A DNA stretch of 64,000 bases from Duganella sp. OV510 (GTDB lineage Bacteria; Pseudomonadota; Gammaproteobacteria; Burkholderiales; Burkholderiaceae_D). The translations under genes and the position numbers were made by a program. Below are positions 1 to 64,000 of the stretch, in pieces (position 1 is the stretch's first letter; every line of letters begins with the position of its first letter). The stretch is from the NCBI RefSeq assembly GCF_900100205.1, contig NZ_FNEQ01000001.1, positions 124,001 to 188,000 on the forward strand. The letters run 5' to 3'. The notes under the pieces were generated by a model that was not told where the DNA came from, did not search any database, and saw only the letters and a program-made list of their open reading frames with translations.

Positions 1-268
1 ACCAGCCGCCTTCAACCTTGCTGCCCATGTGCAGGAAGTACTTCATGTGGACCACTACCTGCACCGCTGCGAAGGCCAGAATGACGATGGCGGTGGTGCT
101 CGAATGGTCGAACACCTTGGCCATCACCAGCCAGAACGGAATCGCAGTCAGGATGACCGACAGGATGAAGCCGATGGCGTAGTCCTTCAGGCTGCCGTGG
201 TTGCCATCATCGTCATGGCCGTGATGGTCGTGGTGATCGTGCTCAGCATGGTTATGTGGTGCGCTCAT
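1..268 (-). CDS. cyoD: Cytochrome bo3 ubiquinol oxidase subunit IV (partial, C-terminus off window)
   Basis: Small membrane subunit of the proton-pumping cytochrome bo3 quinol oxidase. It supports assembly of subunit I in the inner membrane. Only the first 89 residues lie in the window. After a charged head come two hydrophobic segments (about residues 30-50 and 57-78), as in CyoD. Its ATG overlaps the cyoC stop in an ATGA junction, so it is the fourth gene of a cyoABCD operon. The head is unusual in carrying nine His within the first 24 residues (positions 5, 7, 10, 12, 13, 15, 16, 18, 24) interleaved with Asp, richer than the short His/Ser head of the E. coli protein. The identification rests on position and on the F-W-L-V-M type first membrane segment. 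Confidence 0.93.
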   Translation of the reverse strand, partial: MSAPHNHAEHDHHDHHGHDDDGNHGSLKDYAIGFILSVILTAIPFWLVMAKVFDHSSTTAIVILAFAAVQVVVHMKYFLHMGSKVEGGW

Positions 269-894
269 GGCAGAACTCCCATCAGGTAGACAAAGGTAAA
301 TACGCCAATCCAGATCACGTCCAGGAAGTGCCAGAACATCGACAGGCACGCCATGCGACGCTTGTTTTCAGGCGTCAGGCCGTGTTTCTTCAACTGGAAC
401 ACCAGCGTGATCAGCCAGATGGTACCGAAGGTCACGTGCAGACCGTGGGTGCCGACCAGGGCAAAGAACGCGCTCAGGAAGGCGCTGCGCTGCGGACCGG
501 CACCTTCGTGGATCAGGTGCAGGAACTCGTACATTTCCAGGTACAGGAACGCCAGGCCGAATACGCCGGTGATCAGCAGCCAGCCGATGGTCGCCTTCAG
601 GTTCTTGCGCTGGGTGGCGATCATGGCGAAGCCATAGGTGATCGACGACAGCAGCAGGAAGCCGGTGTTGATGGCGACCAGCGACAGGTCGAACAGTTCC
701 GCGCCCGACGGGCCGCCCGCATAGCTGCGGCCCAGGACTGCGTAAGTCGCGAACAGGCCGGCGAACAGCAGGCAATCGCTCATCAGGTAGATCCAGAAGC
801 CCAGCAGCGTGCCATTTTCCGGATGGTGTTCACGCACGTAGTAACGCGCGCTTGGGTCGGCGCTCATGGCGCCATTAGCGGTAATTTCAGACAT
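265..894 (-). CDS. cyoC: Cytochrome bo3 ubiquinol oxidase subunit III
   Basis: Subunit III of the cytochrome bo3 quinol oxidase, a COX3-family inner-membrane protein. It is 209 residues long (E. coli about 204) with five predicted membrane helices. The N-terminal part contains the family feature [12 protein letters not shown] (from about residue 23), followed by helix 1; the C-terminal end reads [18 protein letters not shown], typical of COX3/CyoC. The start overlaps the end of cyoB by 8 nt, and the stop overlaps the cyoD start. The gene is therefore translated in a tightly coupled operon with its partners. Confidence 0.97.
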
Positions 895-2893
895 GGCTTT
901 CCAGCAAACGAGTATGCGCTTCTTCGGTACGATTTACTTCATCAGCTTTGATGTAGAAATCGCGCTTGTAGTTAAAGGTGTGGACGATGATCGCGCCAAT
1001 CATGACCGCGAACGCCAGGGCTGCCGGAATCCACATCTGCCATACCATGGCGAAGCCGAAGGCGAACGACAGGGCCGAGATGATGAAGCCAGCGCCGGTG
1101 TTCTTCGGCATGTGGATGTCAACGAAGCCTTTCAGCGGACGCTGGTAATGGTTGGCTTTCATGTCAGCCCAGCTGTCGCTGTCGTGTACCACCGGGGTGA
1201 ACGCGAAGTTGTAGTCTGGTGGCGGCGACGAAGTAGCCCACTCCAGCGTGCGGCCTTCCCATGGATCGCCGGTGACGTCGCGCAGTTTCTCGCGGTCTTT
1301 CCAGCTCAGGAAGATCTGCAGGATGAAGGCGCCGATACCGCCAGCGATAATCACGGCGCCAATGGCGGCGACCACGAAGTAGATCTGCAGCGATGGATCA
1401 TCGAAGTGGTTCATGCGGCGGGTGACGCCCATGAAGCCCATGATGTACAGCGGCGTGAAGGCAACCCAGAAGCCCACCAGCCAGCACCAGAACGATACCT
1501 TGCCCCAGAACTCGTTCAGCTTGTAGCCGAAGGCTTTCGGGAACCAGTAGTTGATACCGGCGAACAGACCAAACACCACGCCACCGATAATCACGTTGTG
1601 GAAGTGGGCGATCAGGAACAGCGAGTTGTGCAGCACGAAGTCGGCTGGAGGAACGGCCAGCATCACGCCGGTCATACCGCCGATAACGAAGGTCAGCATG
1701 AAGCCCACGGTCCACATCATCGGCACGGTGAAGCGGATGCGGCCTTTGTACATGGTGAACAGCCAGTTGAAGATCTTCGCGCCGGTCGGGATCGAGATAA
1801 TCATCGTGGTGATGCCGAAGAACGAGTTGACACTCGCGCCCGAGCCCATGGTGAAGAAGTGGTGCAGCCATACCAGGTAGGACAGCACGGTAATCACGAC
1901 GGTGGCATACACCATCGAGGTGTAGCCGAACAGACGCTTGCCCGAGAAGGTCGAGACGATTTCCGAGAACACGCCGAACACTGGCAGGATCAGGATATAC
2001 ACCTCTGGGTGGCCCCAGATCCAGATCAGGTTGACGTACAGCATCGGGTTACCACCCAGTTCGGTGGTGAAGAAGTTGAAGCCGGCGATACGGTCCAGCG
2101 ACAGCAGTGCCAGCGTGATGGTCAGGATCGGGAAGGTCGCGACGATCAGCGCATTGGTGCACAGCGCGGTCCAGGTGAACACTGGCATCTTCATCATCGA
2201 CATGCCAGGCGCGCGCATCTTGACGATGGTGGCGATCAGGTTGACACCGGATAGCGTGGTACCCACACCCGCCACCTGTAGCGACCAGATGTAGTAATCG
2301 ACACCGACATCCGGCGAAGCCTCGATACCCGACAGTGGCGGGAACGCCAGCCAGCCGGTCTTGCCGAATTCGCCGACGAACAGCGACACCATGGTCAGCA
2401 TGGCGCCGAAGGTGGTCATCCAGAACGAGAAGTTGTTCAGGAACGGGAACGAGACGTCACGTGCGCCGATTTGCAGCGGCACCACGTAGTTCATCAGGCC
2501 GGTTACCAGCGGCATGGCGACGAAGAAAATCATGATCGTGCCGTGGGCGGTGAACACCTGGTCGTAGTGGTGCGGCGGCAGGAAGCCGGCGTTGTCGCCA
2601 AAGGCGATCGCCTGCTGTGCACGCATCATCAGCGCGTCGGCAAAGCCGCGCAGCAGCATGATGATGCCCAGTATCATGTACATGATACCGATTTTCTTGT
2701 GGTCGATGGAGGTGATCCAGTCGCGCCACAGCGGGCCCCACAGGCGGAATTTAAACATGACGGCCAGCAGCGCGAGGCCACCGATTGCCACCATGGCGAA
2801 AGTGCCGATCAGGATAGGCTCGTGATATGGAATTGCTTCCAGCGACAGCCGTCCGAAGATCAGATTGGTCAGGTTCAGATCAGACATGGTCAT
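887..2893 (-). CDS. cyoB: Cytochrome bo3 ubiquinol oxidase subunit I
   Basis: Catalytic heme-copper subunit that oxidises ubiquinol, reduces O2 to water and pumps protons. It has 668 residues (E. coli 663). All metal-ligand motifs are visible: FTAHGTIM for the low-spin heme His, WGHPEVYIL for the CuB His with the cross-linked Tyr, LHHFFTMG for the paired CuB His, and IAHFHNV for the two heme His. The start chosen is the ATG at 2893, which overlaps the cyoA stop as ATGA; a second in-frame ATG (2887) begins MSDLNLTN and is equally possible. It is the second gene of the cyo operon. Confidence 0.98.
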
Positions 2894-3891
2894 TCTTTAC
2901 GGGTAGGTTGAGCAGTTGCGGCGACTTCGGTCGGCTCGCACACCTCGTCTTTCGGCAGCTTCTGCGTGGCCACGGCAGCCTTGATGCGGTTGGCATCCTG
3001 GTGCATCTGGACATTCATGCAGACTTTGCCGTCAGCGACGCAACGGTTCAGGATGCGGCTGTACAGGTCAGCATCGACAGTACCGAAGTGCATGATCGGG
3101 TGCTTGATGGTCGGCTTGTCCAGCGCCAGGAATTCAGCGCGGTCCAGCTTGGCGGTCGAGGCCTTGGTCTTCGCAACCCAGGCGTCGAAGTCACCCTGCG
3201 ACACGCCGTGGTACTTGAAGCGCATCTGCGAGAAGCCGGCGCCGCTGTAGTTGGCCGAGAAGCCGTCGTACACGCCCACCTTGTTCATCACCGCATTCAG
3301 CTGCGTTTCCATGCTTGGCATCGTGTACACCATGCCGGCCAGCGCAGGAATGTAGAACGCATTCATCACGGTAGTCGACGTCATGTGGAAGCGCACCGGC
3401 ACGTCGATCGGCGTGACCAGTTCGTTGACGGTGGCAATACCTTGCTCTGGATAAATAAACATCCATTTCCAGTCCATCGACACCACTTGCACTTCCAGCG
3501 GCTTGACGTGCGGCGCCAGCGGACGATTTTCATCGATGCGGCTCAGCGGACGGTAAGGATCGAGCAAGTGGGTGTAAATCCACGTGATCAGGCCCAGCAC
3601 GATGATGATCAGCAGCGGCGCGCCCCAGATCAGCAGTTCGAGCTTGGTAGAGTGGTCCCAGTCTGGCTTGTATTCGGCAGCGGTATTTGACTTTCTATAG
3701 CGCCAAGCGAACAGACAGATCAAGAACATGACAGGTACGATGATCAACAGCATCAGCAAAGTTGACACAACAACAAGGTGTGCCTGCTGCGCTGCGATAT
3801 CCCCGGACGGATTCAGCACGACCGTATCGCAGCCAGCGAGCCACAATAACGGTGCGAGGAGCAATCCACGACGAACGATAGGAGGAATCAT
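2890..3891 (-). CDS. cyoA: Cytochrome bo3 ubiquinol oxidase subunit II (lipoprotein)
   Basis: Subunit II of the bo3 quinol oxidase, a membrane-anchored periplasmic cupredoxin-fold subunit of the class that lacks the CuA site. From the ATG at 3891 the protein is 333 residues. It begins with a lipoprotein signal peptide ending in the lipobox L-A-G-C (Cys21), followed by two membrane helices and the periplasmic domain with the conserved [19 protein letters not shown] segment. An in-frame ATG at 3924 would add 11 residues; neither start has a strong Shine-Dalgarno. This is the first gene of the operon. The region upstream (to 4023) is shared with a divergent MFS gene and should hold the cyo promoter. 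Confidence 0.95.
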
Positions 3892-4023
3892 GCGGTAATT
3901 TAGATTACAGATTGTTGGGATCATGCTACTGTACTCACGACGGACTGTTCTTGCCATTGGACACTTTGTCCTACCCGCCTGGACATCCCCGTGATAACAA
4001 TTACTTAACACGAGACAGAGACT
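3892..4023. promoter_or_regulatory. Divergent promoter region between cyoA and the MFS gene
   Basis: This 132-bp interval separates two divergently transcribed genes, so it must carry both promoters. It contains a perfect dyad, GGACA-CTT-TGTCC, at 3959-3971, which is a possible operator. No convincing -35/-10 pair was identified by eye. Confidence 0.45.
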
Positions 4024-5388
4024 ATGGCTAATACGACTTCTATCAATGACGTCCAGGCCGTTCAGGCCGGAGTCCACGAACATCACCATCAAACGAGCCC
4101 AGGCGCACGCAGCATCAATGCCAGGGATGGGCACATCTCTCCCGGAGAAATCGCAATCGGTGTGGTCATCGGTCGCGCCTCCGAGTATTTCGACTTCTTT
4201 GTCTACGCGATCGCATCAGCGCTGGTGTTCCCGTCGGTGTTCTTCCCCTACGACAGCAGGCTTGACGGCACACTATACGCCTTTGCGATTTTTGCGCTTG
4301 CGTTTATTGCGCGGCCGATTGGAACTGTCGCATTTATGGCAATCCAGCATCGCTTCACGCGTGAAACCAAGCTCACCCTGGCCTTGATGATTATGGGCGT
4401 TTCCACCGCCGGCATCGCCTTCCTTCCGGACTATGCCAGTTTGGGGACCACCTCCATCGTGTTGCTGGCCCTGCTGCGCGTTGGACAAGGGATTGCCCAG
4501 GGTGGTTCCTGGGACGGCCTGCCGTCGCTGCTGGCGCTGAATGCGCCCGAGCACAAGCGCGGCTGGTACGCGATGCTGGGCCAGCTGGGCGCGCCGATCG
4601 GCTTCGTCATCGCGGCCGGCCTGTTCTCTTACATGTTGGCCACGCTCAGCTCGCTGGACTTCCTGGAATGGGGCTGGCGCTTCCCCTTCTATGTGGCCTT
4701 CGCCATCAACGTGGTGGCGCTGTTCGCCCGCCTGCGGCTGGTGACCACGCATGAATACTCGCACCTGCTGGACGAGCACCAGCTGGATCCGGTGCCGGTC
4801 GGCGAACTGATGAGCTCGCAAACCCGCAACGTCATCATCGGCGCGCTGGCAGCGCTGGCCAGCTACGCGCTGTTCCACCTGGTGACGGTGTTCCCGCTGT
4901 CGTGGATCACGCTGACCTCGCAACGCTCGCTGGCAGGCTTCCTGCAAGTGCAGATCGTCGGCGTGGTGCTGATGGCGATTGCCATCATCATCTCCGGCTA
5001 CCTGGCGGACCGCGTCGGCCGCCGCCGCACGCTGGGCACGCTGGCCACGCTGATCGGCATCTTCAGCCTGTTCGTGCCCTTCCTCATCGGCAGCGGCGAA
5101 ACCGGCCAGGACGCCTTCATCCTGATCGGCTTCTCGCTGCTGGGCCTGTCGTACGGTCAGGCCGCCGGCGCCGTCACTGCGCAGTTCCCGCAACGCTTCC
5201 GCTACACCGGCGCGGCGCTGACCAGCGATTTCGCTTGGCTGATCGGCGCCGGCTTCGCACCGCTGGTGGCGCTGGGGCTGTCGTCGCACTTCGGCCTGGC
5301 CTATGCCGGCGTCTACCTGCTGTCCGGCGCGGTCGCCTCGCTGGCGGCGCTGAGCATCAATCGCGCGTGGAACATCCGCGATAACTAA
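4024..5388 (+). CDS. MFS transporter (metabolite:proton symporter type)
   Basis: A 454-residue major facilitator superfamily transporter with about 12 membrane helices. The inter-helix signature is visible as GYLADRVGRRRT in the second half (near residue 320). A hydrophilic N-terminal tail of about 40 residues includes a small His cluster (HEHHHQ). The sequence resembles the metabolite:H+ symporter branch (sugar/organic-acid carriers of the ShiA/ProP type); the substrate cannot be told. It is transcribed away from the cyo operon, and a strong GC-rich hairpin follows the stop codon. Confidence 0.85.
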   Translation: MANTTSINDVQAVQAGVHEHHHQTSPGARSINARDGHISPGEIAIGVVIGRASEYFDFFVYAIASALVFPSVFFPYDSRLDGTLYAFAIFALAFIARPIGTVAFMAIQHRFTRETKLTLALMIMGVSTAGIAFLPDYASLGTTSIVLLALLRVGQGIAQGGSWDGLPSLLALNAPEHKRGWYAMLGQLGAPIGFVIAAGLFSYMLATLSSLDFLEWGWRFPFYVAFAINVVALFARLRLVTTHEYSHLLDEHQLDPVPVGELMSSQTRNVIIGALAALASYALFHLVTVFPLSWITLTSQRSLAGFLQVQIVGVVLMAIAIIISGYLADRVGRRRTLGTLATLIGIFSLFVPFLIGSGETGQDAFILIGFSLLGLSYGQAAGAVTAQFPQRFRYTGAALTSDFAWLIGAGFAPLVALGLSSHFGLAYAGVYLLSGAVASLAALSINRAWNIRDN

Positions 5389-5401
5389 ACTGCTGCAAAC
5401 A

Positions 5402-5424
5402 CCCGGCCGCCTCATGCGGCCGGG
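5402..5424 (+). terminator. GC-rich hairpin downstream of the MFS gene
   Basis: The arms CCCGGCCGC and GCGGCCGGG pair perfectly over 9 bp around a CTCAT loop, 13 nt after the MFS stop codon. There is no T-run after it, so it is a transcript-end or stabilising hairpin rather than a textbook intrinsic terminator. Confidence 0.6.
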
Positions 5425-5515
5425 CGCCCTCCTCCTGCGCACGTTATCGCTGCGCAATAGTCGACCTCCCCGCTAGAATCAAGTCACATTCTTCGAACTT
5501 TTTGCGAGGTGTGGC

Positions 5516-7312
5516 ATGGCGACAACAGTAGGCGACTTCATTCTCAAAAGGCTTTCCGCATGGGGTGTGACCCGCATTTATGGTTACCCAGGAGATGGTA
5601 TTAATGGGGTAGTCGGGGCCTTCGGACATGCCGATACCGGCATCGAATTTGTGCAGGTGCGTCATGAAGAACTGGCCGCTTTCATGGCTTGCGCCCACGC
5701 CAAGTTTAGTGGCCAGCCGGGCGTCTGCCTGGCCACCTCCGGCCCGGGTGCCATCCACCTGCTGAACGGCCTGTACGACGCCAAGGCAGATCACCAGCCG
5801 GTGGTGGCCATCGTGGGCCAGCAGAGCCGCATGGCGCTTGGCGGCGATTACCAGCAGGAAGTCGACCTGATGGCGCTGTTCAAGGATGTCGCCCACGAAT
5901 TCGTGCAGATGGCCACCACGCCCGAGCAGGTACGGCACCTGATCGACCGCGCCATGCGCATCGCCATCGAGCGCCGCACCGTCACCTGCGTGATCCTGCC
6001 CAACGATGTGCAGGAAATGAAAGCGGTCGAAACGCCGCCGCGCGAACACGGCACCATCCACAGCGGCATCGGCTATACCGGGCATGCGGTGGCGCCGCGC
6101 CATGAAGACCTGCAACGCGCAGCGGCCGTGCTCAACGCCGGCAAGAAGGTCGCCATCCTGGCTGGCGCTGGCGCATTGCACGCCACCGACCAGCTGATTG
6201 CGGTGGCCGACAAGCTGGGCGCCGGCATCGCCAAGGCGCTGCTGGGCAAGGCCGCCGTGCCGGATACCCTGCCCTATGTCACCGGTTCGATCGGCCTGCT
6301 CGGCACCAAGGCGAGCTGGGACCTGATGAACGAATGCGACACGCTGCTGATGGTCGGCTCGGCCTTCCCCTATTCCGAATTCCTGCCGAAGGAAGGCAAG
6401 GCGCGCGGCGTGCAGATCGATATCGACGGACGCAAGCTGAATCTGCGCTATCCGATGGAAGTCTGCCTCACCGGCGACAGCGCCGCCACGCTGGAAGCGC
6501 TGCTGCCGTTGCTGGAGCAGCAGACCGACACCAGCTGGCGCCATCGCATCGAAAGCAGCGTCGCCGACTGGTGGCGGGTGCTGGAGGCGCGCGCCATGAA
6601 CGAGGCCAGTCCGATCAATCCGCAGCGGGTGTTCTGGGAACTGTCGCCGCGCCTGCCGGACGACGTGATACTGACCTGCGATTCCGGCTCCTGCGCCGGC
6701 TGGTACGCGCGCGATCTGAAACTCCGGCGCGGCATGACCGCCTCGCTGTCCGGCGGCCTGGCCTCGATGGGCTGCGCGCTGCCCTACGCGCTGGCGGCCA
6801 AGTGCGTGCATCCGCAACGGCCGGTGGTCGCCTTGCTTGGCGATGGCGCCATGCAGATGATCGGGATTAATTCGCTGATCACCATCGCCGCGCGCTGGCG
6901 CGAATGGAGCAATCCGCACATGGTCATCATGGTGCTCAACAACGGCGACCTGAATATGGTCACCTGGGAGCAACGCATCACCGAGGGCGACGCCAAGCTG
7001 CCCGCCTCGCAGGATCTGCCGCACTTCCCGTATGCCGCCTATGCAGAGCTATTGGGCCTACGCGGCATCCGTGTCGACGATCCGTCGAAAGTGGCTGCCG
7101 CCTGGGACGAGGCGCTGTCCTCGCCAGTGCCGGTATTGCTGGAAATGGTCACCGATCCCGACGTGCCGCCGCTGCCGCCGCACGTCTCGGCCAAGCAGGC
7201 GGCCCACTACGTCCGTGCCATGCTGCGCGGCGACCAGGAAGCGGCAGGTGTCATCACCGCCACCATCAAGGAAGTGTGGGACGGCCTGTTCCCCGGCAAA
7301 GGCAAAGCCTGA
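5516..7312 (+). CDS. Thiamine-pyrophosphate enzyme, pyruvate-oxidase-like
   Basis: A 598-residue enzyme of the acetolactate synthase/pyruvate oxidase family. The N-terminal PYR domain has YGYPGDGINGV (about 22-32) and the cofactor-activating Glu in the RHEE motif (Glu51). A central TPP-fold domain follows. The C-terminal PP domain has the GDGAMQ...NNGDLN metal-binding motif, starting near residue 442. Its overall shape resembles PoxB and B. subtilis YdaP (oxidative decarboxylation of pyruvate), although no acetolactate-synthase partner subunit is nearby. The start is the ATG at 5516, preceded by GCGAGGTG. The PPK2 gene follows after 79 nt. The reaction is inferred from family only. Confidence 0.85.
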   Translation: MATTVGDFILKRLSAWGVTRIYGYPGDGINGVVGAFGHADTGIEFVQVRHEELAAFMACAHAKFSGQPGVCLATSGPGAIHLLNGLYDAKADHQPVVAIVGQQSRMALGGDYQQEVDLMALFKDVAHEFVQMATTPEQVRHLIDRAMRIAIERRTVTCVILPNDVQEMKAVETPPREHGTIHSGIGYTGHAVAPRHEDLQRAAAVLNAGKKVAILAGAGALHATDQLIAVADKLGAGIAKALLGKAAVPDTLPYVTGSIGLLGTKASWDLMNECDTLLMVGSAFPYSEFLPKEGKARGVQIDIDGRKLNLRYPMEVCLTGDSAATLEALLPLLEQQTDTSWRHRIESSVADWWRVLEARAMNEASPINPQRVFWELSPRLPDDVILTCDSGSCAGWYARDLKLRRGMTASLSGGLASMGCALPYALAAKCVHPQRPVVALLGDGAMQMIGINSLITIAARWREWSNPHMVIMVLNNGDLNMVTWEQRITEGDAKLPASQDLPHFPYAAYAELLGLRGIRVDDPSKVAAAWDEALSSPVPVLLEMVTDPDVPPLPPHVSAKQAAHYVRAMLRGDQEAAGVITATIKEVWDGLFPGKGKA

Positions 7313-7391
7313 TGGTTGCCGGGTGCTACGGTCATCACAGCGTCATAATTGCCGCATATCCTGCTCCTCACCTGAAAATGAGGAGTATTGC

Positions 7392-8312
7392 GTGAACTTG
7401 AACGAGCACGATCTACTGGACCGCGTGAGCCGCGAACTGACCGACAGCTACGACGAAGAACTGGAAATGGAACTGGAAGACCGCGAAATCGACCCGGTCA
7501 CCCGCCAGGTCGTCGAGCGTGAACGCAGTGCCGAGGCCAAGGAAGAGCGCCGCCTCTACTTCCGCGAGCTGTTCCGCCTTCAGGCGGAGCTGGTCAAGTT
7601 GCAGGACTGGGTGGTGCATACCGGCCACAAGGTCGTCATCATTTTCGAGGGCCGCGACGCCGCCGGCAAGGGTGGCGTCATCAAGCGCATCGTGCAGCGC
7701 CTGAATCCGCGCGTCTGCCGCGTGGCCGCGCTGCCCGCGCCGAACAACCGCGAACGCACGCAGTGGTACTTCCAGCGCTATGTGTCCCACCTGCCGGCCG
7801 CCGGCGAAATCGTGCTGTTTGACCGCAGCTGGTACAACCGCGCCGGTGTCGAACGCGTGATGGGCTTCTGCACTGACGACCAATACGAGGAATTCTTCCA
7901 GACCGTGCCAGAGTTCGAACGCATGCTGGCGCGTTCCGGCATTCAGGTCATCAAATACTGGTTCTCGATCTCCGACGAAGAGCAGAACGCCCGCTTCCTG
8001 GGCCGCATCCACGATCCGCTGAAGCAGTGGAAACTCAGCCCGATGGACCTGGAATCGCGCCGCCGCTGGGAGGAATACACCCGCGCCAAGGAAGTCATGC
8101 TGGAGCGCACCCACATTCCGGAAGCACCATGGTGGGTGGTGCAAGGCGTCGACAAGAAAAAGGCGCGCCTGAACTGCATCTATCACCTGCTGACGCAAAT
8201 GCCATACGAAGAAATCCAGCACCCGGCCATCGAACTGCCGGAGCGCGAGTACCACGACGACTACGTGCGCCGCCCGGTGCCAACCGAGATCATCGTCCCG
8301 GAAGTTTATTAA
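7392..8312 (+). CDS. ppk2: Polyphosphate kinase 2 (PPK2, class I type)
   Basis: PPK2-family kinase of 306 residues that transfers phosphate between inorganic polyphosphate and nucleoside diphosphates. Walker A is seen as GRDAAGKGG (87-95) and Walker B as FDRSWYNR (143-150). The lid region with DPLKQWKLSPMD and the C-terminal segment APWWVV are also conserved. The first 60 residues are acidic and helical, a common N-terminal extension in PPK2-I proteins. The start is a GTG at 7392 with a TGAGGAG ribosome site 6 nt upstream; the open frame extends further 5' but that part overlaps the TPP enzyme. Polyphosphate use ties it to energy or stress metabolism. Confidence 0.95.
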   Translation: MNLNEHDLLDRVSRELTDSYDEELEMELEDREIDPVTRQVVERERSAEAKEERRLYFRELFRLQAELVKLQDWVVHTGHKVVIIFEGRDAAGKGGVIKRIVQRLNPRVCRVAALPAPNNRERTQWYFQRYVSHLPAAGEIVLFDRSWYNRAGVERVMGFCTDDQYEEFFQTVPEFERMLARSGIQVIKYWFSISDEEQNARFLGRIHDPLKQWKLSPMDLESRRRWEEYTRAKEVMLERTHIPEAPWWVVQGVDKKKARLNCIYHLLTQMPYEEIQHPAIELPEREYHDDYVRRPVPTEIIVPEVY

Positions 8313-8370
8313 TTAGTAGATTACTGCTAAAGTGCCAATCTTGTCGGGTTAAGAACAGGATAGATACACC

Positions 8371-9066
8371 ATGAGCAGTAGCGACGAAAGCCTGAGCGGC
8401 GCGGTGATTTTGCCGGTCACCCGCGTCTTCAACCCGCAAAGTTTGGTCGCGCTGCTGCGGCGCCCTCGCGACTACTTCGCCAACGGTAGCGTGCTGCGGG
8501 ACCGGGCGGGCATCGTCATCGCCGCATTCCTGGCCGGTGTGGTCAATGCCATAGACCGGATCGACCAGAACATCGTCAAGGCCGACCTGCGTCCGCATAC
8601 CGGTAAAGGGATGGACTCGTTCACTTCCTGGGCGGTGTCATCATGGAGCAGCTATTGGTTCACTGTGCTGATCGTGGGCGCCATCAGCGGCACCATCACC
8701 TGGTATCTGCGTGGCTGGTGGTATCGCAAGCGCCTCGAATGGTCGGGCGCCGCAGAAGTAGCGCCGGATGATGCGCGCAGTATCGCCACCCTGCAAAACC
8801 TGGTCTGCGTACTGCCAGCATTGGCCTGGGCCGTCATACAAACTTTCATTTATCAGAATTATGTGGCCGCATGGGAAGCCAGTAACGCCGGCGGCATGCT
8901 GATACTGGTATTCTTGTATTGGTCTTGCTGGACCAGCTACTGCGCCGCTACCACCGTGTACGCGCTGAACAAAAACAAGGCGCGACTCTGGTTCCTGATT
9001 TTGCCGGCGGTGTTTTACTTCCTCATCATGGGCGTCTACACCACCTTGTTTGCGCTGCTGACCTGA
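8371..9066 (+). CDS. Yip1-family-like integral membrane protein
   Basis: A 231-residue membrane protein with a cytoplasmic N-terminal segment (about 1-45), then five hydrophobic segments. The RVFNPQSLVALLRRPRDYF opening and the spacing of helices match the bacterial Yip1/YIP1-domain family, whose function is unknown. It is rich in aromatic residues (Trp/Tyr) in the middle. It lies 58 nt after ppk2, and the next gene starts 13 nt after its stop, so it may be co-transcribed with both neighbours. Confidence 0.65.
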   Translation: MSSSDESLSGAVILPVTRVFNPQSLVALLRRPRDYFANGSVLRDRAGIVIAAFLAGVVNAIDRIDQNIVKADLRPHTGKGMDSFTSWAVSSWSSYWFTVLIVGAISGTITWYLRGWWYRKRLEWSGAAEVAPDDARSIATLQNLVCVLPALAWAVIQTFIYQNYVAAWEASNAGGMLILVFLYWSCWTSYCAATTVYALNKNKARLWFLILPAVFYFLIMGVYTTLFALLT

Positions 9067-9079
9067 TTGAAGGGACACC

Positions 9080-9457
9080 ATGAGCCTGGGCACCATCACT
9101 CCGATTCTGCGCTGCTTCGATGAAGCGAAGACGCGCGAGTTTTTTATCGACTTCCTCGGCTTCAAGGTCGACTGGGAGCACCGCTTTGAAGATGGCTTGC
9201 CGCTGTATATGCAGGTATCCAGGGATGGATGCGTGCTGCACCTGTCCGAGCACCATGGTGACTGCTCGCCGGGCGCCGCCATCCGCATCGCCACCAGCGA
9301 CGTCGACGCCTACCAGCAGGAGCTGATCGCCAAGCAGTACAAGAATGCCCGCCCCGGCGTGGAAGAAATGCCGTGGGGCGGGCGTGAGATGTCGATCAAA
9401 GACCCTTCCGGCAACCGGCTGGTGTTCTTCAACCGGGAGCCGGAAATCCCGGCCTGA
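9080..9457 (+). CDS. Glyoxalase/bleomycin-resistance-fold protein
   Basis: A 125-residue single-unit VOC (glyoxalase superfamily) protein. The beta-alpha-beta-beta-beta pattern is visible in ITPILRCFDEAKTREFFIDF, then the strands LPLYMQV and CVLHLSEHHGD, and the closing WGGREMSIKDPSGNRLVFF segment with the usual metal-side Glu/His region. Such proteins dimerise; members bind bleomycin-type drugs or act as lyases. The substrate is unknown. GAAGGGA lies 6-8 nt before the ATG. It ends 3 nt from the convergent DUF4126 gene. Confidence 0.85.
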   Translation: MSLGTITPILRCFDEAKTREFFIDFLGFKVDWEHRFEDGLPLYMQVSRDGCVLHLSEHHGDCSPGAAIRIATSDVDAYQQELIAKQYKNARPGVEEMPWGGREMSIKDPSGNRLVFFNREPEIPA

Positions 9458-9460
9458 CGC

Positions 9461-9934
9461 TTATTCGTCTTTCGAGCGCGTCGACAGCGCCACAATGGCC
9501 GCGCCGGCGGCGACGATCAGCACGTCTTCGATCAAGCCGCTCCTGGTCTGGCCGATGCGCGCCATCGCCTGCTTGCGGGCCGACAGCGTCAGATAGGCCA
9601 GCGGCACGGCGGTAGCCACTGCAGCAACAGCACCGGCCTGCTCCCTGCCTTTCGGCGCCAACGCCGCGCCGGCAATCCCTGCACTCATCACGCGCGCCAA
9701 CAGACCGAGGAACACCGTGCGGTCCGGCGCGGTCTTCATTTTGTCGCCGACCAGTTCGCCGGCGCCCATCGCCAGCGCACCATATTTGAACAGTGGACGG
9801 TCCAGCAGGAACACTTCGCCGGGCGTGCGCCGGTCGGCGAGGCGTGCGGTGGCGATGGTCGCCATCGGGGTCATCGAGCGGGCGCTGGCCACAGCGCCGA
9901 TCAGGACGGAAGAAAGTAGGCTGCGAATAGTCAT
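9461..9934 (-). CDS. DUF4126 family membrane protein
   Basis: A 157-residue protein with four or five small-residue-rich hydrophobic helices. It starts with a membrane segment containing ASARSMTPMA, then GALAMGAGELVGDK (about 53-66), both hallmarks of DUF4126 proteins. No biochemical role is established for the family. It is convergent with the glyoxalase-fold gene and divergent from the SDR gene. Confidence 0.75.
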   Translation of the reverse strand: MTIRSLLSSVLIGAVASARSMTPMATIATARLADRRTPGEVFLLDRPLFKYGALAMGAGELVGDKMKTAPDRTVFLGLLARVMSAGIAGAALAPKGREQAGAVAAVATAVPLAYLTLSARKQAMARIGQTRSGLIEDVLIVAAGAAIVALSTRSKDE

Positions 9935-10086
9935 GTTGCCAGCTCCGGTTTTTAGTTGGGTGTTACGCCACCTTAGGGGGGCTTTGCTCGATGGTCTGTA
10001 CGATGGATAACCCGTAAGGGTGCATTCGCGGCGGCCACATTTGGGCTAGGATGGTGTGGTCATCATCCCATCTTAAAGGACACCTC

Positions 10087-10875
10087 ATGCATATCGATCT
10101 CCAAGGCAAGACCGCCATCGTCACCGGCTCCACCCGCGGCATCGGCTACGCGATTGCCGCCGGCCTGGCAGGTGCTGGCGCCACTGTGGTCGTTACCGGC
10201 CGCAAGCAGGCTGATGTCGACCAGGCGCTCGCCAAACTGCGCGAGCAGGTGCCCGGCGCGCAAGTGCGCGGCGTGGCGGCGGATCTGGGCACGGCAGCCG
10301 GTTTCACCGTCCTGCAAACAGCCGAGCCGGTGACGGACATCCTGGTCAACAACGTCGGCATCTTCCAGCTGCAGCCGTTCACCGAGATACCGGACGAAGA
10401 ATGGACACGCTTCTTCGAGGTCAACATCATGTCCGGCGTACGCGCCAGCCGCGCCTACCTGCCCGGCATGCAGCAGAAGAACTGGGGCCGCATTGTGTTC
10501 ATCTCGTCGGAATCCGGCCTGAATATCCCGGCTGACATGATCCATTACGGCTTCACCAAGACCGGCTACCTGGCCATCTCGCGCGGCCTGGCCAAGAGCC
10601 TTGCCGGCACCGGCATCACGGTCAACGCGGTGTTGCCAGGACCGACCCTGTCGGAAGGCGTGCAGCATCTGGTGGCGCCGGACGGCGATTACGCAGCAGC
10701 CGAGCGCGAGGCCAACGCCTTCGTCAAGGCACACCGCAGCACCTCCATCATCCAGCGCGTGGCGACGCCGGAAGAAGTGGCCAACATGGTGGTGTATGTG
10801 TGCTCCCAGCAAGCCTCGGCCACCACCGGCGCCGCGCTGCGCGTGGATGGCGGTGTGGTTGACACCATCGCATGA
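10087..10875 (+). CDS. Short-chain dehydrogenase/reductase (SDR)
   Basis: Classical SDR of 262 residues. The nucleotide-binding motif TGSTRGIG (13-20), the NNVG motif, the catalytic Ser in VFISSESG and the active-site YGFTK (YxxxK) are all present, and the NAVLPGPT segment after the active site is typical. It should be a cytoplasmic NAD(P)H-dependent oxidoreductase; the substrate is not predictable. An in-frame upstream ATG exists at 10051, but the start at 10087 has AAAGGA just upstream and begins directly with the Rossmann strand. It ends 12 nt from the convergent response regulator. Confidence 0.9.
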   Translation: MHIDLQGKTAIVTGSTRGIGYAIAAGLAGAGATVVVTGRKQADVDQALAKLREQVPGAQVRGVAADLGTAAGFTVLQTAEPVTDILVNNVGIFQLQPFTEIPDEEWTRFFEVNIMSGVRASRAYLPGMQQKNWGRIVFISSESGLNIPADMIHYGFTKTGYLAISRGLAKSLAGTGITVNAVLPGPTLSEGVQHLVAPDGDYAAAEREANAFVKAHRSTSIIQRVATPEEVANMVVYVCSQQASATTGAALRVDGGVVDTIA

Positions 10876-10887
10876 AGCTTCGCGCCC

Positions 10888-11523
10888 TCAAACCTCCCAG
10901 AAACCGCGCTTGAGGGCAATCGTGACCGCATGCGTGCGGTCGCGGGCGCGCAGCTTGGCGAGAATGCTTTTCATATAGGCCTTGATGGTGTCCTCCTTCA
11001 GGCCCAATTCGCCGGCCGCGCGCTGGTTGGAATGGCCGGTGGCCACCAGCTTCAGCACATCGACTTCGCGCCGGGTCAGCGGCTCCATCGTCATGACGGT
11101 CGGCAGATTGCGCGATACCTCGGCAGGCAGGCGGCGGTCGCCGCGATAAATGCTGAACAGGTAATCCAGCAGCTCCGTGCGCGCCATGTTTTTCAGCAGG
11201 TAGCCGCTGGCACCAGCCTTCAGGCCACGGTAGATCTGCGCGTCACCGCTGAAGGTGGTCAGGATGATGATGCGCGCCTGCGGATCGATGCGGCGGATCG
11301 CGGCAATCGCCTCAATGCCGCCCAGGCCAGGCATCTGCAAGTCCATCAGCGTGATGTCTGGCCGCTGCTGGCGGAACAGCTCAACCGCCATGTCGCCGTC
11401 GCCGGCTTCGGCCACCACCGAAATGCGCGCGCTGTGCGACAGCACCGCCGCGATGCCGCTGCGCAGCAAGGGATGATCGTCCGCGATCATTACCCGTATT
11501 TCCCCTCCGGTATCGTCCAGCAT
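10888..11523 (-). CDS. NarL/FixJ-type response regulator
   Basis: A 211-residue two-component regulator. The receiver domain has the acidic pair IADDH and phospho-acceptor Asp61 (LMDLQMPG). The C-terminal LuxR-type HTH spans about 145-205 (LTRREVDVLKLVATGHSNQ). The likely partner is the HisKA_3 sensor kinase encoded about 1.1 kb away on the opposite strand, since this kinase class pairs with NarL-type regulators. A secreted hydrolase gene sits between the two and is a plausible target. A 12-bp palindrome lies between this start and the hydrolase. Confidence 0.92.
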   Translation of the reverse strand: MLDDTGGEIRVMIADDHPLLRSGIAAVLSHSARISVVAEAGDGDMAVELFRQQRPDITLMDLQMPGLGGIEAIAAIRRIDPQARIIILTTFSGDAQIYRGLKAGASGYLLKNMARTELLDYLFSIYRGDRRLPAEVSRNLPTVMTMEPLTRREVDVLKLVATGHSNQRAAGELGLKEDTIKAYMKSILAKLRARDRTHAVTIALKRGFWEV

Positions 11524-11578
11524 GCGGTACTCCCTAAGCCATACGGCGAGTGTAGCACCGTCTTATCCACACACAGCT

Positions 11579-11590
11579 ACCCGATCGGGT
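11579..11590. promoter_or_regulatory. 12-bp palindrome in the regulator/hydrolase divergent promoter
   Basis: ACCCGATCGGGT is a perfect 12-bp palindrome located 56 nt upstream of the response-regulator start and 57 nt upstream of the hydrolase start. It is a candidate binding site for the adjacent NarL-type regulator, by position only. Confidence 0.4.
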
Positions 11591-11647
11591 GTAGTGGGCC
11601 GACACGCCCTCCCCTACGATGGCCTGACTTACAATCAAGGAGGAAGC

Positions 11648-12556
11648 ATGATGAAAAATTCGTTTATCAGGACGCTGTGCGGTGGCGTGCTGATGCTGAT
11701 GGCGCTGCTGACCCAAGCGCATGCACAAACGCCCAAGAGCAATTTCGCCGAGGTCAACGGCGTGCGCCTGCACTACCTGTCTGCCGGCAAGGGCGATCCG
11801 GTCATTCTGCTGCATGGCTACACTCAATCCAGCCACATGTGGTTGCCGCTGATCGCACAGCTGGCCAAGGACCATTTGGTGATCGCTCCCGATTTGCGCG
11901 GCTTCGGCCAGTCCGCCACGCCGGCCGGCCCCTACACCAAGTCGGTGATGGCGCAGGATGTGCACGCGCTGGCCGCCAGCCTGGGCATCAAGTCGGCCAA
12001 GGTGGTCGGGCATGATATCGGCCTGATGGTGGCCTATGCCTACGCCGCCCAATATCCCGCCGAAGTCAACAAGATCGTCCTGCTGGACGCTTTCCTGCCG
12101 GGCGTCGGCAACTGGAAGGATGTCTGGCTACTGCGCGACCTGTGGCACTTCCACTTCTACGGCGAGACGCCGCTGGCCCTGGTCGCCGGCCGCGAGCGCA
12201 CCTACTTCGAGCACTTCTGGAATGACTTCGCCGCTGACAAAACCAGGTCGCTGAGCGAGGCCGACCGCAAGTTCTACACGGCAGAATATGCCAAGCCCGA
12301 CCATATGCGCGCCGGTTTCGAGGTATTCCGCGCTTTCGAGAAAGACGCCGCCGAGTTCGCCGTCTATGCGAAGAAGCCGCTGGACATCCCGATGCTGGTG
12401 CTGACCGGCGAAAAAGCTTCGGGCACCGTGCTGATCGACCAGGCCAGGCTGGTCGACACCAAGGTCGAAGGCGTGGTCATCAAGGGCAAGGGCCACTGGC
12501 TGATGGAAGAAGCAACGGCTGAAGTCGTGCCCAAGCTGGTGCAGTTCCTGAAATAA
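11648..12556 (+). CDS. Exported alpha/beta hydrolase (epoxide-hydrolase/haloalkane-dehalogenase-like)
   Basis: A 302-residue alpha/beta hydrolase with a cleavable signal peptide (positive head, hydrophobic core, ALLTQAHA-Q), so it acts in the periplasm or outside. The oxyanion region is LLHGYTQSSHMW. The nucleophile elbow reads VGHDIGLMVAY, with Asp as nucleophile as in epoxide hydrolases and dehalogenases. The catalytic His is near the end, in KGKGHWLMEE. Two adjacent ATGs follow a strong AAGGAGG site. It lies between a response regulator and its probable sensor kinase. Confidence 0.88.
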   Translation: MMKNSFIRTLCGGVLMLMALLTQAHAQTPKSNFAEVNGVRLHYLSAGKGDPVILLHGYTQSSHMWLPLIAQLAKDHLVIAPDLRGFGQSATPAGPYTKSVMAQDVHALAASLGIKSAKVVGHDIGLMVAYAYAAQYPAEVNKIVLLDAFLPGVGNWKDVWLLRDLWHFHFYGETPLALVAGRERTYFEHFWNDFAADKTRSLSEADRKFYTAEYAKPDHMRAGFEVFRAFEKDAAEFAVYAKKPLDIPMLVLTGEKASGTVLIDQARLVDTKVEGVVIKGKGHWLMEEATAEVVPKLVQFLK

Positions 12557-12569
12557 AGAAAGTGGTTAT

Positions 12570-12598
12570 AGAATGTGTCGTTTCCCTCGACACATTCT
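12570..12598 (+). promoter_or_regulatory. Perfect 11-bp hairpin directly before the sensor-kinase start
   Basis: AGAATGTGTCG and CGACACATTCT are perfectly complementary around a TTTCCCT loop. The hairpin lies in the 47-nt gap between the hydrolase stop and the kinase ATG, ending 5 nt before that ATG. It covers the place where a ribosome site would be and is not followed by a T-run. It may terminate the hydrolase mRNA, act as an operator, or restrict translation of the kinase. Confidence 0.6.
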
Positions 12599-12603
12599 GA
12601 ACC

Positions 12604-15543
12604 ATGGCGGCACGCTGCTTTCTCATATCGCTGTTGTTGACTTGCATGGCGCCAGCCTTCGCGGCGCCCGCCACCATCGATATGCACCACACCAGCTGGA
12701 CCGCGCGCGAAGGCGCGCCGCAAATGGTCCTCGCCATGGCGCAGACCCGCGATGGCTGGCTATGGTTGGGCAGCAACAACGGCCTGTTCCGCTTCGACGG
12801 CGTGCGCTTTGAACGCTACGCCGCGCCCGGCCACAAACTCGCCGCCGCCGGCATCGCCACGCTGAAGGCTTTCGACGATGGCGCGCTATGGATAGGCTAC
12901 CGCTACGGCGGCGTCAGCGTGCTGGCCGGCGAGACATTGCGCCACTACGGCGAAGCCGACGGCCTGCCAGCCAGCAGTGCGGTCTGGGGCCTGGAACGCG
13001 ACGGCGGCGGCCGCATGTGGGCGGCCACCGGCACGGGCCTGTTTTATCTTGACGGCCAGCGCTGGCATGCCGCAGGCGCCGATGACTCCGTGCCCCAGAC
13101 CACCTACAAGACACTGATACACGATGCCGCCGGCAACCTGTGGGCACAGGGTAACGACGGCGTCTACCAGTTGCCGGCCGGCGCCCAACGCTTCGTCAAG
13201 ATAACGCGCGACAGCGGTAACGGCGTCGTCTCCCAGGTGCCGGACGGCAGCATCTGGAGCTGGGACGCGCCGCATGGCCGCCTGCTGCGCCTGACCGCTC
13301 CCGCCGGCGGCGCAGTACCTGCCAACTGGTCGGTGCAAGGCGACGTCGCCAGCCTGATGTTCGACCGCCGTGGCGACATCTGGGTCGGCCGCATGACGGG
13401 CGTCGAACACCACACGCGGCAAGGCATCCAGCAAAGCGGCCCGGCGCAGGGACTGAGCGGCCGCTGGGTGGCGGCGATATTCGAAGACCGTGAAGGCAGC
13501 ATCTGGACCTCGACCGCCACCGGCATCGACCGCTTCCGCCACAAGCGCGTCGCCGCCGTTCCGCTGGCGGTGGAAACCGATGTCAATCCACTGGCGGCCG
13601 ATGCCGGTGGTGGCGTCTGGGTAGGCCGCTTTCATTATGCACAGTCGCGCAACGGCGCCTTCGACGTGCGGCCGGCATGGAGCGGCACCGCAACCGACTG
13701 GGGCACGGACCCGGCCACCCTGTACCGCGATCCGGCCGGCGCGCTGTGGCTGGCGAACTACGGGGAATTGTGGCGCAAGGACGGCACGCAGTTGCGCCGC
13801 TACGCCATGCCGGGCAAGGACGACATCATCGCCTCCATGGCCAGCGACGCCACCGGTGCGCTGTGGGCGGTCGCCATTCCACAAGGCTTGTATCGGCTGG
13901 CTGCCAACGGCGCCTGGCAAAACATGGAAAGCGCGACCGGCCTGCCGGGCGAAACACCGCGCGTGCTGACCAGTTCAGCGCAGCTTGGCCTGTGGCTGGG
14001 CTATTCGCGCAACCGCGTGGCGCAACTGCATGATGGACGCTGGCGCCACTACGGCCCCGCCGATGGCCTGACGGTGGGCATGGTCGAGTCCATGCACCTG
14101 CGCGGCGCGCACGTGTGGATAGGCGGCGAAAACGGCGTCGCCCTGCGCCATGACGGCCGCTTTATTCCAGTCGTCGGCATTGACGGCGCCAGTTTCGACG
14201 GCGTCTCCGGAATGGTGGAGCTGGATAACGGCGACCTGTGGCTGAATGCTGCCAACGGCGTGTTCCATATTCCGGCGGCGGAAATTTCCCGGCTTGTCTC
14301 CACATCCGCTTACCGCCTACGCTATGAACGGCTGGACAGCCTGGACGGTCTGGTCGGCAACGCACCGGTGCGTATGCCAGTGCCGTCGATGATACAGGCG
14401 TCCGATGGCCAATTGTGGCTGGCTACCACCACCGGCGTATTCCGGCTCGATCCCTCGCAACAGCACAAGCTCGGACCGGCGGCGCCGATCCAGATCCGCG
14501 CCATCGGCCAGCCCGGCCAGCTGGCACCGGCCATTCCGGGCTTGCGCCTGCCGGAAGGCAGTAGCAGCCTGCAAATCGACTACACGGCGCTGGCGCTGGC
14601 CATGCCGGAGCGGGTGGCGTTCCGCTACCGGCTCGATGGCATCGATACGCAATGGCAGCTGGCCGGCCCGCGCCGGTCGGCGTACTACAACAACCTCGGG
14701 CCAGGCACTTACCAATTCAGTGTGCAGGCGACCAACTACAACGGTGAATGGAGTGGCCAGCCAGCCACGCTGACGTTCAGCATTGCGCCGACCATCACGC
14801 AAAGCTGGTGGTTCAAAGCGTTGTGCGCGCTGTTGCTGCTGGCCGCTTGCTGGGCCTTGTACCGCAGGCGGCTGCGCAACGTCGCCGCACAGGTGACGGC
14901 ACGGCTACAGGAGCGCACCAGGGAACGTGAACGCATCGCCCGCGAACTGCACGACACGGTGCTGCAATCGGTGCAAGGCATGATCCTGCATGTGCATGCC
15001 GCAGTGCTGGACCTGCCGTCACGCGAACCGGCGCGGGTGAAGATCGAACAGGCGCTGCAACAGGCCGACGACGCGCTGCTTGAAGGACGCGACCGGGTGC
15101 GTGACCTGCGCGCCGGAGAAACGGAAGACCAGGATCTGGCGGCTGCGCTGCACAACGCCGGTGCCAGATTGCACATGCCGGGCGCCGCGCAGCTCCAGGT
15201 GCAACTGGAAGGCGAGGCGCGCAAGCTGCATCCACTGATTTACGACGAGGTGCTGGCGATCGCCACCGAAGCCATCACCAACGCCTGCCGCCACGCCAGG
15301 GCAAGCAACATCGTTGTGCGACTACAGTATGAGGCGCGCGAATTGCGCCTGACGATACGCGACGATGGCGTCGGCATTCCGACCGAGGTGATGGCGGCGG
15401 GAGGACGCAGCAACCACTGGGGCATCTGCGGCATGCTGGAACGCGCCGAGCGTATCCATGCGCGGCTCAAGCTGCACAGCGACGCCGGCGCCGGCACCGA
15501 ATGGCGCCTGACGCTGGCGTATCAGTACGCCGTCTGTGTGTAA
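12604..15543 (+). CDS. Propeller/Y_Y_Y sensor histidine kinase (HisKA_3)
   Basis: A 979-residue membrane sensor kinase. A signal peptide (1-20) is followed by about 600 residues of two-component-regulator propeller repeats (for example DGWLWLGSNNGLFRFDG), a Y_Y_Y domain (about 650-735, ending GEWSGQPATLTFSI) and one membrane helix (about 738-757). HisKA_3 has the phospho-acceptor His783 (ARELHDTVLQ), and the HATPase domain has N-box Asn893 and the IRDDGVGI box. The large periplasmic propeller implies sensing of an extracellular ligand, often a glycan breakdown product in this family. No ribosome site is visible; a hairpin abuts the start. The 3' end overlaps the convergent GH92 gene by 22 nt. 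Confidence 0.93.
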   Translation: MAARCFLISLLLTCMAPAFAAPATIDMHHTSWTAREGAPQMVLAMAQTRDGWLWLGSNNGLFRFDGVRFERYAAPGHKLAAAGIATLKAFDDGALWIGYRYGGVSVLAGETLRHYGEADGLPASSAVWGLERDGGGRMWAATGTGLFYLDGQRWHAAGADDSVPQTTYKTLIHDAAGNLWAQGNDGVYQLPAGAQRFVKITRDSGNGVVSQVPDGSIWSWDAPHGRLLRLTAPAGGAVPANWSVQGDVASLMFDRRGDIWVGRMTGVEHHTRQGIQQSGPAQGLSGRWVAAIFEDREGSIWTSTATGIDRFRHKRVAAVPLAVETDVNPLAADAGGGVWVGRFHYAQSRNGAFDVRPAWSGTATDWGTDPATLYRDPAGALWLANYGELWRKDGTQLRRYAMPGKDDIIASMASDATGALWAVAIPQGLYRLAANGAWQNMESATGLPGETPRVLTSSAQLGLWLGYSRNRVAQLHDGRWRHYGPADGLTVGMVESMHLRGAHVWIGGENGVALRHDGRFIPVVGIDGASFDGVSGMVELDNGDLWLNAANGVFHIPAAEISRLVSTSAYRLRYERLDSLDGLVGNAPVRMPVPSMIQASDGQLWLATTTGVFRLDPSQQHKLGPAAPIQIRAIGQPGQLAPAIPGLRLPEGSSSLQIDYTALALAMPERVAFRYRLDGIDTQWQLAGPRRSAYYNNLGPGTYQFSVQATNYNGEWSGQPATLTFSIAPTITQSWWFKALCALLLLAACWALYRRRLRNVAAQVTARLQERTRERERIARELHDTVLQSVQGMILHVHAAVLDLPSREPARVKIEQALQQADDALLEGRDRVRDLRAGETEDQDLAAALHNAGARLHMPGAAQLQVQLEGEARKLHPLIYDEVLAIATEAITNACRHARASNIVVRLQYEARELRLTIRDDGVGIPTEVMAAGGRSNHWGICGMLERAERIHARLKLHSDAGAGTEWRLTLAYQYAVCV

Positions 15544-17840
15544 GGACGGGCGTTGATCGCCTTGCCCCAGTCCTTGTTCGGCTCTTTCGACATGGTGAAT
15601 ACCAGCTCGCCGCCAGCGGTGATCTGCTCGTGGCGCAGGAAGGTTTGCGCCAGCGGCTTGCCGTTCAGCGTGACGCCGGCGACAAAGGTATTCTCCTTGC
15701 TCAGGCCCGGCGCACGGATGGTGAAGCGCTTGCCGTTCGGCAGATTCAGCACAGCCTTGTCGAGGAACGGACGGCCGATCACGTATTCATTGCTGCCCGG
15801 CGCCACCGGGTAGAAGCCCAGCGCGGTGAAGGCCAGCCAGGCCGACATCTGCCCCAGGTCGTCGTTGCCGGACAGGCCGGCCGGCGTGGTGTTGTACTGC
15901 GTCGCCACCACCTGCGTCAGGCGCTGCTGCGTTTTCCATGGCGCGCCGGCATAGTTGTACAGGTAGGCGACATGGTGCGACGGCTCGTTGCCATGAGCGT
16001 AGTGGCCGATCAGGCCGGAGATGTCTTCCATGTGCGCGTAGACGTTGTCGTCGACCTTGGCGTCGAACACCTGGTCGATCTTGTTCTGCAGGCCGGCATC
16101 GCCGCCCAGCATCTTGATCAGGCCCGCGTTATCGTGCGGCATATACCAGGAATACTGCCACGCGCTGCCTTCGGTGTAGTCGCTGCCGAAATTCGAGCGC
16201 ACCGGATCGAACGGCTCGCGGAAAGTGCCATCGGATTTCTTCGCCCGCAGGAAGCCGGTCTTCACATCAAACGAATTACGGTAATTCTGCGCGCGCTTGT
16301 AGTAGCGGGCGGCGACGTCCTTTTTGCCCATCTTCTCCGCCATGCGGGCGATGGTCCAGTCGTCGAACGCATACTCCACCGTCTTCGACGCCGCTTCCGG
16401 TTCCAGGTCGATCGGCACATAGCCCAGCTTCATGTAGTGCTGCAAGCCGCCGTAAGGGCCATATTCGGCGCTGCTGGTCATGGCCTTCAGCGCTTCTTCC
16501 GCGTCGAAGCCTTTCAGGCCCTTCATATAGGCGTCGGCGATCACCGGCACCGCGTGGTAGCCGATCATGCACCAGGTTTCGAGGCCGTGGAATTGCCACA
16601 CCGGCAGGATGCCGTAAGGGCTGGCTTTTTGCGATTCCACCAGCGAGCGCACGAAATCCACATTGCGCTGCTCCGGCTGCACCAGTGTCAGCAGCGGATG
16701 CAGTGCGCGGTAGGTATCCCACAGCGAGAAGGTCGAGTGATAGCGGAAGCCCTTGGCCTGATGGACTTCGTTGTCCGGGCCGCGATAACGGCCGTCGCGG
16801 TCCATATACAGGCTAGGCGCAAGCATGCTGTGATACAGCGCGGTGTACACCATCTTGCGCATTTCCGGCTCGGCCTCGATGGCCACCGCGCCCAGCGCTT
16901 CATTCCATGCGGCCGACGCTTTGGTGCGTTCGGCGTCAAAGTCCCAGCCCGGCATCTCGGCCAGATTGGCGATGGCGCCCTCCTCACTGACACCAGAAAT
17001 CGCGACCTTGATTTGCAGCTGGCCGTCAGCCGGCACGCCGAAGTCCAGCGCGCCTACCAATGCCTTGCCTTCCACCACCGCCTTGTCGTGAGGGCCGCTG
17101 CCAGGACCGGCAAAGCCTTTGTACTCAACATCCCGCTCCATATTGCGCAGCGAGCGCGAAGACAGGGGCTGCGAGAACTGGATGGCGAAATACAGCTGCC
17201 GGCCTGGCGCCCAGCCGCGCGTCTCGCGCATGCCGGTGATCAGCGTATTGTCACGTACGCGCAGGCGTGACCACAGATTCTTGGCGGCGTAATCGTAAAT
17301 GCTGCTGCGCAGGTCGAGCATCACCTTGGCTTCGGCGCCCTTGGCGTAGCGGTAGCGGTGCAGGCCGACACGCTCGCTGGCGGTCAGCTCGACCTGCACT
17401 TCATTGTCGGACAGCTTGACGGCGTAATAGCCCGGCTCCGCGCGCTCGTCCTTGTGACTGAAGCGCGAGCGATAGCCGCTGAACGGCCGCTCCGGATAAC
17501 CGGGCTCCCACTTGGTCTCGCCGCTGTAAGGCATCAGCAGCACGTCGCCGAGGTCGGAGTGGCCGCTGCCGGAGAAATGGGTGTGCGAGAAACCGAGGAT
17601 GCTGTCGTCGTCGTAGCGGTAGCCGGACGCCCACGGATAGCTCTGGCGGAACGGCCGCACCTGCGTGTCGGGGCTGAGCTGCACCATGCCGAAGGGGCGC
17701 GCGGCACCAGGAAAAGTGTGGCCGTCGCCACCGGTGCCGATGAAGACATCGACCGCCGCCGCTGGCGTGGTCTGGGCAATGGCAAGCGCCGGCAGTGCAA
17801 GCGCCAGCGCCAGTGCGCCGGCCGGGAAGAATTTGGTCAT
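15522..17840 (-). CDS. GH92 family exported alpha-mannosidase
   Basis: Glycoside hydrolase family 92, a calcium-dependent exo-alpha-mannosidase family, 772 residues including a signal peptide (1-22). The N-terminal beta-sandwich domain starts with VDVFIGTGGDGHTFPGA. The (alpha/alpha)6 domain carries the family motifs FSLWDTYRALHPLLTL, HGNEPSHHVAYLYN and GNDDLGQMSAW followed by ALGFYP. It should trim mannose from host or fungal glycans in the periplasm or outside the cell. An RpiR regulator gene lies just upstream on the same strand, separated by a terminator-like hairpin. Confidence 0.93.
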   Translation of the reverse strand: MTKFFPAGALALALALPALAIAQTTPAAAVDVFIGTGGDGHTFPGAARPFGMVQLSPDTQVRPFRQSYPWASGYRYDDDSILGFSHTHFSGSGHSDLGDVLLMPYSGETKWEPGYPERPFSGYRSRFSHKDERAEPGYYAVKLSDNEVQVELTASERVGLHRYRYAKGAEAKVMLDLRSSIYDYAAKNLWSRLRVRDNTLITGMRETRGWAPGRQLYFAIQFSQPLSSRSLRNMERDVEYKGFAGPGSGPHDKAVVEGKALVGALDFGVPADGQLQIKVAISGVSEEGAIANLAEMPGWDFDAERTKASAAWNEALGAVAIEAEPEMRKMVYTALYHSMLAPSLYMDRDGRYRGPDNEVHQAKGFRYHSTFSLWDTYRALHPLLTLVQPEQRNVDFVRSLVESQKASPYGILPVWQFHGLETWCMIGYHAVPVIADAYMKGLKGFDAEEALKAMTSSAEYGPYGGLQHYMKLGYVPIDLEPEAASKTVEYAFDDWTIARMAEKMGKKDVAARYYKRAQNYRNSFDVKTGFLRAKKSDGTFREPFDPVRSNFGSDYTEGSAWQYSWYMPHDNAGLIKMLGGDAGLQNKIDQVFDAKVDDNVYAHMEDISGLIGHYAHGNEPSHHVAYLYNYAGAPWKTQQRLTQVVATQYNTTPAGLSGNDDLGQMSAWLAFTALGFYPVAPGSNEYVIGRPFLDKAVLNLPNGKRFTIRAPGLSKENTFVAGVTLNGKPLAQTFLRHEQITAGGELVFTMSKEPNKDWGKAINARPYTQTAY

Positions 17841-17914
17841 TTAATACCCGCTACAAGGACGATCCGACTTTATAGCGTGCGACACCGGGCAAGGTCAATT
17901 CAAAGAACAAATAT

Positions 17915-17950
17915 GGGCTGATGTTTAGTAAAAGCGCTAAACATCAGTCC
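17915..17950 (-). terminator. Hairpin at the end of the rpiR-type gene
   Basis: CTGATGTTTAG and CTAAACATCAG are perfect 11-bp arms around an 8-nt loop, extendable to 14 bp with one G.U pair. Read on the minus strand, the hairpin includes the TAG stop of the RpiR-type gene and is followed by a T-rich stretch (ATATTTGTTCTTT). This looks like an intrinsic terminator separating the regulator from the GH92 gene. Confidence 0.6.
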
Positions 17951-18836
17951 TCACCATGTACTCGGAAATCACTTCAGTCAGACGCGCAGCCTTCTTCACA
18001 TTGGCCCGGTTCGACACCATCAGCGACACGACCAGCGCTTCGATCAGCGCCACGCAAGCGACGCCGCTGCTGGGCAGCACCATGTGGGCGCCGCTGGCGT
18101 ACAGCACGTTATCGGACAGCTCCACGATCGGCGCCGATGGCGTATCGGTAATCGAGACCACGCTGGCGCGGTGGCTCCGGGCGAATTGCGCCAGCCGCAT
18201 CACATCGGTCGCATAGCGCGGGAAGGAGAACGCCAGCAGCAGGTCGCCACGGCCGATGTGCACCAGGTGGCCGGCAGCGACCTCGGTGCCGCCCGCCCCC
18301 GCCATCTCGACCACATGCTGGCAGAACGGCTGCAGGTGCAGCGCCAGCATCGAAGCGTAGGTGGACGACATGCCCAGGCCAAGCACGTAGACAGTGCGCG
18401 CCCGCGTGATCTTGCGGGCCACCAGGTCCAGCTCCTGCTGCGACAGTGCGCCGCGCGTCGCCATCAGGTTGATCCGCGCCGACTCCATGCAGGCATCGCC
18501 CGGCGCCACTGCGCCCTTGCGGCGAACAATGGAGGTGCGCAGCTTTTCGACTGGCTGCATGGCGGTGTGCATGGTTTCGGCCAGCGCGCTGCGCATGGCG
18601 CCGTAGCTGGCGAAGCCGATGTCGCGCGCGAAGCGGCTGATGCTAGCGGTGGAGACTTTGCAGCCTTCGGCCATCTCCTCGATCTTCAGTGCCGTGCCGC
18701 GCATGGGATTGCGCATCAGGTAGTCGGCGATGCTGCGATGGGACGCCGAGCCTCCGGCGCGCACGCCGGCCAGTACCTGTCCCAACGCGGATTCCACGAA
18801 TGCGACGTCCGCCGCCAGCGCTTTCCCTGATGTCAT
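17937..18836 (-). CDS. MurR/RpiR family transcriptional regulator
   Basis: A 299-residue regulator with an N-terminal RpiR-type HTH (about 25-95, including CKVSTASISRFARDIGF) and a C-terminal SIS phosphosugar-binding domain (about 125-260). Family members respond to phosphorylated sugars or amino sugars. It lies upstream of the GH92 mannosidase and downstream of the cyanophycinase on the same strand, so it could control either. A sugar effector would favour the mannosidase. The open frame begins at an ATG at 18836 without a strong ribosome site. Confidence 0.9.
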   Translation of the reverse strand: MTSGKALAADVAFVESALGQVLAGVRAGGSASHRSIADYLMRNPMRGTALKIEEMAEGCKVSTASISRFARDIGFASYGAMRSALAETMHTAMQPVEKLRTSIVRRKGAVAPGDACMESARINLMATRGALSQQELDLVARKITRARTVYVLGLGMSSTYASMLALHLQPFCQHVVEMAGAGGTEVAAGHLVHIGRGDLLLAFSFPRYATDVMRLAQFARSHRASVVSITDTPSAPIVELSDNVLYASGAHMVLPSSGVACVALIEALVVSLMVSNRANVKKAARLTEVISEYMVRTDV

Positions 18837-18910
18837 GCAGCACTCATTTTTTTAAAAAGTGCAAGCATACGTACATTTCAGGCAACTGTGAACTAAGTAT
18901 TTACCCGTAA

Positions 18911-20131
18911 TCAGCGATACCAGGGCTGGGTGATCTTCAGCGGACGCACATCCATGCGCAGGTTGAGGATGGTGTAAGCGTCCGCTGTGGCCGACTCGTA
19001 GCCGACACTTTCGCCGTCGCGCGTCAGCTTGAATTCGAAGCCCAGGTCCTGGCGAGGATCGCCCGGCGCGGCGGTGGCGATGCCGATTGCTTCATTGCGC
19101 GCGTTGTTGATCAGCTTCTCCATCATCACCAGCACGGTGTTATGGCCCAACATGTCGGCCGAGTACACCTGTTCGTTCAGATAAGGCTGGGCGGGGTCCA
19201 GCTTGCCGCCGGCTTTGTCGGCCGACGGGGTGTACTGGCGCGTCAACAGATTGTAACGGTCGCCGCGATCCAGGTAGCTGATGCGCGCGTTCGACAGGTT
19301 GAAGTCCTTCTCCTGGCCGTTGGTGCTGGCCAGCGCCAGATCCAGCAGCAGCGCCCCCTGGTAGCCGACCACTTCCACTTCGTGCTTGCCATTCAGGATC
19401 ACCGCCGTGTTTTCATCGATACCCAGGCCTTGCTTGTAGCCTTTCTTCAGCATGGCCGGCAGCATGCGCGCGAAGCGGCCGCGTGCCAGCAGGTGCTGAT
19501 CGACAAACAAATCCTTGCCGACGAAGCCCAGGCCCGGCGCCAGTTCGCGGCCATCGTTGACGCCCACGCTCAGCGTGCCCAGCACGGTCTTGGCTTCGTA
19601 GTACATGGTGCTGCTCATGATGGCTGCGCCGGCGCTGCTGCCGCCGATCACGCCGCCCTTCTGGTAGACATCCCAGATCGCTTGCAGCACAGCGGTGCGG
19701 CTGCCGTCCGGGCGCACTAGCGCCTTGGTAATCAGGCCCTGGTCGCCGCCGGCGAAGTACACGCCACCCGCTTCGCGTATCGATTTGGCCAGCGTTTCGT
19801 CTTCGGCATCGCGCAAGTAGTCGCGGTCCTTGAAGCGCACCGCCACCGGCACGGCAAACGCCGAGGCGCCGTATTTGTTCAGCGTCGCCACCAGGTTGGT
19901 GCCGGAGCGCAGCGGGTTGCCGGCCGCGCTGGGCATGACGGCAATGCGCGCGCCCTTGCCGCCGGCCAGTTCAATCAGCTTGCCCCACACTTCCGCGTTA
20001 TCGGCCCGCACCGCGCCGCCGGCGATCAGCAGATGGCCCTTGGGCGGATCTTCCGCAGCATGCGTCACCAGCACTACAAACGACATCAACGATGCGCACA
20101 ACACGCGCATGGCTTTGGCAAAACTCGTCAT
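18911..20131 (-). CDS. Exported cyanophycinase (peptidase S51)
   Basis: Serine peptidase of family S51 that hydrolyses cyanophycin (multi-L-arginyl-poly-L-aspartate) to beta-Asp-Arg dipeptides. It has 406 residues with a signal peptide (1-25), so it is of the extracellular type. The FAGGDQ motif (127-131) and the nucleophile motif GGSSAGAA (Ser166 proposed) are present. The start at 20131 leaves a clean signal peptide; an in-frame start further upstream would bury it. It follows a YheO/DauR-type regulator by 31 nt and is probably co-transcribed with it. Confidence 0.93.
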   Translation of the reverse strand: MTSFAKAMRVLCASLMSFVVLVTHAAEDPPKGHLLIAGGAVRADNAEVWGKLIELAGGKGARIAVMPSAAGNPLRSGTNLVATLNKYGASAFAVPVAVRFKDRDYLRDAEDETLAKSIREAGGVYFAGGDQGLITKALVRPDGSRTAVLQAIWDVYQKGGVIGGSSAGAAIMSSTMYYEAKTVLGTLSVGVNDGRELAPGLGFVGKDLFVDQHLLARGRFARMLPAMLKKGYKQGLGIDENTAVILNGKHEVEVVGYQGALLLDLALASTNGQEKDFNLSNARISYLDRGDRYNLLTRQYTPSADKAGGKLDPAQPYLNEQVYSADMLGHNTVLVMMEKLINNARNEAIGIATAAPGDPRQDLGFEFKLTRDGESVGYESATADAYTILNLRMDVRPLKITQPWYR

Positions 20132-20162
20132 ACGATATCCCTGTTCTTGGTAAGGGCCGCCC

Positions 20163-20855
20163 TCATTCGCGGCGGCGTAACTGTTCCATGTAATTATAAA
20201 TCGTGTAGCGGGATACCCGCAGCGCCGCAGCCGCGCGTTCCACGCCCCCCTTGACGATGAACAGGCCGCGCCGCTGCATCGCGCCAACCGCCTGGATCTT
20301 TTCTTCCCGGCTCATGGACACGGCGCTGCCGCCCGGCCCGACCGCCTCGCTGATAATCTCCTGCATCAGCGTGTCCATTTGCGGCTCGCCCGCCGGTGTG
20401 CTTTGCGGCGCCGACGCCTGCACCATCGGCTTCAGCATCTGCGACAGCCAGCCATGCGCAGCCTGGAATCCCGACAGGTCGGCATTCAGGCACAGCGTGG
20501 CGAATGGCTCGCCGCTGGCGTCGCGGAAAATGGCCGAGGCGGAACGCAGTTCGCGGCCGTCGGCGGTAACGGTCACATAGTCGTCGACCAGGCTGTGGAC
20601 CGCGCCATCCGTCGACTTGATCCGCGTGGCGGCGGCAAAACCCTTGTCGTTCTGCGGCCCTTCCAGTACCGAACTGCCGACGCTGCGACCGGATATATGG
20701 CCGTTGGCGATGGCGATCACCGAGTTCTGCGGCCTGGTCACATCGTGCAGCACCACCTCCAGATGCGGCCCCGCCATCGACGCCAACATGGGAACCACCG
20801 GCCGCAAGGCATTGATAACGGCCGCGCGCTCGGCGGCCAATGAAACAGCTTTCAT
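20163..20855 (-). CDS. YheO/DauR-type PAS-HTH transcriptional regulator
   Basis: A regulator of 230 residues with an N-terminal YheO-type PAS-like domain (about 10-120, including HLEVVLHDV and HISGRSVGS) and a C-terminal HTH (about 175-228, ending in VSRYTIYNYMEQL). The best-known relative, DauR, represses D-arginine catabolism in Pseudomonas. The ATG at 20855 follows a GGA-containing site. A TTG 12 nt upstream is in frame but overlaps a dyad and has no ribosome site. It is divergent from the RidA-led operon and lies upstream of cyanophycinase, so it probably controls both arms. Confidence 0.9.
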   Translation of the reverse strand: MKAVSLAAERAAVINALRPVVPMLASMAGPHLEVVLHDVTRPQNSVIAIANGHISGRSVGSSVLEGPQNDKGFAAATRIKSTDGAVHSLVDDYVTVTADGRELRSASAIFRDASGEPFATLCLNADLSGFQAAHGWLSQMLKPMVQASAPQSTPAGEPQMDTLMQEIISEAVGPGGSAVSMSREEKIQAVGAMQRRGLFIVKGGVERAAAALRVSRYTIYNYMEQLRRRE

Positions 20856-20864
20856 CTCGTTTTC

Positions 20865-20910
20865 CAACAGTTTGTTGATTGCACTTTCCTCATTTTAAAC
20901 AATCTGTTTA
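20865..20910. promoter_or_regulatory. Two dyads in the cyanophycinase/RidA divergent promoter
   Basis: CAACA-GTT-TGTTG (20865-20877) and TAAACA-ATC-TGTTTA (20896-20910) are perfect inverted repeats with 3-nt centres in an 82-bp divergent promoter. Both share the ACA-N3-TGT core, and they are spaced about three helical turns apart centre to centre. They are candidate operators for the adjacent YheO/DauR-type regulator. Confidence 0.5.
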
Positions 20911-20937
20911 TACTTTGTGGCATTCAAGGAGAAAGCC

Positions 20938-21387
20938 ATGCTATTTAAATTCCTGGCCACCGCCGCGCTGATCGCCTGCGGCAGCGTTGCCCATGCCACC
21001 GACGCACAGTTCTACAACAACGGCAATCCGCCCGGACGGCCGTTTTCGCTGGCGGTGCGCACCGGCGATTTTGTATTCGTCTCCGGTCAGCTCGGCACCG
21101 ACGACAAGGGCCTGGTTGCCGGCGGTTTCGAGGCGCAGGCGCGCAAGGCCATGGACAATGTGTCCGACATCCTCAAGGGCATGGGGCTGGGCATGGACCA
21201 TGTCGTCAAGTGCACCATCATGATCGCCGACATGGGCAAATGGGCGGACTTCAACAAAGTGTATATCACCTACTTCAAGCCCGGCCGCCTGCCAGCCCGC
21301 AGCGCGCTCGGCGCCAACGGCCTGGCGCTGGGTGGTGAAGTGGAAGTGGAATGCATGGCGTACGCACCACCGACGCCACTTAAATAA
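20938..21387 (+). CDS. Exported RidA-family protein
   Basis: A 149-residue RidA/YjgF/UK114-family protein. Unlike the usual cytoplasmic enamine/imine deaminase (about 125-130 residues), it begins with a cleavable signal peptide (MLFKFLATAALIACGSVAHA), so it should be periplasmic. The family Arg is present in LPARSALG, together with the VEVECMAY tail. The start follows AAGGAG. It is the first gene of a run with an M19 dipeptidase-like protein, an amidohydrolase and a permease, so it may handle reactive imines from amino-acid breakdown. Confidence 0.9.
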   Translation: MLFKFLATAALIACGSVAHATDAQFYNNGNPPGRPFSLAVRTGDFVFVSGQLGTDDKGLVAGGFEAQARKAMDNVSDILKGMGLGMDHVVKCTIMIADMGKWADFNKVYITYFKPGRLPARSALGANGLALGGEVEVECMAYAPPTPLK

Positions 21388-21396
21388 GGAGCAAGC

Positions 21397-22533
21397 ATGA
21401 CCGACCGCCGCACTTTCCTGCATGGCGCAGCCGCCGCCAGCCTCGCCTCGCTCGGCCTGCCCGCCATCGGCGCACCCAGCCTGCGCGACCAGCGCCCGCT
21501 GATCATCGATGCGCTGGGTGGCATCGACAATATGAACCTGCCGGTGACGCGCCGCGAAGACCCGACCACTGACTTCGGCATCGACAAGCGCGCGATGTCC
21601 GACGCCAAAGCTTCCGGCCTGAGCGCCTTCAACATGACCATCGGTTATGTGTTCGGCGATGGCGATCCTTACGAAAAAAGCGTGGCCGACGTGCGCGCCT
21701 GGAATGCACTGATACAGCGCCGCTCCGCCGATCTGCTGCTGGTGCGCAGCGCCGCCGACATCCGCCGCGCCCAGACCGAGCACCGCATCGGTGTGATCCT
21801 CGGCTTCCAGAACGCCACCATGATGGGCAAGGACGCGCGCCGCGTCGAAGTGTTCGCCAAGGGCGGCGTGCGCGTCATCCAGTTGACCTACAACGCCCCC
21901 AACCAGCTCGGCGACGGCGCGATGGCCGCCGCCAATCGCGGCCTGACGCCGTTCGGGCATGACGTGGTGGCGGAGCTGAATCGCCACCGCATCGTGGTGG
22001 ACCTGAGCCACAGCGGCGAACAGATCTGCCTTGACGCCGCCGCCGCATCCAAGGCACCGATCATGATTACCCACACCGGCTGCCGCGCCATCACCGACCT
22101 GCCACGCAACAAGACCGACAAGGAACTGCGGCTGGTGGCAGACAAGGGCGGCTTTGTCGGCATCTACTTCATGCCCTTCCTTGCGGCAGGACGCCAGCCG
22201 ACGGCGACAGACCTGATCGCCCATATAGAACACGCCATCAATGTCTGCGGCGAAGACCATGTGGGCATCGGCACCGACGGCACCGTCACCCAAATTGACG
22301 ACATGGCCGACTATCTGAAAGGGCTGGAAGACGAAGTGCGCCAGCGCCGCGCCGCCGGCATCAGCGCGCCCGGCGAACGTCCGGACATCGTGCCCTTCCT
22401 GCCGGACCTGATGGGCAAGGACAAGTTCTGGAAACTGGCCGATTTGCTGGCCAAGCGCGGCCACACCAGCGGCCGCATCGAAAAAATCCTCGGTACGAAC
22501 TTCCTGCGCGTTGCCGATGCAATATGGAGCTGA
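21397..22533 (+). CDS. Tat-exported membrane-dipeptidase-like protein (M19)
   Basis: A 378-residue protein of the renal dipeptidase family (zinc dipeptidases acting on L-D or D-containing dipeptides). The N-terminus DRRTFLHG followed by a hydrophobic Ala-rich stretch is a Tat signal. The family segments LTYNAPNQLGDGA, VVDLSHSGE (His205), MITHTGCRAI (His226) and HVGIGTDG are present. Two metal-ligand places are altered: the usual DxHxD start reads DALGG (38-42), and the bridging Glu position reads Gln138 in GFQNATMM. It may have a changed metal site. AAGGAG precedes the ATG, and the next gene starts 1 nt after the stop. Confidence 0.85.
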   Translation: MTDRRTFLHGAAAASLASLGLPAIGAPSLRDQRPLIIDALGGIDNMNLPVTRREDPTTDFGIDKRAMSDAKASGLSAFNMTIGYVFGDGDPYEKSVADVRAWNALIQRRSADLLLVRSAADIRRAQTEHRIGVILGFQNATMMGKDARRVEVFAKGGVRVIQLTYNAPNQLGDGAMAAANRGLTPFGHDVVAELNRHRIVVDLSHSGEQICLDAAAASKAPIMITHTGCRAITDLPRNKTDKELRLVADKGGFVGIYFMPFLAAGRQPTATDLIAHIEHAINVCGEDHVGIGTDGTVTQIDDMADYLKGLEDEVRQRRAAGISAPGERPDIVPFLPDLMGKDKFWKLADLLAKRGHTSGRIEKILGTNFLRVADAIWS

Positions 22534-22534
22534 A

Positions 22535-23875
22535 ATGATCTTGAAGTCCGCAGTCCTCGCCACCACCATTGCCCTCTCGTTCAACGCCGGCGCTGCCGAC
22601 GCCCAGCAGGAGCGTCTCGACAAGTTGAGCGGCAAGGCCATCGGCCGCGTCATTTATCGGGGCGCCACGCTGATCGATGGCACCAGCGCCGCGCCACGCA
22701 GCGATATGGCCATCATCGTCAAGGATGACCGCATCGAAGCCGTGCTGCCGGCGGCCCGCCTCACCGCGCAGCAAACCGGTGGCGCGCGTGTGGTGGATGT
22801 CGCTGGCCAGTATGTGCTGCCCGGCCTGATCGACTCGCACGTCCACTACGCCACCAACCCGGACCGTCCTTACGCCGAAGCGGAACTGAAGCGTAATATC
22901 TACGGCGGCGTTACCGGCGTGCGCGACATGGCTGGCGATGCGCGTGAACTGGCTGGCTTGTCGCGCGACGCGCTGCTCAACAAGATCCCGTCGCCGGACG
23001 TCTACTACGCGTCGCTGGTGGCCGGCCCCAGCTTCTTCAAGGACCCGCGCACCGTGGTCGCGGCGCTCGGCACGCAGCCAGGCACGGTGCCATGGCTGTA
23101 TGCAGTCGACGAGAACACCAGGCTGCCGCTGGCCGTGGCGCAGGCGCGCGGTACCGGGGCCACCGGCATGAAGATCTACGCCAACCTGCCCGGCACGCTG
23201 GTGCGCAAGCTGATCGCGGAGTCCAGGGCGCAGCACTTCCCGGTGTGGACACACATGCAGGTCTACCCTGCCTCGCCCTACGATTCGCTGGGCGCGACGG
23301 TGGTGTCGCACGTCTGCATGATCGCCCGCTACGTGCGCGAATCCGGCAAGGCGGCCTACGGCCACGCCAACGAACCTTCATATGAAGGCCTGACCGCCAA
23401 CGATCCTGAAATCAAAAAATACATCGCCGCGCTGGCCAGGTCCGGCACCATCATGGACGCCACGCTCAGCGTCTACAAGAGCGAAGGCCCCCGCTGCCGC
23501 ATCGAACTGGCCGGCGACATCACCCGCGCCATGCAAGCGGCGGGCATCAAGATCATCGCCGGCACGGATACAGACAACACCGGTGCAGATCCATACCCGG
23601 TGGTCGACCATGAACTGGAAAAACTGGTCAAATACGCCGGCCTGACACCGCAGCAAGCCATCATCGCCGCCACCGCCAACGCCGCCGAGGCGCTGGGCAA
23701 GCAGCATGAATTCGGCACGCTGGAAGCCGGCAAGCAGGCCAATATGGTGTTCCTGCAGCGCGACCCCTTGCAGGACATCGCCAACATCCGTTCTGTGGTG
23801 TTGACCGTCAAGCGCGGCCACGAGTTTGCACGCGCCGACTACAAGTTCACGCCCCTGCCTGTGCACGAAGACTGA
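22535..23875 (+). CDS. Exported amidohydrolase (imidazolonepropionase/prolidase-like)
   Basis: A 446-residue metal-dependent amidohydrolase with a signal peptide (1-22). A complete binuclear site is visible: His102 and His104 (DSHVHY), probable carboxylated Lys213 (GMKIYANL), His240, His259 and Asp345 (AGTDTD). Members of this branch include dipeptidases (prolidase-like, isoaspartyl or aryl-dipeptide hydrolases). Its position 1 nt after the M19-like gene and beside cyanophycinase suggests peptide or arginine-dipeptide cleavage, which is inference. A hairpin follows the stop. Confidence 0.87.
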   Translation: MILKSAVLATTIALSFNAGAADAQQERLDKLSGKAIGRVIYRGATLIDGTSAAPRSDMAIIVKDDRIEAVLPAARLTAQQTGGARVVDVAGQYVLPGLIDSHVHYATNPDRPYAEAELKRNIYGGVTGVRDMAGDARELAGLSRDALLNKIPSPDVYYASLVAGPSFFKDPRTVVAALGTQPGTVPWLYAVDENTRLPLAVAQARGTGATGMKIYANLPGTLVRKLIAESRAQHFPVWTHMQVYPASPYDSLGATVVSHVCMIARYVRESGKAAYGHANEPSYEGLTANDPEIKKYIAALARSGTIMDATLSVYKSEGPRCRIELAGDITRAMQAAGIKIIAGTDTDNTGADPYPVVDHELEKLVKYAGLTPQQAIIAATANAAEALGKQHEFGTLEAGKQANMVFLQRDPLQDIANIRSVVLTVKRGHEFARADYKFTPLPVHED

Positions 23876-23877
23876 GT

Positions 23878-23907
23878 TATGCGAGAATCAATTTTTAATC
23901 TCGCATA
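23878..23907 (+). terminator. Hairpin between amidohydrolase and permease
   Basis: The arms TATGCGAGA and TCTCGCATA enclose a 12-nt A/T-rich loop, starting 2 nt after the amidohydrolase stop and ending 9 nt before the permease ATG. It may be a partial terminator or an mRNA processing/stability element that lowers permease expression relative to the upstream genes. Confidence 0.45.
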
Positions 23908-23916
23908 GGCAAGCAG

Positions 23917-25248
23917 ATGAGCGAACTTAAGCGCGGCCTGAAAAGCCGGCATATCCAGTTGATCGCGCTGGGCGGCGCCATCGGCACCGGCCTGTTCCTC
24001 GGCATTGCGCAGACCATCCAGATGGCCGGGCCGTCGGTGTTGCTGGGCTACGGCGTGGCCGGCCTGATCGCCTTCTTCATCATGCGCCAGCTTGGCGAGA
24101 TGGTGGTCGACGAACCGGTGGCCGGTTCGTTCAGCTACTTCGCCGACAAATACTGCGGCCACTGGGCGGGCTTCATGGCGGGCTGGAATTACTGGGTGCT
24201 GTATGTGCTGGTCAGCATGGCGGAACTATCGGCGGTCGGCATCTACGTGCAATATTGGTGGCCGGGAGTACCGACCTGGGTGTCGGCGCTGGTGTTCTTC
24301 GCCATCATCAATGCCATCAGCCTGTTCAACGTCAAGGCTTTCGGCGAGATGGAGTTCTGGTTCGCGATCATCAAGGTGCTGGCGATTGTCGGCATGATCC
24401 TGTTTGGCGCTTACCTGCTGGTGTCCGGCGACGCCGGCCCGCAAGCGACAGTGGCCAACCTGTGGCAGCACGGCGGCTTCTTCCCGAATGGCGTCAGCGG
24501 CCTGGTAATGGCCATGGCGGTCATCATGTTCTCCTTTGGCGGCCTGGAACTGATCGGCATCACCGCTGCGGAAGCGGATAATCCTTCGCAGTCCATCCCC
24601 AAGGCCACCAACCAGGCCATCTACCGCATCCTGATCTTTTACATCGGCGCACTGGCCATCCTGCTGTCGCTGTACCCATGGCAGAAGGTCGTCACCAGCG
24701 GCAGCCCGTTCGTGCTGATCTTCCACGCGCTGAACAGCAATATGGTGGCGCACGCGCTGAACGTGGTGGTGCTGACGGCGGCGCTGTCGGTGTATAACAG
24801 CGGCGTGTATGCCAACACACGCATGCTGTACGGCCTCGCGAAACAAGGCAATGCGCCAAAGTCGCTGTTGAAGGTCAACGCGCGTGGCGTGCCGCTGACG
24901 GCGCTCGGCATATCGGCGCTGGCCACCGGCATCTGCGTGGTGGTCAACTACTTCATGCCGGCCAAGGCCTTCGGCTTCCTGATGGGCCTTGTAGTGTCGG
25001 CGCTGATCATCAACTGGGGCCTGATCAGCTGGATACACCTGCGCTTCCGCGCGCAGAAAAAAGCGGCCGGGCAGCCGACGCAGTTCCGCAGCCTGGGCTA
25101 CCCGCTCACCAATTACCTGTGCCTCGGCTTCCTGGCCGCGATTCTGGTGGTGATGTATCTGACGCCGGACCTGCAACTGTCGGTGTATCTGATCCCGGTC
25201 TGGCTTGTGGTGCTGGCCTTCGGCTACAAACTGGGTGTCAAGCGCTGA
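23917..25248 (+). CDS. Amino-acid permease (AAT/APC family)
   Basis: A 443-residue, 12-helix amino-acid transporter of the AroP/ProY/GabP group. The opening RGLKSRHIQLIALGGAIGTG and the following MAGPSVLLGY are highly characteristic of the family substrate-binding unwound helix 1. It closes the run that starts with RidA, so it likely imports the amino acid released by the exported peptidases. The exact substrate is unknown. The upstream site is weak (AAGCAG), and a hairpin precedes it. Confidence 0.92.
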   Translation: MSELKRGLKSRHIQLIALGGAIGTGLFLGIAQTIQMAGPSVLLGYGVAGLIAFFIMRQLGEMVVDEPVAGSFSYFADKYCGHWAGFMAGWNYWVLYVLVSMAELSAVGIYVQYWWPGVPTWVSALVFFAIINAISLFNVKAFGEMEFWFAIIKVLAIVGMILFGAYLLVSGDAGPQATVANLWQHGGFFPNGVSGLVMAMAVIMFSFGGLELIGITAAEADNPSQSIPKATNQAIYRILIFYIGALAILLSLYPWQKVVTSGSPFVLIFHALNSNMVAHALNVVVLTAALSVYNSGVYANTRMLYGLAKQGNAPKSLLKVNARGVPLTALGISALATGICVVVNYFMPAKAFGFLMGLVVSALIINWGLISWIHLRFRAQKKAAGQPTQFRSLGYPLTNYLCLGFLAAILVVMYLTPDLQLSVYLIPVWLVVLAFGYKLGVKR

Positions 25249-25322
25249 CGGTTGAATGCCGCACAGACCTCCCCCGCCTGAGCGGCCACCATGGCCGGAA
25301 CTTATGCTCACGGGGGAATTCG

Positions 25323-25829
25323 ATGTCGACCCATGCTACCTCTCCACACCGGTCCTTGCAGCTGCCTGCATTGGCCGGCTGGCTGGTGCTGACCTTTATC
25401 TTTGCCGCCATCGGCGCATTTGCCTCCGCTCAGGCCGCCGAGTTTTACCAGCAACTGAATCGCCCCGCATGGGCGCCGCCGCCATGGCTGTTCGGTCCTG
25501 CCTGGACAGTGCTGTACCTGCTGATGGCGGTCGCCGCCTGGCGTGTGCAACGCGCCGCTGCTCCCGCTTCCGCACGGCCCGAATTGACGCTGTATGTGGT
25601 GCAGCTGGTGCTGAATGCCTTGTGGACCTGGCTGTTCTTCGGCTGGCAGCTTGGCGCGCTGGCATTTGTTGAAATATTGATGTTATGGCTGCTGATCGCC
25701 GCCACCCTCCGCGCCTTCTGGCGGCGTGACCGCTGGGCCGGACTGTTGTTAGTTCCCTACATCGCCTGGGTCAGTTTCGCCACCTGTCTCTGCTACAGCA
25801 TCTGGCAGCGGAATCCCGGCGTGCTCTGA
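25323..25829 (+). CDS. tspO: TspO/MBR family membrane protein
   Basis: Tryptophan-rich sensory protein of 168 residues with five membrane helices. Family features are the LNRPAWAPPPWLFGPAWTVL segment at the end of helix 1 and start of helix 2, and the later LNALWTWLFFG. TspO proteins bind tetrapyrroles and modulate stress or pigment responses. The open frame runs further 5' but overlaps the permease; the ATG at 25323 follows GGGGGAA and begins a short hydrophilic head. It ends 110 nt before a TonB receptor. Confidence 0.92.
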   Translation: MSTHATSPHRSLQLPALAGWLVLTFIFAAIGAFASAQAAEFYQQLNRPAWAPPPWLFGPAWTVLYLLMAVAAWRVQRAAAPASARPELTLYVVQLVLNALWTWLFFGWQLGALAFVEILMLWLLIAATLRAFWRRDRWAGLLLVPYIAWVSFATCLCYSIWQRNPGVL

Positions 25830-25939
25830 ATGTGATTTTTTTATCCAGATAGTTGCCGTATCAACTACGAGTTTGCAAGCCGACCTGATAGACTCTCAGG
25901 TTTTGCATCTCAAACGCAACTATCGTTAAAAGAATAGCA

Positions 25940-28165
25940 ATGGTGAAAGCAACGGCGCCGGCCGCTCCCAAACTCCTTGTGTTGTCGTTGTCCCTGTCGC
26001 TGATGCTGACGGGGACGGTACACGCGCAACTTAAGGAGGTGGTGGTAACGGCCCAGCGCTCGCCGTCACTGGAATCGCGAACGCCGGTCAGCATGACGAC
26101 GCTCAGCGCCGAACAGCTGAACGAGGCCGGTATCGACAGCCCCGCCGCCATCGGCGCTCGTCTGCCGAATGTTGAATTGGACAACGCCGCCGATGGCTTG
26201 CGCATCACCATGCGCGGCGTCTCCAACGCTGACACGACGGAGAAAGGTGATCCGTCGGCAGCCTTCCTGCTCGATGGTATCTACATCGCCCGCCCGCAAA
26301 TTCAGAACCTCAGCTTCTATGACCTGGAACGGGTCGAGGTACTGCGCGGCCCGCAAGGCACGCTGTATGGCCGTAACACCACAGCCGGATTGGTCAATGT
26401 CATTTCGAAGGCGCCGGTCAACAAGTTTGAAGCCTGGGTCGCCACCGAGATCGGCAACTACAACAGCCGCAAGGCCAGCGCCATGCTCAACGTACCGGTC
26501 AACGACGTGCTGGCGCTGCGCGCCGCGCTGTCGTACAACCGGCATGACAGCTATCTGACCAACGCCCAGGGCACCAAGCACGATCTGGGCAAGGACCGTG
26601 ACGACCTGTCCGCGCGCCTGTCTGCAAAATGGAAAATCACCCGCGACGCCACGCTGCTGCTGCGCTATGACCACAGCAAAATCGATGACAACAACGACAG
26701 CTTCGTCCCCGACACCAATTTCTATAGCGGCATTGCCAGCGGCTGTCCGGTCTGGCGCAATGCTGGTACGAGCGCGCAACTGACGAACGCCTTTGTGCCG
26801 CCCAACGCCTTGCCGGAACAGGGCTACAGTCACAAGACCACCTCCGGCGTCGGCGCAGACCTGAGCTGGGACCTGGGCGGGGCCACGCTGTACTATCTGG
26901 GCGCGCACCGCAGCTACGAACATGACGCGCTGGCCAACTTCTACTACCGTGTCGCGCCCACGCTGGCATTGGGCGTGCGCCAGAACTTCAGCGGCGACTA
27001 CACGCAAAACTCGCACGAACTGCGGCTGGCCACCAACGGCGACGGTGCGCTTAGCGCGCAGGCGGGCCTGTACTACTTCCGCGAATCGTCCTCGCAGACC
27101 TACGCCTTCCGCGACCTGCAAGCGATCGGACTGCCGCCGTACTATGTGTTCCCGCACGGCCCCACAATCGCCAGCAGCAAAGCGATCTTTGGTCAGGCGA
27201 CTTACCGCCTCACCGACAAGCTGCGCGCCACTGCCGGCGCGCGCTATACCGAAGACCGCAAGTCACGCGTGGGTTCGACCAACTTCCAGCAAGGCGCGGT
27301 ATTCAATCCCGCCACCGATATCGCGCTGTTGAACGCCGCCAGCTTATCCACGCACCAGACGACCTGGCGCCTCGGCGTGGACTACGACCTCGCACCCTCC
27401 GCGCTGCTGTACGCTTCACTGTCCACCGGCTACAAGGCCGGCGGTTTCAACGACGGCTGCCTGGCCGGATCGACGCAACTGGGCCTGAACTGCCCCGCCG
27501 CACTGGCAGTACCGGCGGACACGCTGCTGTACCAGCCGGAGACGGTGCGCGCTTACGAAGCTGGCGTCAAAACGCGCTTCTGGGAAAACCGGGCAAACCT
27601 GAACCTGTCAGCATTCCATTACGACTACCGCAATCTGCAACTATCCGGCGTCGCCATCGTCGCAGGCGCACCGCGCTTCGTCACCGCCAATGCGGGCGAA
27701 GCCAGCGTCAAGGGACTGGAGGCCGAAGGCCAGGTGGCGATCACGCCGCGCGACCGTATCAGCTATGCATTGGCGCTGCTTGACGCGCACTACGTCCGCT
27801 ATAGCCCGGATGGACTGCACGACTGGGCCGGCAATAAGCTGGACCGCTCGCCAGCGCATACGCTCTCCCTGGGCTATGAGCACAGCTTCCGCCTGCCGGC
27901 CGGTGAACTGGCGGCCGGCGTGCGCTCGCGACGCAGCGCGTCGTCCATCATCGCCGTGCCGACGCAACTGCTGCAATACCGGATTCCCGCTTACACCGAA
28001 AGCGAGGCCACGCTGCATTACCGCCCAAACGGTGCGCAATGGAGCGTGCTGGCGCGCGTGAAGAATATCGAAAACAAGGTTCGTCCCATTGCCATCGACA
28101 GCTTCGGCATGACCGTGCCTGGCGATCCGCGCACGGTGGACGTCCGCCTGGACTACCGCTTCTGA
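25940..28165 (+). CDS. TonB-dependent receptor
   Basis: A 741-residue outer-membrane receptor. After the signal peptide (about 1-30) comes a TonB box-like KEVVVTAQR. The plug domain includes LRITMRGVSNAD and VEVLRGPQGTLYGRNTTAGL, and the 22-strand barrel ends in DVRLDYRF with the terminal Phe. There is no STN domain, so it is a transporter rather than a FecR-type transducer. The ligand is unknown (iron complexes, vitamins and glycans are all possible). Only 3 nt separate its stop from a hybrid histidine kinase start, so the two are in one operon. Confidence 0.92.
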   Translation: MVKATAPAAPKLLVLSLSLSLMLTGTVHAQLKEVVVTAQRSPSLESRTPVSMTTLSAEQLNEAGIDSPAAIGARLPNVELDNAADGLRITMRGVSNADTTEKGDPSAAFLLDGIYIARPQIQNLSFYDLERVEVLRGPQGTLYGRNTTAGLVNVISKAPVNKFEAWVATEIGNYNSRKASAMLNVPVNDVLALRAALSYNRHDSYLTNAQGTKHDLGKDRDDLSARLSAKWKITRDATLLLRYDHSKIDDNNDSFVPDTNFYSGIASGCPVWRNAGTSAQLTNAFVPPNALPEQGYSHKTTSGVGADLSWDLGGATLYYLGAHRSYEHDALANFYYRVAPTLALGVRQNFSGDYTQNSHELRLATNGDGALSAQAGLYYFRESSSQTYAFRDLQAIGLPPYYVFPHGPTIASSKAIFGQATYRLTDKLRATAGARYTEDRKSRVGSTNFQQGAVFNPATDIALLNAASLSTHQTTWRLGVDYDLAPSALLYASLSTGYKAGGFNDGCLAGSTQLGLNCPAALAVPADTLLYQPETVRAYEAGVKTRFWENRANLNLSAFHYDYRNLQLSGVAIVAGAPRFVTANAGEASVKGLEAEGQVAITPRDRISYALALLDAHYVRYSPDGLHDWAGNKLDRSPAHTLSLGYEHSFRLPAGELAAGVRSRRSASSIIAVPTQLLQYRIPAYTESEATLHYRPNGAQWSVLARVKNIENKVRPIAIDSFGMTVPGDPRTVDVRLDYRF

Positions 28166-28168
28166 CCC

Positions 28169-31100
28169 ATGCTGAACTACCTGGCCCGCCACCTGCTATT
28201 TATTCTTGCGCTGCTGTTGTCGTCCGCCCCGGCCCTTGCCAACGGCGGACCACTGGTGCTGGAAGCAGGCTCTGTGCACGTTGATGCCTGGTCTGCCGTC
28301 AAGGTGATGTCCGACAATGAAGGCAAACTGACGCCGGAACAGGCGCTGGCCGCCACAGAACACTTCTCGACGCCCAATTCAGCCTACGCCACGCTGGGTG
28401 TGCAAAAGGATGTGGTCTGGCTGCGTATTCCGGTTACGCTGTCCGCCGCCGCCCAAACGGAATGGATACTCGGCATCGATTACGCGGTACTCAATCGCGT
28501 CGACATCTACGTTGCACGCGACGGCCAGATAAGCAGTCATAACGTTACAGGCAATCTGCAGCCCGATCCGGCCGGCGGCACGCGCGGCCGTGTGCCTGCT
28601 GCGCTACTGCACCTGACGCCCGGCGCATCGCAAGTGCTGCTGGTGCGTGTGGAGAATATCGGCGCGATGATACTGCCGATCAGCCTGTCGCGCCCTGGTG
28701 TCTTCCACAGCGCGGCGCTGAATGAGCAGATGCTGCAAGGCGTGCTGACCGGCCTCGGTTTATGCCTGCTGCTATACAGCCTTGCACAATGGTTGACGCT
28801 GCGCGAACCGCTGTACGGAAAATTCGCGCTGCTGGTCGCCGGCACCGCGCTGTTCTCGGTCGAGTTCTTCGGCCTAGGCAACCAATATCTGTGGATGAGC
28901 AATGCCTGGATGAGCATCCACGCAGGCGGTGTGTTCGCACTGATGGCGTCCTGCGGCGCCTACCTGTTTGTCGAGCAGGCGCTGGCACGGCCCGGCAAGG
29001 ACCTGGTGTTCAGCCGCCTGATGAAAGGTGGCGCCGCGCTGTGCGTCGTCAGCATGCTGGCCTACGTCACGGATGTCATCAGCGTTGAAACGCTGGTCAT
29101 CATCGTCAGCACGCTGGGTGTGATGCCGATGCTGCTTGGCCTGCCGGGCGCCTATTTCCGCGCCCGCCGTGGCGACGCCGTCGGTATCTACTTCCTGGTC
29201 GGCTGGGGCGTCAGCTTTACTTCGTCGGCGATACTGAGCCAGGTCATCAGCGGCAAGGTGGACGCCAACTTCTGGACCATGCACGCGCTGCAGTTCGGGA
29301 ATATGTTCGACATGCTGGTGTTCACCCGCATCCTCGGCCTGCGCACCAAGGCGATGCAAAGCGCCATGCTGCGCGCCGAGGAAGCCACGCGCACCAAGTC
29401 CGAATTCCTCGCGCATATGAGCCACGAGATCCGCACGCCGATGAACGCCATCATCGGCATGAGCCGCCTGGCGCTGATGACAGAGCCAAATCCCAAGCTG
29501 CAAAACTACCTGGGCAAGATCCTCGGCGCTGGTGAGCATCTGCTGGCGGTCATCAACGATATACTCGACTTTTCCAAGATCGAAGCCGGCAAGCTAGGAT
29601 TGGAATCAGCGCCTTTCGAGCTGCGCGAGATGCTGGACCACCTTGCCTCGCTGACCTTGATCAAATCCGACGCGGCACGCGTGGAATTGAAAATCAATGT
29701 TAATGACGGCGTGCCGCCACGCCTGGTAGGCGATCCGCTGCGCCTGAGCCAGGTGCTGATCAACCTGACCAGCAACGCCGTCAAGTTCACCGAGCGGGGC
29801 GAGATCGTTGTGGCCGTAGAATTGATGGACAAAACGGCGGACACGGTGGCGCTGCGCTTTTCCGTCAGCGACACCGGCATCGGCATGCGCCCGTCGCAGG
29901 TGGCGGTGCTGTTCCAGTCGTTTAACCAGGCTGGCGCCACCACCACCCGCAAATACGGCGGCACAGGACTGGGGCTAAGCATTTCGCGCCAGTTAGTGGA
30001 GCTGATGGGCGGCGACATCCAGGTTAGCAGCACACCTGGCATCGGCAGCCGTTTCAGCTTCACTGTCCGCCTCGGCATCGCCGGCGACAACAGCGCGCCA
30101 GTCGACTGGCCGCTGGCGCCACATCATCCAGCACGCGAGACGCGCCGCTCGGACAACGCCGGCCTGGCCATCCGCGATCTGTCAGCACTCGACGGCGCGC
30201 ACATCCTGCTGGTGGAGGATAACGCCAACAACCGCGAGGTAGCGCTGGACTTTCTCTCCGCCGCGCGCATGCAGATCGACGTGGCCGAACATGGCGGCGA
30301 AGCCTTGCGCATGGTCGAGCAGGCCGACTACGACCTGGTGCTGATGGACGTGCAGATGCGTGAGGTCGATGGCCTCACCGCCACACGCCGCATCCGCGCC
30401 ATGGAGCGCCACAAGCACCTGCCGATCATCGCCATGACCGCCTACGCCATGGCCGGTGATCGCGACAAGAGCCTGGCCGCCGGCATGAATGACCACATCA
30501 CCAAGCCTATCGAACCGGAGCGCCTGTTCCGCGCACTGATTAAATGGATACCACCGGCACGTCTGAATGCGCGCCGCGCGCAATCCCAGGTCACCTTGCA
30601 GACGGCGCCACCGCCAGTCGACTATGCGGCAGCCACCGCCCCACTGCCACCGATACCAGGCGTGGACTGGCAACTGGCGCTGGACAGCGTCGACCGCCAG
30701 CGCGCCCGCCTGGATCGGCGCATCCGTGGCTTCCTGCACGAATATCAGCCATCGGCGCAGACCGTGCGCGAAGCGATCGCCAGCGGTCATCACGAAGCGC
30801 TGTATAGCCTGACGCACAATCTGCGCTCCACCGCCGCCTACATCGGCGCTTTCCATCTGGCCGCGCAAGCGCAGGCACTGGAACACGCGCTGCGCACTGC
30901 GCAGAATGACCGTATCGCCTTGCTGGCCGCCGAGCTGGCCGATGGCCTCGACCTGGTCGTCGGAGGCCTGGCGCAACTGGCCGAGCCACCATCACCGCAG
31001 CGCTATCGCGACAGCGACGCCATGCTGCTGGTAACGCGGCTGGAAGCATATCTGCGGGCCGACGATGCGCGCGCGGAAGACGTGCTGAAGGAACTGAGCG

Positions 31101-31240
31101 CGCTTCCCTCCGCGATGCGCCATGCGGAGCAGCTGGCGGCGCTGCAACAAGCTGTCGACGACATCGAGTATCAGGTTGCGCTGGCGCCATTGAGCGCGCT
31201 GGCGCGTGCGTTGCAAAACGAACTGGAAGAAAAACCATGA
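28169..31240 (+). CDS. Hybrid histidine kinase: 7TMR-DISM, HisKA, HATPase, REC, Hpt
   Basis: A 1023-residue hybrid kinase. A signal peptide (1-25) leads a periplasmic 7TMR-DISMED2 domain (about 35-175), seven membrane helices (about 188-390), HisKA with phospho-acceptor His419 (MSHEIRTPMN), HATPase_c (about 530-650), REC with Asp727 (VLMDVQM) and a C-terminal Hpt with His883 (SLTHNLRSTA). All parts of a phosphorelay are in one chain. DISMED2 domains resemble carbohydrate-binding folds. The stop overlaps the start of a REC-GGDEF gene (ATGA), so phosphate probably flows to that cyclase. Confidence 0.95.
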   Translation: MLNYLARHLLFILALLLSSAPALANGGPLVLEAGSVHVDAWSAVKVMSDNEGKLTPEQALAATEHFSTPNSAYATLGVQKDVVWLRIPVTLSAAAQTEWILGIDYAVLNRVDIYVARDGQISSHNVTGNLQPDPAGGTRGRVPAALLHLTPGASQVLLVRVENIGAMILPISLSRPGVFHSAALNEQMLQGVLTGLGLCLLLYSLAQWLTLREPLYGKFALLVAGTALFSVEFFGLGNQYLWMSNAWMSIHAGGVFALMASCGAYLFVEQALARPGKDLVFSRLMKGGAALCVVSMLAYVTDVISVETLVIIVSTLGVMPMLLGLPGAYFRARRGDAVGIYFLVGWGVSFTSSAILSQVISGKVDANFWTMHALQFGNMFDMLVFTRILGLRTKAMQSAMLRAEEATRTKSEFLAHMSHEIRTPMNAIIGMSRLALMTEPNPKLQNYLGKILGAGEHLLAVINDILDFSKIEAGKLGLESAPFELREMLDHLASLTLIKSDAARVELKINVNDGVPPRLVGDPLRLSQVLINLTSNAVKFTERGEIVVAVELMDKTADTVALRFSVSDTGIGMRPSQVAVLFQSFNQAGATTTRKYGGTGLGLSISRQLVELMGGDIQVSSTPGIGSRFSFTVRLGIAGDNSAPVDWPLAPHHPARETRRSDNAGLAIRDLSALDGAHILLVEDNANNREVALDFLSAARMQIDVAEHGGEALRMVEQADYDLVLMDVQMREVDGLTATRRIRAMERHKHLPIIAMTAYAMAGDRDKSLAAGMNDHITKPIEPERLFRALIKWIPPARLNARRAQSQVTLQTAPPPVDYAAATAPLPPIPGVDWQLALDSVDRQRARLDRRIRGFLHEYQPSAQTVREAIASGHHEALYSLTHNLRSTAAYIGAFHLAAQAQALEHALRTAQNDRIALLAAELADGLDLVVGGLAQLAEPPSPQRYRDSDAMLLVTRLEAYLRADDARAEDVLKELSALPSAMRHAEQLAALQQAVDDIEYQVALAPLSALARALQNELEEKP

Positions 31241-32151
31241 ACTTCGCGGGAACCCAAAAGGTACTGGTGGCCGACGACGACATCGTGAATCGCCAGGTGT
31301 TGGCCGAACTTCTCAAGCCGGAGCACACCGTGCTGCTGGCGAAAAATGGCGAACAAGCCCTTGAACGCGCGGCGCGCCACCTGCCGGACCTGATCCTGCT
31401 GGATGTGGTCATGCCCGACATGGATGGCTACGAAGTGCTGCGCCGCTTGCGCGCCGACGCGCAGACGGCACACATCACCGTCATCTTCATTTCCGGCCTG
31501 GCGCGTCCAGAGGACGAAGCCAATGGCCTGAAGATGGGCGCAGCCGATTACATCTCCAAGCCCTTCAACGAAACAGTGGTGATGGCGCGCGTGGCCATGC
31601 ACTTGCAGATGGTGCGCCAGCGCCGCATGCTGGAGCATCTCGCGCACGTCGACGGCCTGACCGAACTGGCCAACCGCCGCCGCTTCGATGAAGTCTACGA
31701 GGCAGAATGGCAGCGTAGCCGGCGCAGCGGACGCCCGCTGTCGCTGGCGTTGCTGGATATCGACGCGTTTAAGCAGTACAACGATCATTACGGCCATCCG
31801 GCCGGCGACCGCGCCTTGCGCGCCGTTGCACGCACGGCAGCTTCCGGCCTGCGCCGTCCGGCTGACCTGGCGGCGCGCTATGGCGGCGAGGAGATGGTGC
31901 TGCTGTTGCCGGACACGGAGGCGGCGCAAGCGCAGCAGGTGGTCGGCTGCATCTGCGACGCGATTGCCGACTTACAGATTCCGCACGAAGGCTCTTCGGT
32001 GGCGCCGATACTGACGATCAGCGCCGGCGGCGCCACACTGAACGCCACCGCCAGCGAAACCGGCACAGAACTGTTTGCGGCAGCAGACGCCCTGCTCTAT
32101 CAAGCCAAGAAAGGCGGCCGCAATCGGGTTGAATGGCGCCAGCCCGCCTAA
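31237..32151 (+). CDS. Response regulator diguanylate cyclase (REC-GGDEF)
   Basis: A 304-residue regulator. The N-terminal receiver domain has acidic residues VADDD and phospho-acceptor Asp56 (LILLDVVMPD). The C-terminal GGDEF domain has an intact GGEEM active motif (216-220) and an RxxD inhibitory site (Arg207-Asp210) five residues upstream. It should make c-di-GMP when phosphorylated and be subject to product inhibition. It is translationally coupled to the hybrid kinase. The last 4 nt overlap the convergent lyase-like gene. Confidence 0.95.
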   Translation: MNFAGTQKVLVADDDIVNRQVLAELLKPEHTVLLAKNGEQALERAARHLPDLILLDVVMPDMDGYEVLRRLRADAQTAHITVIFISGLARPEDEANGLKMGAADYISKPFNETVVMARVAMHLQMVRQRRMLEHLAHVDGLTELANRRRFDEVYEAEWQRSRRSGRPLSLALLDIDAFKQYNDHYGHPAGDRALRAVARTAASGLRRPADLAARYGGEEMVLLLPDTEAAQAQQVVGCICDAIADLQIPHEGSSVAPILTISAGGATLNATASETGTELFAAADALLYQAKKGGRNRVEWRQPA

Positions 32152-35100
32152 GCGATCCGCTTCACCGAGAAATTCTCAACCCTCTGGCGCGATTGCGTGG
32201 TGCGGAAACCGAAGTAGCCGCCACCCAGCAATGGGCCCGGCGCGTTGAAGTATTCTTTGTCATCCACGTATAGCCGCGTGCCGCGCGCATCCACCACGAT
32301 GCGGACGCGGTAGGCGTGGCGGGCCTTCAGCAGATATTCCGGCGCCGTGTATTCCTGTAGCAGATTGCGCACGCCGCTGCCATCGTAGTAACGGAAGCGT
32401 GAGGTGCTGTTGGTGTTTCCACCTATGCCGGCATAGAACAGTTTCAGCCTGTCGTACTCTTCCAGCTTGCCGGATTGCGTGAAGCCCTGCGGTAGTTGCG
32501 CCTCCCAGAAGAAGTTCAGATCCGAAAGCCGCCCATCCGCCAGCACTGTGCGCGTAAAGCTGATTTCGTAGTGGCCGAGCAGTTGCTGGCGCAGCCACAC
32601 CGTCAGTCCGCGATCGGCGTGCAGCACCAGCGCACCACGCTCCACATAGGCTGCTGCGGTGGCGTTGCCCGCTTCTGCTTCCACTGCCCACCGTTGTGCA
32701 TCGAAGCGCTGGAAGCTATCCTGCATCAGCGTACGTTCGATAGCCAGCGCATCCAGCGCCAGCATGCCCATCGCGCCCAAGCCCCATTGGGCGACGGCGT
32801 TGGTGGACAGCGTTGGCGCTTCTTCCACATCGTTCAGCACCAGCGGCGGCTTCACGCGGCGCGACGCCAGGTCTTTGTCCTTCAGACCCGCGCGGCCTTC
32901 CTGGAACTGGGCCCAGGCACGCTTTAACATGGCGCCATTCTGCTGCTGCACGGCGGCGTAGGCCAACAGGCGCGCGTGCCCCTGTCCAAGATTCAGCTTG
33001 CCGAGGTCTTGTCCCAGTTCCGCCTTCTGTTCCTGCTGGCTGGCGCTGTACAGACGACAGTAACGCAGCCAGGCGTCGCGGAACGCCGGTTGCGGCACCG
33101 TGCGTATCAATTCGCTGGCGATCTCGGGCAAGCCGAAAACAGCGCTCAGGTGCGAGACGCTGATCTTCGCGTCAGGGTCCGGCAGGAACACGCCGGTGCG
33201 CAGGTCCATGATCGCGCCGCCGGCCAGGAAACCGAGCGGCCGTGCTGCGATGCTGGCCATGCTGTTTAACAGCTTGTCGCGGTACTTCGGCTGGCCAGTG
33301 CGCTCCCATTCGGTGAACCAGGCTGCGGCCACTGCGCCCCAGTCGGTGCCAAAGCCGACACTGGCGTGGTGTTGCGGATCCTGCTGCGGAGTTTTCTGAC
33401 CGATCTTGCGGCCGGGGATGACGGTACGCAGGCGCTCAACCGCATCCACTTGTTCGCGCAACAGGTCGCCCGTGCGTTCATCGGCACTCAGGTAGTAGAA
33501 GAAGCGGCGATTGATGGCGGTGGAGACGCGCAACTGCTTGGCGCTGTCGCCCCAGTGCTGCACGCCATGGCGCGTGCCGAGCGGACTATATGGGCCGATA
33601 TGGTGCACGTCCACCTCGCCGGTGTGACGGGTCATCGCTTCGGCGACGCGGTAGGCATCGGCGCGACCGCTATGCAGGTAGTAGTGCCAGAGCCAGATCT
33701 CGGTACTCAGTTCGGAGTTGTCCCAGGCGAAGCCGCCGACATCGTAACGCCAGACGTGGCGCTGTGTATCGTAGGTATGCATTACGTCACCGTAGTCCCA
33801 GTATCCGTACCAGCGGCGGTCTTCGATCTGGTTGCGATAGAAATCGAATGCCCATCCCAGTTGCTGATCGAGCCTGGTCGGCTTGGCGGCCGCCGGATGC
33901 CAGTATTCGCTGAAGACGCCAGCGCTGTGCAGGCGTTGTGGTGATGCGGTCAGCAATGGTGGCGACTGTATCCGCTGGCTGATCGCCACCAGTTGTTCAT
34001 GTGTGGGCGTGGATGAAAATAGCTGGAGTTCCAGTTCGCTGGTGCGGGCGACGCCATATGGAGTGCCGAATTCCGGTTCGTAGTCTTCGTAGGTAATGTC
34101 GAGAGCGTCGCGTTGTTTTGCGTGGTCAGTTTCGCCCATGCCATCATGGTAGAAGCGCAGGTCCATCGGCTGCGCCTTGGGTGCCCATAGCCACAGCGTG
34201 ACGGTGGCCTGGCTGGTTTCGGCGCCATGAATGTCGATCTGGCCGGGATAGCTTTGCCAGAAATTGCGGACGCCGAAAGCCACGCCGCCTTCCGGCGTTC
34301 CCAGATAGGCGGTACCGGCGGCCCGGCCGCCGCTGGCGGCATGTATCCAGCCATGGCCAGGGCTGGTGCGTTTGCTGATACTGTAGCCATCAGGATGGGA
34401 TTGCAGCAGCGTGTAGCTGCCAAACGCTGGCACGTAGCGCAGGTTCTTGCTGACGTTGCCCGGCAGACTGCCTGGCGCGACGGCGCGCCCCTGTAATTGC
34501 GCTTCGGCCGCCGCGCCGGCATCGCGCCGCAGGCCGGTCAGGCCTTGCACGGCTTCGGCGAACACGCCGCCATTGGCGCCGACGAAACGGACATAGCGGT
34601 CGTGCATCGGCGCGCTTAGCGGCATGCCGAAACGCAGGCCGATGCCGCGAATGAATGCCTGCTGCGGATCAGCGTCATACACCAGCGTATGCACCACGCG
34701 GATCGCGTCCGAGTTCTTGTAGAAGTACAGCCGCACAGTAAAAGGCAGCAGCTTGCTGCCATCCGCATGCGTATGTGAGCCGGTGACGCGCACCACCGCG
34801 CGCTGCGCACCGTTCTGTTCCAATACGGCCGACTCAATCGTGCCATCAAACGCCCGGCGCGCTACCGCCTTGCCCTCATCCTCCGCCGCGCCATCCACGA
34901 GCAGCACCAGCCGGCCGTCCTGCAATAGCTGCTGGCCCTGCCGACGAACGGCGCTCAGCAAAACAGCACCTTGCCGCGCCACAGTGCATTGCAGCGCGCC
35001 AGTGTCAACAACGATACTCCCATCGCGTTCCGCCGCCAACAACCCTGCGGCGGCGGGCACTGGTCTATTGACCTCTGACGCCATGTGCGTGGCCGCATCG

Positions 35101-35540
35101 GAGACGCGTAGCGCGCGGCCGCTAGCGTCGAGTAACGGATGTAGCGTGTAGCCGTTTTCGGGCGCCGCGCCGGTGGCGTCGGGAGTCAGCGCATGGGCGG
35201 ACCATTTTAGCGAGCCGTCCGGCCAATACGCCAGCGGCCAAGATTGCACCGGCCGCGCCGCACTTGGCTGCGCGACATTGCTGGCTGGCCGCAGTTCAAA
35301 CGCTGCGTCGCCGGGAACACGTCCCTGCGGCCACGGCACGCCCCACGTCGTCCCCTGGAAGCTCCCAGGCAGTCCGTCCAGCCAATGCACTGCCGTCTCA
35401 TCGGCTTGCAGGCTGCCGGTGACAGATGGCGCGTCCGGCTTGCGAGCCGACGCGGCGGCGCTTTCGCCCAACGCTCCTACACCTCCCGTCAGCAACGCTA
35501 CAAACTTGAAAAACTGCCGACGTTCAAGCGATGCACTCAT
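32148..35540 (-). CDS. Tat-exported PcRGLX/YetA-like protein (putative exo-rhamnogalacturonan lyase)
   Basis: A very large protein of 1130 residues. The start at 35540 follows AAGGAG (9-nt spacing) and yields a Tat signal (ERRQFFKFVALLTGG). The N-terminal third, with WPLAYWPDGSLKWSAHAL, matches the RIFT-barrel domain of PcRGLX/YetA-like proteins. A central beta domain and an alpha/alpha-toroid part follow (GYWDYGDVMHTYDTQRHVWR, EIWLWHYYLHSGRADAYRVA). The last about 180 residues look like an added beta-sandwich. PcRGLX enzymes (polysaccharide lyase family 26) cleave rhamnogalacturonan. It lies 13 nt downstream of a TonB transducer, so it is part of a FecIR-controlled set. Confidence 0.8.
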   Translation of the reverse strand: MSASLERRQFFKFVALLTGGVGALGESAAASARKPDAPSVTGSLQADETAVHWLDGLPGSFQGTTWGVPWPQGRVPGDAAFELRPASNVAQPSAARPVQSWPLAYWPDGSLKWSAHALTPDATGAAPENGYTLHPLLDASGRALRVSDAATHMASEVNRPVPAAAGLLAAERDGSIVVDTGALQCTVARQGAVLLSAVRRQGQQLLQDGRLVLLVDGAAEDEGKAVARRAFDGTIESAVLEQNGAQRAVVRVTGSHTHADGSKLLPFTVRLYFYKNSDAIRVVHTLVYDADPQQAFIRGIGLRFGMPLSAPMHDRYVRFVGANGGVFAEAVQGLTGLRRDAGAAAEAQLQGRAVAPGSLPGNVSKNLRYVPAFGSYTLLQSHPDGYSISKRTSPGHGWIHAASGGRAAGTAYLGTPEGGVAFGVRNFWQSYPGQIDIHGAETSQATVTLWLWAPKAQPMDLRFYHDGMGETDHAKQRDALDITYEDYEPEFGTPYGVARTSELELQLFSSTPTHEQLVAISQRIQSPPLLTASPQRLHSAGVFSEYWHPAAAKPTRLDQQLGWAFDFYRNQIEDRRWYGYWDYGDVMHTYDTQRHVWRYDVGGFAWDNSELSTEIWLWHYYLHSGRADAYRVAEAMTRHTGEVDVHHIGPYSPLGTRHGVQHWGDSAKQLRVSTAINRRFFYYLSADERTGDLLREQVDAVERLRTVIPGRKIGQKTPQQDPQHHASVGFGTDWGAVAAAWFTEWERTGQPKYRDKLLNSMASIAARPLGFLAGGAIMDLRTGVFLPDPDAKISVSHLSAVFGLPEIASELIRTVPQPAFRDAWLRYCRLYSASQQEQKAELGQDLGKLNLGQGHARLLAYAAVQQQNGAMLKRAWAQFQEGRAGLKDKDLASRRVKPPLVLNDVEEAPTLSTNAVAQWGLGAMGMLALDALAIERTLMQDSFQRFDAQRWAVEAEAGNATAAAYVERGALVLHADRGLTVWLRQQLLGHYEISFTRTVLADGRLSDLNFFWEAQLPQGFTQSGKLEEYDRLKLFYAGIGGNTNSTSRFRYYDGSGVRNLLQEYTAPEYLLKARHAYRVRIVVDARGTRLYVDDKEYFNAPGPLLGGGYFGFRTTQSRQRVENFSVKRIA

Positions 35541-35553
35541 CCTGCCCAACTCC

Positions 35554-38151
35554 TTAGTATTTATAAGACAGCGTAGCCCCGACCGTGCGCGCCTCACCCA
35601 ACCACGCCCACACCGAACCATAATCGCCATTGGCCACGCGGCGATAATACTGCTTGCCAAACGCGTTGTTGACCCACACCGACGCGCTCCATTCGCCCTG
35701 ATTCAGCTTGCCGCCAGTCCCTGCGGAAAACGCCGCCAGGCCATAACCATCCACCCGTGTCAAACGCGAATTGTCGACCGTACCATAGATCCAACCGCGA
35801 TAGGAGTAACGCGCGCTCAAGAAATTGACTAATCCACTATCGGTGCGCCACGAATAACGCGTGCTCGCATTCCACGTCACCTTCGGCGCATTGAACACAC
35901 GCGCGCCACTCAGGTTGCAGGATGCCGGCGGCTTCGGCGACAGCGTCACCTCGGCAGGGCAACGCGCATTCTCATAGTCGGTATAACGCGCATCGTTATA
36001 GACACCCGCCAAATTTACCTGCCAGCCCTTGGCCACCGTCGCCGCAATGCTGGCCTCCGCGCCACGCGAGCGGAAGCTGCCTGCGTTCATCAAGTATGTT
36101 TGCTGGTCATCCGGGTTATAGCCCTGTGTCTGGAAATCGGTAATCTCGGTCTGGAACAAGTCCGCCTTGAAGCTCACCTTGTTATCCAGCAGCGAACCTT
36201 TGATACCCAGTTCCACGCTCTTGGTCTTTTCCGGCTTGATGAACAGCGTGTCATAGCCGGCCGCTTTCGCCGCGCCTGCCGAAATATTCAGCCCACCGGA
36301 TTTCTCTCCATACGATCCGGCCAGATAAGTATTCCAAGCCTCGTTCAATTGATGCTTCAGCACCAGCGTCCCGGAAGGCAGCAAGTGATACTCCTGCAGA
36401 TTGCCAGAGTTGAACGAGGCGCGGTTATAGCGAATGAAGTAACCGCCCTTCTCCTGATAATTCACCCGCACGCCCGCCACCAGATCCCAGTCGGGCGTGA
36501 TGTGCCACGTGCCTTGCGCATACGGCGACAGCATGTAGTCATGCACCTGGCCGACGCGGATCACATCCAGGCCGTTATAACTGGTCGAATCCAGATAGAT
36601 ACCCGCCAGCTTGTTGTTCGTATAGCGCGTATGCGCCAGCGTATCCAGGTGCTCGCCCAGATACGTCAGGCCCAGCGCATAGTCAAAGTTCTCACCGGCC
36701 GGCGAATCGAGTCGCAACTCCTGCGACCAGCTACGATCGATCACGCGTGTGCCGGTATTGTTATAGACGCCTACACTCAGGCCATCCGCCACATTCGGGT
36801 CCGAACGGAAGTAACGATACGACGTTACAGAGCGCAGCCTGTAGCCGTTATCGAAGCGCCAGTTGGCCTCCGCCGAAGCACCGCCCTGCTTTACGTGCAC
36901 GGTATTCTCGTCATCGAGATCCACGTTGGGACCAAACACCACATGGTTGCCCACTGCTGCGGAATGCTTGAGGTAACTGTCTACGCCGCTGAACACATTG
37001 GTGGACAACAGCACCGGAGTGGGCTCGCTATTGGTCACATTGATATCCGCGCTCAGGCGCAGGTTGAAATTGTCACCACGCTTGTACAATAGCTGGCCGC
37101 GCGCACCAGTGCTGGTCACGCCAGCCAGCGTATTGCCGTTGCGGATATTGGTGACCGGACCATCATTATTGGTGTACACCAGGTTCACGCGGCCCGCCCA
37201 GCTTTCTGACAGGGCGCCCGACAACATCGCGCGGCCACGCGTGTAGCCATTCTGTCCATACGAGATGCTGGCCGATGCCTCGGGCGTGAAGCTTGGCTCG
37301 CGAGTATGAATATTCAACACACCGCCGGTCGCATTGGCCCCAAAGGTCGTGCCCTGCGCACCGCTCAGCACCTCGGCATAGGCAATATCCCCCAGACCGC
37401 TGCTCAACATGCCGGCGCGTGGCAGGTAGACGTTATCCACGTAGATCGCTACGCTGCTGGGCATGCCGATATTCTGGTCGCCGCTGGCCTGGCCGCCACC
37501 ATCACCCACGCCACGTATCGAAATTTGCGTATCGGACGGATCGGTACTCTGGATCACCAGGCCCGGCACCAATTGCTGCAAGTCCTCCAGCGTGGTCAGG
37601 TTCTGCTCTTCCAGCTCCTCGCCGCTGACACGGTATGACGATGTCGGCGCGCGTTGCACATCATCGGAGTCCGGATTCACACCTGGGCGTTTGGCGCCCT
37701 TCACTGTCACGCGCGCCAGCACTTCGGTATTCGGCGTGGCTGCCGCAGCGGCAACCGGCGCCGCGCGCAGGACCACCGGCGTGATCACTGGCTGTGGCGC
37801 AGGCCGTGCCGCTGCGGGAACAATCAGCGCGCGGCGGATGGTCAGGGTGCGGCCGCCGCCAGTACTGGCCAGCTCAAAGCCGGTGCCCTCCAGCGCGCGG
37901 GTGATCGCCTCTGTCGCGCTGTAAGTGCCGTTGACCGGCGCCGCACGCACTGCCTCCAGCAGCTTGGGATCATACGCCAGCGCCACGCCGCTTTCGGCGG
38001 CAATGCGCAGCAAGGTCTTGTCCAATGGCGCACCGGCCAACTGATACTGGTGGCGCGTCGCATCCTGCGCCAGCGCGGCAGGCAGGACAAGTAGCTGGGT
38101 CACGGCCAGGATGGCCAGGATGTGCTGTGGTTTTTGCAAAACGTGCCTCAC
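35554..38151 (-). CDS. TonB-dependent transducer with N-terminal STN domain
   Basis: An 865-residue outer-membrane receptor of the signalling class. After the signal peptide (to about residue 29) comes a secretin/TonB short N-terminal (STN) domain (about 33-110), a linker rich in Pro/Ala, a TonB box region (VLARVTVKGAKR), the plug, and a barrel ending VGATLSYKY. STN domains contact FecR across the periplasm. The start codon is GTG. It follows fecI and fecR genes (83-nt gap) and precedes a lyase-like gene, so the ligand may be a glycan fragment, although a metal complex is not excluded. Confidence 0.92.
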   Translation of the reverse strand: MRHVLQKPQHILAILAVTQLLVLPAALAQDATRHQYQLAGAPLDKTLLRIAAESGVALAYDPKLLEAVRAAPVNGTYSATEAITRALEGTGFELASTGGGRTLTIRRALIVPAAARPAPQPVITPVVLRAAPVAAAAATPNTEVLARVTVKGAKRPGVNPDSDDVQRAPTSSYRVSGEELEEQNLTTLEDLQQLVPGLVIQSTDPSDTQISIRGVGDGGGQASGDQNIGMPSSVAIYVDNVYLPRAGMLSSGLGDIAYAEVLSGAQGTTFGANATGGVLNIHTREPSFTPEASASISYGQNGYTRGRAMLSGALSESWAGRVNLVYTNNDGPVTNIRNGNTLAGVTSTGARGQLLYKRGDNFNLRLSADINVTNSEPTPVLLSTNVFSGVDSYLKHSAAVGNHVVFGPNVDLDDENTVHVKQGGASAEANWRFDNGYRLRSVTSYRYFRSDPNVADGLSVGVYNNTGTRVIDRSWSQELRLDSPAGENFDYALGLTYLGEHLDTLAHTRYTNNKLAGIYLDSTSYNGLDVIRVGQVHDYMLSPYAQGTWHITPDWDLVAGVRVNYQEKGGYFIRYNRASFNSGNLQEYHLLPSGTLVLKHQLNEAWNTYLAGSYGEKSGGLNISAGAAKAAGYDTLFIKPEKTKSVELGIKGSLLDNKVSFKADLFQTEITDFQTQGYNPDDQQTYLMNAGSFRSRGAEASIAATVAKGWQVNLAGVYNDARYTDYENARCPAEVTLSPKPPASCNLSGARVFNAPKVTWNASTRYSWRTDSGLVNFLSARYSYRGWIYGTVDNSRLTRVDGYGLAAFSAGTGGKLNQGEWSASVWVNNAFGKQYYRRVANGDYGSVWAWLGEARTVGATLSYKY

Positions 38152-38234
38152 GAGGTTATGGCACCTCGACCGAGGCGCTTCACTATCCTTGTGCAGCGAG
38201 AATCGAAAAGTGACACCTCATTTGAAAATATTTT

Positions 38235-39173
38235 TCAGGCCGCGCTGAATACAGTCAAATAGCTGCCGTAACGCTGCATTCGGACCGGCAGGATATCCAC
38301 CACCTGCAACAGCGCCCGCTCTATATCCTCCAGGCGGAACACGCCGCTGATCTGCAGTGCGGCCGCGCGGCCACTGACACGCAACAGCCCCTTGCGATAG
38401 CGGCCAAAGATGTCAAGCAGCTCCGCCAGCGGCATGCGGTCAGCCACGCAAACGCCACGTGTCCACGCACTGACCACGCCAAATGGCATTTCCGTCTGCT
38501 GCGCGCCCTTTCCGTTGAAGTAGAAAGTCTCGCCCTCGGAAACCAGCACAGGCCGGCCAAGCTGCGGTCGGAGCAAGGCGCTGCCGCGACTCACCGACAC
38601 CACGCTGCGCTCAAGCAGCTTGCCGACATTGAAGGTGGCGCCTTCAGTCACCACCGCGCCGTCCATGGTCGACACGGTCAACACCTCGTCGCGATGCGGC
38701 CATGATTTGACCAGCACTTGTCCCTGATGGAGCTTCAGCCTCGGGCTTTGCGCGCTGCCGGCCAGATAGATGCGGCTATTGGCGTCAAACGCCACCGGCG
38801 TGCCATCTGCCAGTAAGCCTTCGCCGCGCTCGCCAACAGCGCTCTGCCAGTCGGCATCCAGCCCAAGGCCGTGCATTCCTTCGCGTATGCCCCACGTGCC
38901 GCAGCCCAACACCAGCAGGCCAAAGGCCGCGCGCAGCGCGCGGCGCCGCTCGGTCGCGGGGGTGCGTAATGCCCGCGCCATGGCCAGGCCATCGCGAAAC
39001 TGCGCGCCGCCGATGCGCGCAAGGCGCTGTTGCAAGGCATTCCAGGCCTGTTCGTTGGCCGCTTCAGCGGTGCGCCAATGATCGAATTCATTCAGCACGG
39101 AGGCGCCAATATCATCTTCGCGCAAACGGACTTCCCACATCACCGCCTGATGCTCGGCCGCAGCCAGCTTCAT
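38235..39173 (-). CDS. FecR-family anti-sigma/sigma regulator
   Basis: A 312-residue inner-membrane signalling protein. The cytoplasmic DUF4880-type N-terminus (FDHWRTAEAANEQAW) spans about 1-70. One membrane helix follows (about 86-100). The periplasmic FecR domain (about 115-210, LKLHQGQVLVKSW) leads into a C-terminal STN-like part (about 245-312). It should hold or activate the FecI sigma factor encoded just upstream in response to the STN transducer downstream. Its start overlaps the fecI stop (ATGA). Confidence 0.93.
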   Translation of the reverse strand: MKLAAAEHQAVMWEVRLREDDIGASVLNEFDHWRTAEAANEQAWNALQQRLARIGGAQFRDGLAMARALRTPATERRRALRAAFGLLVLGCGTWGIREGMHGLGLDADWQSAVGERGEGLLADGTPVAFDANSRIYLAGSAQSPRLKLHQGQVLVKSWPHRDEVLTVSTMDGAVVTEGATFNVGKLLERSVVSVSRGSALLRPQLGRPVLVSEGETFYFNGKGAQQTEMPFGVVSAWTRGVCVADRMPLAELLDIFGRYRKGLLRVSGRAAALQISGVFRLEDIERALLQVVDILPVRMQRYGSYLTVFSAA

Positions 39174-39682
39174 GCCAGCGCACAGCAGGCGGTCAATGCC
39201 TGCGCCATGTACTTGCGCACCATGCTGACCGAGACATCCAGACGCGCAGCGATTTCCGCATAGCCCAGTTCCTCGAACTGGCTGAGAATAAAGGCCTCGC
39301 GCGCCTTGGCGCTGATGTTCTGCAAAGCCGCGTCGATACGCAGCAACTCATCGATCGCCTCGCAAATATCTTCCGGCGATGCATCGCTAAATTCAGGCGC
39401 CAGCGCCAGTTGCTCCAGGTATTCGCGTTCCAGATCGCGCCGGCGCCAGAACTCATACGTCAGGCGACGCGCAATGGTAGTCAGCAGCGCGCGCGGCTGG
39501 CGGATATGGCTGACATCTTCCATGCCGGCCAGTTCAGTGAATGCCGATGCGGCCAGGTCCTCGGCGTCATTGCGCGAGCCAACCAGGCGATGCACGCTGG
39601 CCGTGAGCCAGCTATAACTGCGGCGGAATTCGCCGCCGAGAAACTGGTCGCGCGCGGCGGTAGCAAAAGAAACGGTACTCAT
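39170..39682 (-). CDS. ECF sigma factor, FecI type
   Basis: A 170-residue extracytoplasmic-function sigma factor with region 2 (about 10-80, including DLAASAFTEL) and region 4 (about 108-160, QFEELGYAEIAARLDVSVSMVRKYM). The FecR gene starts in its stop codon. The ATG at 39682 is preferred to a TTG 9 nt upstream. It should direct transcription of the STN transducer and the lyase-like gene. Confidence 0.93.
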   Translation of the reverse strand: MSTVSFATAARDQFLGGEFRRSYSWLTASVHRLVGSRNDAEDLAASAFTELAGMEDVSHIRQPRALLTTIARRLTYEFWRRRDLEREYLEQLALAPEFSDASPEDICEAIDELLRIDAALQNISAKAREAFILSQFEELGYAEIAARLDVSVSMVRKYMAQALTACCALA

Positions 39683-39785
39683 GGCCGTCAATATAAGCTG
39701 GCGGCCAGGGTAAATAAAACGAACAATTCCAAATAAGCTTGTTAGAAAAAATCGACATCACCAAACGATGATGGCAAGCGTGATT

Positions 39786-40952
39786 TTAGTTATCGCTTCG
39801 CGGACAGATGCCACCCAATGCAGCACCCAGTCGCAAAGTGGCAGCGATGTTACGCGCCGCGCTGCGCACATTGACGGCGGCCGCTGCCAGCGCTTCCTCC
39901 ACTGTGCAAGGCCGGCTGACCGAGCCGAATACTGCGTCGATGCCATGTTCGTGTACCGCCGCCGCATTATTGCCGAGCGAGCCAGCAATGGCGATCACCG
40001 GCTTGCCATAGCGCTGTGCTACGCGGGCCACGCCCACCGGCGTCTTGCCATTGACGGTCTGGCCGTCGATGCGGCCCTCGCCGGTGATGACCAGATCCGC
40101 ATCAGCCACCGCTGCATCAAGGCCAACCGCATCGGTCACGATCTCGCTGCCCGGCCGCAGGCTGCCGCCCAGGAAGACCAGCATGGCAGCGCCGATGCCG
40201 CCGCCCGCGCCCGCACCCGGAACGTCGGCGACCTGCTGGCCGGTATCGCGGGCAATGATGGCGGCATAATGGCGCAGGTTGTCATCCAGCCGCGCCACCA
40301 TTTCCGGCGTCGCGCCTTTTTGCGGTCCGAAGATCGCCGATGCGCCTTGCGGGCCGACCAGCGGATTACTGACGTCGCAAGCTACCTCAAACACGCAGTC
40401 CTTGATGCGTGCATCGAGACCGGACAAGTCGATACGGTCCAGCATATTCAATGCACCGCCGCCCGGCGCCAGCTCGGCGCCGGTGGCATCCAGCAGGCGG
40501 CCGCCCAGCGCTTGCAGCATGCCGGCGCCGCCGTCGTTGGTGGCGCTGCCGCCGATGCCCAGCACGAAGCGGCGCGCGCCGGCGTTCAGCGCATTCATGA
40601 TTAGTTGGCCGGTGCCGAAGCTGGTGGTGCGCAGCGGGTTGCGCTGCGACGGCAGCACCAGTTCCAACCCGCTGGCAGCGGCCATTTCGATCACCGCCGT
40701 CTGGCCATCACCCATCAAGCCGTAGAAAGCCGATACCGGCGTGCCTAAGGGACCGGTGACACGCAACGCCACCAGCTTGCCGCCACTGGCGTCGATCATG
40801 GCTTGCACTGTGCCCTCACCGCCGTCCGCCACCGGCAGCTTGCGGTACTCGGCGTCTGGGAAGATGTCGCGGAATCCCGCTTCGATCTCGTTGGCCACGG
40901 CCATCGCCGTCAGGCTCTCCTTAAACGAATCGGGTGCTATGACTATTTTCAT
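39786..40952 (-). CDS. Glycerate kinase (GarK/GlxK family)
   Basis: Glycerate kinase of 388 residues (ATP + D-glycerate to phosphoglycerate; 2-phosphoglycerate for GarK/GlxK-type enzymes). The opening MKIVIAPDSFKESLTA and the ADGGEGT and GIGGSATNDGGAG motifs are hallmarks. It follows an ACS-family MFS gene by 9 nt, so transporter and kinase form an operon. Glycerate itself, or a diacid that yields glycerate (tartrate, glucarate, galactarate), is the likely imported carbon source. Confidence 0.95.
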   Translation of the reverse strand: MKIVIAPDSFKESLTAMAVANEIEAGFRDIFPDAEYRKLPVADGGEGTVQAMIDASGGKLVALRVTGPLGTPVSAFYGLMGDGQTAVIEMAAASGLELVLPSQRNPLRTTSFGTGQLIMNALNAGARRFVLGIGGSATNDGGAGMLQALGGRLLDATGAELAPGGGALNMLDRIDLSGLDARIKDCVFEVACDVSNPLVGPQGASAIFGPQKGATPEMVARLDDNLRHYAAIIARDTGQQVADVPGAGAGGGIGAAMLVFLGGSLRPGSEIVTDAVGLDAAVADADLVITGEGRIDGQTVNGKTPVGVARVAQRYGKPVIAIAGSLGNNAAAVHEHGIDAVFGSVSRPCTVEEALAAAAVNVRSAARNIAATLRLGAALGGICPRSDN

Positions 40953-40961
40953 CTGATGCTC

Positions 40962-42248
40962 TTAGCGGTTGACCAGTTTCGCGGGAATGCGCAGCACCAG
41001 TATCGCACCAAGCAGCAGCACGCTGGACAAAATATACAGCGCCATGTCGGTGCTGTTGGTCGCGTCCTTGATCCAGCCAACCAGGAAGGGGCTGACGAAG
41101 CCGGCGATCTGGCCCAGCGAATTAATCAGCGCCAGGCCAGCTGCTGCCGCAGCGCTGCCGAGGAAGGCCGCAGGCAGGGACCAGAACTGCGCCAGCGCTG
41201 CCAGCGCGCCCATGGTCGCCATGCTGAGCCCAACCATCACGATCAAGGCATTGCTGGAGAAATTGGCCGCCATCAGCAGACCGACCAGGCCCATGGCCAT
41301 CGGCAGCGACACATGATAGCGGCGCTCGCGATGCCTGTCCGCCGAGCGGCCGGCCCACACCATGAACACAGCGGCCAGCAGATACGGCACAGCGCTCAGC
41401 CAGCCAACAGTGACAGCGCTTTCGAAGCCCAGCGATTTGATGATCGACGGAAGCCAGAAGTTGATCGCATACACACCCATCTGAATGCAAAAATAGATCA
41501 CGCCCAGCATCCACACGCTGCCGTTGCGTAGCACGGCGCCGAACGAATCGCCGGCTGTGCTGGTGGCGGCACGCTGTTGTTCGTCCGCGTCCAGCGCTGA
41601 CTGCATGGCCGATTTCTCTTCTGCGCTGAGCCACTTGGCCTGTGCGATGCCATCGTTCAGATAGAAATAGACGCCCACGCCCAGCAGCACCGTCGGCAGG
41701 CCTTGCAGCAGGAACAGCCACTGCCAGCCCATCATGCCGCCCTGGCCGGCGGAGAAGTGCGACAGCATCCAGCCGGACAGCGGCCCACCGATCAGGCCCG
41801 AGATCGGAATCGCCGACATGAACAGCGCCATCACGTTGCCGCGCTTCTGCGTTGGGAACCAGTGGGTGAAGTACAGCACCATGCCGGGGAAGAAGCCTGC
41901 TTCCGCCACGCCGGTGAAGAAGCGCAGCACATAGAACGAGGTCGGCGTGGAGACGAACAGCATGCAGGCGGACAGCCCGCCCCACGCGATCATCATCACC
42001 GAAATCCAGCGGCGTGCGCCGATTTTATGCAGGATCAGGTTACTCGGCACGCCGCTCAACACATAGCCGATGAAGAAGATGCCCGCGCCCAAACCATAAA
42101 CCGTATTGCTTAATTTGAGCGCATCCAGCATCTCCAGCTTGGCAAAGCCGACGTTGACGCGATCGAGGTAATTAAACAGGTAGCAGACGAAGATAAACGG
42201 GATCAGGTGCCAGCTGGCCTTTTTATAGGCGCCGTCGAGTGTGGACAT
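40962..42248 (-). CDS. ACS-family MFS transporter (organic acid, TtuB/GudP-like)
   Basis: A 428-residue MFS protein of the anion:cation symporter family. The opening has RVNVGFAKLEM after the first helix, then ARRWISVMM, and the conserved family stretch GVAEAGFFPGMVLYFTHWFP. Relatives import tartrate, glucarate/galactarate or glycerate. GGAGAC precedes the ATG. It is co-transcribed with glycerate kinase and divergent from a CdaR-type sugar-diacid regulator, which supports an organic-acid substrate. Confidence 0.9.
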   Translation of the reverse strand: MSTLDGAYKKASWHLIPFIFVCYLFNYLDRVNVGFAKLEMLDALKLSNTVYGLGAGIFFIGYVLSGVPSNLILHKIGARRWISVMMIAWGGLSACMLFVSTPTSFYVLRFFTGVAEAGFFPGMVLYFTHWFPTQKRGNVMALFMSAIPISGLIGGPLSGWMLSHFSAGQGGMMGWQWLFLLQGLPTVLLGVGVYFYLNDGIAQAKWLSAEEKSAMQSALDADEQQRAATSTAGDSFGAVLRNGSVWMLGVIYFCIQMGVYAINFWLPSIIKSLGFESAVTVGWLSAVPYLLAAVFMVWAGRSADRHRERRYHVSLPMAMGLVGLLMAANFSSNALIVMVGLSMATMGALAALAQFWSLPAAFLGSAAAAAGLALINSLGQIAGFVSPFLVGWIKDATNSTDMALYILSSVLLLGAILVLRIPAKLVNR

Positions 42249-42353
42249 GCGAGTCTCCAGTGTTTTTTAATGATATCCGGGATTATCTGGAAACCATCAC
42301 AAAAAAGCATTGGCCGGATGCCAGAATCTAGGGGATCCACGCCATCAATTATT

Positions 42354-42365
42354 GGGCAAATGCCC
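42354..42365. promoter_or_regulatory. GGGCA-AA-TGCCC dyad before the CdaR-type gene
   Basis: A perfect 5-bp inverted repeat with a 2-nt centre lies 13 nt before the ATG of the CdaR-type regulator, within the 130-bp promoter it shares with the MFS-glycerate kinase operon. It is a possible operator; no second copy was seen on the MFS side. Confidence 0.4.
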
Positions 42366-42378
42366 TAAAATAGCAGCC

Positions 42379-43491
42379 ATGGACATTTTAAGCACGGCAC
42401 TGGCGCAGGATATCGTTACCCGCACCATGCGCATCATCCCCTATAACGTCAACGTCATGGACGTCCATGGCAGCATTATCGCCAGCGGCAATCCGGCCCG
42501 TCTGGGCGAGCTGCACGCGGGCGCGCTGCTCGCATTGGCGAAAAAACTGACGGTGGAAATTGATGAAGCCAGCGCGCGCAATCTGCATGGCGCGCAGCCA
42601 GGCATCAATCTGCCGCTGACGGTACACGGTCAATTGTGCGGTGCGGTGGGCCTGAGCGGCGCACCGGACGATGTGCGCCAGTTCGGTGAACTGGTACGCC
42701 TGACCGCCGAGATGATCCTGGAACAGGCGCAGTTGGCCGGCGAACTGCAACGCGATTCGCGCTATCGTGAAGCCTTTGTCCTCAACCTCATCAACACCGA
42801 CCGCGCCGGCGCAGACCAGGCGGACCTGAACGCCTGGGCACACCGGCTGGGCGTCAGCTTCGAACAGCCGCACGCAGTCTATCTGCTTGAACTGGACGAC
42901 AGCGGCGACACACCGGCCGACCTGCAAGGGCTACAACTACGCCTGCAAGCGCGCCTACCTTCCGCACTGACGGCGGCCGCCGGCCCGCAGGAACTGGTAC
43001 TGCTGGATTTTCACGACAGGCAGCACAGCAACCTCGCCGCCCTGCTGCGCGAGATCTGCGTGCAGCCACACACGCTGACGATGGGCATCGCGCTGCAAGG
43101 CATCGCCGGCGTGGCCACGTCCTACCAAAGTGCCAAGACAGCCGCCCGCGTGGGCCGCTCGCGCGATAACACCCATGCTGGCCAACGCCTGTACAGTTAC
43201 TACGACCATGCGCTGCCTGTACTGCTGTCCGGCCTCGACACCGGCTGGCAGGCGGCGCAGCTGCGCGCACCGATCGAAAAACTCGGCAAGAACAAGGATA
43301 TGTTGCGGCGCACACTGGAAGTCTGGTTCGCGCACGATGGCCATCCCGCCGCCACCGCTGAAGCGCTGCACATCCACCGCAACACGCTGGACTACCGGCT
43401 GCGCCGCATCGGCGAGGCCACCGGCCTGGATCTGGCGCGGCTCGAAGACCGCTTTATGCTCTACATTTCCGTGCTCTTGTCCAGCCCCTGA
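42379..43491 (+). CDS. CdaR-type sugar-diacid transcriptional regulator
   Basis: A 370-residue regulator with an N-terminal sugar-diacid recognition domain (about 5-130, LAQDIVTRTMRIIPYNVNVM), a middle GGDEF-like/PucR-type region, and a C-terminal HTH (about 315-365, ALHIHRNTLDYRLRRIGEATG). CdaR family members activate glycerate, glucarate and galactarate genes. It is divergent from the MFS-glycerate kinase operon, its obvious target. The start chosen (42379) begins exactly at the domain; the frame extends 69 nt upstream. Confidence 0.92.
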   Translation: MDILSTALAQDIVTRTMRIIPYNVNVMDVHGSIIASGNPARLGELHAGALLALAKKLTVEIDEASARNLHGAQPGINLPLTVHGQLCGAVGLSGAPDDVRQFGELVRLTAEMILEQAQLAGELQRDSRYREAFVLNLINTDRAGADQADLNAWAHRLGVSFEQPHAVYLLELDDSGDTPADLQGLQLRLQARLPSALTAAAGPQELVLLDFHDRQHSNLAALLREICVQPHTLTMGIALQGIAGVATSYQSAKTAARVGRSRDNTHAGQRLYSYYDHALPVLLSGLDTGWQAAQLRAPIEKLGKNKDMLRRTLEVWFAHDGHPAATAEALHIHRNTLDYRLRRIGEATGLDLARLEDRFMLYISVLLSSP

Positions 43492-43626
43492 AACTATCTG
43501 ATACAGATAAAACAACAAGCTCGGAAATGCGGAAAACATGCTGTATTATTCCCGCTTGCCCAAACAGCAGCCCACAAGGCCCGCCTTGGGACAAACGATA
43601 AAACACAAAAAAGCACGGGAGCTATT

Positions 43627-45015
43627 TTGAGCATTTTTAGAACGAAGAATCTGGATGACATGATTGCCAATGCCCGCAAGCCGGGCGGACTGGCAAAGGT
43701 ACTTGGTCCTTTCGACCTGGTCTTGATGGGCATAGGCGCCATCGTCGGCACTGGCATCTTCGTGCTGACGGGTACCGGCGCTGTCACCGCCGGCCCGGCG
43801 CTGACGCTGTCGTTTGTGGTGGCGGCCGTCGCCTGCTGCTTCGCCGCGCTGTGCTACGCTGAATTTGCCTCCACCGTTCCGGTGGCCGGCTCCATCTACA
43901 CCTACTCCTACGCCACGCTCGGCGAACTGGCCGCCTGGATGATCGGCTGGGATCTGCTGCTGGAATATGGTCTGGCCACATCGGCCGTATCCGTGGGCTG
44001 GTCCGGCTATTTCCAGTCGCTGATCTCCGGCTTCGGCTGGCATCTGCCGGCTGCGCTGAGCGCCGCTCCCGGCGCCCTGCCTGGCGTGGATACCGTGATC
44101 AACCTGCCGGCGCTGTGCATCATGCTGCTGCTGACCGCGATGCTGAGCTTCGGCGTGCGCGAATCGGCGCGCATCAACAACGTCATGGTGGTCATCAAGA
44201 TAGGCGTGGTGCTGCTGTTTATCATAGTCGGCGCGCGCCACGTCACCCCGTCAAACTGGACTCCCTTCATGCCTTACGGGATGAATGGCATGCTGAGCGC
44301 CTCGGCGCTGGTGTTCTTCGCTTTCATCGGCTTCGACGCCGTGACCTCGGCGGCGGAAGAAGTCAAGCGCCCTGAGCGCGATCTGCCGATTGGCATCATC
44401 GGTTCGCTGGCCGGTTGCACCGTGCTGTATGTGATCGTTTCGGCGATCATGACCGGCATCGTGCCGTACAAGGAATTTCTCGGTATCGACCACCCGGTGA
44501 CGCTGGCGCTGCAACGTGCCGGTGAAAACTGGTTCGCCGGCTTCGTCGACCTCGGCGCGATCCTCGGCATGACCACCGTGATCCTGGTGATGGCCTATGG
44601 CCAGACCCGCATCATCTACGCCATGTCGCGCGACGGCCTGCTGCCAAAACGCCTGTCGAAAGTGCATCCGCGCTTCCAGACGCCGTTCTTTGCCACCTGG
44701 CTGGTGGGCATCGTGTTTGGCCTGATGGCCGCCTTCGTCCCGCTGAACATCCTGAGTGAGCTGGTCAACATCGGCACGCTGGCGGCATTCACGCTGGTGT
44801 CGATCGCCGTGGTCATCCTGCGCAAAAAACGCCCGGATCTGCCGCGTGCCTTCCGTTGCCCAGGCGTGCCGGTGATTCCAGCGCTGGCAGTCATCTTCTG
44901 CGTCACGCTGATGGCTTACCTGAGCTGGCACACCTGGGTGGCTTTCGGCATCTGGATGCTGATTGGCCTGGTAATCTACTTTACCTACGCCCGCAAGCGC
45001 TCATTGCTGAACTAA
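43627..45015 (+). CDS. APC-family amino-acid permease (cationic amino-acid transporter type)
   Basis: A 462-residue, 12-helix permease. The unwound first helix is seen as GIGAIVGTGIFVLTGTGA (about 36-53). The N-terminus SIFRTKNLDDM is typical of the YfnA/CAT branch, so the TTG at 43627 preceded by GGGAGC is taken as the start; the first ATG would remove that conserved head. The substrate is probably an amino acid, identity unknown. A 15-bp hairpin follows the stop. Confidence 0.9.
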   Translation: MSIFRTKNLDDMIANARKPGGLAKVLGPFDLVLMGIGAIVGTGIFVLTGTGAVTAGPALTLSFVVAAVACCFAALCYAEFASTVPVAGSIYTYSYATLGELAAWMIGWDLLLEYGLATSAVSVGWSGYFQSLISGFGWHLPAALSAAPGALPGVDTVINLPALCIMLLLTAMLSFGVRESARINNVMVVIKIGVVLLFIIVGARHVTPSNWTPFMPYGMNGMLSASALVFFAFIGFDAVTSAAEEVKRPERDLPIGIIGSLAGCTVLYVIVSAIMTGIVPYKEFLGIDHPVTLALQRAGENWFAGFVDLGAILGMTTVILVMAYGQTRIIYAMSRDGLLPKRLSKVHPRFQTPFFATWLVGIVFGLMAAFVPLNILSELVNIGTLAAFTLVSIAVVILRKKRPDLPRAFRCPGVPVIPALAVIFCVTLMAYLSWHTWVAFGIWMLIGLVIYFTYARKRSLLN

Positions 45016-45020
45016 GAGCC

Positions 45021-45059
45021 GAACGTGGCGCTTGCGGCCTGCCGGCAAGCGTCACGTTC
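45021..45059. terminator. Bidirectional hairpin between permease and GlxA-type regulator
   Basis: The 15-nt arms GAACGTGGCGCTTGC and GCAAGCGTCACGTTC pair throughout with a single wobble, around a 9-nt loop. The hairpin sits between two convergent genes (6 nt after the permease stop and 21 nt from the regulator stop), so it can serve both transcripts. There is no long T-run. Confidence 0.7.
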
Positions 45060-45079
45060 CCTCGCCGGCCACTGGATCG

Positions 45080-46039
45080 TCATGCGGTCTGCGGCTGGAA
45101 CTTCTTGCGGTACGCCGCTGGTAGCAGCCCGACGCGCTGCTGAAACAGCCGGCGGAATGAATTGCTGTCTTCGTAACCGACCTTGAAGGTAATGCTGTCA
45201 AGGTTCATGCGCGTCGATTCCAGCAGATGCTTGGCTTTCTCCAGCCGCAGTGTTTGCAGGTAGGCCAGCGGCGTATAGCCAGTGGCGTCCTTGAAACGCC
45301 GGATGAAGTTGCGCACGCCGAAGCCAAAGCGTGGCGCCAGTTCGTCCATGCACAGCGGCTTGTCGTAATTTTCCTCCAGCCAGTTCTGCACGCGCAGAAT
45401 GTCGGCGTCGCCGTGACTCTTGGGCATGGACCACAGCACATACACGGATTGTTCGCTGCGCGCGTTATCGATCAGCAGATAGCGGCTGCATTTCTGCGCG
45501 AGTTCCAGCGAGCCATAGCGGCGGATCAGATGCAGCAGCAGATCCATCGCCGCACTGGCGCCGCCGCTGCTCATCAGGCGATTGTCTTCGCACAGGTTCT
45601 GGCGCTCGTCCATGCGTACATCGGGATAACGTTTGCGGAACAGTTCTGCAAACGCCCAGTGCGTGGTGGCGCGCCCTCCCGACAACAAGCCATTCTCCGC
45701 CAGCAGGAAGGTAGCAGTGCACATTGTTGCCAGCACCGCGCCTTGCGCATGCTGCTTGCGCAGCCAATCACCGTAGCGGGCAAAGCCTGGCAAGGCTTCG
45801 CGCAGCGTAAACAGGAATCCAGGTATCAGCACCAGGTCGGTACGTACGATATCATCCAGCGCGGCCTCCGGTTGCAGCATCTGACCGCGCAGCGTCGTCA
45901 CCGGCTTGCCGTCCAGCGAGGCAGTGACAATCTCGAACACCGGCTGCGTGGAAAACAGGTTGGCGGCCGTGAGTATCTCCAGCGCGGTGGTGGCGCTGGC
46001 AGCGGAGCACTGGTCGGCAAACAGTAAAGTGATGTGCAT
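45080..46039 (-). CDS. GlxA-family AraC-type regulator (DJ-1/PfpI sensor)
   Basis: A 319-residue regulator. The N-terminal DJ-1/PfpI-like domain (about 1-180) has the nucleophile-elbow segment LATMCTATFLLAE. The C-terminal AraC-type double HTH covers about 215-315 (MDELAPRFGFGVRNFIRRFKDATG). GlxA-type proteins control carnitine, choline, glycine betaine or other amine catabolism in Pseudomonads; the target here is unknown. It is divergent from a thioesterase gene and convergent with the APC permease. Confidence 0.92.
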   Translation of the reverse strand: MHITLLFADQCSAASATTALEILTAANLFSTQPVFEIVTASLDGKPVTTLRGQMLQPEAALDDIVRTDLVLIPGFLFTLREALPGFARYGDWLRKQHAQGAVLATMCTATFLLAENGLLSGGRATTHWAFAELFRKRYPDVRMDERQNLCEDNRLMSSGGASAAMDLLLHLIRRYGSLELAQKCSRYLLIDNARSEQSVYVLWSMPKSHGDADILRVQNWLEENYDKPLCMDELAPRFGFGVRNFIRRFKDATGYTPLAYLQTLRLEKAKHLLESTRMNLDSITFKVGYEDSNSFRRLFQQRVGLLPAAYRKKFQPQTA

Positions 46040-46145
46040 GGCGGATTTCGCATGGAAAAAGTCATTTGTGCACCTACCTTAACAGAAACCCATCACCTAT
46101 AGTGGTGGCGGTCCTCTATCCTCTACTCACCTTTACCTGGACACG

Positions 46146-46688
46146 ATGAATCTCTGGTTCCGACTGATCTGGATGCTGCTCAAGCGTCCATGGCGCAAGG
46201 CCGCCGACCCATTTTCCACCACGGTGGTCCGCATGCGCGTGTGGCCGCTGGACCTCGACCTGAACCGCCACGTCACCAACGGCCGCTACTTCACGCTGGC
46301 CGACATTGGCCGCATGGACTACGTGCTGAAGACCGGCGCTTTCCGCACCGCCTTGCGCCACAAGGCCGTGCCCATCGTCGGCGACGCCTGGGGCAAGTTC
46401 CGCCGCGAGCTGAAACTGTTTGAAACGTTTGAAATCCACACCCGCATGCTGGGCTGGGATGAAAAATGGAGCTTCCTCGAACACCGCTTCGTCAAGGACG
46501 GCCGCGTGGCCGGTGTGGTGGTAATGCGCGGCGTGTTCCGTTCGCCCAAAGGCACCGTGCCGCCAGCCGATATCGTGCGTGACCTCGGGATGCCGGAGCA
46601 GTCGCCGGCGATGCCGCAGTGGCTGACTTCCTGGTCGGAGAGCTGCGACGGCATGAGCGCGCAACTGCGTGAGGAAGAAGCTAGATAA
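46146..46688 (+). CDS. Thioesterase-family hot-dog protein
   Basis: A 180-residue single hot-dog protein of the 4HBT/acyl-thioesterase type (THEM6-like). The motif DLDLNRHVTNGRYFTLADIG (about 37-56) corresponds to the substrate-binding D-x-N-xH-x-N segment of the family. A hydrophobic or amphipathic head (MNLWFRLIWMLLKRPW) may associate with membranes. It is probably an acyl-CoA or acyl-ACP hydrolase, specificity unknown. Its last 8 nt overlap the convergent pentapeptide gene. Confidence 0.85.
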   Translation: MNLWFRLIWMLLKRPWRKAADPFSTTVVRMRVWPLDLDLNRHVTNGRYFTLADIGRMDYVLKTGAFRTALRHKAVPIVGDAWGKFRRELKLFETFEIHTRMLGWDEKWSFLEHRFVKDGRVAGVVVMRGVFRSPKGTVPPADIVRDLGMPEQSPAMPQWLTSWSESCDGMSAQLREEEAR

Positions 46689-47367
46689 CGATCAGATCCA
46701 GCTCGCGCAGGAAGCTGGCCGCCTGCGCGTGCGAAATGATGGCTCCCTTGAACAGGCCCGCTTCTGTCAGCTTCACGCCTTCAATATTCGCCGAACGCAG
46801 ATCCGCGCCCTGCAACTTGGCCAGCTTCAGCACCGCGTTACGCAGGCTGCCGCCCTCAAACACCGCATCGCGGAAGTCGCAGCCGGATAGATAGGCCTCG
46901 GAAAAATCCAGCTCCTTCAGCACCGCCTTGCGGAATGAGAAGCCGCGCATGTCAGCGCCGACCAGCAGGCACTCTTCGAAATGAATGCCCAGGTGCGCCA
47001 CTTCCTCGAACGACGCGCCAGTCAGCTTGCAGCCATGGAAAGCGGCCGACGCCAGTTTGGCACGGCGCCACTTGGCGTTGTTCAGGTCACAGCCATCGAA
47101 ACGCGCATCCACCGCATCGACCGATTCCAGGTCGGCGCCGCCAGCACGGCAACGCAGCCAATGCGAGCGCGCCAGCTTGCAGGCAAACAGCGTGGCGCCG
47201 GCAAAGGTGCAGCGCTCAAACACCACGCCCTGCAGATCAAGGCGGGACAGGTCCTCATCGTCAAAGGCGCAGCTATCGAAACGAAGCACGCCTTGCGCCA
47301 GATGCTCTTCCAGTTCGGCGCGCGACAGCGCCACGCCGGAAACGGCGTTGGTATTCACATCACTCAT
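46681..47367 (-). CDS. Pentapeptide-repeat protein
   Basis: A 228-residue protein in which residues about 30-205 follow the A(D/N)Lxx pentapeptide pattern (DLSRLDLQGVVFERCTF, ADLESVDAVDARFDGCDL, GADLRSANIEGVKL), predicting a right-handed quadrilateral beta helix. The C-terminal segment GAIISHAQAASFLRELDL resembles the closing helix of Qnr/MfpA-type proteins, but no function can be claimed. The ATG at 47367 overlaps the stop of the upstream NTF2-like gene by 1 nt (TGATG), which settles the start against in-frame ATGs further upstream. Confidence 0.85.
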   Translation of the reverse strand: MSDVNTNAVSGVALSRAELEEHLAQGVLRFDSCAFDDEDLSRLDLQGVVFERCTFAGATLFACKLARSHWLRCRAGGADLESVDAVDARFDGCDLNNAKWRRAKLASAAFHGCKLTGASFEEVAHLGIHFEECLLVGADMRGFSFRKAVLKELDFSEAYLSGCDFRDAVFEGGSLRNAVLKLAKLQGADLRSANIEGVKLTEAGLFKGAIISHAQAASFLRELDLIVI

Positions 47368-47801
47368 CACTTCAGATTCATTGTTTGTACAGACAGCAGC
47401 TTGCATTGCCCCGCCACGTTCACGTAGGTGCGCATGAACTGATAGCGATTGGCACGGAAGGTGACGCCATCCGGATTCCACTGCTCGGTCGTGCTGACGC
47501 CACGCACCACCGAAGTATCACCCTGGTGATGAACATGCACATCGCTGGTACTACGGGCTTTGTACACGACAGGTTTGGCCAGCCGCGCCAGCAGGATATC
47601 GCGCGTCTCAACCTGCGTGCCCAAGGTATGTACCCACACATACTCATCGGCCAGCAGCGAGCGCAGGAAAGGCACATCGCCAACGCGCAGCCCCTCTTCA
47701 TACTGCGAATCGAGCTTGACCAGCGCCTCGGCCGGCAAACAAGGCGCAGCGGATGCCAGCACTGGCAGCGCGCCAGACAGGGAGAGCAGAAGTTTTTTCA
47801 T
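47367..47801 (-). CDS. Exported NTF2/SnoaL-like protein (DUF4440 type)
   Basis: A 144-residue protein with a signal peptide (1-18) and an NTF2-like cone fold signature: helix with LVKLDSQYEEGLRVGDVPFL, then LLADEYVWVHTLG, ending in strands TYVNVAGQCKLLSVQTM. DUF4440-type proteins are small ligand-binding or enzyme-like domains of varied role. It is translationally coupled to the pentapeptide gene downstream and divergent from a flavin reductase. Confidence 0.8.
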   Translation of the reverse strand: MKKLLLSLSGALPVLASAAPCLPAEALVKLDSQYEEGLRVGDVPFLRSLLADEYVWVHTLGTQVETRDILLARLAKPVVYKARSTSDVHVHHQGDTSVVRGVSTTEQWNPDGVTFRANRYQFMRTYVNVAGQCKLLSVQTMNLK

Positions 47802-47876
47802 CGTGTCGACCAGTATAACCGCTCCACCGTGCCTTATCCCACAGACTTTTTGAAGAAATCCTCATAATGTCTGGCC

Positions 47877-48437
47877 ATGATGAAAAAATACCGCAAGCAG
47901 GATTTTGACGTGGCCAACGTCCGCCGCCTGCTGGAGCCTGGGCCGGTGGTGCTCGTCAGCTCCGCATGGCAGGACAAAAACAATATCATGACGATGGGCT
48001 GGCACATGATGATCGGTTTCACGCCGGCGCTGTTCGGCTGCTACATTGACAAGAGCAATCACAGTTACGATATGGTGGTGAACAGCGGAGAATGCGTGAT
48101 CAACTTGCCAACCGCAGATTTGCTGGAGCAAGTGATCGGCATCGGCAATTGCAGCGGCGCTGACACGAATAAATTCAGCCACTTCGGCCTGACCGCCGTG
48201 GCGGGCAAAGACGTGGCCGTGCCGATGATCGCAGAATGCTATGCCAGCTTCGAATGCCGCCTGGCGGACGCCCACCCGAATCCCAATCATCCTCTGTTTG
48301 TGTGGGAGATTGTACGGGCGCATGTCGCGACGACGCCGAAGCTGCCGAAAACGCTGCACTACCGGGGCGATGGCGAATTCATGGTGTCCGGCCGCGAGAT
48401 CGCCACGCTGGAACGCTATCCCAACCAGCGCCGCTGA
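47877..48437 (+). CDS. Flavin reductase-like FMN-binding protein
   Basis: A 186-residue member of the flavin-reductase-like split-barrel family. The conserved opening VVLVSSAWQDKNNIMTMGWHMM and the segment GECVINLPTADLLEQVIGIG are typical of FMN-binding flavoredoxin/flavin reductase proteins. It likely binds FMN and passes electrons to an unidentified partner. Two adjacent ATGs serve as start. The next gene begins 27 nt downstream with its own AGGAGAGG site. Confidence 0.88.
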   Translation: MMKKYRKQDFDVANVRRLLEPGPVVLVSSAWQDKNNIMTMGWHMMIGFTPALFGCYIDKSNHSYDMVVNSGECVINLPTADLLEQVIGIGNCSGADTNKFSHFGLTAVAGKDVAVPMIAECYASFECRLADAHPNPNHPLFVWEIVRAHVATTPKLPKTLHYRGDGEFMVSGREIATLERYPNQRR

Positions 48438-48464
48438 TGCCGCGCCAGCGGTACAGGAGAGGCG

Positions 48465-49751
48465 ATGAACACTAACCAATGGTTCCTGCTGGTCGGCCTG
48501 CTGATGCTGGCGCGCGGTCTGGCGGCGACGACGATATCGCGCTCGCCATTCACGTCGGCGATTGTCTATCTTGCTGTCGGCCTGGTGCTCGGCCCGAGTG
48601 GCCTTAACTTCTTCAACTTCGATCCTGCGAAGGAATCAGGCTTGCTGGAGATGCTGGCCGAGATTGCGCTGCTGATTTCGCTGTTCTCCGCCGGGATCAA
48701 GATGCCGGTGCCATTCACGCTGTCGCGCTGGAATGCACCGCTACGCCTGGCGTGGCTGTCGATGGCACTGACGGTAGGCTTGATCGCCCTGTTCTGCTGG
48801 TACGTGCTGCACCTGCCCATCGGCGCCGCCGTGCTGCTGGGTGGCATACTGGCACCCACCGATCCGGTGCTGGCCACGGACGTGCAAGTGCGTCATTCCG
48901 GCGACAAGGACGAACTGCGCTTCAACCTCACCTGCGAAGCGGGCATGAACGACGGCAGCGCCTTCCCTTTCGTGCTTCTGGGCCTGGGCATGCTGCACAT
49001 GGGCGAGGCTGGCGAGCACCACTGGCGCTGGCTGCTGGTGGACGTCATCTGGGCGACCGGCGCTGCAGTGGTGGTCGGCATTGTCGCCGGCGCAGGCCTG
49101 GCGCGGCTGGGCTGGCGCCTGCGGGTGCTGGAGCCACGCCACGAAATTATGGATGACCTGGTGGGACTGGGGCTGATCGCCATTGTCTTCAGCATCACCA
49201 GCCTGATGAAGGCATCAGGCTTCCTCGCTGTGTTCTTCGCCGCAGTGGCGCTGCGCCAGACGGAGTTGAAACTGGCCGGCGCGCCCAAGGACGGCCAGGG
49301 TCTGCGCGAGCCGGAACTGGCCAAATCCGAAGTTGCGCAAGCCAGCGACAGCAAGGAAGCACCGCTGGTCGTCAGCAACGAAGCGCTGGTCTTCAAGGAA
49401 CATCTGGAGAGGCTGTCCGAACTGACGCTGGTGCTGCTGTTGGGCGGGATGATCTCGCTGCGCGAGCTGCCCTACGAAACCATCGGCGTAGCGGCCTTCC
49501 TGTTCTTGGTGGCGCGTCCCTTGGCGGTATACGTGGGGCTGATCGGCAGCGGCACCAATAAGCGCATGCGCGCCTTGATCGGCTGGTTCGGCGTGCGCGG
49601 CATTGGCTCGATCTTCTACCTCGTGTATGCCATTGAAGCCGGCCTGCCGCCCAACCTTGCCAAGCAACTGACCGGCATTGCGCTGGGCGTCATCATGCTC
49701 TCGATACTGGTACACGGCTTCAGCGTTAAGCCGCTGATCGATACTAAATGA
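48465..49751 (+). CDS. CPA1-type cation:proton antiporter
   Basis: A 428-residue, 12-13-helix antiporter of the NhaP/CPA1 group. The membrane core motif is seen as GGILAPTDPVLATDVQV (about 125-141), then LTCEAGMNDGSAFPF with the ion-binding Asn-Asp pair. A cytoplasmic loop of about 35 charged residues (270-305) interrupts the C-terminal half. It exchanges Na+ or K+ for protons across the inner membrane. The start has AGGAGAGG upstream. Its last 8 nt overlap the convergent tartrate dehydrogenase gene. Confidence 0.92.
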   Translation: MNTNQWFLLVGLLMLARGLAATTISRSPFTSAIVYLAVGLVLGPSGLNFFNFDPAKESGLLEMLAEIALLISLFSAGIKMPVPFTLSRWNAPLRLAWLSMALTVGLIALFCWYVLHLPIGAAVLLGGILAPTDPVLATDVQVRHSGDKDELRFNLTCEAGMNDGSAFPFVLLGLGMLHMGEAGEHHWRWLLVDVIWATGAAVVVGIVAGAGLARLGWRLRVLEPRHEIMDDLVGLGLIAIVFSITSLMKASGFLAVFFAAVALRQTELKLAGAPKDGQGLREPELAKSEVAQASDSKEAPLVVSNEALVFKEHLERLSELTLVLLLGGMISLRELPYETIGVAAFLFLVARPLAVYVGLIGSGTNKRMRALIGWFGVRGIGSIFYLVYAIEAGLPPNLAKQLTGIALGVIMLSILVHGFSVKPLIDTK

Positions 49752-50805
49752 GCCCAGCAATCGCCGCGCCGACATCGCTGGTGCTGGCTGTGCCGCCCAT
49801 GTCCGGCGTGCGCGGGCCGTCGACCAGGCAGCGTTCCACCGCAGCCACCATCGCGTCGTGCGCATCGGTATGGCCAAGGAAATCCAGCATCATCGCCCCG
49901 CACCAGATCATTGCAATCGGATTGGCGATGTTCTGACCATAGATATCCGGCGCAGAGCCGTGCACCGGCTCGAACAGCGATGGGAAGCTCCGCTCCGGAT
50001 TCAGGTTGGCCGAAGGCGCGATACCGATCGTGCCAGCGCAAGCCGGCCCCAGGTCCGACAGGATGTCACCGAACAGATTGGATGCGACCACCACGTCAAA
50101 GCGCTCCGGCGACAAGACAAAGCGCGCAGCCAGGATATCGATGTGATACTTGTCATGCCTGATTTCTGGATAGCCCTGGCCCATGGCGTCAACCCGCTCG
50201 TCCCAATACGGCATGCTGATCGAAATGCCGTTGGACTTGGTGGCCGATGTCAGGTGCCTCTTCGGTCGTTTTTGCGCGAGTTCAAACGCGAACTTCAGCA
50301 CGCGATCCACACCAGTGCGGGTGAAGATGGCTTCCTGCAGCACGAACTCGCGCTCAGTGCCTTCGAACATGCGGCCGCCAACGCTGGAATACTCGCCCTC
50401 CGTATTTTCGCGGACGATGTACATATCGATATCGCCTGGCTTCTTGTTCGCCAGCGGACAAGGCACGCCGGGCAGCAGACGCACCGGACGCAGATTGATG
50501 TACTGGTCGAACTGGCGGCGGAACTTCAGCAGCGAGCCCCACAGCGATACATGATCCGGCACGGTTTCCGGCCAGCCGACAGCACCGAAGAACAGTGCAT
50601 CGAAGCCCTTCAGTTGCTCCATCCAGTCTTCCGGCATCATCTTGCCGTGCCTGAGATAGTACTCGCAACTCGGCCATTCAAAGGTCGTCCACTCGACGCT
50701 GAAATTGAAACGGCGCGCCGCCGCTTCCACCGCGCGCATCCCCTCCGGCATGACTTCCTTGCCGATGCCGTCACCTGCCAGCACCGCAATCTTATGTACT
50801 TTCAT
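49744..50805 (-). CDS. Tartrate dehydrogenase/decarboxylase family protein
   Basis: A 353-residue NAD-dependent beta-decarboxylating dehydrogenase (isocitrate/isopropylmalate family). The opening KIAVLAGDGIGKEVMPEG, the YIVRENTEGEYSSVGG loop and the metal-site ASNLFGDILSDLG are clear. The loop and the TSATKSNGISISMPYWDERV segment match tartrate dehydrogenases (TtuC), which also act on D-malate. The product would be oxaloglycolate or D-glycerate. The ATG at 50805 follows AGGGAG. It is divergent from a LysR regulator. Confidence 0.93.
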   Translation of the reverse strand: MKVHKIAVLAGDGIGKEVMPEGMRAVEAAARRFNFSVEWTTFEWPSCEYYLRHGKMMPEDWMEQLKGFDALFFGAVGWPETVPDHVSLWGSLLKFRRQFDQYINLRPVRLLPGVPCPLANKKPGDIDMYIVRENTEGEYSSVGGRMFEGTEREFVLQEAIFTRTGVDRVLKFAFELAQKRPKRHLTSATKSNGISISMPYWDERVDAMGQGYPEIRHDKYHIDILAARFVLSPERFDVVVASNLFGDILSDLGPACAGTIGIAPSANLNPERSFPSLFEPVHGSAPDIYGQNIANPIAMIWCGAMMLDFLGHTDAHDAMVAAVERCLVDGPRTPDMGGTASTSDVGAAIAGLI

Positions 50806-50862
50806 GACTGCTCCCTTGATGGAAAGCCACAGCATAAACCGATCCGCGTCGTTTATAATAAG

Positions 50863-50878
50863 TCCAAATGTAATTGGA
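50863..50878. promoter_or_regulatory. LysR-type dyad between tartrate dehydrogenase and its regulator
   Basis: TCCAA and TTGGA form a perfect 5-bp inverted repeat separated by 6 nt in the 86-bp divergent promoter. It lies 14 nt before the LysR GTG start and 58 nt before the dehydrogenase start, where a LysR autoregulatory site is expected. Confidence 0.5.
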
Positions 50879-50891
50879 TAGAACACGAATC

Positions 50892-51788
50892 GTGGATAAA
50901 CGCATTGATAACGAAGACCTGCGCGTTTTCGCCACGGCAGCGCGCAAAGCCAGCTTCGCGGCGGCGGCCGAGGAACTGGGCATGTCGCCGGCCTACGTCA
51001 GCAAGCGTATCGGCATACTGGAACAGATGCTGGGCGTGCGCCTGTTCCATCGCACCACACGGCGCGTGATCGTCAGCGAAGATGGTGAAAAAGTCTACGC
51101 CCACGCCATGACCATCCTGGAGAATCTTGATAGCCTGCTGCACGAAGTGGCCGAACGGCGCGACGTGCCGCGTGGCCTGCTGCGCATCAGCAGCAGCTTT
51201 GGTTTCGGGCGGAATGTGGTGGCGCCAGTGGTGGCACGGCTGGTGGCTGCACACCCGACGCTGCAAGTGCGCTTTGAAGTGTTCGACCGTTTGGTCGATA
51301 TCGTCTCCGAAGGCTTCGACCTGGACGTGCGCATCGGCGACGAAATCGCGCCGCAGCTCATCGCCCGCAAGCTGATGGCGAATCATCGCATCCTGTGCGC
51401 CTCCCCGGCCTATCTGCAGCGGCACGGCACGCCGCGCACACTGCAAGATTTGGCAGGCCATAACTGCCTGGCGATCAAGGAACGCGACCTGCCGTTCGGC
51501 GTCTGGTCGCTGCGCGCCGGCGGTGAGGAAGAAACAGTGAAGGTGACTGGATCGCTATCCTCCAATCATGGTGAAATCGCTCTGCAATGGGCGATGGCCG
51601 GCGCAGGCATCGTACTGCGCTCGCACTGGGACGCCAAACCGCACCTGGACAATGGCGAACTTGTGCAGGTACTGCCCCAGTACACCCAGAGCGCCAACGT
51701 CTGGGCGGTTTACCCGCAACGGCTTGCGGGTTCCGCCAAGGTACGCGTCTGCGTCGAGTTCATGGAACAGCAACTGGCTCAGAGATAG
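50892..51788 (+). CDS. LysR-family transcriptional regulator
   Basis: A 298-residue LysR regulator with the N-terminal winged HTH (FAAAAEELGMSPAYVSKRIGILEQMLG) and a C-terminal substrate-binding domain. It is divergent from tartrate dehydrogenase, the arrangement of TtuA-like activators. A GTG at 50892 is chosen because it begins the usual short MDKRIDNEDLRVF head; a TTG 18 nt upstream lies inside the dyad. The last 10 nt overlap the convergent acyltransferase gene. Confidence 0.92.
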   Translation: MDKRIDNEDLRVFATAARKASFAAAAEELGMSPAYVSKRIGILEQMLGVRLFHRTTRRVIVSEDGEKVYAHAMTILENLDSLLHEVAERRDVPRGLLRISSSFGFGRNVVAPVVARLVAAHPTLQVRFEVFDRLVDIVSEGFDLDVRIGDEIAPQLIARKLMANHRILCASPAYLQRHGTPRTLQDLAGHNCLAIKERDLPFGVWSLRAGGEEETVKVTGSLSSNHGEIALQWAMAGAGIVLRSHWDAKPHLDNGELVQVLPQYTQSANVWAVYPQRLAGSAKVRVCVEFMEQQLAQR

Positions 51789-52930
51789 CGCACCCAGGCC
51801 ATCTTCGTGCGGCGCTTGAAATGACCGAAGGCGCGGCACGGCCAGTACAGCAGCGGAATCAGCACCGCGCTCATTACCCAGACCGGCCAAATACTGTCAA
51901 ACTCATACCGCGTGCCGTAGTTCGCACCGAGCAGGACTATCGCCGCCATCTGCAAGGCCAACAACACGTAAAGATGCAGCAGATAGTAAAACATTGGAGC
52001 ACCGCCAAATACAGCGCTAACGCGCAGGAACCAGTTGTCACGCTGTTCCAGCCAGGCGAGCACCAGCAGACCCACGCCCAGCGTCAACAGCAGGAATGCC
52101 AGCGATGGCGGGTACTTGGTCACATTCAAGAACGACATGACGGAATGCAGCGCATCCACGCCCGGCTCCCAAGGCAAAGTCTCACCATAGATATTCAAGC
52201 CGCGCAGCACCGCCAGCAGGGCCAAGGCACACACGCCGGCACGTAACAACAGCTTGCGGCGCTGCGCCGGCGCGGTTGCCGAAGCGTACCACGGGCCAAT
52301 CGCATAGCCCAGCACGATGACACCAATCCAAGGCAGCAGCGGATAACTGACCTTGACCCTCAGCAGCCCTTCGCTCACCAGGAAGCCGCGATCATGCAGG
52401 ATGGTCCACGGAATATAGCCGGCGTCGCCTGGCTGGAACGCAATGGGCGTCAGCAGATTGTGGCCGAACACAATCACCAGGCCCAATGCAATCAGCACGC
52501 CGCGCGGCAAGCGGTGCAACAGCGACAGTGCAATCATCGACAGGCCGATGGCCCAGATAACCTGCAAATAAATAGTCGGCGGTGATAGCTGGACTGCCCA
52601 GACTGCGGTGATAACGGTGATCTCCAGCAGGATGAGAAACAGGCCGCGCTTGAACAGAAATCCCGTCGGCGAGCGTGGGCCAGACGACGGATGCGCATAC
52701 AGCCACGCAGACAGCCCGGTAAGGAACACAAACACCGGCGCGCAGAAATGGGCCGCCACCCGGCCGAAGAAGAACGCCGGATCAGTCTCCGCCAATTTCA
52801 TGGGATCGCTGACCGGATGGTGCAGGAAGAATGCTTCGCGCACGTGATCCAGCATCATAATCATCATCACCAGTCCGCGCAGGACGTCGATCGACGCCAC
52901 GCGCGCGCCGCGTACACTCACACTGCTCAT
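51779..52930 (-). CDS. DUF1624/HGSNAT-like membrane acyltransferase
   Basis: A 383-residue integral membrane protein with about ten helices. The opening RVASIDVLRGLVMMIMMLDHVRE is the signature of the heparan-alpha-glucosaminide N-acetyltransferase catalytic domain family (DUF1624), which moves acetyl groups across membranes using a His. Its ATG overlaps the stop of the siderophore-receptor gene (ATGA), an unusual pairing. A role in modifying a siderophore, glycan or envelope component is possible but not shown. Confidence 0.85.
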   Translation of the reverse strand: MSSVSVRGARVASIDVLRGLVMMIMMLDHVREAFFLHHPVSDPMKLAETDPAFFFGRVAAHFCAPVFVFLTGLSAWLYAHPSSGPRSPTGFLFKRGLFLILLEITVITAVWAVQLSPPTIYLQVIWAIGLSMIALSLLHRLPRGVLIALGLVIVFGHNLLTPIAFQPGDAGYIPWTILHDRGFLVSEGLLRVKVSYPLLPWIGVIVLGYAIGPWYASATAPAQRRKLLLRAGVCALALLAVLRGLNIYGETLPWEPGVDALHSVMSFLNVTKYPPSLAFLLLTLGVGLLVLAWLEQRDNWFLRVSAVFGGAPMFYYLLHLYVLLALQMAAIVLLGANYGTRYEFDSIWPVWVMSAVLIPLLYWPCRAFGHFKRRTKMAWVRYL

Positions 52931-55002
52931 AACTTGTATTCCACTTTGAGGGTGACGCGGCGATCTTCGCCAGGAGCTACCCAAGTTTGCTGGTAGGAGC
53001 TCGGATAGTACACTTTGTCGAACAGATTATCGACATCCAGCGAAATGCGCAGCTTCTTCGATGGCGAATACGAGGACACAAGTTTGGCCGTGGTGTATGC
53101 TGGCAGCTTGAAGGTGCTGCTGATTGCGACATCGCCATTGCGCTCACCGACATAGTTGGCGCCGCCGCCGAACGAAGCGCGGGCACCGCCAGCCAATCCA
53201 AACTCCTGTACCAGCAGCACATTCGCGGCCTGTTTCGGCACATTGGCCAACCGGCCGCCGACGGCCAGCACGTTATCGCGCAAGACCTTGGCGTCAGTGT
53301 AGGCATACGACAGCGACAGTTGCAGCTTGCGCGCTATCTCGCCTGCGACATCCAGTTCTACGCCCTTGCTACCGACTTCCCCAGCGGCCAACGAGAAGTT
53401 GGTGTCGGCTGGATTCACCGTCAGTACGTTTTCCTTCTTGATCGAGTACACGGCAAGCGTGCTGCTGATCTTCCCATCGGCCGTGTCGAATTTCACACCT
53501 GCCTCATAGGCACGGCTGGTCTCAGCCTGGAATGATTCGTTATTGATGCCGATGCCGCTGTTCGGACGGAAGGACTTGCCGGCCGATGCGTAAAGCGAAA
53601 CCTGCTTGTCGGGTTGATACACGATGCCGGCGCGCGGGCTGGTCGTTTCCAGCGACTGACGATTTTGCAGGCCGGAGCGGTTATAGTTGGTGATGGTCTG
53701 GCGATACGAATCGCGCCGCACGCCCAGCAGCGCCTTCCACTGCGAGCCAAGGTCGACCTGATCCTGCGCGTAGATAGCAGTCTGCCACTGCTGTTCACGG
53801 GTATCGATTGACGGGCCAAGCACGGTCGGCCGCACGCCGCCGTACACCGGTGCATAGATGTCGATCGCATACGGCGCCGCCGCGTTGGGGCTCTTGCGCA
53901 GTTGCAGGCGGTCGTCGATGAAGCGATAGCCGTCCACACCCACCAGCAGGTGATGAGCACCGACCTTGCCCAGCAACTCGACGCGGCCCGACCAGTCCTG
54001 TGCCGAGAAGTCGCGGAAACGGCGCTGGCGCCACAGGGTGCGGCCATCCGACTGCAAGGCCGATGCCTCGGTCGAGAAGCCGACCATCTGGCTGCTGCGG
54101 TAAGACAGGCCGCTCTGCAGCGACCAGCCATTGACGAAGTCGTGTTGCACAAACAGCTGATGACCGGTGGATTTCACCGTCATGGGGCCGTCCGCATTCT
54201 CGCCGAGGAAGCGCGAGTTCGGTATCAATCCCAGCACGCCCTTCACCGCGACCACGCCGCGATCAAAATATGCCTGCTGTTCGAACGCCTCCAGTTCGTA
54301 CGACAGCGTGGTGTTGTCCGACAAACGCCAGATCACCGATGGCGACACCATGTGACGCTTGGACGATAAGGTATCGCGGAAGCTGTTGCCCTTTTCATAG
54401 GCCGCGTTCAGCCGATACGCGACGGTTTCGCTCACAGGCCCGGTCAGGTCTGCGGCCGTGCGCCACGTATCATGGGTCGACAGCGACTGGCTCAGCGTAT
54501 ACGAAGGCTGGAACAGCGGCTTCTTGGTGGCGATATTAATAATCCCGCCCGGTTCGCCCCGGCCATACAGCGCAGCCGCCGGGCCTTTCAGAATCTCGAT
54601 GCTGCTGACATTGACGCTATCGCGCAGGCCGTTATACCCCCGGCTGGAGCTGAAACCGTTGACCATGAAGTCAGAGCCATAGCTGGGATCTCCGGTGAAG
54701 CCACGCACAGCATAAGCGTCCCACACACCGCCAAAATTGCTTTGGCGGGAGATGCCGCTGCCCATATCCAGCGCATCTGCAAAACGGCTCACGCCAGCGT
54801 CCTGCAGCATGTCGGCGGTCAGCACGCGGGCGCTTTGCGGCAAGTCTTTCAGGTCGGTTTCGGTCTTGGTTGCGCCAGTGGCGGACAGGCTGCGATAAGC
54901 CTGCCGCGCGCCGACGATCTCCACTACGTCATCAGCAAAGGCAAAAAATGGATAGGCGGCGGCAATGCACACCGCCAGGCGCGAAGAACGTACAACCGAC
55001 AT
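52927..55002 (-). CDS. TonB-dependent siderophore receptor
   Basis: A 691-residue outer-membrane receptor of the siderophore type. After the signal peptide (1-23) come the TonB-box region DDVVEIVGARQAYRSL and a plug with LPQSARVLTADMLQDAGVSR and IEILKGPAAALYGRGEPGGI, both diagnostic of FhuA/FoxA-type receptors. The barrel ends with LDVDNLFDKVYYPSSY and VTLKVEYKL. GGAG lies 7 nt before the ATG. Two Fur-like palindromes and a perfect TATAAT box lie upstream, so it is probably iron-repressed together with the downstream acyltransferase. Confidence 0.95.
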   Translation of the reverse strand: MSVVRSSRLAVCIAAAYPFFAFADDVVEIVGARQAYRSLSATGATKTETDLKDLPQSARVLTADMLQDAGVSRFADALDMGSGISRQSNFGGVWDAYAVRGFTGDPSYGSDFMVNGFSSSRGYNGLRDSVNVSSIEILKGPAAALYGRGEPGGIINIATKKPLFQPSYTLSQSLSTHDTWRTAADLTGPVSETVAYRLNAAYEKGNSFRDTLSSKRHMVSPSVIWRLSDNTTLSYELEAFEQQAYFDRGVVAVKGVLGLIPNSRFLGENADGPMTVKSTGHQLFVQHDFVNGWSLQSGLSYRSSQMVGFSTEASALQSDGRTLWRQRRFRDFSAQDWSGRVELLGKVGAHHLLVGVDGYRFIDDRLQLRKSPNAAAPYAIDIYAPVYGGVRPTVLGPSIDTREQQWQTAIYAQDQVDLGSQWKALLGVRRDSYRQTITNYNRSGLQNRQSLETTSPRAGIVYQPDKQVSLYASAGKSFRPNSGIGINNESFQAETSRAYEAGVKFDTADGKISSTLAVYSIKKENVLTVNPADTNFSLAAGEVGSKGVELDVAGEIARKLQLSLSYAYTDAKVLRDNVLAVGGRLANVPKQAANVLLVQEFGLAGGARASFGGGANYVGERNGDVAISSTFKLPAYTTAKLVSSYSPSKKLRISLDVDNLFDKVYYPSSYQQTWVAPGEDRRVTLKVEYKL

Positions 55003-55018
55003 GAAAACTCCGTTATTT

Positions 55019-55037
55019 AATGCAAGTCGGCTGCATT
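55019..55037 (-). promoter_or_regulatory. Fur-like palindrome 1 overlapping the -10 box
   Basis: AATGCAAGTCGGCTGCATT is a 19-bp imperfect palindrome 17 nt upstream of the siderophore-receptor start. On the minus strand it overlaps a perfect TATAAT (55035-55040). The position and the AATGCAA arms are those expected of a Fur-type iron-repressor site. Confidence 0.6.
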
Positions 55038-55044
55038 ATACACA

Positions 55045-55063
55045 AATGCAAGTCTATTGCATT
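55045..55063 (-). promoter_or_regulatory. Fur-like palindrome 2 overlapping the paoC stop
   Basis: AATGCAAGTCTATTGCATT has perfect 7-bp arms (AATGCAA/TTGCATT) around GTCTA. It starts 26 nt after the start of the first site and lies over the expected -35 region. The upstream molybdenum-enzyme gene ends inside it (TAG at 55054-55056). Confidence 0.6.
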
Positions 55064-57333
55064 ATTTTGTCCGGCGTCATCGGCGTGCTGCGCACACGCT
55101 TGCCCGTGGCGTGATAAATCGCGTTACTGATTGCGGCGGACACACCCACCAGCCCAATCTCTCCAACGCCCTTGGCGCCTATCTTGCTGACGATGCGATC
55201 ATCCTCCTGTACGAAGATGACATCGATCTCGTGGATGTCGGCATTGACGGAAACGTGGTACTCGGCCAGGTTGTGATTCATGAAGCGTCCCAGGCGATGA
55301 TCGCAATACGTCTCCTCGTGCAGTGCCTGCCCAATGCCCCACACCACGCCACCGATAATCTGGCTGCGCGCGGTCTTGGCGTTGATGATGCGGCCAGCGG
55401 CGATGGCGCTGACCACGCGCGTCACACGCACCGTGCCGAATTCCGGGTCGACGCGCACCTCGACAAATACCGCAGAATGGGTCGACCGCTGATACTTCAT
55501 CTGCCTCAGCATATTCGGCAGCATCAGGTACTTTTCCTCCAGACGCTGCGTTTCGCTGCCGGCCATGATGCCAACCAGCGAAATCGCCGTATCCGGCCGT
55601 CCGACCAGGCGCAGCTGGCCCTCGGCGAATTCGATGTCGGCAAAGCGCGCCTTGGCCAGCGGCGATGATGGCAGCTGCTTCGCCAGCTTGAACAAGGTCT
55701 TTTGCAGTTTCTCGCACACACCCTGCACCGCCGAACCGACCGTCGCCACGTGCGAGGAACCACCTTCGATCGGCGCTACCGGCAGCGTGGAATCACCCAG
55801 CTGGAAGCGCACTTTCTCCAGCGGTAGTCCCATCGCATCGGCAGCGATGATGCTCATTGCGGTATAGGTCCCGGTGCCGATATCTGTCGCGGCGCTGCTC
55901 ACCACCAGTGAGCCGTCGGCGTGCAATACTGCGCTGGCGCGCGCGAACATCTGCATCGCATCCCATACACCGGTGGCCATGCCCCAGCCGATCAGTTCAC
56001 GGCCCTCGCGCATGCTGCGCGGCTCCAGTGACCGCTTGTCCCAGCCGAAGCGTCGCGCGCCCTGCTCATAACAGGCCCGCAGTTCCTTGGTCGAATACGG
56101 CAGGCCGCGCGCCGGATCGATATCAGCGTAGTTCTTCAGCCGCAGCGCCAGCGGGTCCATCTTCAAGGCGTAGGACAATTCATCCATCGCCACTTCCAGC
56201 GCATGCACACCGTGGGCGGCGCCCGGCGCGCGCATATCGATCGGGCTGGCGTGGTCCAGGTCCACCAGATGGTAGCCTAGCCGTACGTGCTCGCATGCAT
56301 ACAGTTCGCCTGACCAGTTGACCACCACTTCAACGTAGTCCTCCATGCGCGAGGTTTCAGCCACGGCTTCATGGATAATCGACGTCAGCGTGCCATCCGC
56401 CTCGGCCGCCAGCTTCACACGTTGCAGCGTTTCCGGCCGGTGACCGAAGGTGAACATCTGCTGCCGCGTCAACACCACGCGCACCGAGCGCTCCAGCTTG
56501 AGCGCCGCCATGACAGCCAGCGGTAGCTGGTATTGCGGGCGCAGGCCCGAACCGAACGCCCCGCCCACATAGGGATTGCGCACGGTGACCTTGTCCTTCG
56601 ACAGGCCAAACACATGCGACACATACCAGCGGCTGTTCTGCGAGCTTTGCGTCTTGTCGTAGATGGTCAGGTGGCCGTCGGCATCGCGAATCACGGTACT
56701 GGCGAACATCTCCAGCGGATTGTGATGCTCTACGCCGCTGTAGTATTCGCCTTCGATCCTGACCGCTGCTTTTTCCCAGACTTCGTCGGCGTGCCCCTTG
56801 GGATCTGGCGGTGGCGTGAAACCGGCTTTCAGGCGACTGGGTTTATAAGAACGCTGCCGATTCTCCAGCAATGAGGTGGCGTGCAAATCCACCTGATAAT
56901 CCGCCTCCACCAGGCGGGCGGCATGGCGCGCGGCTTCAAAGGACTCGGCGACCACGAGGGCGATCGGCTGGCCGCTATACAGAATCTTGTCGTCGTACAG
57001 GGGACGGAACGGCGAACCGCCGGGCGCCGTCATATCCTTGTAAAAGATATCGAACGAACGGATACGCGGCCGATTCAGATGCGTGATGACGTCGACCACA
57101 CCGGGCGCTGCCAACGCGGCATCTGTGCGGATAAAGCTGATGCGTCCGCGTGGGACGGCGCTGCTCACCACCACGCCGTACAATAGCGCGTCCGCTGGAT
57201 GCTCCGCAGCGTAGCGTGCCTGACCGGTGACCTTGTCGCGGCCATCGACGCGCGACACCGCCATGCCGATGCTGACCGTGCCAGTACCCTCGTCCGCCGA
57301 TGGCGTGCGCAATGCTTCAATCAGATCCGTCAC
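55054..57333 (-). CDS. Molybdopterin-binding subunit of an aldehyde oxidoreductase (PaoC-like)
   Basis: Large subunit of a xanthine-dehydrogenase-family enzyme, 759 residues from the GTG at 57333, which has GGGGAG just upstream. A GTG at 57339 is also in frame. The Moco-binding domains start with VSRVDGRDKVTGQARYAAE. The catalytic Glu of the family is in KGVGEIGLVG (about residue 725), and GGAFGSGLRPQYQ is a Moco loop. Gene order and the cofactor features of the partner subunits match E. coli PaoABC (aromatic aldehyde oxidation). It overlaps the FAD-subunit gene by 17 nt. Confidence 0.92.
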   Translation of the reverse strand: MTDLIEALRTPSADEGTGTVSIGMAVSRVDGRDKVTGQARYAAEHPADALLYGVVVSSAVPRGRISFIRTDAALAAPGVVDVITHLNRPRIRSFDIFYKDMTAPGGSPFRPLYDDKILYSGQPIALVVAESFEAARHAARLVEADYQVDLHATSLLENRQRSYKPSRLKAGFTPPPDPKGHADEVWEKAAVRIEGEYYSGVEHHNPLEMFASTVIRDADGHLTIYDKTQSSQNSRWYVSHVFGLSKDKVTVRNPYVGGAFGSGLRPQYQLPLAVMAALKLERSVRVVLTRQQMFTFGHRPETLQRVKLAAEADGTLTSIIHEAVAETSRMEDYVEVVVNWSGELYACEHVRLGYHLVDLDHASPIDMRAPGAAHGVHALEVAMDELSYALKMDPLALRLKNYADIDPARGLPYSTKELRACYEQGARRFGWDKRSLEPRSMREGRELIGWGMATGVWDAMQMFARASAVLHADGSLVVSSAATDIGTGTYTAMSIIAADAMGLPLEKVRFQLGDSTLPVAPIEGGSSHVATVGSAVQGVCEKLQKTLFKLAKQLPSSPLAKARFADIEFAEGQLRLVGRPDTAISLVGIMAGSETQRLEEKYLMLPNMLRQMKYQRSTHSAVFVEVRVDPEFGTVRVTRVVSAIAAGRIINAKTARSQIIGGVVWGIGQALHEETYCDHRLGRFMNHNLAEYHVSVNADIHEIDVIFVQEDDRIVSKIGAKGVGEIGLVGVSAAISNAIYHATGKRVRSTPMTPDKIMQ

Positions 57334-58339
57334 GTTCACTCCCCGTATTATCGTAAGTACCTGCTGCCGCCAGTTTCAAGGCACGCACCACGGCGCGCCG
57401 GGCCAGCGGGATCTTGAAATCGTTCTGTCCTTGTCCTTGCGCGCCAGCCAGCAGGCTGTCTGCGGCGCGGCCAAAACTCTCGTCACCGGCAGGAAGCCCG
57501 ACCAGCAACGCTTCCGCCGCCGGCACACGCCACGGCTTGTGCGCCACGCCACCCAGGGCGATGCGCGCTTCACGTACCGTACCGTCGTCGCCGATGTCCA
57601 GCATGGCCGCCACCGAAACTAGCGCGAAGGCATAGGAAGCGCGGTCACGCAGCTTCAGATAATAGGAATGCGCGGCAAACTGCGAGGCTGGCGGCAACAC
57701 GATATGCGTTATCAGTTCATCCGGCGCCAGCGTAGCGTCAAGTTCTGGGCGGTCATCCGGCAAGCGGTGGAAATCGGCAAAGGGAATCTGGCGCTCACCC
57801 CTGGCAGAGCGCACATGCACCACCGCCTCCAGCGCAGCCAACGCCACACACATATCAGATGGATGAACGGCGATGCATTGATCGCTGGCGCCCAAAATGG
57901 CATGCTGGCGCGTCAAACCGCCGATCGCCGAACATCCGCTGCCCGGTTGGCGTTTGTTGCATGGCGTCGTCACATCGTAGAAGTAGTAGCAACGCGTACG
58001 TTGCAGCAGGTTGCCGCCATTGCTGGCCATATTACGGATCTGCGGCGAGGCGCCGGCGAGGATAGCGGCAGTCAGCAAGGGATAGCGTTCCCGCACCAGC
58101 GGGTGATAGGCAGTATCCGCGTTACGCGCGGTGGCGCCAAGCAGCAAGCCGTCATTCTCCGTCGACGTGATGTCGCCCAACGGCAGATTATTGATGTCGA
58201 CCAGCGTTGCCGGCCGCATGACGTATTCCTTCATCAGATCCAGCAAGTTCGTACCGCCGGCGATGAAGCGCGCGCCTTGGCTCAATTGAGCCAAGGCCTG
58301 GCCGGCATCGCCGGCGCGAAGATATTGGACTGGATTCAT
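57317..58339 (-). CDS. FAD/4Fe-4S subunit of an aldehyde oxidoreductase (PaoB-like)
   Basis: Middle subunit of the molybdenum hydroxylase, 340 residues. FAD-binding motifs are FIAGGTNLLDLMK (about 25-37) and NMASNGGNLLQRT (about 103-115). Next comes a Cys-rich loop with Cys117, Cys127 and Cys136 (RCYYF, PCNKRQPGSGC) plus Cys155, the extra iron-sulfur loop that sets PaoB-type subunits apart from ordinary xanthine dehydrogenase FAD subunits. It starts in the stop codon of the 2Fe-2S gene (ATGA). Confidence 0.92.
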   Translation of the reverse strand: MNPVQYLRAGDAGQALAQLSQGARFIAGGTNLLDLMKEYVMRPATLVDINNLPLGDITSTENDGLLLGATARNADTAYHPLVRERYPLLTAAILAGASPQIRNMASNGGNLLQRTRCYYFYDVTTPCNKRQPGSGCSAIGGLTRQHAILGASDQCIAVHPSDMCVALAALEAVVHVRSARGERQIPFADFHRLPDDRPELDATLAPDELITHIVLPPASQFAAHSYYLKLRDRASYAFALVSVAAMLDIGDDGTVREARIALGGVAHKPWRVPAAEALLVGLPAGDESFGRAADSLLAGAQGQGQNDFKIPLARRAVVRALKLAAAGTYDNTGSERDGSD

Positions 58340-58845
58340 GCGGGCACCGTACCTGGTTCATATGGCCGGCCGTCTTCGCGCTGTAGACCCATCACTTCAG
58401 TGACGGCTGCCACGATGCCGGGATAAGCGCCGCAGCGGCAGATATTGCCGCTCATAAGTTCACGCACCTGGTCAACGCTGCATGCCTGGCCTTCGTTGAT
58501 CAGGCCGACGGCGGAACACAGCTGGCCCGGCGTACAGTAACCGCACTGGAATGCATCATGTTCGATGAACGCCTGTTGCAGCGGGTGCAGCGTCCCATCC
58601 GCAAGGCCCTCAACCGTCGTGACTTGCTGGCCATCCTGCATCACGGCCAGCGTCAGGCACGAGTTAATGCGTTTGCCACCGACCAGTACAGTGCAGGCGC
58701 CGCACTGGCCGTGATCGCAGCCTTTCTTGGTGCCGGTCAGGCCGGCCCGCTCGCGCAGCAGGTCCAGCAGCGTGACCCAGGCCTCGACTTCAAACTGGCG
58801 AGACTCGCCATTCAGGTGCAGCTGTATCGGATAGCGTGATTCCAT
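58336..58845 (-). CDS. 2Fe-2S subunit of an aldehyde oxidoreductase (PaoA-like)
   Basis: Small iron-sulfur subunit of the molybdenum hydroxylase, 169 residues. The plant-ferredoxin cluster is ligated by Cys43, 48, 51 and 63 (KGCDHGQCGAC), and the second cluster by CGYCTPGQLC and NICRCGAYPG. Unlike E. coli PaoA it has no Tat extension, so the enzyme should be cytoplasmic. The GAGGAG site before its ATG lies within the last codons of the small membrane-protein gene upstream, giving translational coupling. Confidence 0.93.
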   Translation of the reverse strand: MESRYPIQLHLNGESRQFEVEAWVTLLDLLRERAGLTGTKKGCDHGQCGACTVLVGGKRINSCLTLAVMQDGQQVTTVEGLADGTLHPLQQAFIEHDAFQCGYCTPGQLCSAVGLINEGQACSVDQVRELMSGNICRCGAYPGIVAAVTEVMGLQREDGRPYEPGTVPA

Positions 58846-58846
58846 T

Positions 58847-59080
58847 TCACTCCTCGTTTTTCAGGATGCCGCGCACATTGGTGACGATCAGGCAGAGTTG
58901 CAAGGCGATCAGCGCCCAGGCATCGTCGTGCCACCCCCAGGCGATCCACAGCGCGTTACTAAGCAGGAAAGCAAAAAATCCTGTCTTGCGACGTGCTTGC
59001 GACTTGGATCCGACCAGCAGGCCGGCCAATACAGTCACCGCCATCGCCGGCCATTGCAACAAATCGATCCAGTCATTCAT
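58847..59080 (-). CDS. Small membrane protein upstream of paoABC
   Basis: A 77-residue protein with three hydrophobic segments (about 10-25, 34-48, 52-68) and a charged tail ending in KNEE. No family was recognised. Reasons to accept it are a clean ATG, the hydrophobic pattern, and its end exactly abutting the paoA-like gene, for which it supplies the GAGGAG ribosome site. It is the first gene of the molybdenum-enzyme operon and might anchor or serve the enzyme, which is speculation. Confidence 0.6.
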   Translation of the reverse strand: MNDWIDLLQWPAMAVTVLAGLLVGSKSQARRKTGFFAFLLSNALWIAWGWHDDAWALIALQLCLIVTNVRGILKNEE

Positions 59081-59200
59081 GGGTGCTCATTGGTGTGTTG
59101 CGACATTTGCCAGCATGGTCCATCACGCTTGCCCGGTATGTGCGACAACGCACGCGCACCGACTGTAGGTAATTGCGTGCGCGGATTAACAGACACTCGT

Positions 59201-60262
59201 ATGGATGAGATCGATCATGCTTGCATGAAAATCGAACGTCTACCATTTGCATCGGCCCACACGCTTGCGGAGTCGCTGGCGCGGCTGGCGCCTCGGCAAG
59301 CGCCGGGAGAACAGCTGGCGGAGTTGATCGCCGCTGGACAGGACCAGTTGCCGCTGCCCGCGCGTGGCGCAACTTTGCAACGCTGGCAATGCCTGGCGCT
59401 GACCGCGCATCATGACCTGGGACTGGCCAAGCTTTACGAGGGACATACCGACGCGCTGGCAATACTGGCCGAACTGCATGGTCCATCATTGCCGGGCGCA
59501 TCCTGGGGTGTATGGTGCGCGGAATCGCGCGACACCGCTGTTGTACTGCGCCACGCGAGCGATGGCAGCACTGTACTGGCGGGCCGCAAACAATGGTGCT
59601 CAGGTGCAGCCGCGCTAAGCCATGCGCTGGTCAGTTGCGAAGACGCCAACGGCGAACGGCAACTGGCGGCGGTGGCCTTGCGTGCGCCCGGCGTCACCAT
59701 TACCGATGAAGGCTGGCAAGCCGTCGGCATGGCGTCCACCACCAGCGTTGATGTGGTGTTTGACGACGTCCCTGCCGTACCTGTTGGCGGCCCTGGCGAC
59801 TATCTGAGCCGACCGGGGTTCTGGTACGGCGGCGCCGGCGTTGCCGCCTGCTGGTATGGCGCCGCACAAGCATTGGCGGAATACCTGCATGCCGCCGCGC
59901 GCGGCCAGTCGACGTCTAGTCAGCCGGACCCGCACCGCCTCGCCCACTTAGGTTCGGTGGACGTCGCGCTGGGTAGCGCAGCAGCCTTGATGCGCACGAC
60001 GGCTGCTGACATCGACCGCGCACCGGGTGCTTATGCGGGCCGCAAGGCGATGCGCCTGCGACTTGCTGTCGAAGAGGTGGCAAGCGAAGTGCTGCGCCAT
60101 GTCACCCGCGCGCTGGGTGCCGGGCCGCTGTGCCGCAACGAACGCTTTGCACGGCTCGCTGCCGACCTGCCGGTTTTCCTGCGCCAAAGCCATGCCGAGC
60201 GCGATCTCGCCGCACTGGGTGCACTTGTCACGCAACAGGAGATAGCGCCATGGGCTTTGTAA
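59201..60262 (+). CDS. Acyl-CoA-dehydrogenase-like flavoprotein
   Basis: A 353-residue protein related to acyl-CoA dehydrogenases: an N-terminal helical part, a middle domain with VLAGRKQWCSGAAALSHALV (about 125-145), then AVGMASTTSVDVVFDDVPAV, and a C-terminal helical domain. The usual catalytic Glu cannot be placed with confidence, and it is shorter than standard family members (about 380). No ribosome site is visible before 59201 or the alternative ATG at 59225. It is first in an operon with PIG-L, methyltransferase and GT2 genes; its stop lies 13 nt inside the next gene. Confidence 0.82.
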   Translation: MDEIDHACMKIERLPFASAHTLAESLARLAPRQAPGEQLAELIAAGQDQLPLPARGATLQRWQCLALTAHHDLGLAKLYEGHTDALAILAELHGPSLPGASWGVWCAESRDTAVVLRHASDGSTVLAGRKQWCSGAAALSHALVSCEDANGERQLAAVALRAPGVTITDEGWQAVGMASTTSVDVVFDDVPAVPVGGPGDYLSRPGFWYGGAGVAACWYGAAQALAEYLHAAARGQSTSSQPDPHRLAHLGSVDVALGSAAALMRTTAADIDRAPGAYAGRKAMRLRLAVEEVASEVLRHVTRALGAGPLCRNERFARLAADLPVFLRQSHAERDLAALGALVTQQEIAPWAL

Positions 60263-61170
60263 GCGAAACGCACGCACCAGGCCACGCCGCCAAGGGCGCC
60301 AGCGGCATGGGTGTGACCGCCGGCATGGGTGTCGCCGACGGCATGACTGTCGCCAGCGGCATGGGCATCGGTATCGGCAGCGGCACGGGTGTCGCCAGCG
60401 CCATCGGCACGCCCGGTCACGCCCACGACCGCCATATCGACGGCTGCGGCACGCTGGACGCCACCTGGCAAGCCTGGCCCGGCCTGGCCGCCCTGCTGCC
60501 CATTAGCGCTGCGGTGCTGGTCCCCGCACATCGTCGCGCCATCATCGTCGCACCGCATCCCGACGACGAAGTGCTGGCCTGTGGCGGCCTGCTGCAACTG
60601 CTGCACGCACAAGGCACCCACACCGTACTGCTGGCCGTCACCGATGGCGACGCCAGCCACCCCGGCTCCACGCTACTGACGCCCGCAGATCTCGGCCGCC
60701 ATCGCCCACGCGAAACCGCCGCAGCCATGCACGCGCTGGGCATCACACCGCATATTCTGCGCGCCCGCATCGGCGACGGCCAGGTCCTCGCCAACCTTGA
60801 TCAGCTACACAATCTGTTGGTGCAGCTACTGCAACCGGGGGACGTCGTCTTCACCACCTTTCGTCAAGACGGGCACCCGGACCACGAAGCCTGCGGCCTC
60901 GCAGCCGCACTCGCAGTCCGCGCCTGCCACGCGACACTGGTTGAAATGCCGGTCTGGAGCTGGCACTGGGCCACGCCTGGCGACCACCGCCTGCCATGGC
61001 GGCGCGCACGCCGCCTCCAACTGAGCGACGACATCCTGCAACGCAAGCAGCAAGCGGTCGAGTGCTTCCAGACGCAGCTAAACGACGATCCCAGCACCGG
61101 CCAGCCGGCCATTCTGCCGCCACACGTGCTGCAACGCCTGCTCCGTCCCTACGAGATTTATTTCATATGA
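60250..61170 (+). CDS. PIG-L family deacetylase with Gly/Met-rich N-terminal repeat
   Basis: A PIG-L/LmbE-family zinc deacetylase (N-acetylglucosaminyl or related N-deacetylation), 306 residues. The zinc motif HPDDE is at 103-107 (IIVAPHPDDEVLACGG), and the second His motif is in GHPDHEACG. Residues 18-49 form a low-complexity run of G-M-G-V hexapeptides encoded by an 18-nt tandem repeat, absent from typical family members. The start at 60250 overlaps the upstream gene by 13 nt; the stop overlaps the methyltransferase ATG. Confidence 0.88.
   Translation: MGFVSETHAPGHAAKGASGMGVTAGMGVADGMTVASGMGIGIGSGTGVASAIGTPGHAHDRHIDGCGTLDATWQAWPGLAALLPISAAVLVPAHRRAIIVAPHPDDEVLACGGLLQLLHAQGTHTVLLAVTDGDASHPGSTLLTPADLGRHRPRETAAAMHALGITPHILRARIGDGQVLANLDQLHNLLVQLLQPGDVVFTTFRQDGHPDHEACGLAAALAVRACHATLVEMPVWSWHWATPGDHRLPWRRARRLQLSDDILQRKQQAVECFQTQLNDDPSTGQPAILPPHVLQRLLRPYEIYFI
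60301..60396 (+). repeat. 18-nt tandem repeat within the PIG-L gene
   Basis: Four consecutive units (60301, 60319, 60337, 60355) and one after a 6-nt gap (60379) share the core GGCATGGGTGTCGCC with small changes, encoding SGMGVT/AGMGVA/DGMTVA/SGMGIG and SGTGVA. The unit is in phase with the reading frame, so changes in copy number would not break the protein. Confidence 0.8.
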
Positions 61171-61769
61171 GCGCCCATTTCCAACAGCTGTACGAGCGCG
61201 ACGAAGATCCCTGGCAGGTGCGCCAGCGCTGGTATGAACAACGCAAGCGCGCCTTGCTGCTGGCCAGCCTGCCCGAACCGCACTTCCGCCACGCCTTCGA
61301 ACCCGCCTGCGGCAACGGCGAACTGACCGCCATGCTGGCCCGCCGCGCCGACCGCGTCACCGCCAGCGACCTGTCGCCTGCCGCCGTCCAGCTGACCCGC
61401 AAGCGCCTGGGCTCCGCCGCGCTCAATCAGGTCACCGTACGCTGCCAGCGCATGCCGCAAGAGTGGCCTGCCGGCGCGAGTTTCGACCTGATCGTCATCA
61501 GCGAAATGGCCTACTACCTGTCCGAAGCCGAGCTGCACGAGGTACGAGGCCACGCCGTGCGCACGCTGGCCAGCGACGGCGCGCTGGTGCTATGCCACTG
61601 GCGCCGTCCATTCTCCGACCGCCGCCTGGACACCGACACCATCCACGCCGCCTTCGATGCCTGCCCCGAATTGCACAACATCGCCCGTCACGACGAAGCC
61701 GACTTCCTGCTCGACGTCTGGTCCTGCAGCCCGCGCTCCGTAGCGCAACGAGAAGGAGTCACCGCATGA
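61167..61769 (+). CDS. Class I SAM-dependent methyltransferase (NodS-like)
   Basis: A 200-residue Rossmann-fold methyltransferase. The N-terminal YERDEDPWQVRQRWYEQRKR segment is typical of NodS-like N-methyltransferases; motif I is EPACGNGEL (45-53), followed by ASDLSPAAV. Such enzymes methylate free amino groups of sugars or lipids, fitting a product of the PIG-L deacetylase encoded just before it. It overlaps both neighbours by ATGA junctions. Confidence 0.9.
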   Translation: MSAHFQQLYERDEDPWQVRQRWYEQRKRALLLASLPEPHFRHAFEPACGNGELTAMLARRADRVTASDLSPAAVQLTRKRLGSAALNQVTVRCQRMPQEWPAGASFDLIVISEMAYYLSEAELHEVRGHAVRTLASDGALVLCHWRRPFSDRRLDTDTIHAAFDACPELHNIARHDEADFLLDVWSCSPRSVAQREGVTA

Positions 61770-62503
61770 TCGGCGTCGTCATCCCGGCCCACAACGAAGA
61801 ACTGTACCTGGACACCAGCCTGCACGCCGCCCGTACAGCTGCAGCCAACCAGGCGCTGCACGGCGAAACAGTCCACATCACAGTGGTACTGGACAGCTGC
61901 ACCGACAACTCGCGCGCAATCGTCGAACGCCACGCGATGCAAGCCGGCTCCGCCTGCGGCATCGATTATCTTTGTGTCGATGCGCGCAATGTCGGCGTCA
62001 CCCGCGCCGCCGGGGTACGCCATGTGCTGGAACTCGGCGCCCGCTGGCTGGCCTTCACCGATGCGGACACCGTGGTGTCGCCAACATGGCTTTCCGCACA
62101 GTTGCAGCTCAATGTCGATGTGGTGTGCGGCACCGTAGCGGTCAGCGACTGGTCGCCGCACCGGTACAATGCCAGCACACTCTGTGAATACTTCAATAAC
62201 AGTTACACGGACGCCGACGGCCACCGCCACATACACGGCGCCAACATGGGCGTATCGGCCAATGCCTACCTGCGTGCTGGTGGCTTCGCGCCACTATCGT
62301 GCAGCGAAGACGTAGCGCTGGTCGAGGCATTGCAACGCACTGGCGCGCGCTTTGCCTGGAGCGCGGCGCCCCGCGTCACCACCAGCGCCCGTTGCGATGC
62401 CAAGGCGCGCGGCGGCTTCGGCGACACCCTGCTACGCTATGCAGAAAGCGCCCGCGCCGTGCTGAAAGCAGCAACAGTTGCACCATTGGCAACACGGGTT
62501 TGA
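61766..62503 (+). CDS. Glycosyltransferase family 2 protein
   Basis: A 245-residue GT-A fold glycosyltransferase. The opening VVIPAHNEELYLDTSL, the DAD metal motif (99-101) and the later CSEDVALVEALQRTG (ED acceptor region) are present. There are no membrane helices, so it probably acts on a cytoplasmic face. It is the last gene of the four-gene cassette and likely transfers a sugar in the same pathway. It starts in the methyltransferase stop codon. Confidence 0.9.
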   Translation: MIGVVIPAHNEELYLDTSLHAARTAAANQALHGETVHITVVLDSCTDNSRAIVERHAMQAGSACGIDYLCVDARNVGVTRAAGVRHVLELGARWLAFTDADTVVSPTWLSAQLQLNVDVVCGTVAVSDWSPHRYNASTLCEYFNNSYTDADGHRHIHGANMGVSANAYLRAGGFAPLSCSEDVALVEALQRTGARFAWSAAPRVTTSARCDAKARGGFGDTLLRYAESARAVLKAATVAPLATRV

Positions 62504-62619
62504 CGCCGCCGCCGCAAAATATCGTACTATTGCTGCTTAGGACGTAGCCAGCCAACCGCCGCCACGCATTTTTATAGCAGTCGAGCAGGCCGATGGCGGC
62601 CGCAAAGGAGTCCTTGTTC

Positions 62620-63945
62620 ATGACGCCACCCGTAATATCCGCGCAGCTGGAGCCATCCAGCGAAGGCGTCAACGGCCAGCGCAGCGTGGCGATACGCCAG
62701 CACGGCCCATGGTGGCGGCGCTTCCTCAGCTTCATCGGCCCCGGCTACCTGGTGGCGGTCGGCTATATGGACCCCGGCAACTGGGCCACCGACCTTGCCG
62801 GCGGCGCCGCCTACGGCTATTCGCTGCTGTGGATTATCGGCCTGTCCAGCTGCATGGCGATGCTGCTGCAAGTGCTGACGGCGCGCCTTGGCATCGTCGC
62901 CCAGGCCGATCTGGCGCAGTTATGCCGCCGCCATTCCTCGCGCCGCTCGGCATTCTGCCAATGGCTGCTGTGCGAAATCGCCATCTGCGCCTGCGACCTG
63001 GCCGAGGTGATCGGCACCGCCATCGCCCTCAAGCTGCTGTTCGGTATTCCGCTGAGTTACGGTGTGATCCTGACCGCGCTCGACGTCTTCGCCATCCTGT
63101 GGCTGCAACAGCGCGGCTTCCGTTATCTGGAAGCGTTCGTCATCGCGCTGCTGGCGGTAATCTTCATCTGCTTCGGCATCAACCTGCTGCTGGCGCAGCC
63201 GGAATGGCGCGCTGTGGCCGAGGGCTTCATACCGTCGGCGCAAACGGTGACCGATCCCGGCATGCTATACCTGGCCATCGGCATCATCGGCGCCACCGTC
63301 ATGCCGCACAATCTGTACCTGCACTCGTCCACCGTCCAGACGCGCCGCTTCGAGACCAGCGATGCCGGCAAGCGCAAGGCCATCTCCTTCGCCACCGCCG
63401 ACATCATTGTCGCGCTGGGCCTGGCCTGCCTGGTCAACGCCGCCATCCTGATCACCTCGGCGGCGGTGTTCCACACCACCGGTAACGCGCACGTGGCCGA
63501 CCTGGAGGAAGCCTATCAACTGCTTGGCCCGCTGACCGGCACCGCGCTGGCCAGCATCCTGTTCGGCGTGGCGCTGCTGGCGGCCGGCCTCAGCTCCTCG
63601 GTCACCGCTACGCTGGCCGGGCAGATCGTCATGGAAGGTTTTGTGCAGATCCGCATGCCGCCCTGGGCACGTCGGCTGACCACCCGCTCGGTGGCCATCG
63701 TCCCGGCGCTGGTGGTAACGCTGGCGTATGGCGACAAGGGCGTCACCAGCCTGCTGCTGCTCAGCCAGGTCATCCTCAGCATGCAACTGCCGTTTGCCAT
63801 GTGGCCGCTGATCCGTTACGCAAGTGACCGCAATATCATGGGCAGCTTCGCCACGCCGCGAGCCATCACCTGGCTAGCCTGGACCATGATGGCGGCCATC
63901 GTCAGCCTCAACGTCATCATGGTCACGCGCGCGCTGGCCGGCTAA
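62620..63945 (+). CDS. mntH: Nramp-family divalent metal transporter
   Basis: Proton-coupled Mn2+/Fe2+ importer of the Nramp/MntH family, 441 residues with 11 helices. The helix-1 metal motif is DPGN (51-54) and the helix-6 motif is MPHN (228-231), both intact. The ATG at 62620 has AAAGGAG 9 nt upstream; an in-frame ATG at 62593 lacks a site. No manganese riboswitch could be recognised in the 116 nt before it. The gene symbol is given by family motif and not by close comparison. Confidence 0.92.
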
Positions 63946-64000
63946 ATCCCCCTTGCCGGCCTGTCAACTGGCCAGCGCAATAATTTATATGGGGAAATTT

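Follow-up and report, generated by a model that had tools for sequence, protein, structure and literature searches.

Within the window, the 64,000-nt stretch of Duganella sp. OV510 DNA analyzed here, four overlapping genes encode an acyl-CoA dehydrogenase (ACAD)-fold flavoprotein, a PIG-L deacetylase, a NodS-like methyltransferase (MT), and a GT2 glycosyltransferase (GT) (Table 1). The genes and overlaps reported by an earlier reading of the letters (the sequence-only reading) were all recovered: the four ORFs are intact with ATG starts, and consecutive genes overlap by 13 nt (ACAD/PIG-L), 4 nt (PIG-L/MT), and 4 nt (MT/GT). The flanks are likewise as described: the minus strand carries a trio of the aldehyde oxidase/xanthine dehydrogenase type, and the plus strand carries an Nramp gene. 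In two Duganella loci and in Legionella lytica (L037, L038, and L141), too, an Nramp gene lies directly 3′ of the cassette. An unlisted 77-aa minus-strand ORF sits between the oxidase trio and the cassette. A scan of positions 58800–62700 retrieved no sigma-70-type promoter site and no excess of terminator-like sites over chance. PIG-L and GT each have one match in the window's genome at an E value of 0.001.

Table 1. Cassette genes, repeat tract, and neighboring genes in the window
Feature	Position	Strand	Basis and remarks
ACAD-fold flavoprotein, 353 aa	59201..60262	+	Pfam, NCBIfam, AF2, Foldseek; nearest SfnB/DszC/KijD3-type flavin monooxygenases
PIG-L family N-deacetylase, 306 aa	60250..61170	+	PF02585; HPDDE; GMGV-rich N-terminal extension
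18-nt tandem repeats encoding the GMGV-rich PIG-L extension	60303..60407	+	TRF
NodS-like class I SAM methyltransferase, 200 aa	61167..61769	+	PF05401; PDB profile matches
Small soluble GT2 glycosyltransferase, 245 aa	61766..62503	+	PF00535; TDAD motif; family signature DGHRHIHGAN
[2Fe-2S] subunit, PaoA-like neighbor	58336..58845	-	Pfam Fer2, Fer2_2
FAD subunit, PaoB-like neighbor	57317..58339	-	Pfam FAD_binding_5, CO_deh_flav_C
Molybdopterin subunit, PaoC-like neighbor	55054..57339	-	Pfam MoCoBD_1, MoCoBD_2, Ald_Xan_dh_C
Nramp metal transporter neighbor	62593..63945	+	Pfam Nramp, 444.8 bits

The junctions of the cassette are conserved among relatives. Where all four genes lie within 6 kb (54 loci), a start codon falls exactly at the 13-nt ACAD/PIG-L overlap in 47 cases, for which 3 of 64 codons would serve by chance; with script-chosen starts, the 4-nt overlaps recur in 31 loci (PIG-L/MT) and 45 loci (MT/GT). 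The earlier proposal of a single translational unit is supported, and the four proteins have diverged in parallel (distance-matrix r 0.75–0.89, with shared ancestry still included). Near-duplicate loci (L078, L123, L126, and L127) were left out of the junction and distance analyses, as they were from the control-region comparison described below.

Gene order was surveyed in 80 named GT-centered loci, all of which were kept although L076 and L078 are near-duplicates. Counts derive from BLAST with the window proteins, and profiles find additional GT and PIG-L genes in some divergent loci (L204 and L205). The sequence-only reading would have lost ground had the genes usually been apart in relatives. 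The canonical contiguous order ACAD>PIGL>MT>GT was found in 38 loci, including Acinetobacter, Comamonas, and Streptomycetaceae, but rearranged, split, and PIG-L-less forms were also found: contiguous GT>ACAD>PIGL>MT (4 loci), PIGL>MT>GT (1), ACAD>MT>GT without PIG-L (17), genes split within 10 kb (4), MT and GT only (1), and GT only (15). Sphingomonas, Deinococcus, and Rubrobacter carry divergent versions, and relatives were retrieved from Deinococcus, Acinetobacter plasmids, Massilia, and Pseudomonas; the genes co-travel through at least three bacterial phyla. No alternative PIG-L cluster appeared in the flanks of the 17 ACAD>MT>GT loci, suggesting that these cassettes may do without the deacetylase or have it encoded far away. 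In the 16 kb covered, the Rubrobacter locus has no annotated PIG-L; a polysaccharide deacetylase precedes ACAD there, and a pyridine-nucleotide/FAD oxidoreductase separates MT from GT, in keeping with a requirement for deacetylation and with a flavin monooxygenase.

The ACAD-fold enzyme could instead have its own job, with PIG-L, MT, and GT forming another pathway that frequently sits beside it. Such a loose unit is suggested by 8 of the 29 ACAD-bearing genomes from the window's family, where relatives of GT, MT, and PIG-L went undetected at the thresholds used (both MT and PIG-L were detected in G072, a positive case searched alongside). We nevertheless consider it unlikely, since all 21 family genomes with a GT ortholog also carry the ACAD gene, an ACAD gene lies elsewhere in the genome for 14 of 14 GT-only loci checked (all but L082), and ACAD distances track those of the other three proteins (r 0.86–0.88, shared ancestry still included). 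The description of the cassette as self-contained therefore holds in part, given the loci where GT or PIG-L is apart or missing and the eight genomes with ACAD alone.

Family assignments suggest the chemistry. The PIG-L protein belongs to PF02585 (91.8 bits; cutoff, 28.2), and its proposed HPDDE metal motif is invariant across 35 sequences (columns 103–107). Seven relatives compared have no GMGV-type tandem repeat at the PIG-L N-terminus. PDB matches to the family profile include diacetylchitobiose deacetylases, BshB1, and MshB, and all 35 members match the BshB1 and BshB2 models. These matches would suit a low-molecular-weight thiol-like cofactor, made along the lines of mycothiol, bacillithiol, or N-methyl-bacillithiol by placing GlcNAc on a small acid or inositol, followed by deacetylation, N-methylation, and decoration; in the known thiol pathways, too, HexNAc transfer precedes PIG-L deacetylation of a small glycoside. 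This reading is highly improbable. The window PIG-L scores far below the BshB1 equivalog cutoff (TIGR04001; 54.8 of 182.5 bits), no Cys-ligase-like protein occurs among the neighbors scanned, the cassette adds a flavoprotein, and its glycosyltransferase is GT2, whereas MshA and BshA are GT4.

The methyltransferase is a member of the NodS Pfam family (PF05401; 59.9 bits against a cutoff of 24), falling short of the nodulation methyltransferase equivalog (NF041650; 62.4 of 300 bits). By profile, it shares a family with PDB entry 4isc, titled "Methyltransferase" (E = 4.4e-71 over 165 positions), which we take to be a Pseudomonas syringae structural-genomics entry; NodS itself follows (3ofj; 7.3e-24). 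The glycosyltransferase falls within PF00535 (51.7 bits; cutoff, 23.3), and the residues of its predicted DAD motif (D99, A100, and D101) are invariant in 55 sequences. Its AF2 model (pLDDT 93.8) resembles many GT2 enzymes at similar Z that differ in donor and acceptor, so the fold comparison leaves the donor undecided; 20 of 55 members weakly match glucosyl-3-phosphoglycerate synthase. By eye, its 245 residues contain no long hydrophobic stretch.

A GT2, an N-deacetylase, and a NodS-family N-methyltransferase also make up the Nod factor module NodC/NodB/NodS. By the same logic, the cassette enzymes could have an amino sugar that is lipid-linked or acylated as their substrate, with the ACAD-like protein modifying the acyl chain. 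NodS as the nearest named methyltransferase by profile agrees with such a glycolipid pathway, as do the Rubrobacter polysaccharide deacetylase, whose superfamily is that of NodB, and the lysylphosphatidylglycerol synthase and VirJ-like genes 3–6 kb downstream in eight Paraburkholderia/Burkholderia loci. We judge it quite improbable, however. The cassette has a small, soluble-looking GT2, PIG-L for NodB, and an ACAD-fold flavoprotein for NodA; neither a NodA N-acyltransferase nor a membrane NodC occurs among the window proteins scanned, and no symbiosis context was seen around the cassette. The methyltransferase misses the NodS equivalog cutoff, and the nearest curated models of the flavoprotein are monooxygenases. 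Of the "glycolipid or small glycoside" first suggested, the glycolipid is less likely because the GT2 lacks a long hydrophobic stretch and the four cassette proteins and five window neighbors scanned include no acyltransferase or flippase; a soluble glycoside is the likelier of the two.

Closer comparison puts the earlier label of an acyl-CoA-dehydrogenase-like protein in doubt. Pfam recovers the middle domain only (Acyl-CoA_dh_M, PF02770; 34.8 bits against a cutoff of 33.3), and C-terminal families match weakly (PF00441 in 9 and PF08028 in 1 of 46 relatives); the conserved C-terminal motif of the family, considered with regard to the catalytic glutamate of dehydrogenases, is LRQSHAERDL-like. 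Among NCBIfam models, SfnB matched all 46 relatives and DszC matched 24, both far below equivalog level for the window protein (43.4 of 430.9 and 19.3 of 850 bits, respectively). A CoA dehydrogenase model (glutaryl-CoA) matched one relative (E = 0.001), and no dehydrogenase equivalog among the curated models accommodated the family of 46. Foldseek ranked DszC, KijD3, and DnmZ as the best three matches to the AF2 model (pLDDT 91.6). VIA confirmed the ACAD fold (Z 30.5–32.3 over 314–331 residues among the best 50 matches), with dehydrogenases and monooxygenases intermixed and tied at the top, so this comparison does not tell the two apart. KijD3 (3m9v) is among the 50 VIA matches listed; DnmZ lies outside those 50, which carries no evidential weight.

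By sequence and model matches, the flavoprotein resembles flavin monooxygenases more closely than CoA dehydrogenases and is probably not a fatty-acid enzyme; a plain fatty-acid dehydrogenase was considered and rated low. It shares fold, Foldseek rank, and curated-model matches with class D flavin monooxygenases (DszC/TdsC, SfnB/MsuC, KijD3, DnmZ, and ORF36) but is shorter, with 18–21% identity. A possible relation to the amino-sugar nitrososynthases among them (KijD3, DnmZ, and ORF36) is suggested by fold and, weakly, by profile similarity. KijD3 and DnmZ act on amino sugars.

The statement that nothing in the neighborhood explains the cassette has to be revised, as genes of two unrelated trehalose routes lie beside it in several lineages, a linkage newly observed here. 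Of 30 genomes sampled phylum-wide, 9 encode OtsA or TreY no more than 10 kb from the ACAD gene, as do 6 of 21 genera (four of the nine genomes belong to one genus), against an expectation of 0.23 calculated with gene density and genome size (Poisson, 4e-12 by genome and 1.6e-7 by genus); the gaps span 173 to 5856 nt. Two Comamonas loci read otsA>ACAD>PIGL>MT>GT>otsB with a 4-nt otsA/ACAD overlap, and L188 and L194 read otsB>otsA>cassette. The order treY>glgX>cassette occurs in Pseudomonas haemolytica (L115) and in four loci of one genus (L178, L180, L181, and L197), of which L181 has no detected GT. Convergent arrangements comprise glgX-treY in L183 and ots genes in Massilia (L076 and L106) and Acinetobacter (L004 and L142), and Legionella lytica carries trehalose-phosphatase>GH65>PIGL>MT>GT>ACAD. 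Given these differing arrangements, several placements look independent. Cassette-linked TreY and GlgX, checked at one locus, and OtsB, checked at two, passed curated cutoffs, while all four OtsA proteins tested missed the TIGR02400 equivalog cutoff.

The window's family adds to the linkage, with OtsA encoded 0.1–7 kb away in 4 of 21 GT-bearing genomes. The linkage is uneven. In the window's own genome, otsAB lie on another contig. The eight phylum-sample genomes of another class have no trehalose genes within 10 kb, and neither OtsA, OtsB, nor TreY turned up in the 12–25 kb covered at each of the loci from Deinococcus, Rubrobacter, Sphingomonas, Novosphingobium, Kitasatospora, Streptomyces, and Embleya. 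A cruder, Burkholderiales-heavy locus comparison gave no significant enrichment, with trehalose genes in 13 of 124 cassette loci and in 2 of the 60 regions drawn at random (one-sided Fisher, 0.08).

Other neighbors also recur. Candidate families were picked for Pfam by de novo ORF clustering of flanks, a noisy procedure in which genes have to compete with high-GC antisense ORFs, and were then compared with control regions by tblastn. Across 124 cassette loci and 60 controls, with p values uncorrected for the ~20 families tried, we found FdhF-like proteins (13 versus 0, p 0.005; 7 of 115, p 0.05, without Caballeronia), Zn-alcohol dehydrogenase (8 versus 0, p 0.04), and KatE (10 versus 1, p 0.08). 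PaoC-like proteins (11 versus 0) proved a one-lineage effect: Caballeronia GT-only loci account for nine of the 11, and with these excluded the count is 2 of 115 versus 0 of 60 (p 0.43). Catalase adjoins the Sphingomonas and Novosphingobium cassettes. The FdhF-like, Zn-alcohol dehydrogenase, and catalase neighbors, and the distance of most cassettes, the window's included, from trehalose genes, fit a general-stress accessory cassette whose methylated amino-sugar glycoside is unrelated to trehalose and merely stored and co-regulated with catalase, molybdopterin oxidoreductase, and trehalose genes; the linkage could then reflect co-residence in stress islands. We hold this possible, at clearly less than an even chance, as the Comamonas insertion between otsA and otsB and the same-strand run-on of otsBA and treY-glgX elsewhere are tighter than island co-residence.

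A deacetylation, N-methylation, and glycosyl-transfer pathway, as the sequence-only reading supposed, is plausible, and no description of the four-gene cassette appeared in the titles and abstract openings searched; it looks like an undescribed pathway attaching a methylated amino sugar to a small molecule. In the accessible part of PMC6599016, the glycosyltransferase genes form a different cluster. Our leading reading, tentative and somewhat short of an even chance, is a soluble pathway, serving under water or oxidative stress, that makes a small N-methylated amino-sugar glycoside and operates in concert with trehalose synthesis, with the stress and trehalose connection suggested by gene neighborhood. 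Judging by enzyme families, GT2 would transfer an N-acetyl-hexosamine (probably GlcNAc from UDP-GlcNAc) to a small acceptor, PIG-L would remove its acetyl group, the NodS-like enzyme would methylate the freed amine, and the flavoprotein, as a flavin monooxygenase, would oxidize the product. Trehalose or a derivative would be the favored acceptor or partner.

A bolder extension, which we think unlikely, is that at least three phyla make a new protectant class: an N-methylated amino-sugar conjugate, built from trehalose in the best-linked lineages, N-oxygenated to a hydroxylamine or nitrone by the KijD3-like flavoenzyme, fed by OtsAB or TreYZ, and serving as combined osmolyte and radical trap. 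If the leading reading is right, trehalose would not always be the stress end product; a widely distributed accessory pathway would either convert it into a tailored amino-sugar glycoside or supply one alongside it. This would offer a testable reason for differences in osmotic, oxidative, or drying tolerance between strains sharing trehalose genes, and the four gene families, whose current annotation stops at superfamily level, would gain a function; the "acyl-CoA dehydrogenase" annotation is itself called into question. According to the accessible text on the P. aeruginosa trehalose operon (PMC8084333), high salt impairs the growth of glgA, treZ, and treY mutants, and trehalose gives no direct protection against drying; "deacetylase" and "acyl-CoA" have no occurrences in its main text. 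Relative to the glgA-treZ-malQ-treY-glgX operon described there, the cassette lies 3′ of treY and glgX on the same strand in five loci.

The four-gene cassette belongs to a real and widespread gene set. Its enzymes are of known kinds; their combination and its link to trehalose appear to be new, at least to us, and a search of the open-access literature returned no description of the gene set. The sequence-only reading had located four overlapping ORFs, for an acyl-CoA-dehydrogenase-like flavoprotein (ACAD), a PIG-L deacetylase, a NodS-like methyltransferase (MT) and a GT2 glycosyltransferase (GT), and these were recovered at exactly the positions claimed, with overlaps of 13 nt (ACAD/PIG-L), 4 nt (PIG-L/MT) and 4 nt (MT/GT). 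Genes 2 to 4 have clear Pfam names (PIG-L, NodS and Glycos_transf_2), and gene 1 matches the acyl-CoA dehydrogenase middle domain alone, just above the cut-off. The window genome holds one PIG-L match and one GT match (E 0.001). Minus-strand neighbors comprise a molybdenum aldehyde oxidase/xanthine dehydrogenase-type three-subunit set (Fer2, FAD_binding_5, MoCoBD) and a TonB receptor. A Pfam scan of the 77-aa ORF found no match; by eye, a small ORF at another locus (L204, 14298-14555) looks similar to it. The GMGV-rich PIG-L extension is absent from the PIG-L of seven relatives compared; it lies shortly after the 13-nt overlap and has probably arisen by a recent expansion that kept the reading frame.

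Features of the window cassette and its surroundings
Feature	Position	Strand	Remark
77-aa hydrophobic ORF	58847-59080	-	between oxidase set and cassette; ends 1 nt before PaoA-like start
ACAD-like ORF	59201-60262	+	ATG start
PIG-L ORF	60250-61170	+	ATG start
18-nt tandem repeats	60303-60407		encode GMGV-rich N-terminal extension of PIG-L
MT ORF	61167-61769	+	ATG start
GT ORF	61766-62503	+	ATG start
Nramp transporter	62593-63945		downstream of cassette

Scanning genome contigs with a GT profile gave at least 536 relatives among at least 599 pattern matches, and 80 loci were kept; among the matches listed, the named species with the closest GT were Duganella sacchari, at 75%, and D. guangzhouensis, at 71%, from which an Oxalobacteraceae source close to Duganella, and thus in Pseudomonadota, is probable. 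The four-gene order of what looked to the sequence-only reading like a self-contained pathway was conserved in part. The canonical contiguous order ACAD>PIGL>MT>GT accounts for 38/80 loci, and rearranged, split, PIG-L-less and GT-only forms also occur: contiguous ACAD>MT>GT (17), GT>ACAD>PIGL>MT (4), PIGL>MT>GT at a contig end (1), ACAD-PIGL-MT apart from GT (2), non-contiguous GT, MT and ACAD (2), MT and GT only (1) and GT only (15). Among 145 genomes drawn from the window organism's family, GT was matched in 34 at E 0.001: in 21 by orthologs (E below 1e-60) and in the remainder by superfamily hits (E 1e-5 to 1e-3). The order was canonical in 20/20 loci fetched from the 21 ortholog genomes, and GT was present in five of the eight same-genus genomes listed. 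Of 398 genomes drawn from across Pseudomonadota, 30 carried an ACAD gene (E 1e-30 or better), 22 with a strong match (E below 1e-60) and eight, from another class, with a weaker one. The 28 loci examined from these 30 genomes, with architecture assigned by BLAST with the window proteins, comprised 13 canonical, four GT>ACAD>PIGL>MT, four ACAD>PIGL>MT, two ACAD>MT>GT and five others.

Outside Pseudomonadota, the canonical order occurs on plasmids of Kitasatospora, Streptomyces and Embleya. A Deinococcus plasmid carries ACAD>PIGL>MT with a convergent GT, and D. radiodurans has ACAD>PIGL followed by MT beyond an opposite-strand helicase gene, with no GT annotation in the 13 kb read. Its ACAD homolog (779 aa, L269:675-3014) has ~400 extra N-terminal residues that look glycoside hydrolase-like by eye; Pfam names the ACAD part alone. 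Rubrobacter has the order polysaccharide deacetylase>ACAD>MT>FAD oxidoreductase>GT. The ACAD gene also appears in 19 Acinetobacter records of a plasmid collection.

Several lines of evidence were counted in favor of the cassette acting as one unit. Overlaps are conserved among 54 loci (47 at ACAD/PIG-L, 31 at PIG-L/MT, 45 at MT/GT), and the four proteins diverge in parallel (r 0.75-0.89, reached for no pair in 500 permutations, with kinship not removed). ACAD is also present in 21/21 family genomes with a GT ortholog and lies elsewhere in the genome in 14/14 tested genomes with a GT-only locus. Counted against one unit were 8/29 family ACAD genomes in which no relative of GT (E 0.001), MT or PIG-L (E 1e-15) was found; G072, a genome searched alongside these eight, was positive for both MT and PIG-L. 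In seven of the eight, the ACAD hit is near full length and the 8.6-15 kb read shows no other cassette gene beside it; in the eighth, the hit is partial and the contig short. The solitary ACAD-like genes (L274-L280) have scores close to the full value for the family. At nine Caballeronia GT-only loci (L088, L091, L092, L098, L100, L102, L104, L105, L108), a paoABC-type oxidase trio lies next on the opposite strand, with ACAD elsewhere in the genome.

At the protein level, the PIG-L alignment has invariant HPDDE columns and mostly invariant DGHPDH columns, and its relatives of known structure are diacetylchitobiose deacetylases, TT1542, BshB1 and MshB. PDB 4isc, titled "Methyltransferase," is a member of the cassette MT family, with NodS second. 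The GT2 model has a pLDDT of 93.8; the curated models most often matched by 55 members were TIGR04283 (55), EpsD (48), PRK10073 (44) and MftF (36), and 20/55 weakly matched glucosyl-3-phosphoglycerate synthase. For the ACAD-like protein (pLDDT 91.6), the best PDB relatives by profile were TdsC/DszC and methanesulfinate monooxygenase, followed by a mixture of CoA dehydrogenases and the amino-sugar enzymes KijD3, DnmZ and ORF36. Among 46 relatives, NCBIfam matches were to SfnB in 46, DszC in 24 and a CoA dehydrogenase in one. The C-terminal Pfam family, where matched, was PF00441 in 9/46 and PF08028 in 1/46, which does not favor the monooxygenase side, and VIA Z-scores for the fold did not separate monooxygenase from dehydrogenase. 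We therefore regard the protein as a probable, though unproven, flavin monooxygenase.

As a comparison for 124 cassette loci we took 60 regions of 20 kb chosen at random from genomes that carry the cassette; the p-values are uncorrected across ~20 families tried, and related loci are not independent. FdhF-like molybdopterin oxidoreductases were found at 13/124 loci and 0/60 regions (p 0.005), six of the 13 being Caballeronia, and at 7/115 (p 0.05) once the nine Caballeronia GT-only loci were removed. PaoC, at 11/124 versus 0/60 (p 0.011; nine Caballeronia), fell to 2/115 (p 0.43) on the same removal. Zn-alcohol dehydrogenase followed at 8/124 versus 0/60 (p 0.04). KatE (10/124 versus 1/60, p 0.08) and PoxB-like, GlgX and MalQ genes (each 7/124 versus 0/60, p 0.06) pointed in the same direction above 0.05, and general SDR genes were not enriched (11/124 versus 7/60). 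Trehalose genes stood at 6 versus 1 (OtsA), 5 versus 1 (OtsB) and 7 versus 1 (TreY), pooled 13/124 versus 2/60 (p 0.08).

Given that this locus set is mostly from Burkholderiales, the trehalose question was put again to each genome of the phylum sample, using OtsA (PF00982) and TreY (TIGR02401, over cut-off) and measuring distance to ACAD. One or the other lay within 10 kb in 9/30 genomes, with gaps of 173 to 5856 nt: OtsA in G018, G339 and G218, and TreY in G350, G380, G429, G452, G485 and G497. Against an expectation of 0.23, the Poisson probability is 4e-12 by genome and, with four of the nine from one genus, 1.6e-7 by genus (6/21); G018 also belongs to the family set, where OtsA lies 0.1-7 kb from GT in 4/21 genomes (G089, G018, G056, G126). 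The layout varies from lineage to lineage. In two Comamonas, the cassette sits between otsA and otsB, with otsA and ACAD overlapping by 4 nt. It follows otsB-otsA at L188 and L194, treY and glgX at five Pseudomonas-type loci (GT undetected in one, L181), treY by 1.8 kb at L193, and a trehalose-phosphatase and a GH65 enzyme in Legionella lytica. At L183, glgX-treY lies beside it in the opposite orientation, and in Massilia and Acinetobacter the ots genes are convergent with it. The involvement of two unrelated routes suggests that trehalose itself, rather than trehalose-6-phosphate, is what matters. All four linked OtsA tested miss the TIGR02400 equivalog cut-off, and TreY, GlgX and OtsB pass theirs; these OtsA copies are thus divergent and their product is assumed. 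The window does not count as a positive, its otsAB being on another contig (C7), and neither do the eight genomes of another class with a weaker ACAD match or the loci examined in Deinococcus, Rubrobacter, sphingomonads and Streptomycetaceae. A simple stress-island effect is nearly as likely an explanation. A link to trehalose makes the product question directly testable.

In the proposed pathway, GT2 would place HexNAc on a small acceptor, whether trehalose or a different one, PIG-L would then deacetylate, the NodS-like MT would N-methylate and the flavoprotein would oxidize the product, perhaps at nitrogen. Deacetylation as a needed step gains support from the Rubrobacter polysaccharide deacetylase in place of PIG-L and from a distinct PIG-L cluster near GT or cassette at four loci lacking the cassette PIG-L (L003, L065, L080, L112). 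Against it, 0/17 contiguous ACAD>MT>GT loci have that cluster in their flanks. A monooxygenase role for the flavoprotein is consistent with the oxidoreductase encoded in the Rubrobacter operon.

Further features were noted around the cassette. A second PIG-L gene directly follows GT at Pseudomonas-type L115, L178, L180 and L197, and MT at L181. L142 and other Acinetobacter plasmid records carry cassette and ots genes, with transposase genes flanking both sides in L142. Nramp genes are adjacent to the cassette or its GT, or at most ~10 kb away, in the window and at L037, L038, L141, L080 and L145 (Duganella, Legionella lytica, Paraburkholderia, Caballeronia). Lysylphosphatidylglycerol-synthase and VirJ-like genes lie 3-6 kb past GT at eight Paraburkholderia/Burkholderia loci (L074, L079, L084, L090, L093, L097, L103, L110).
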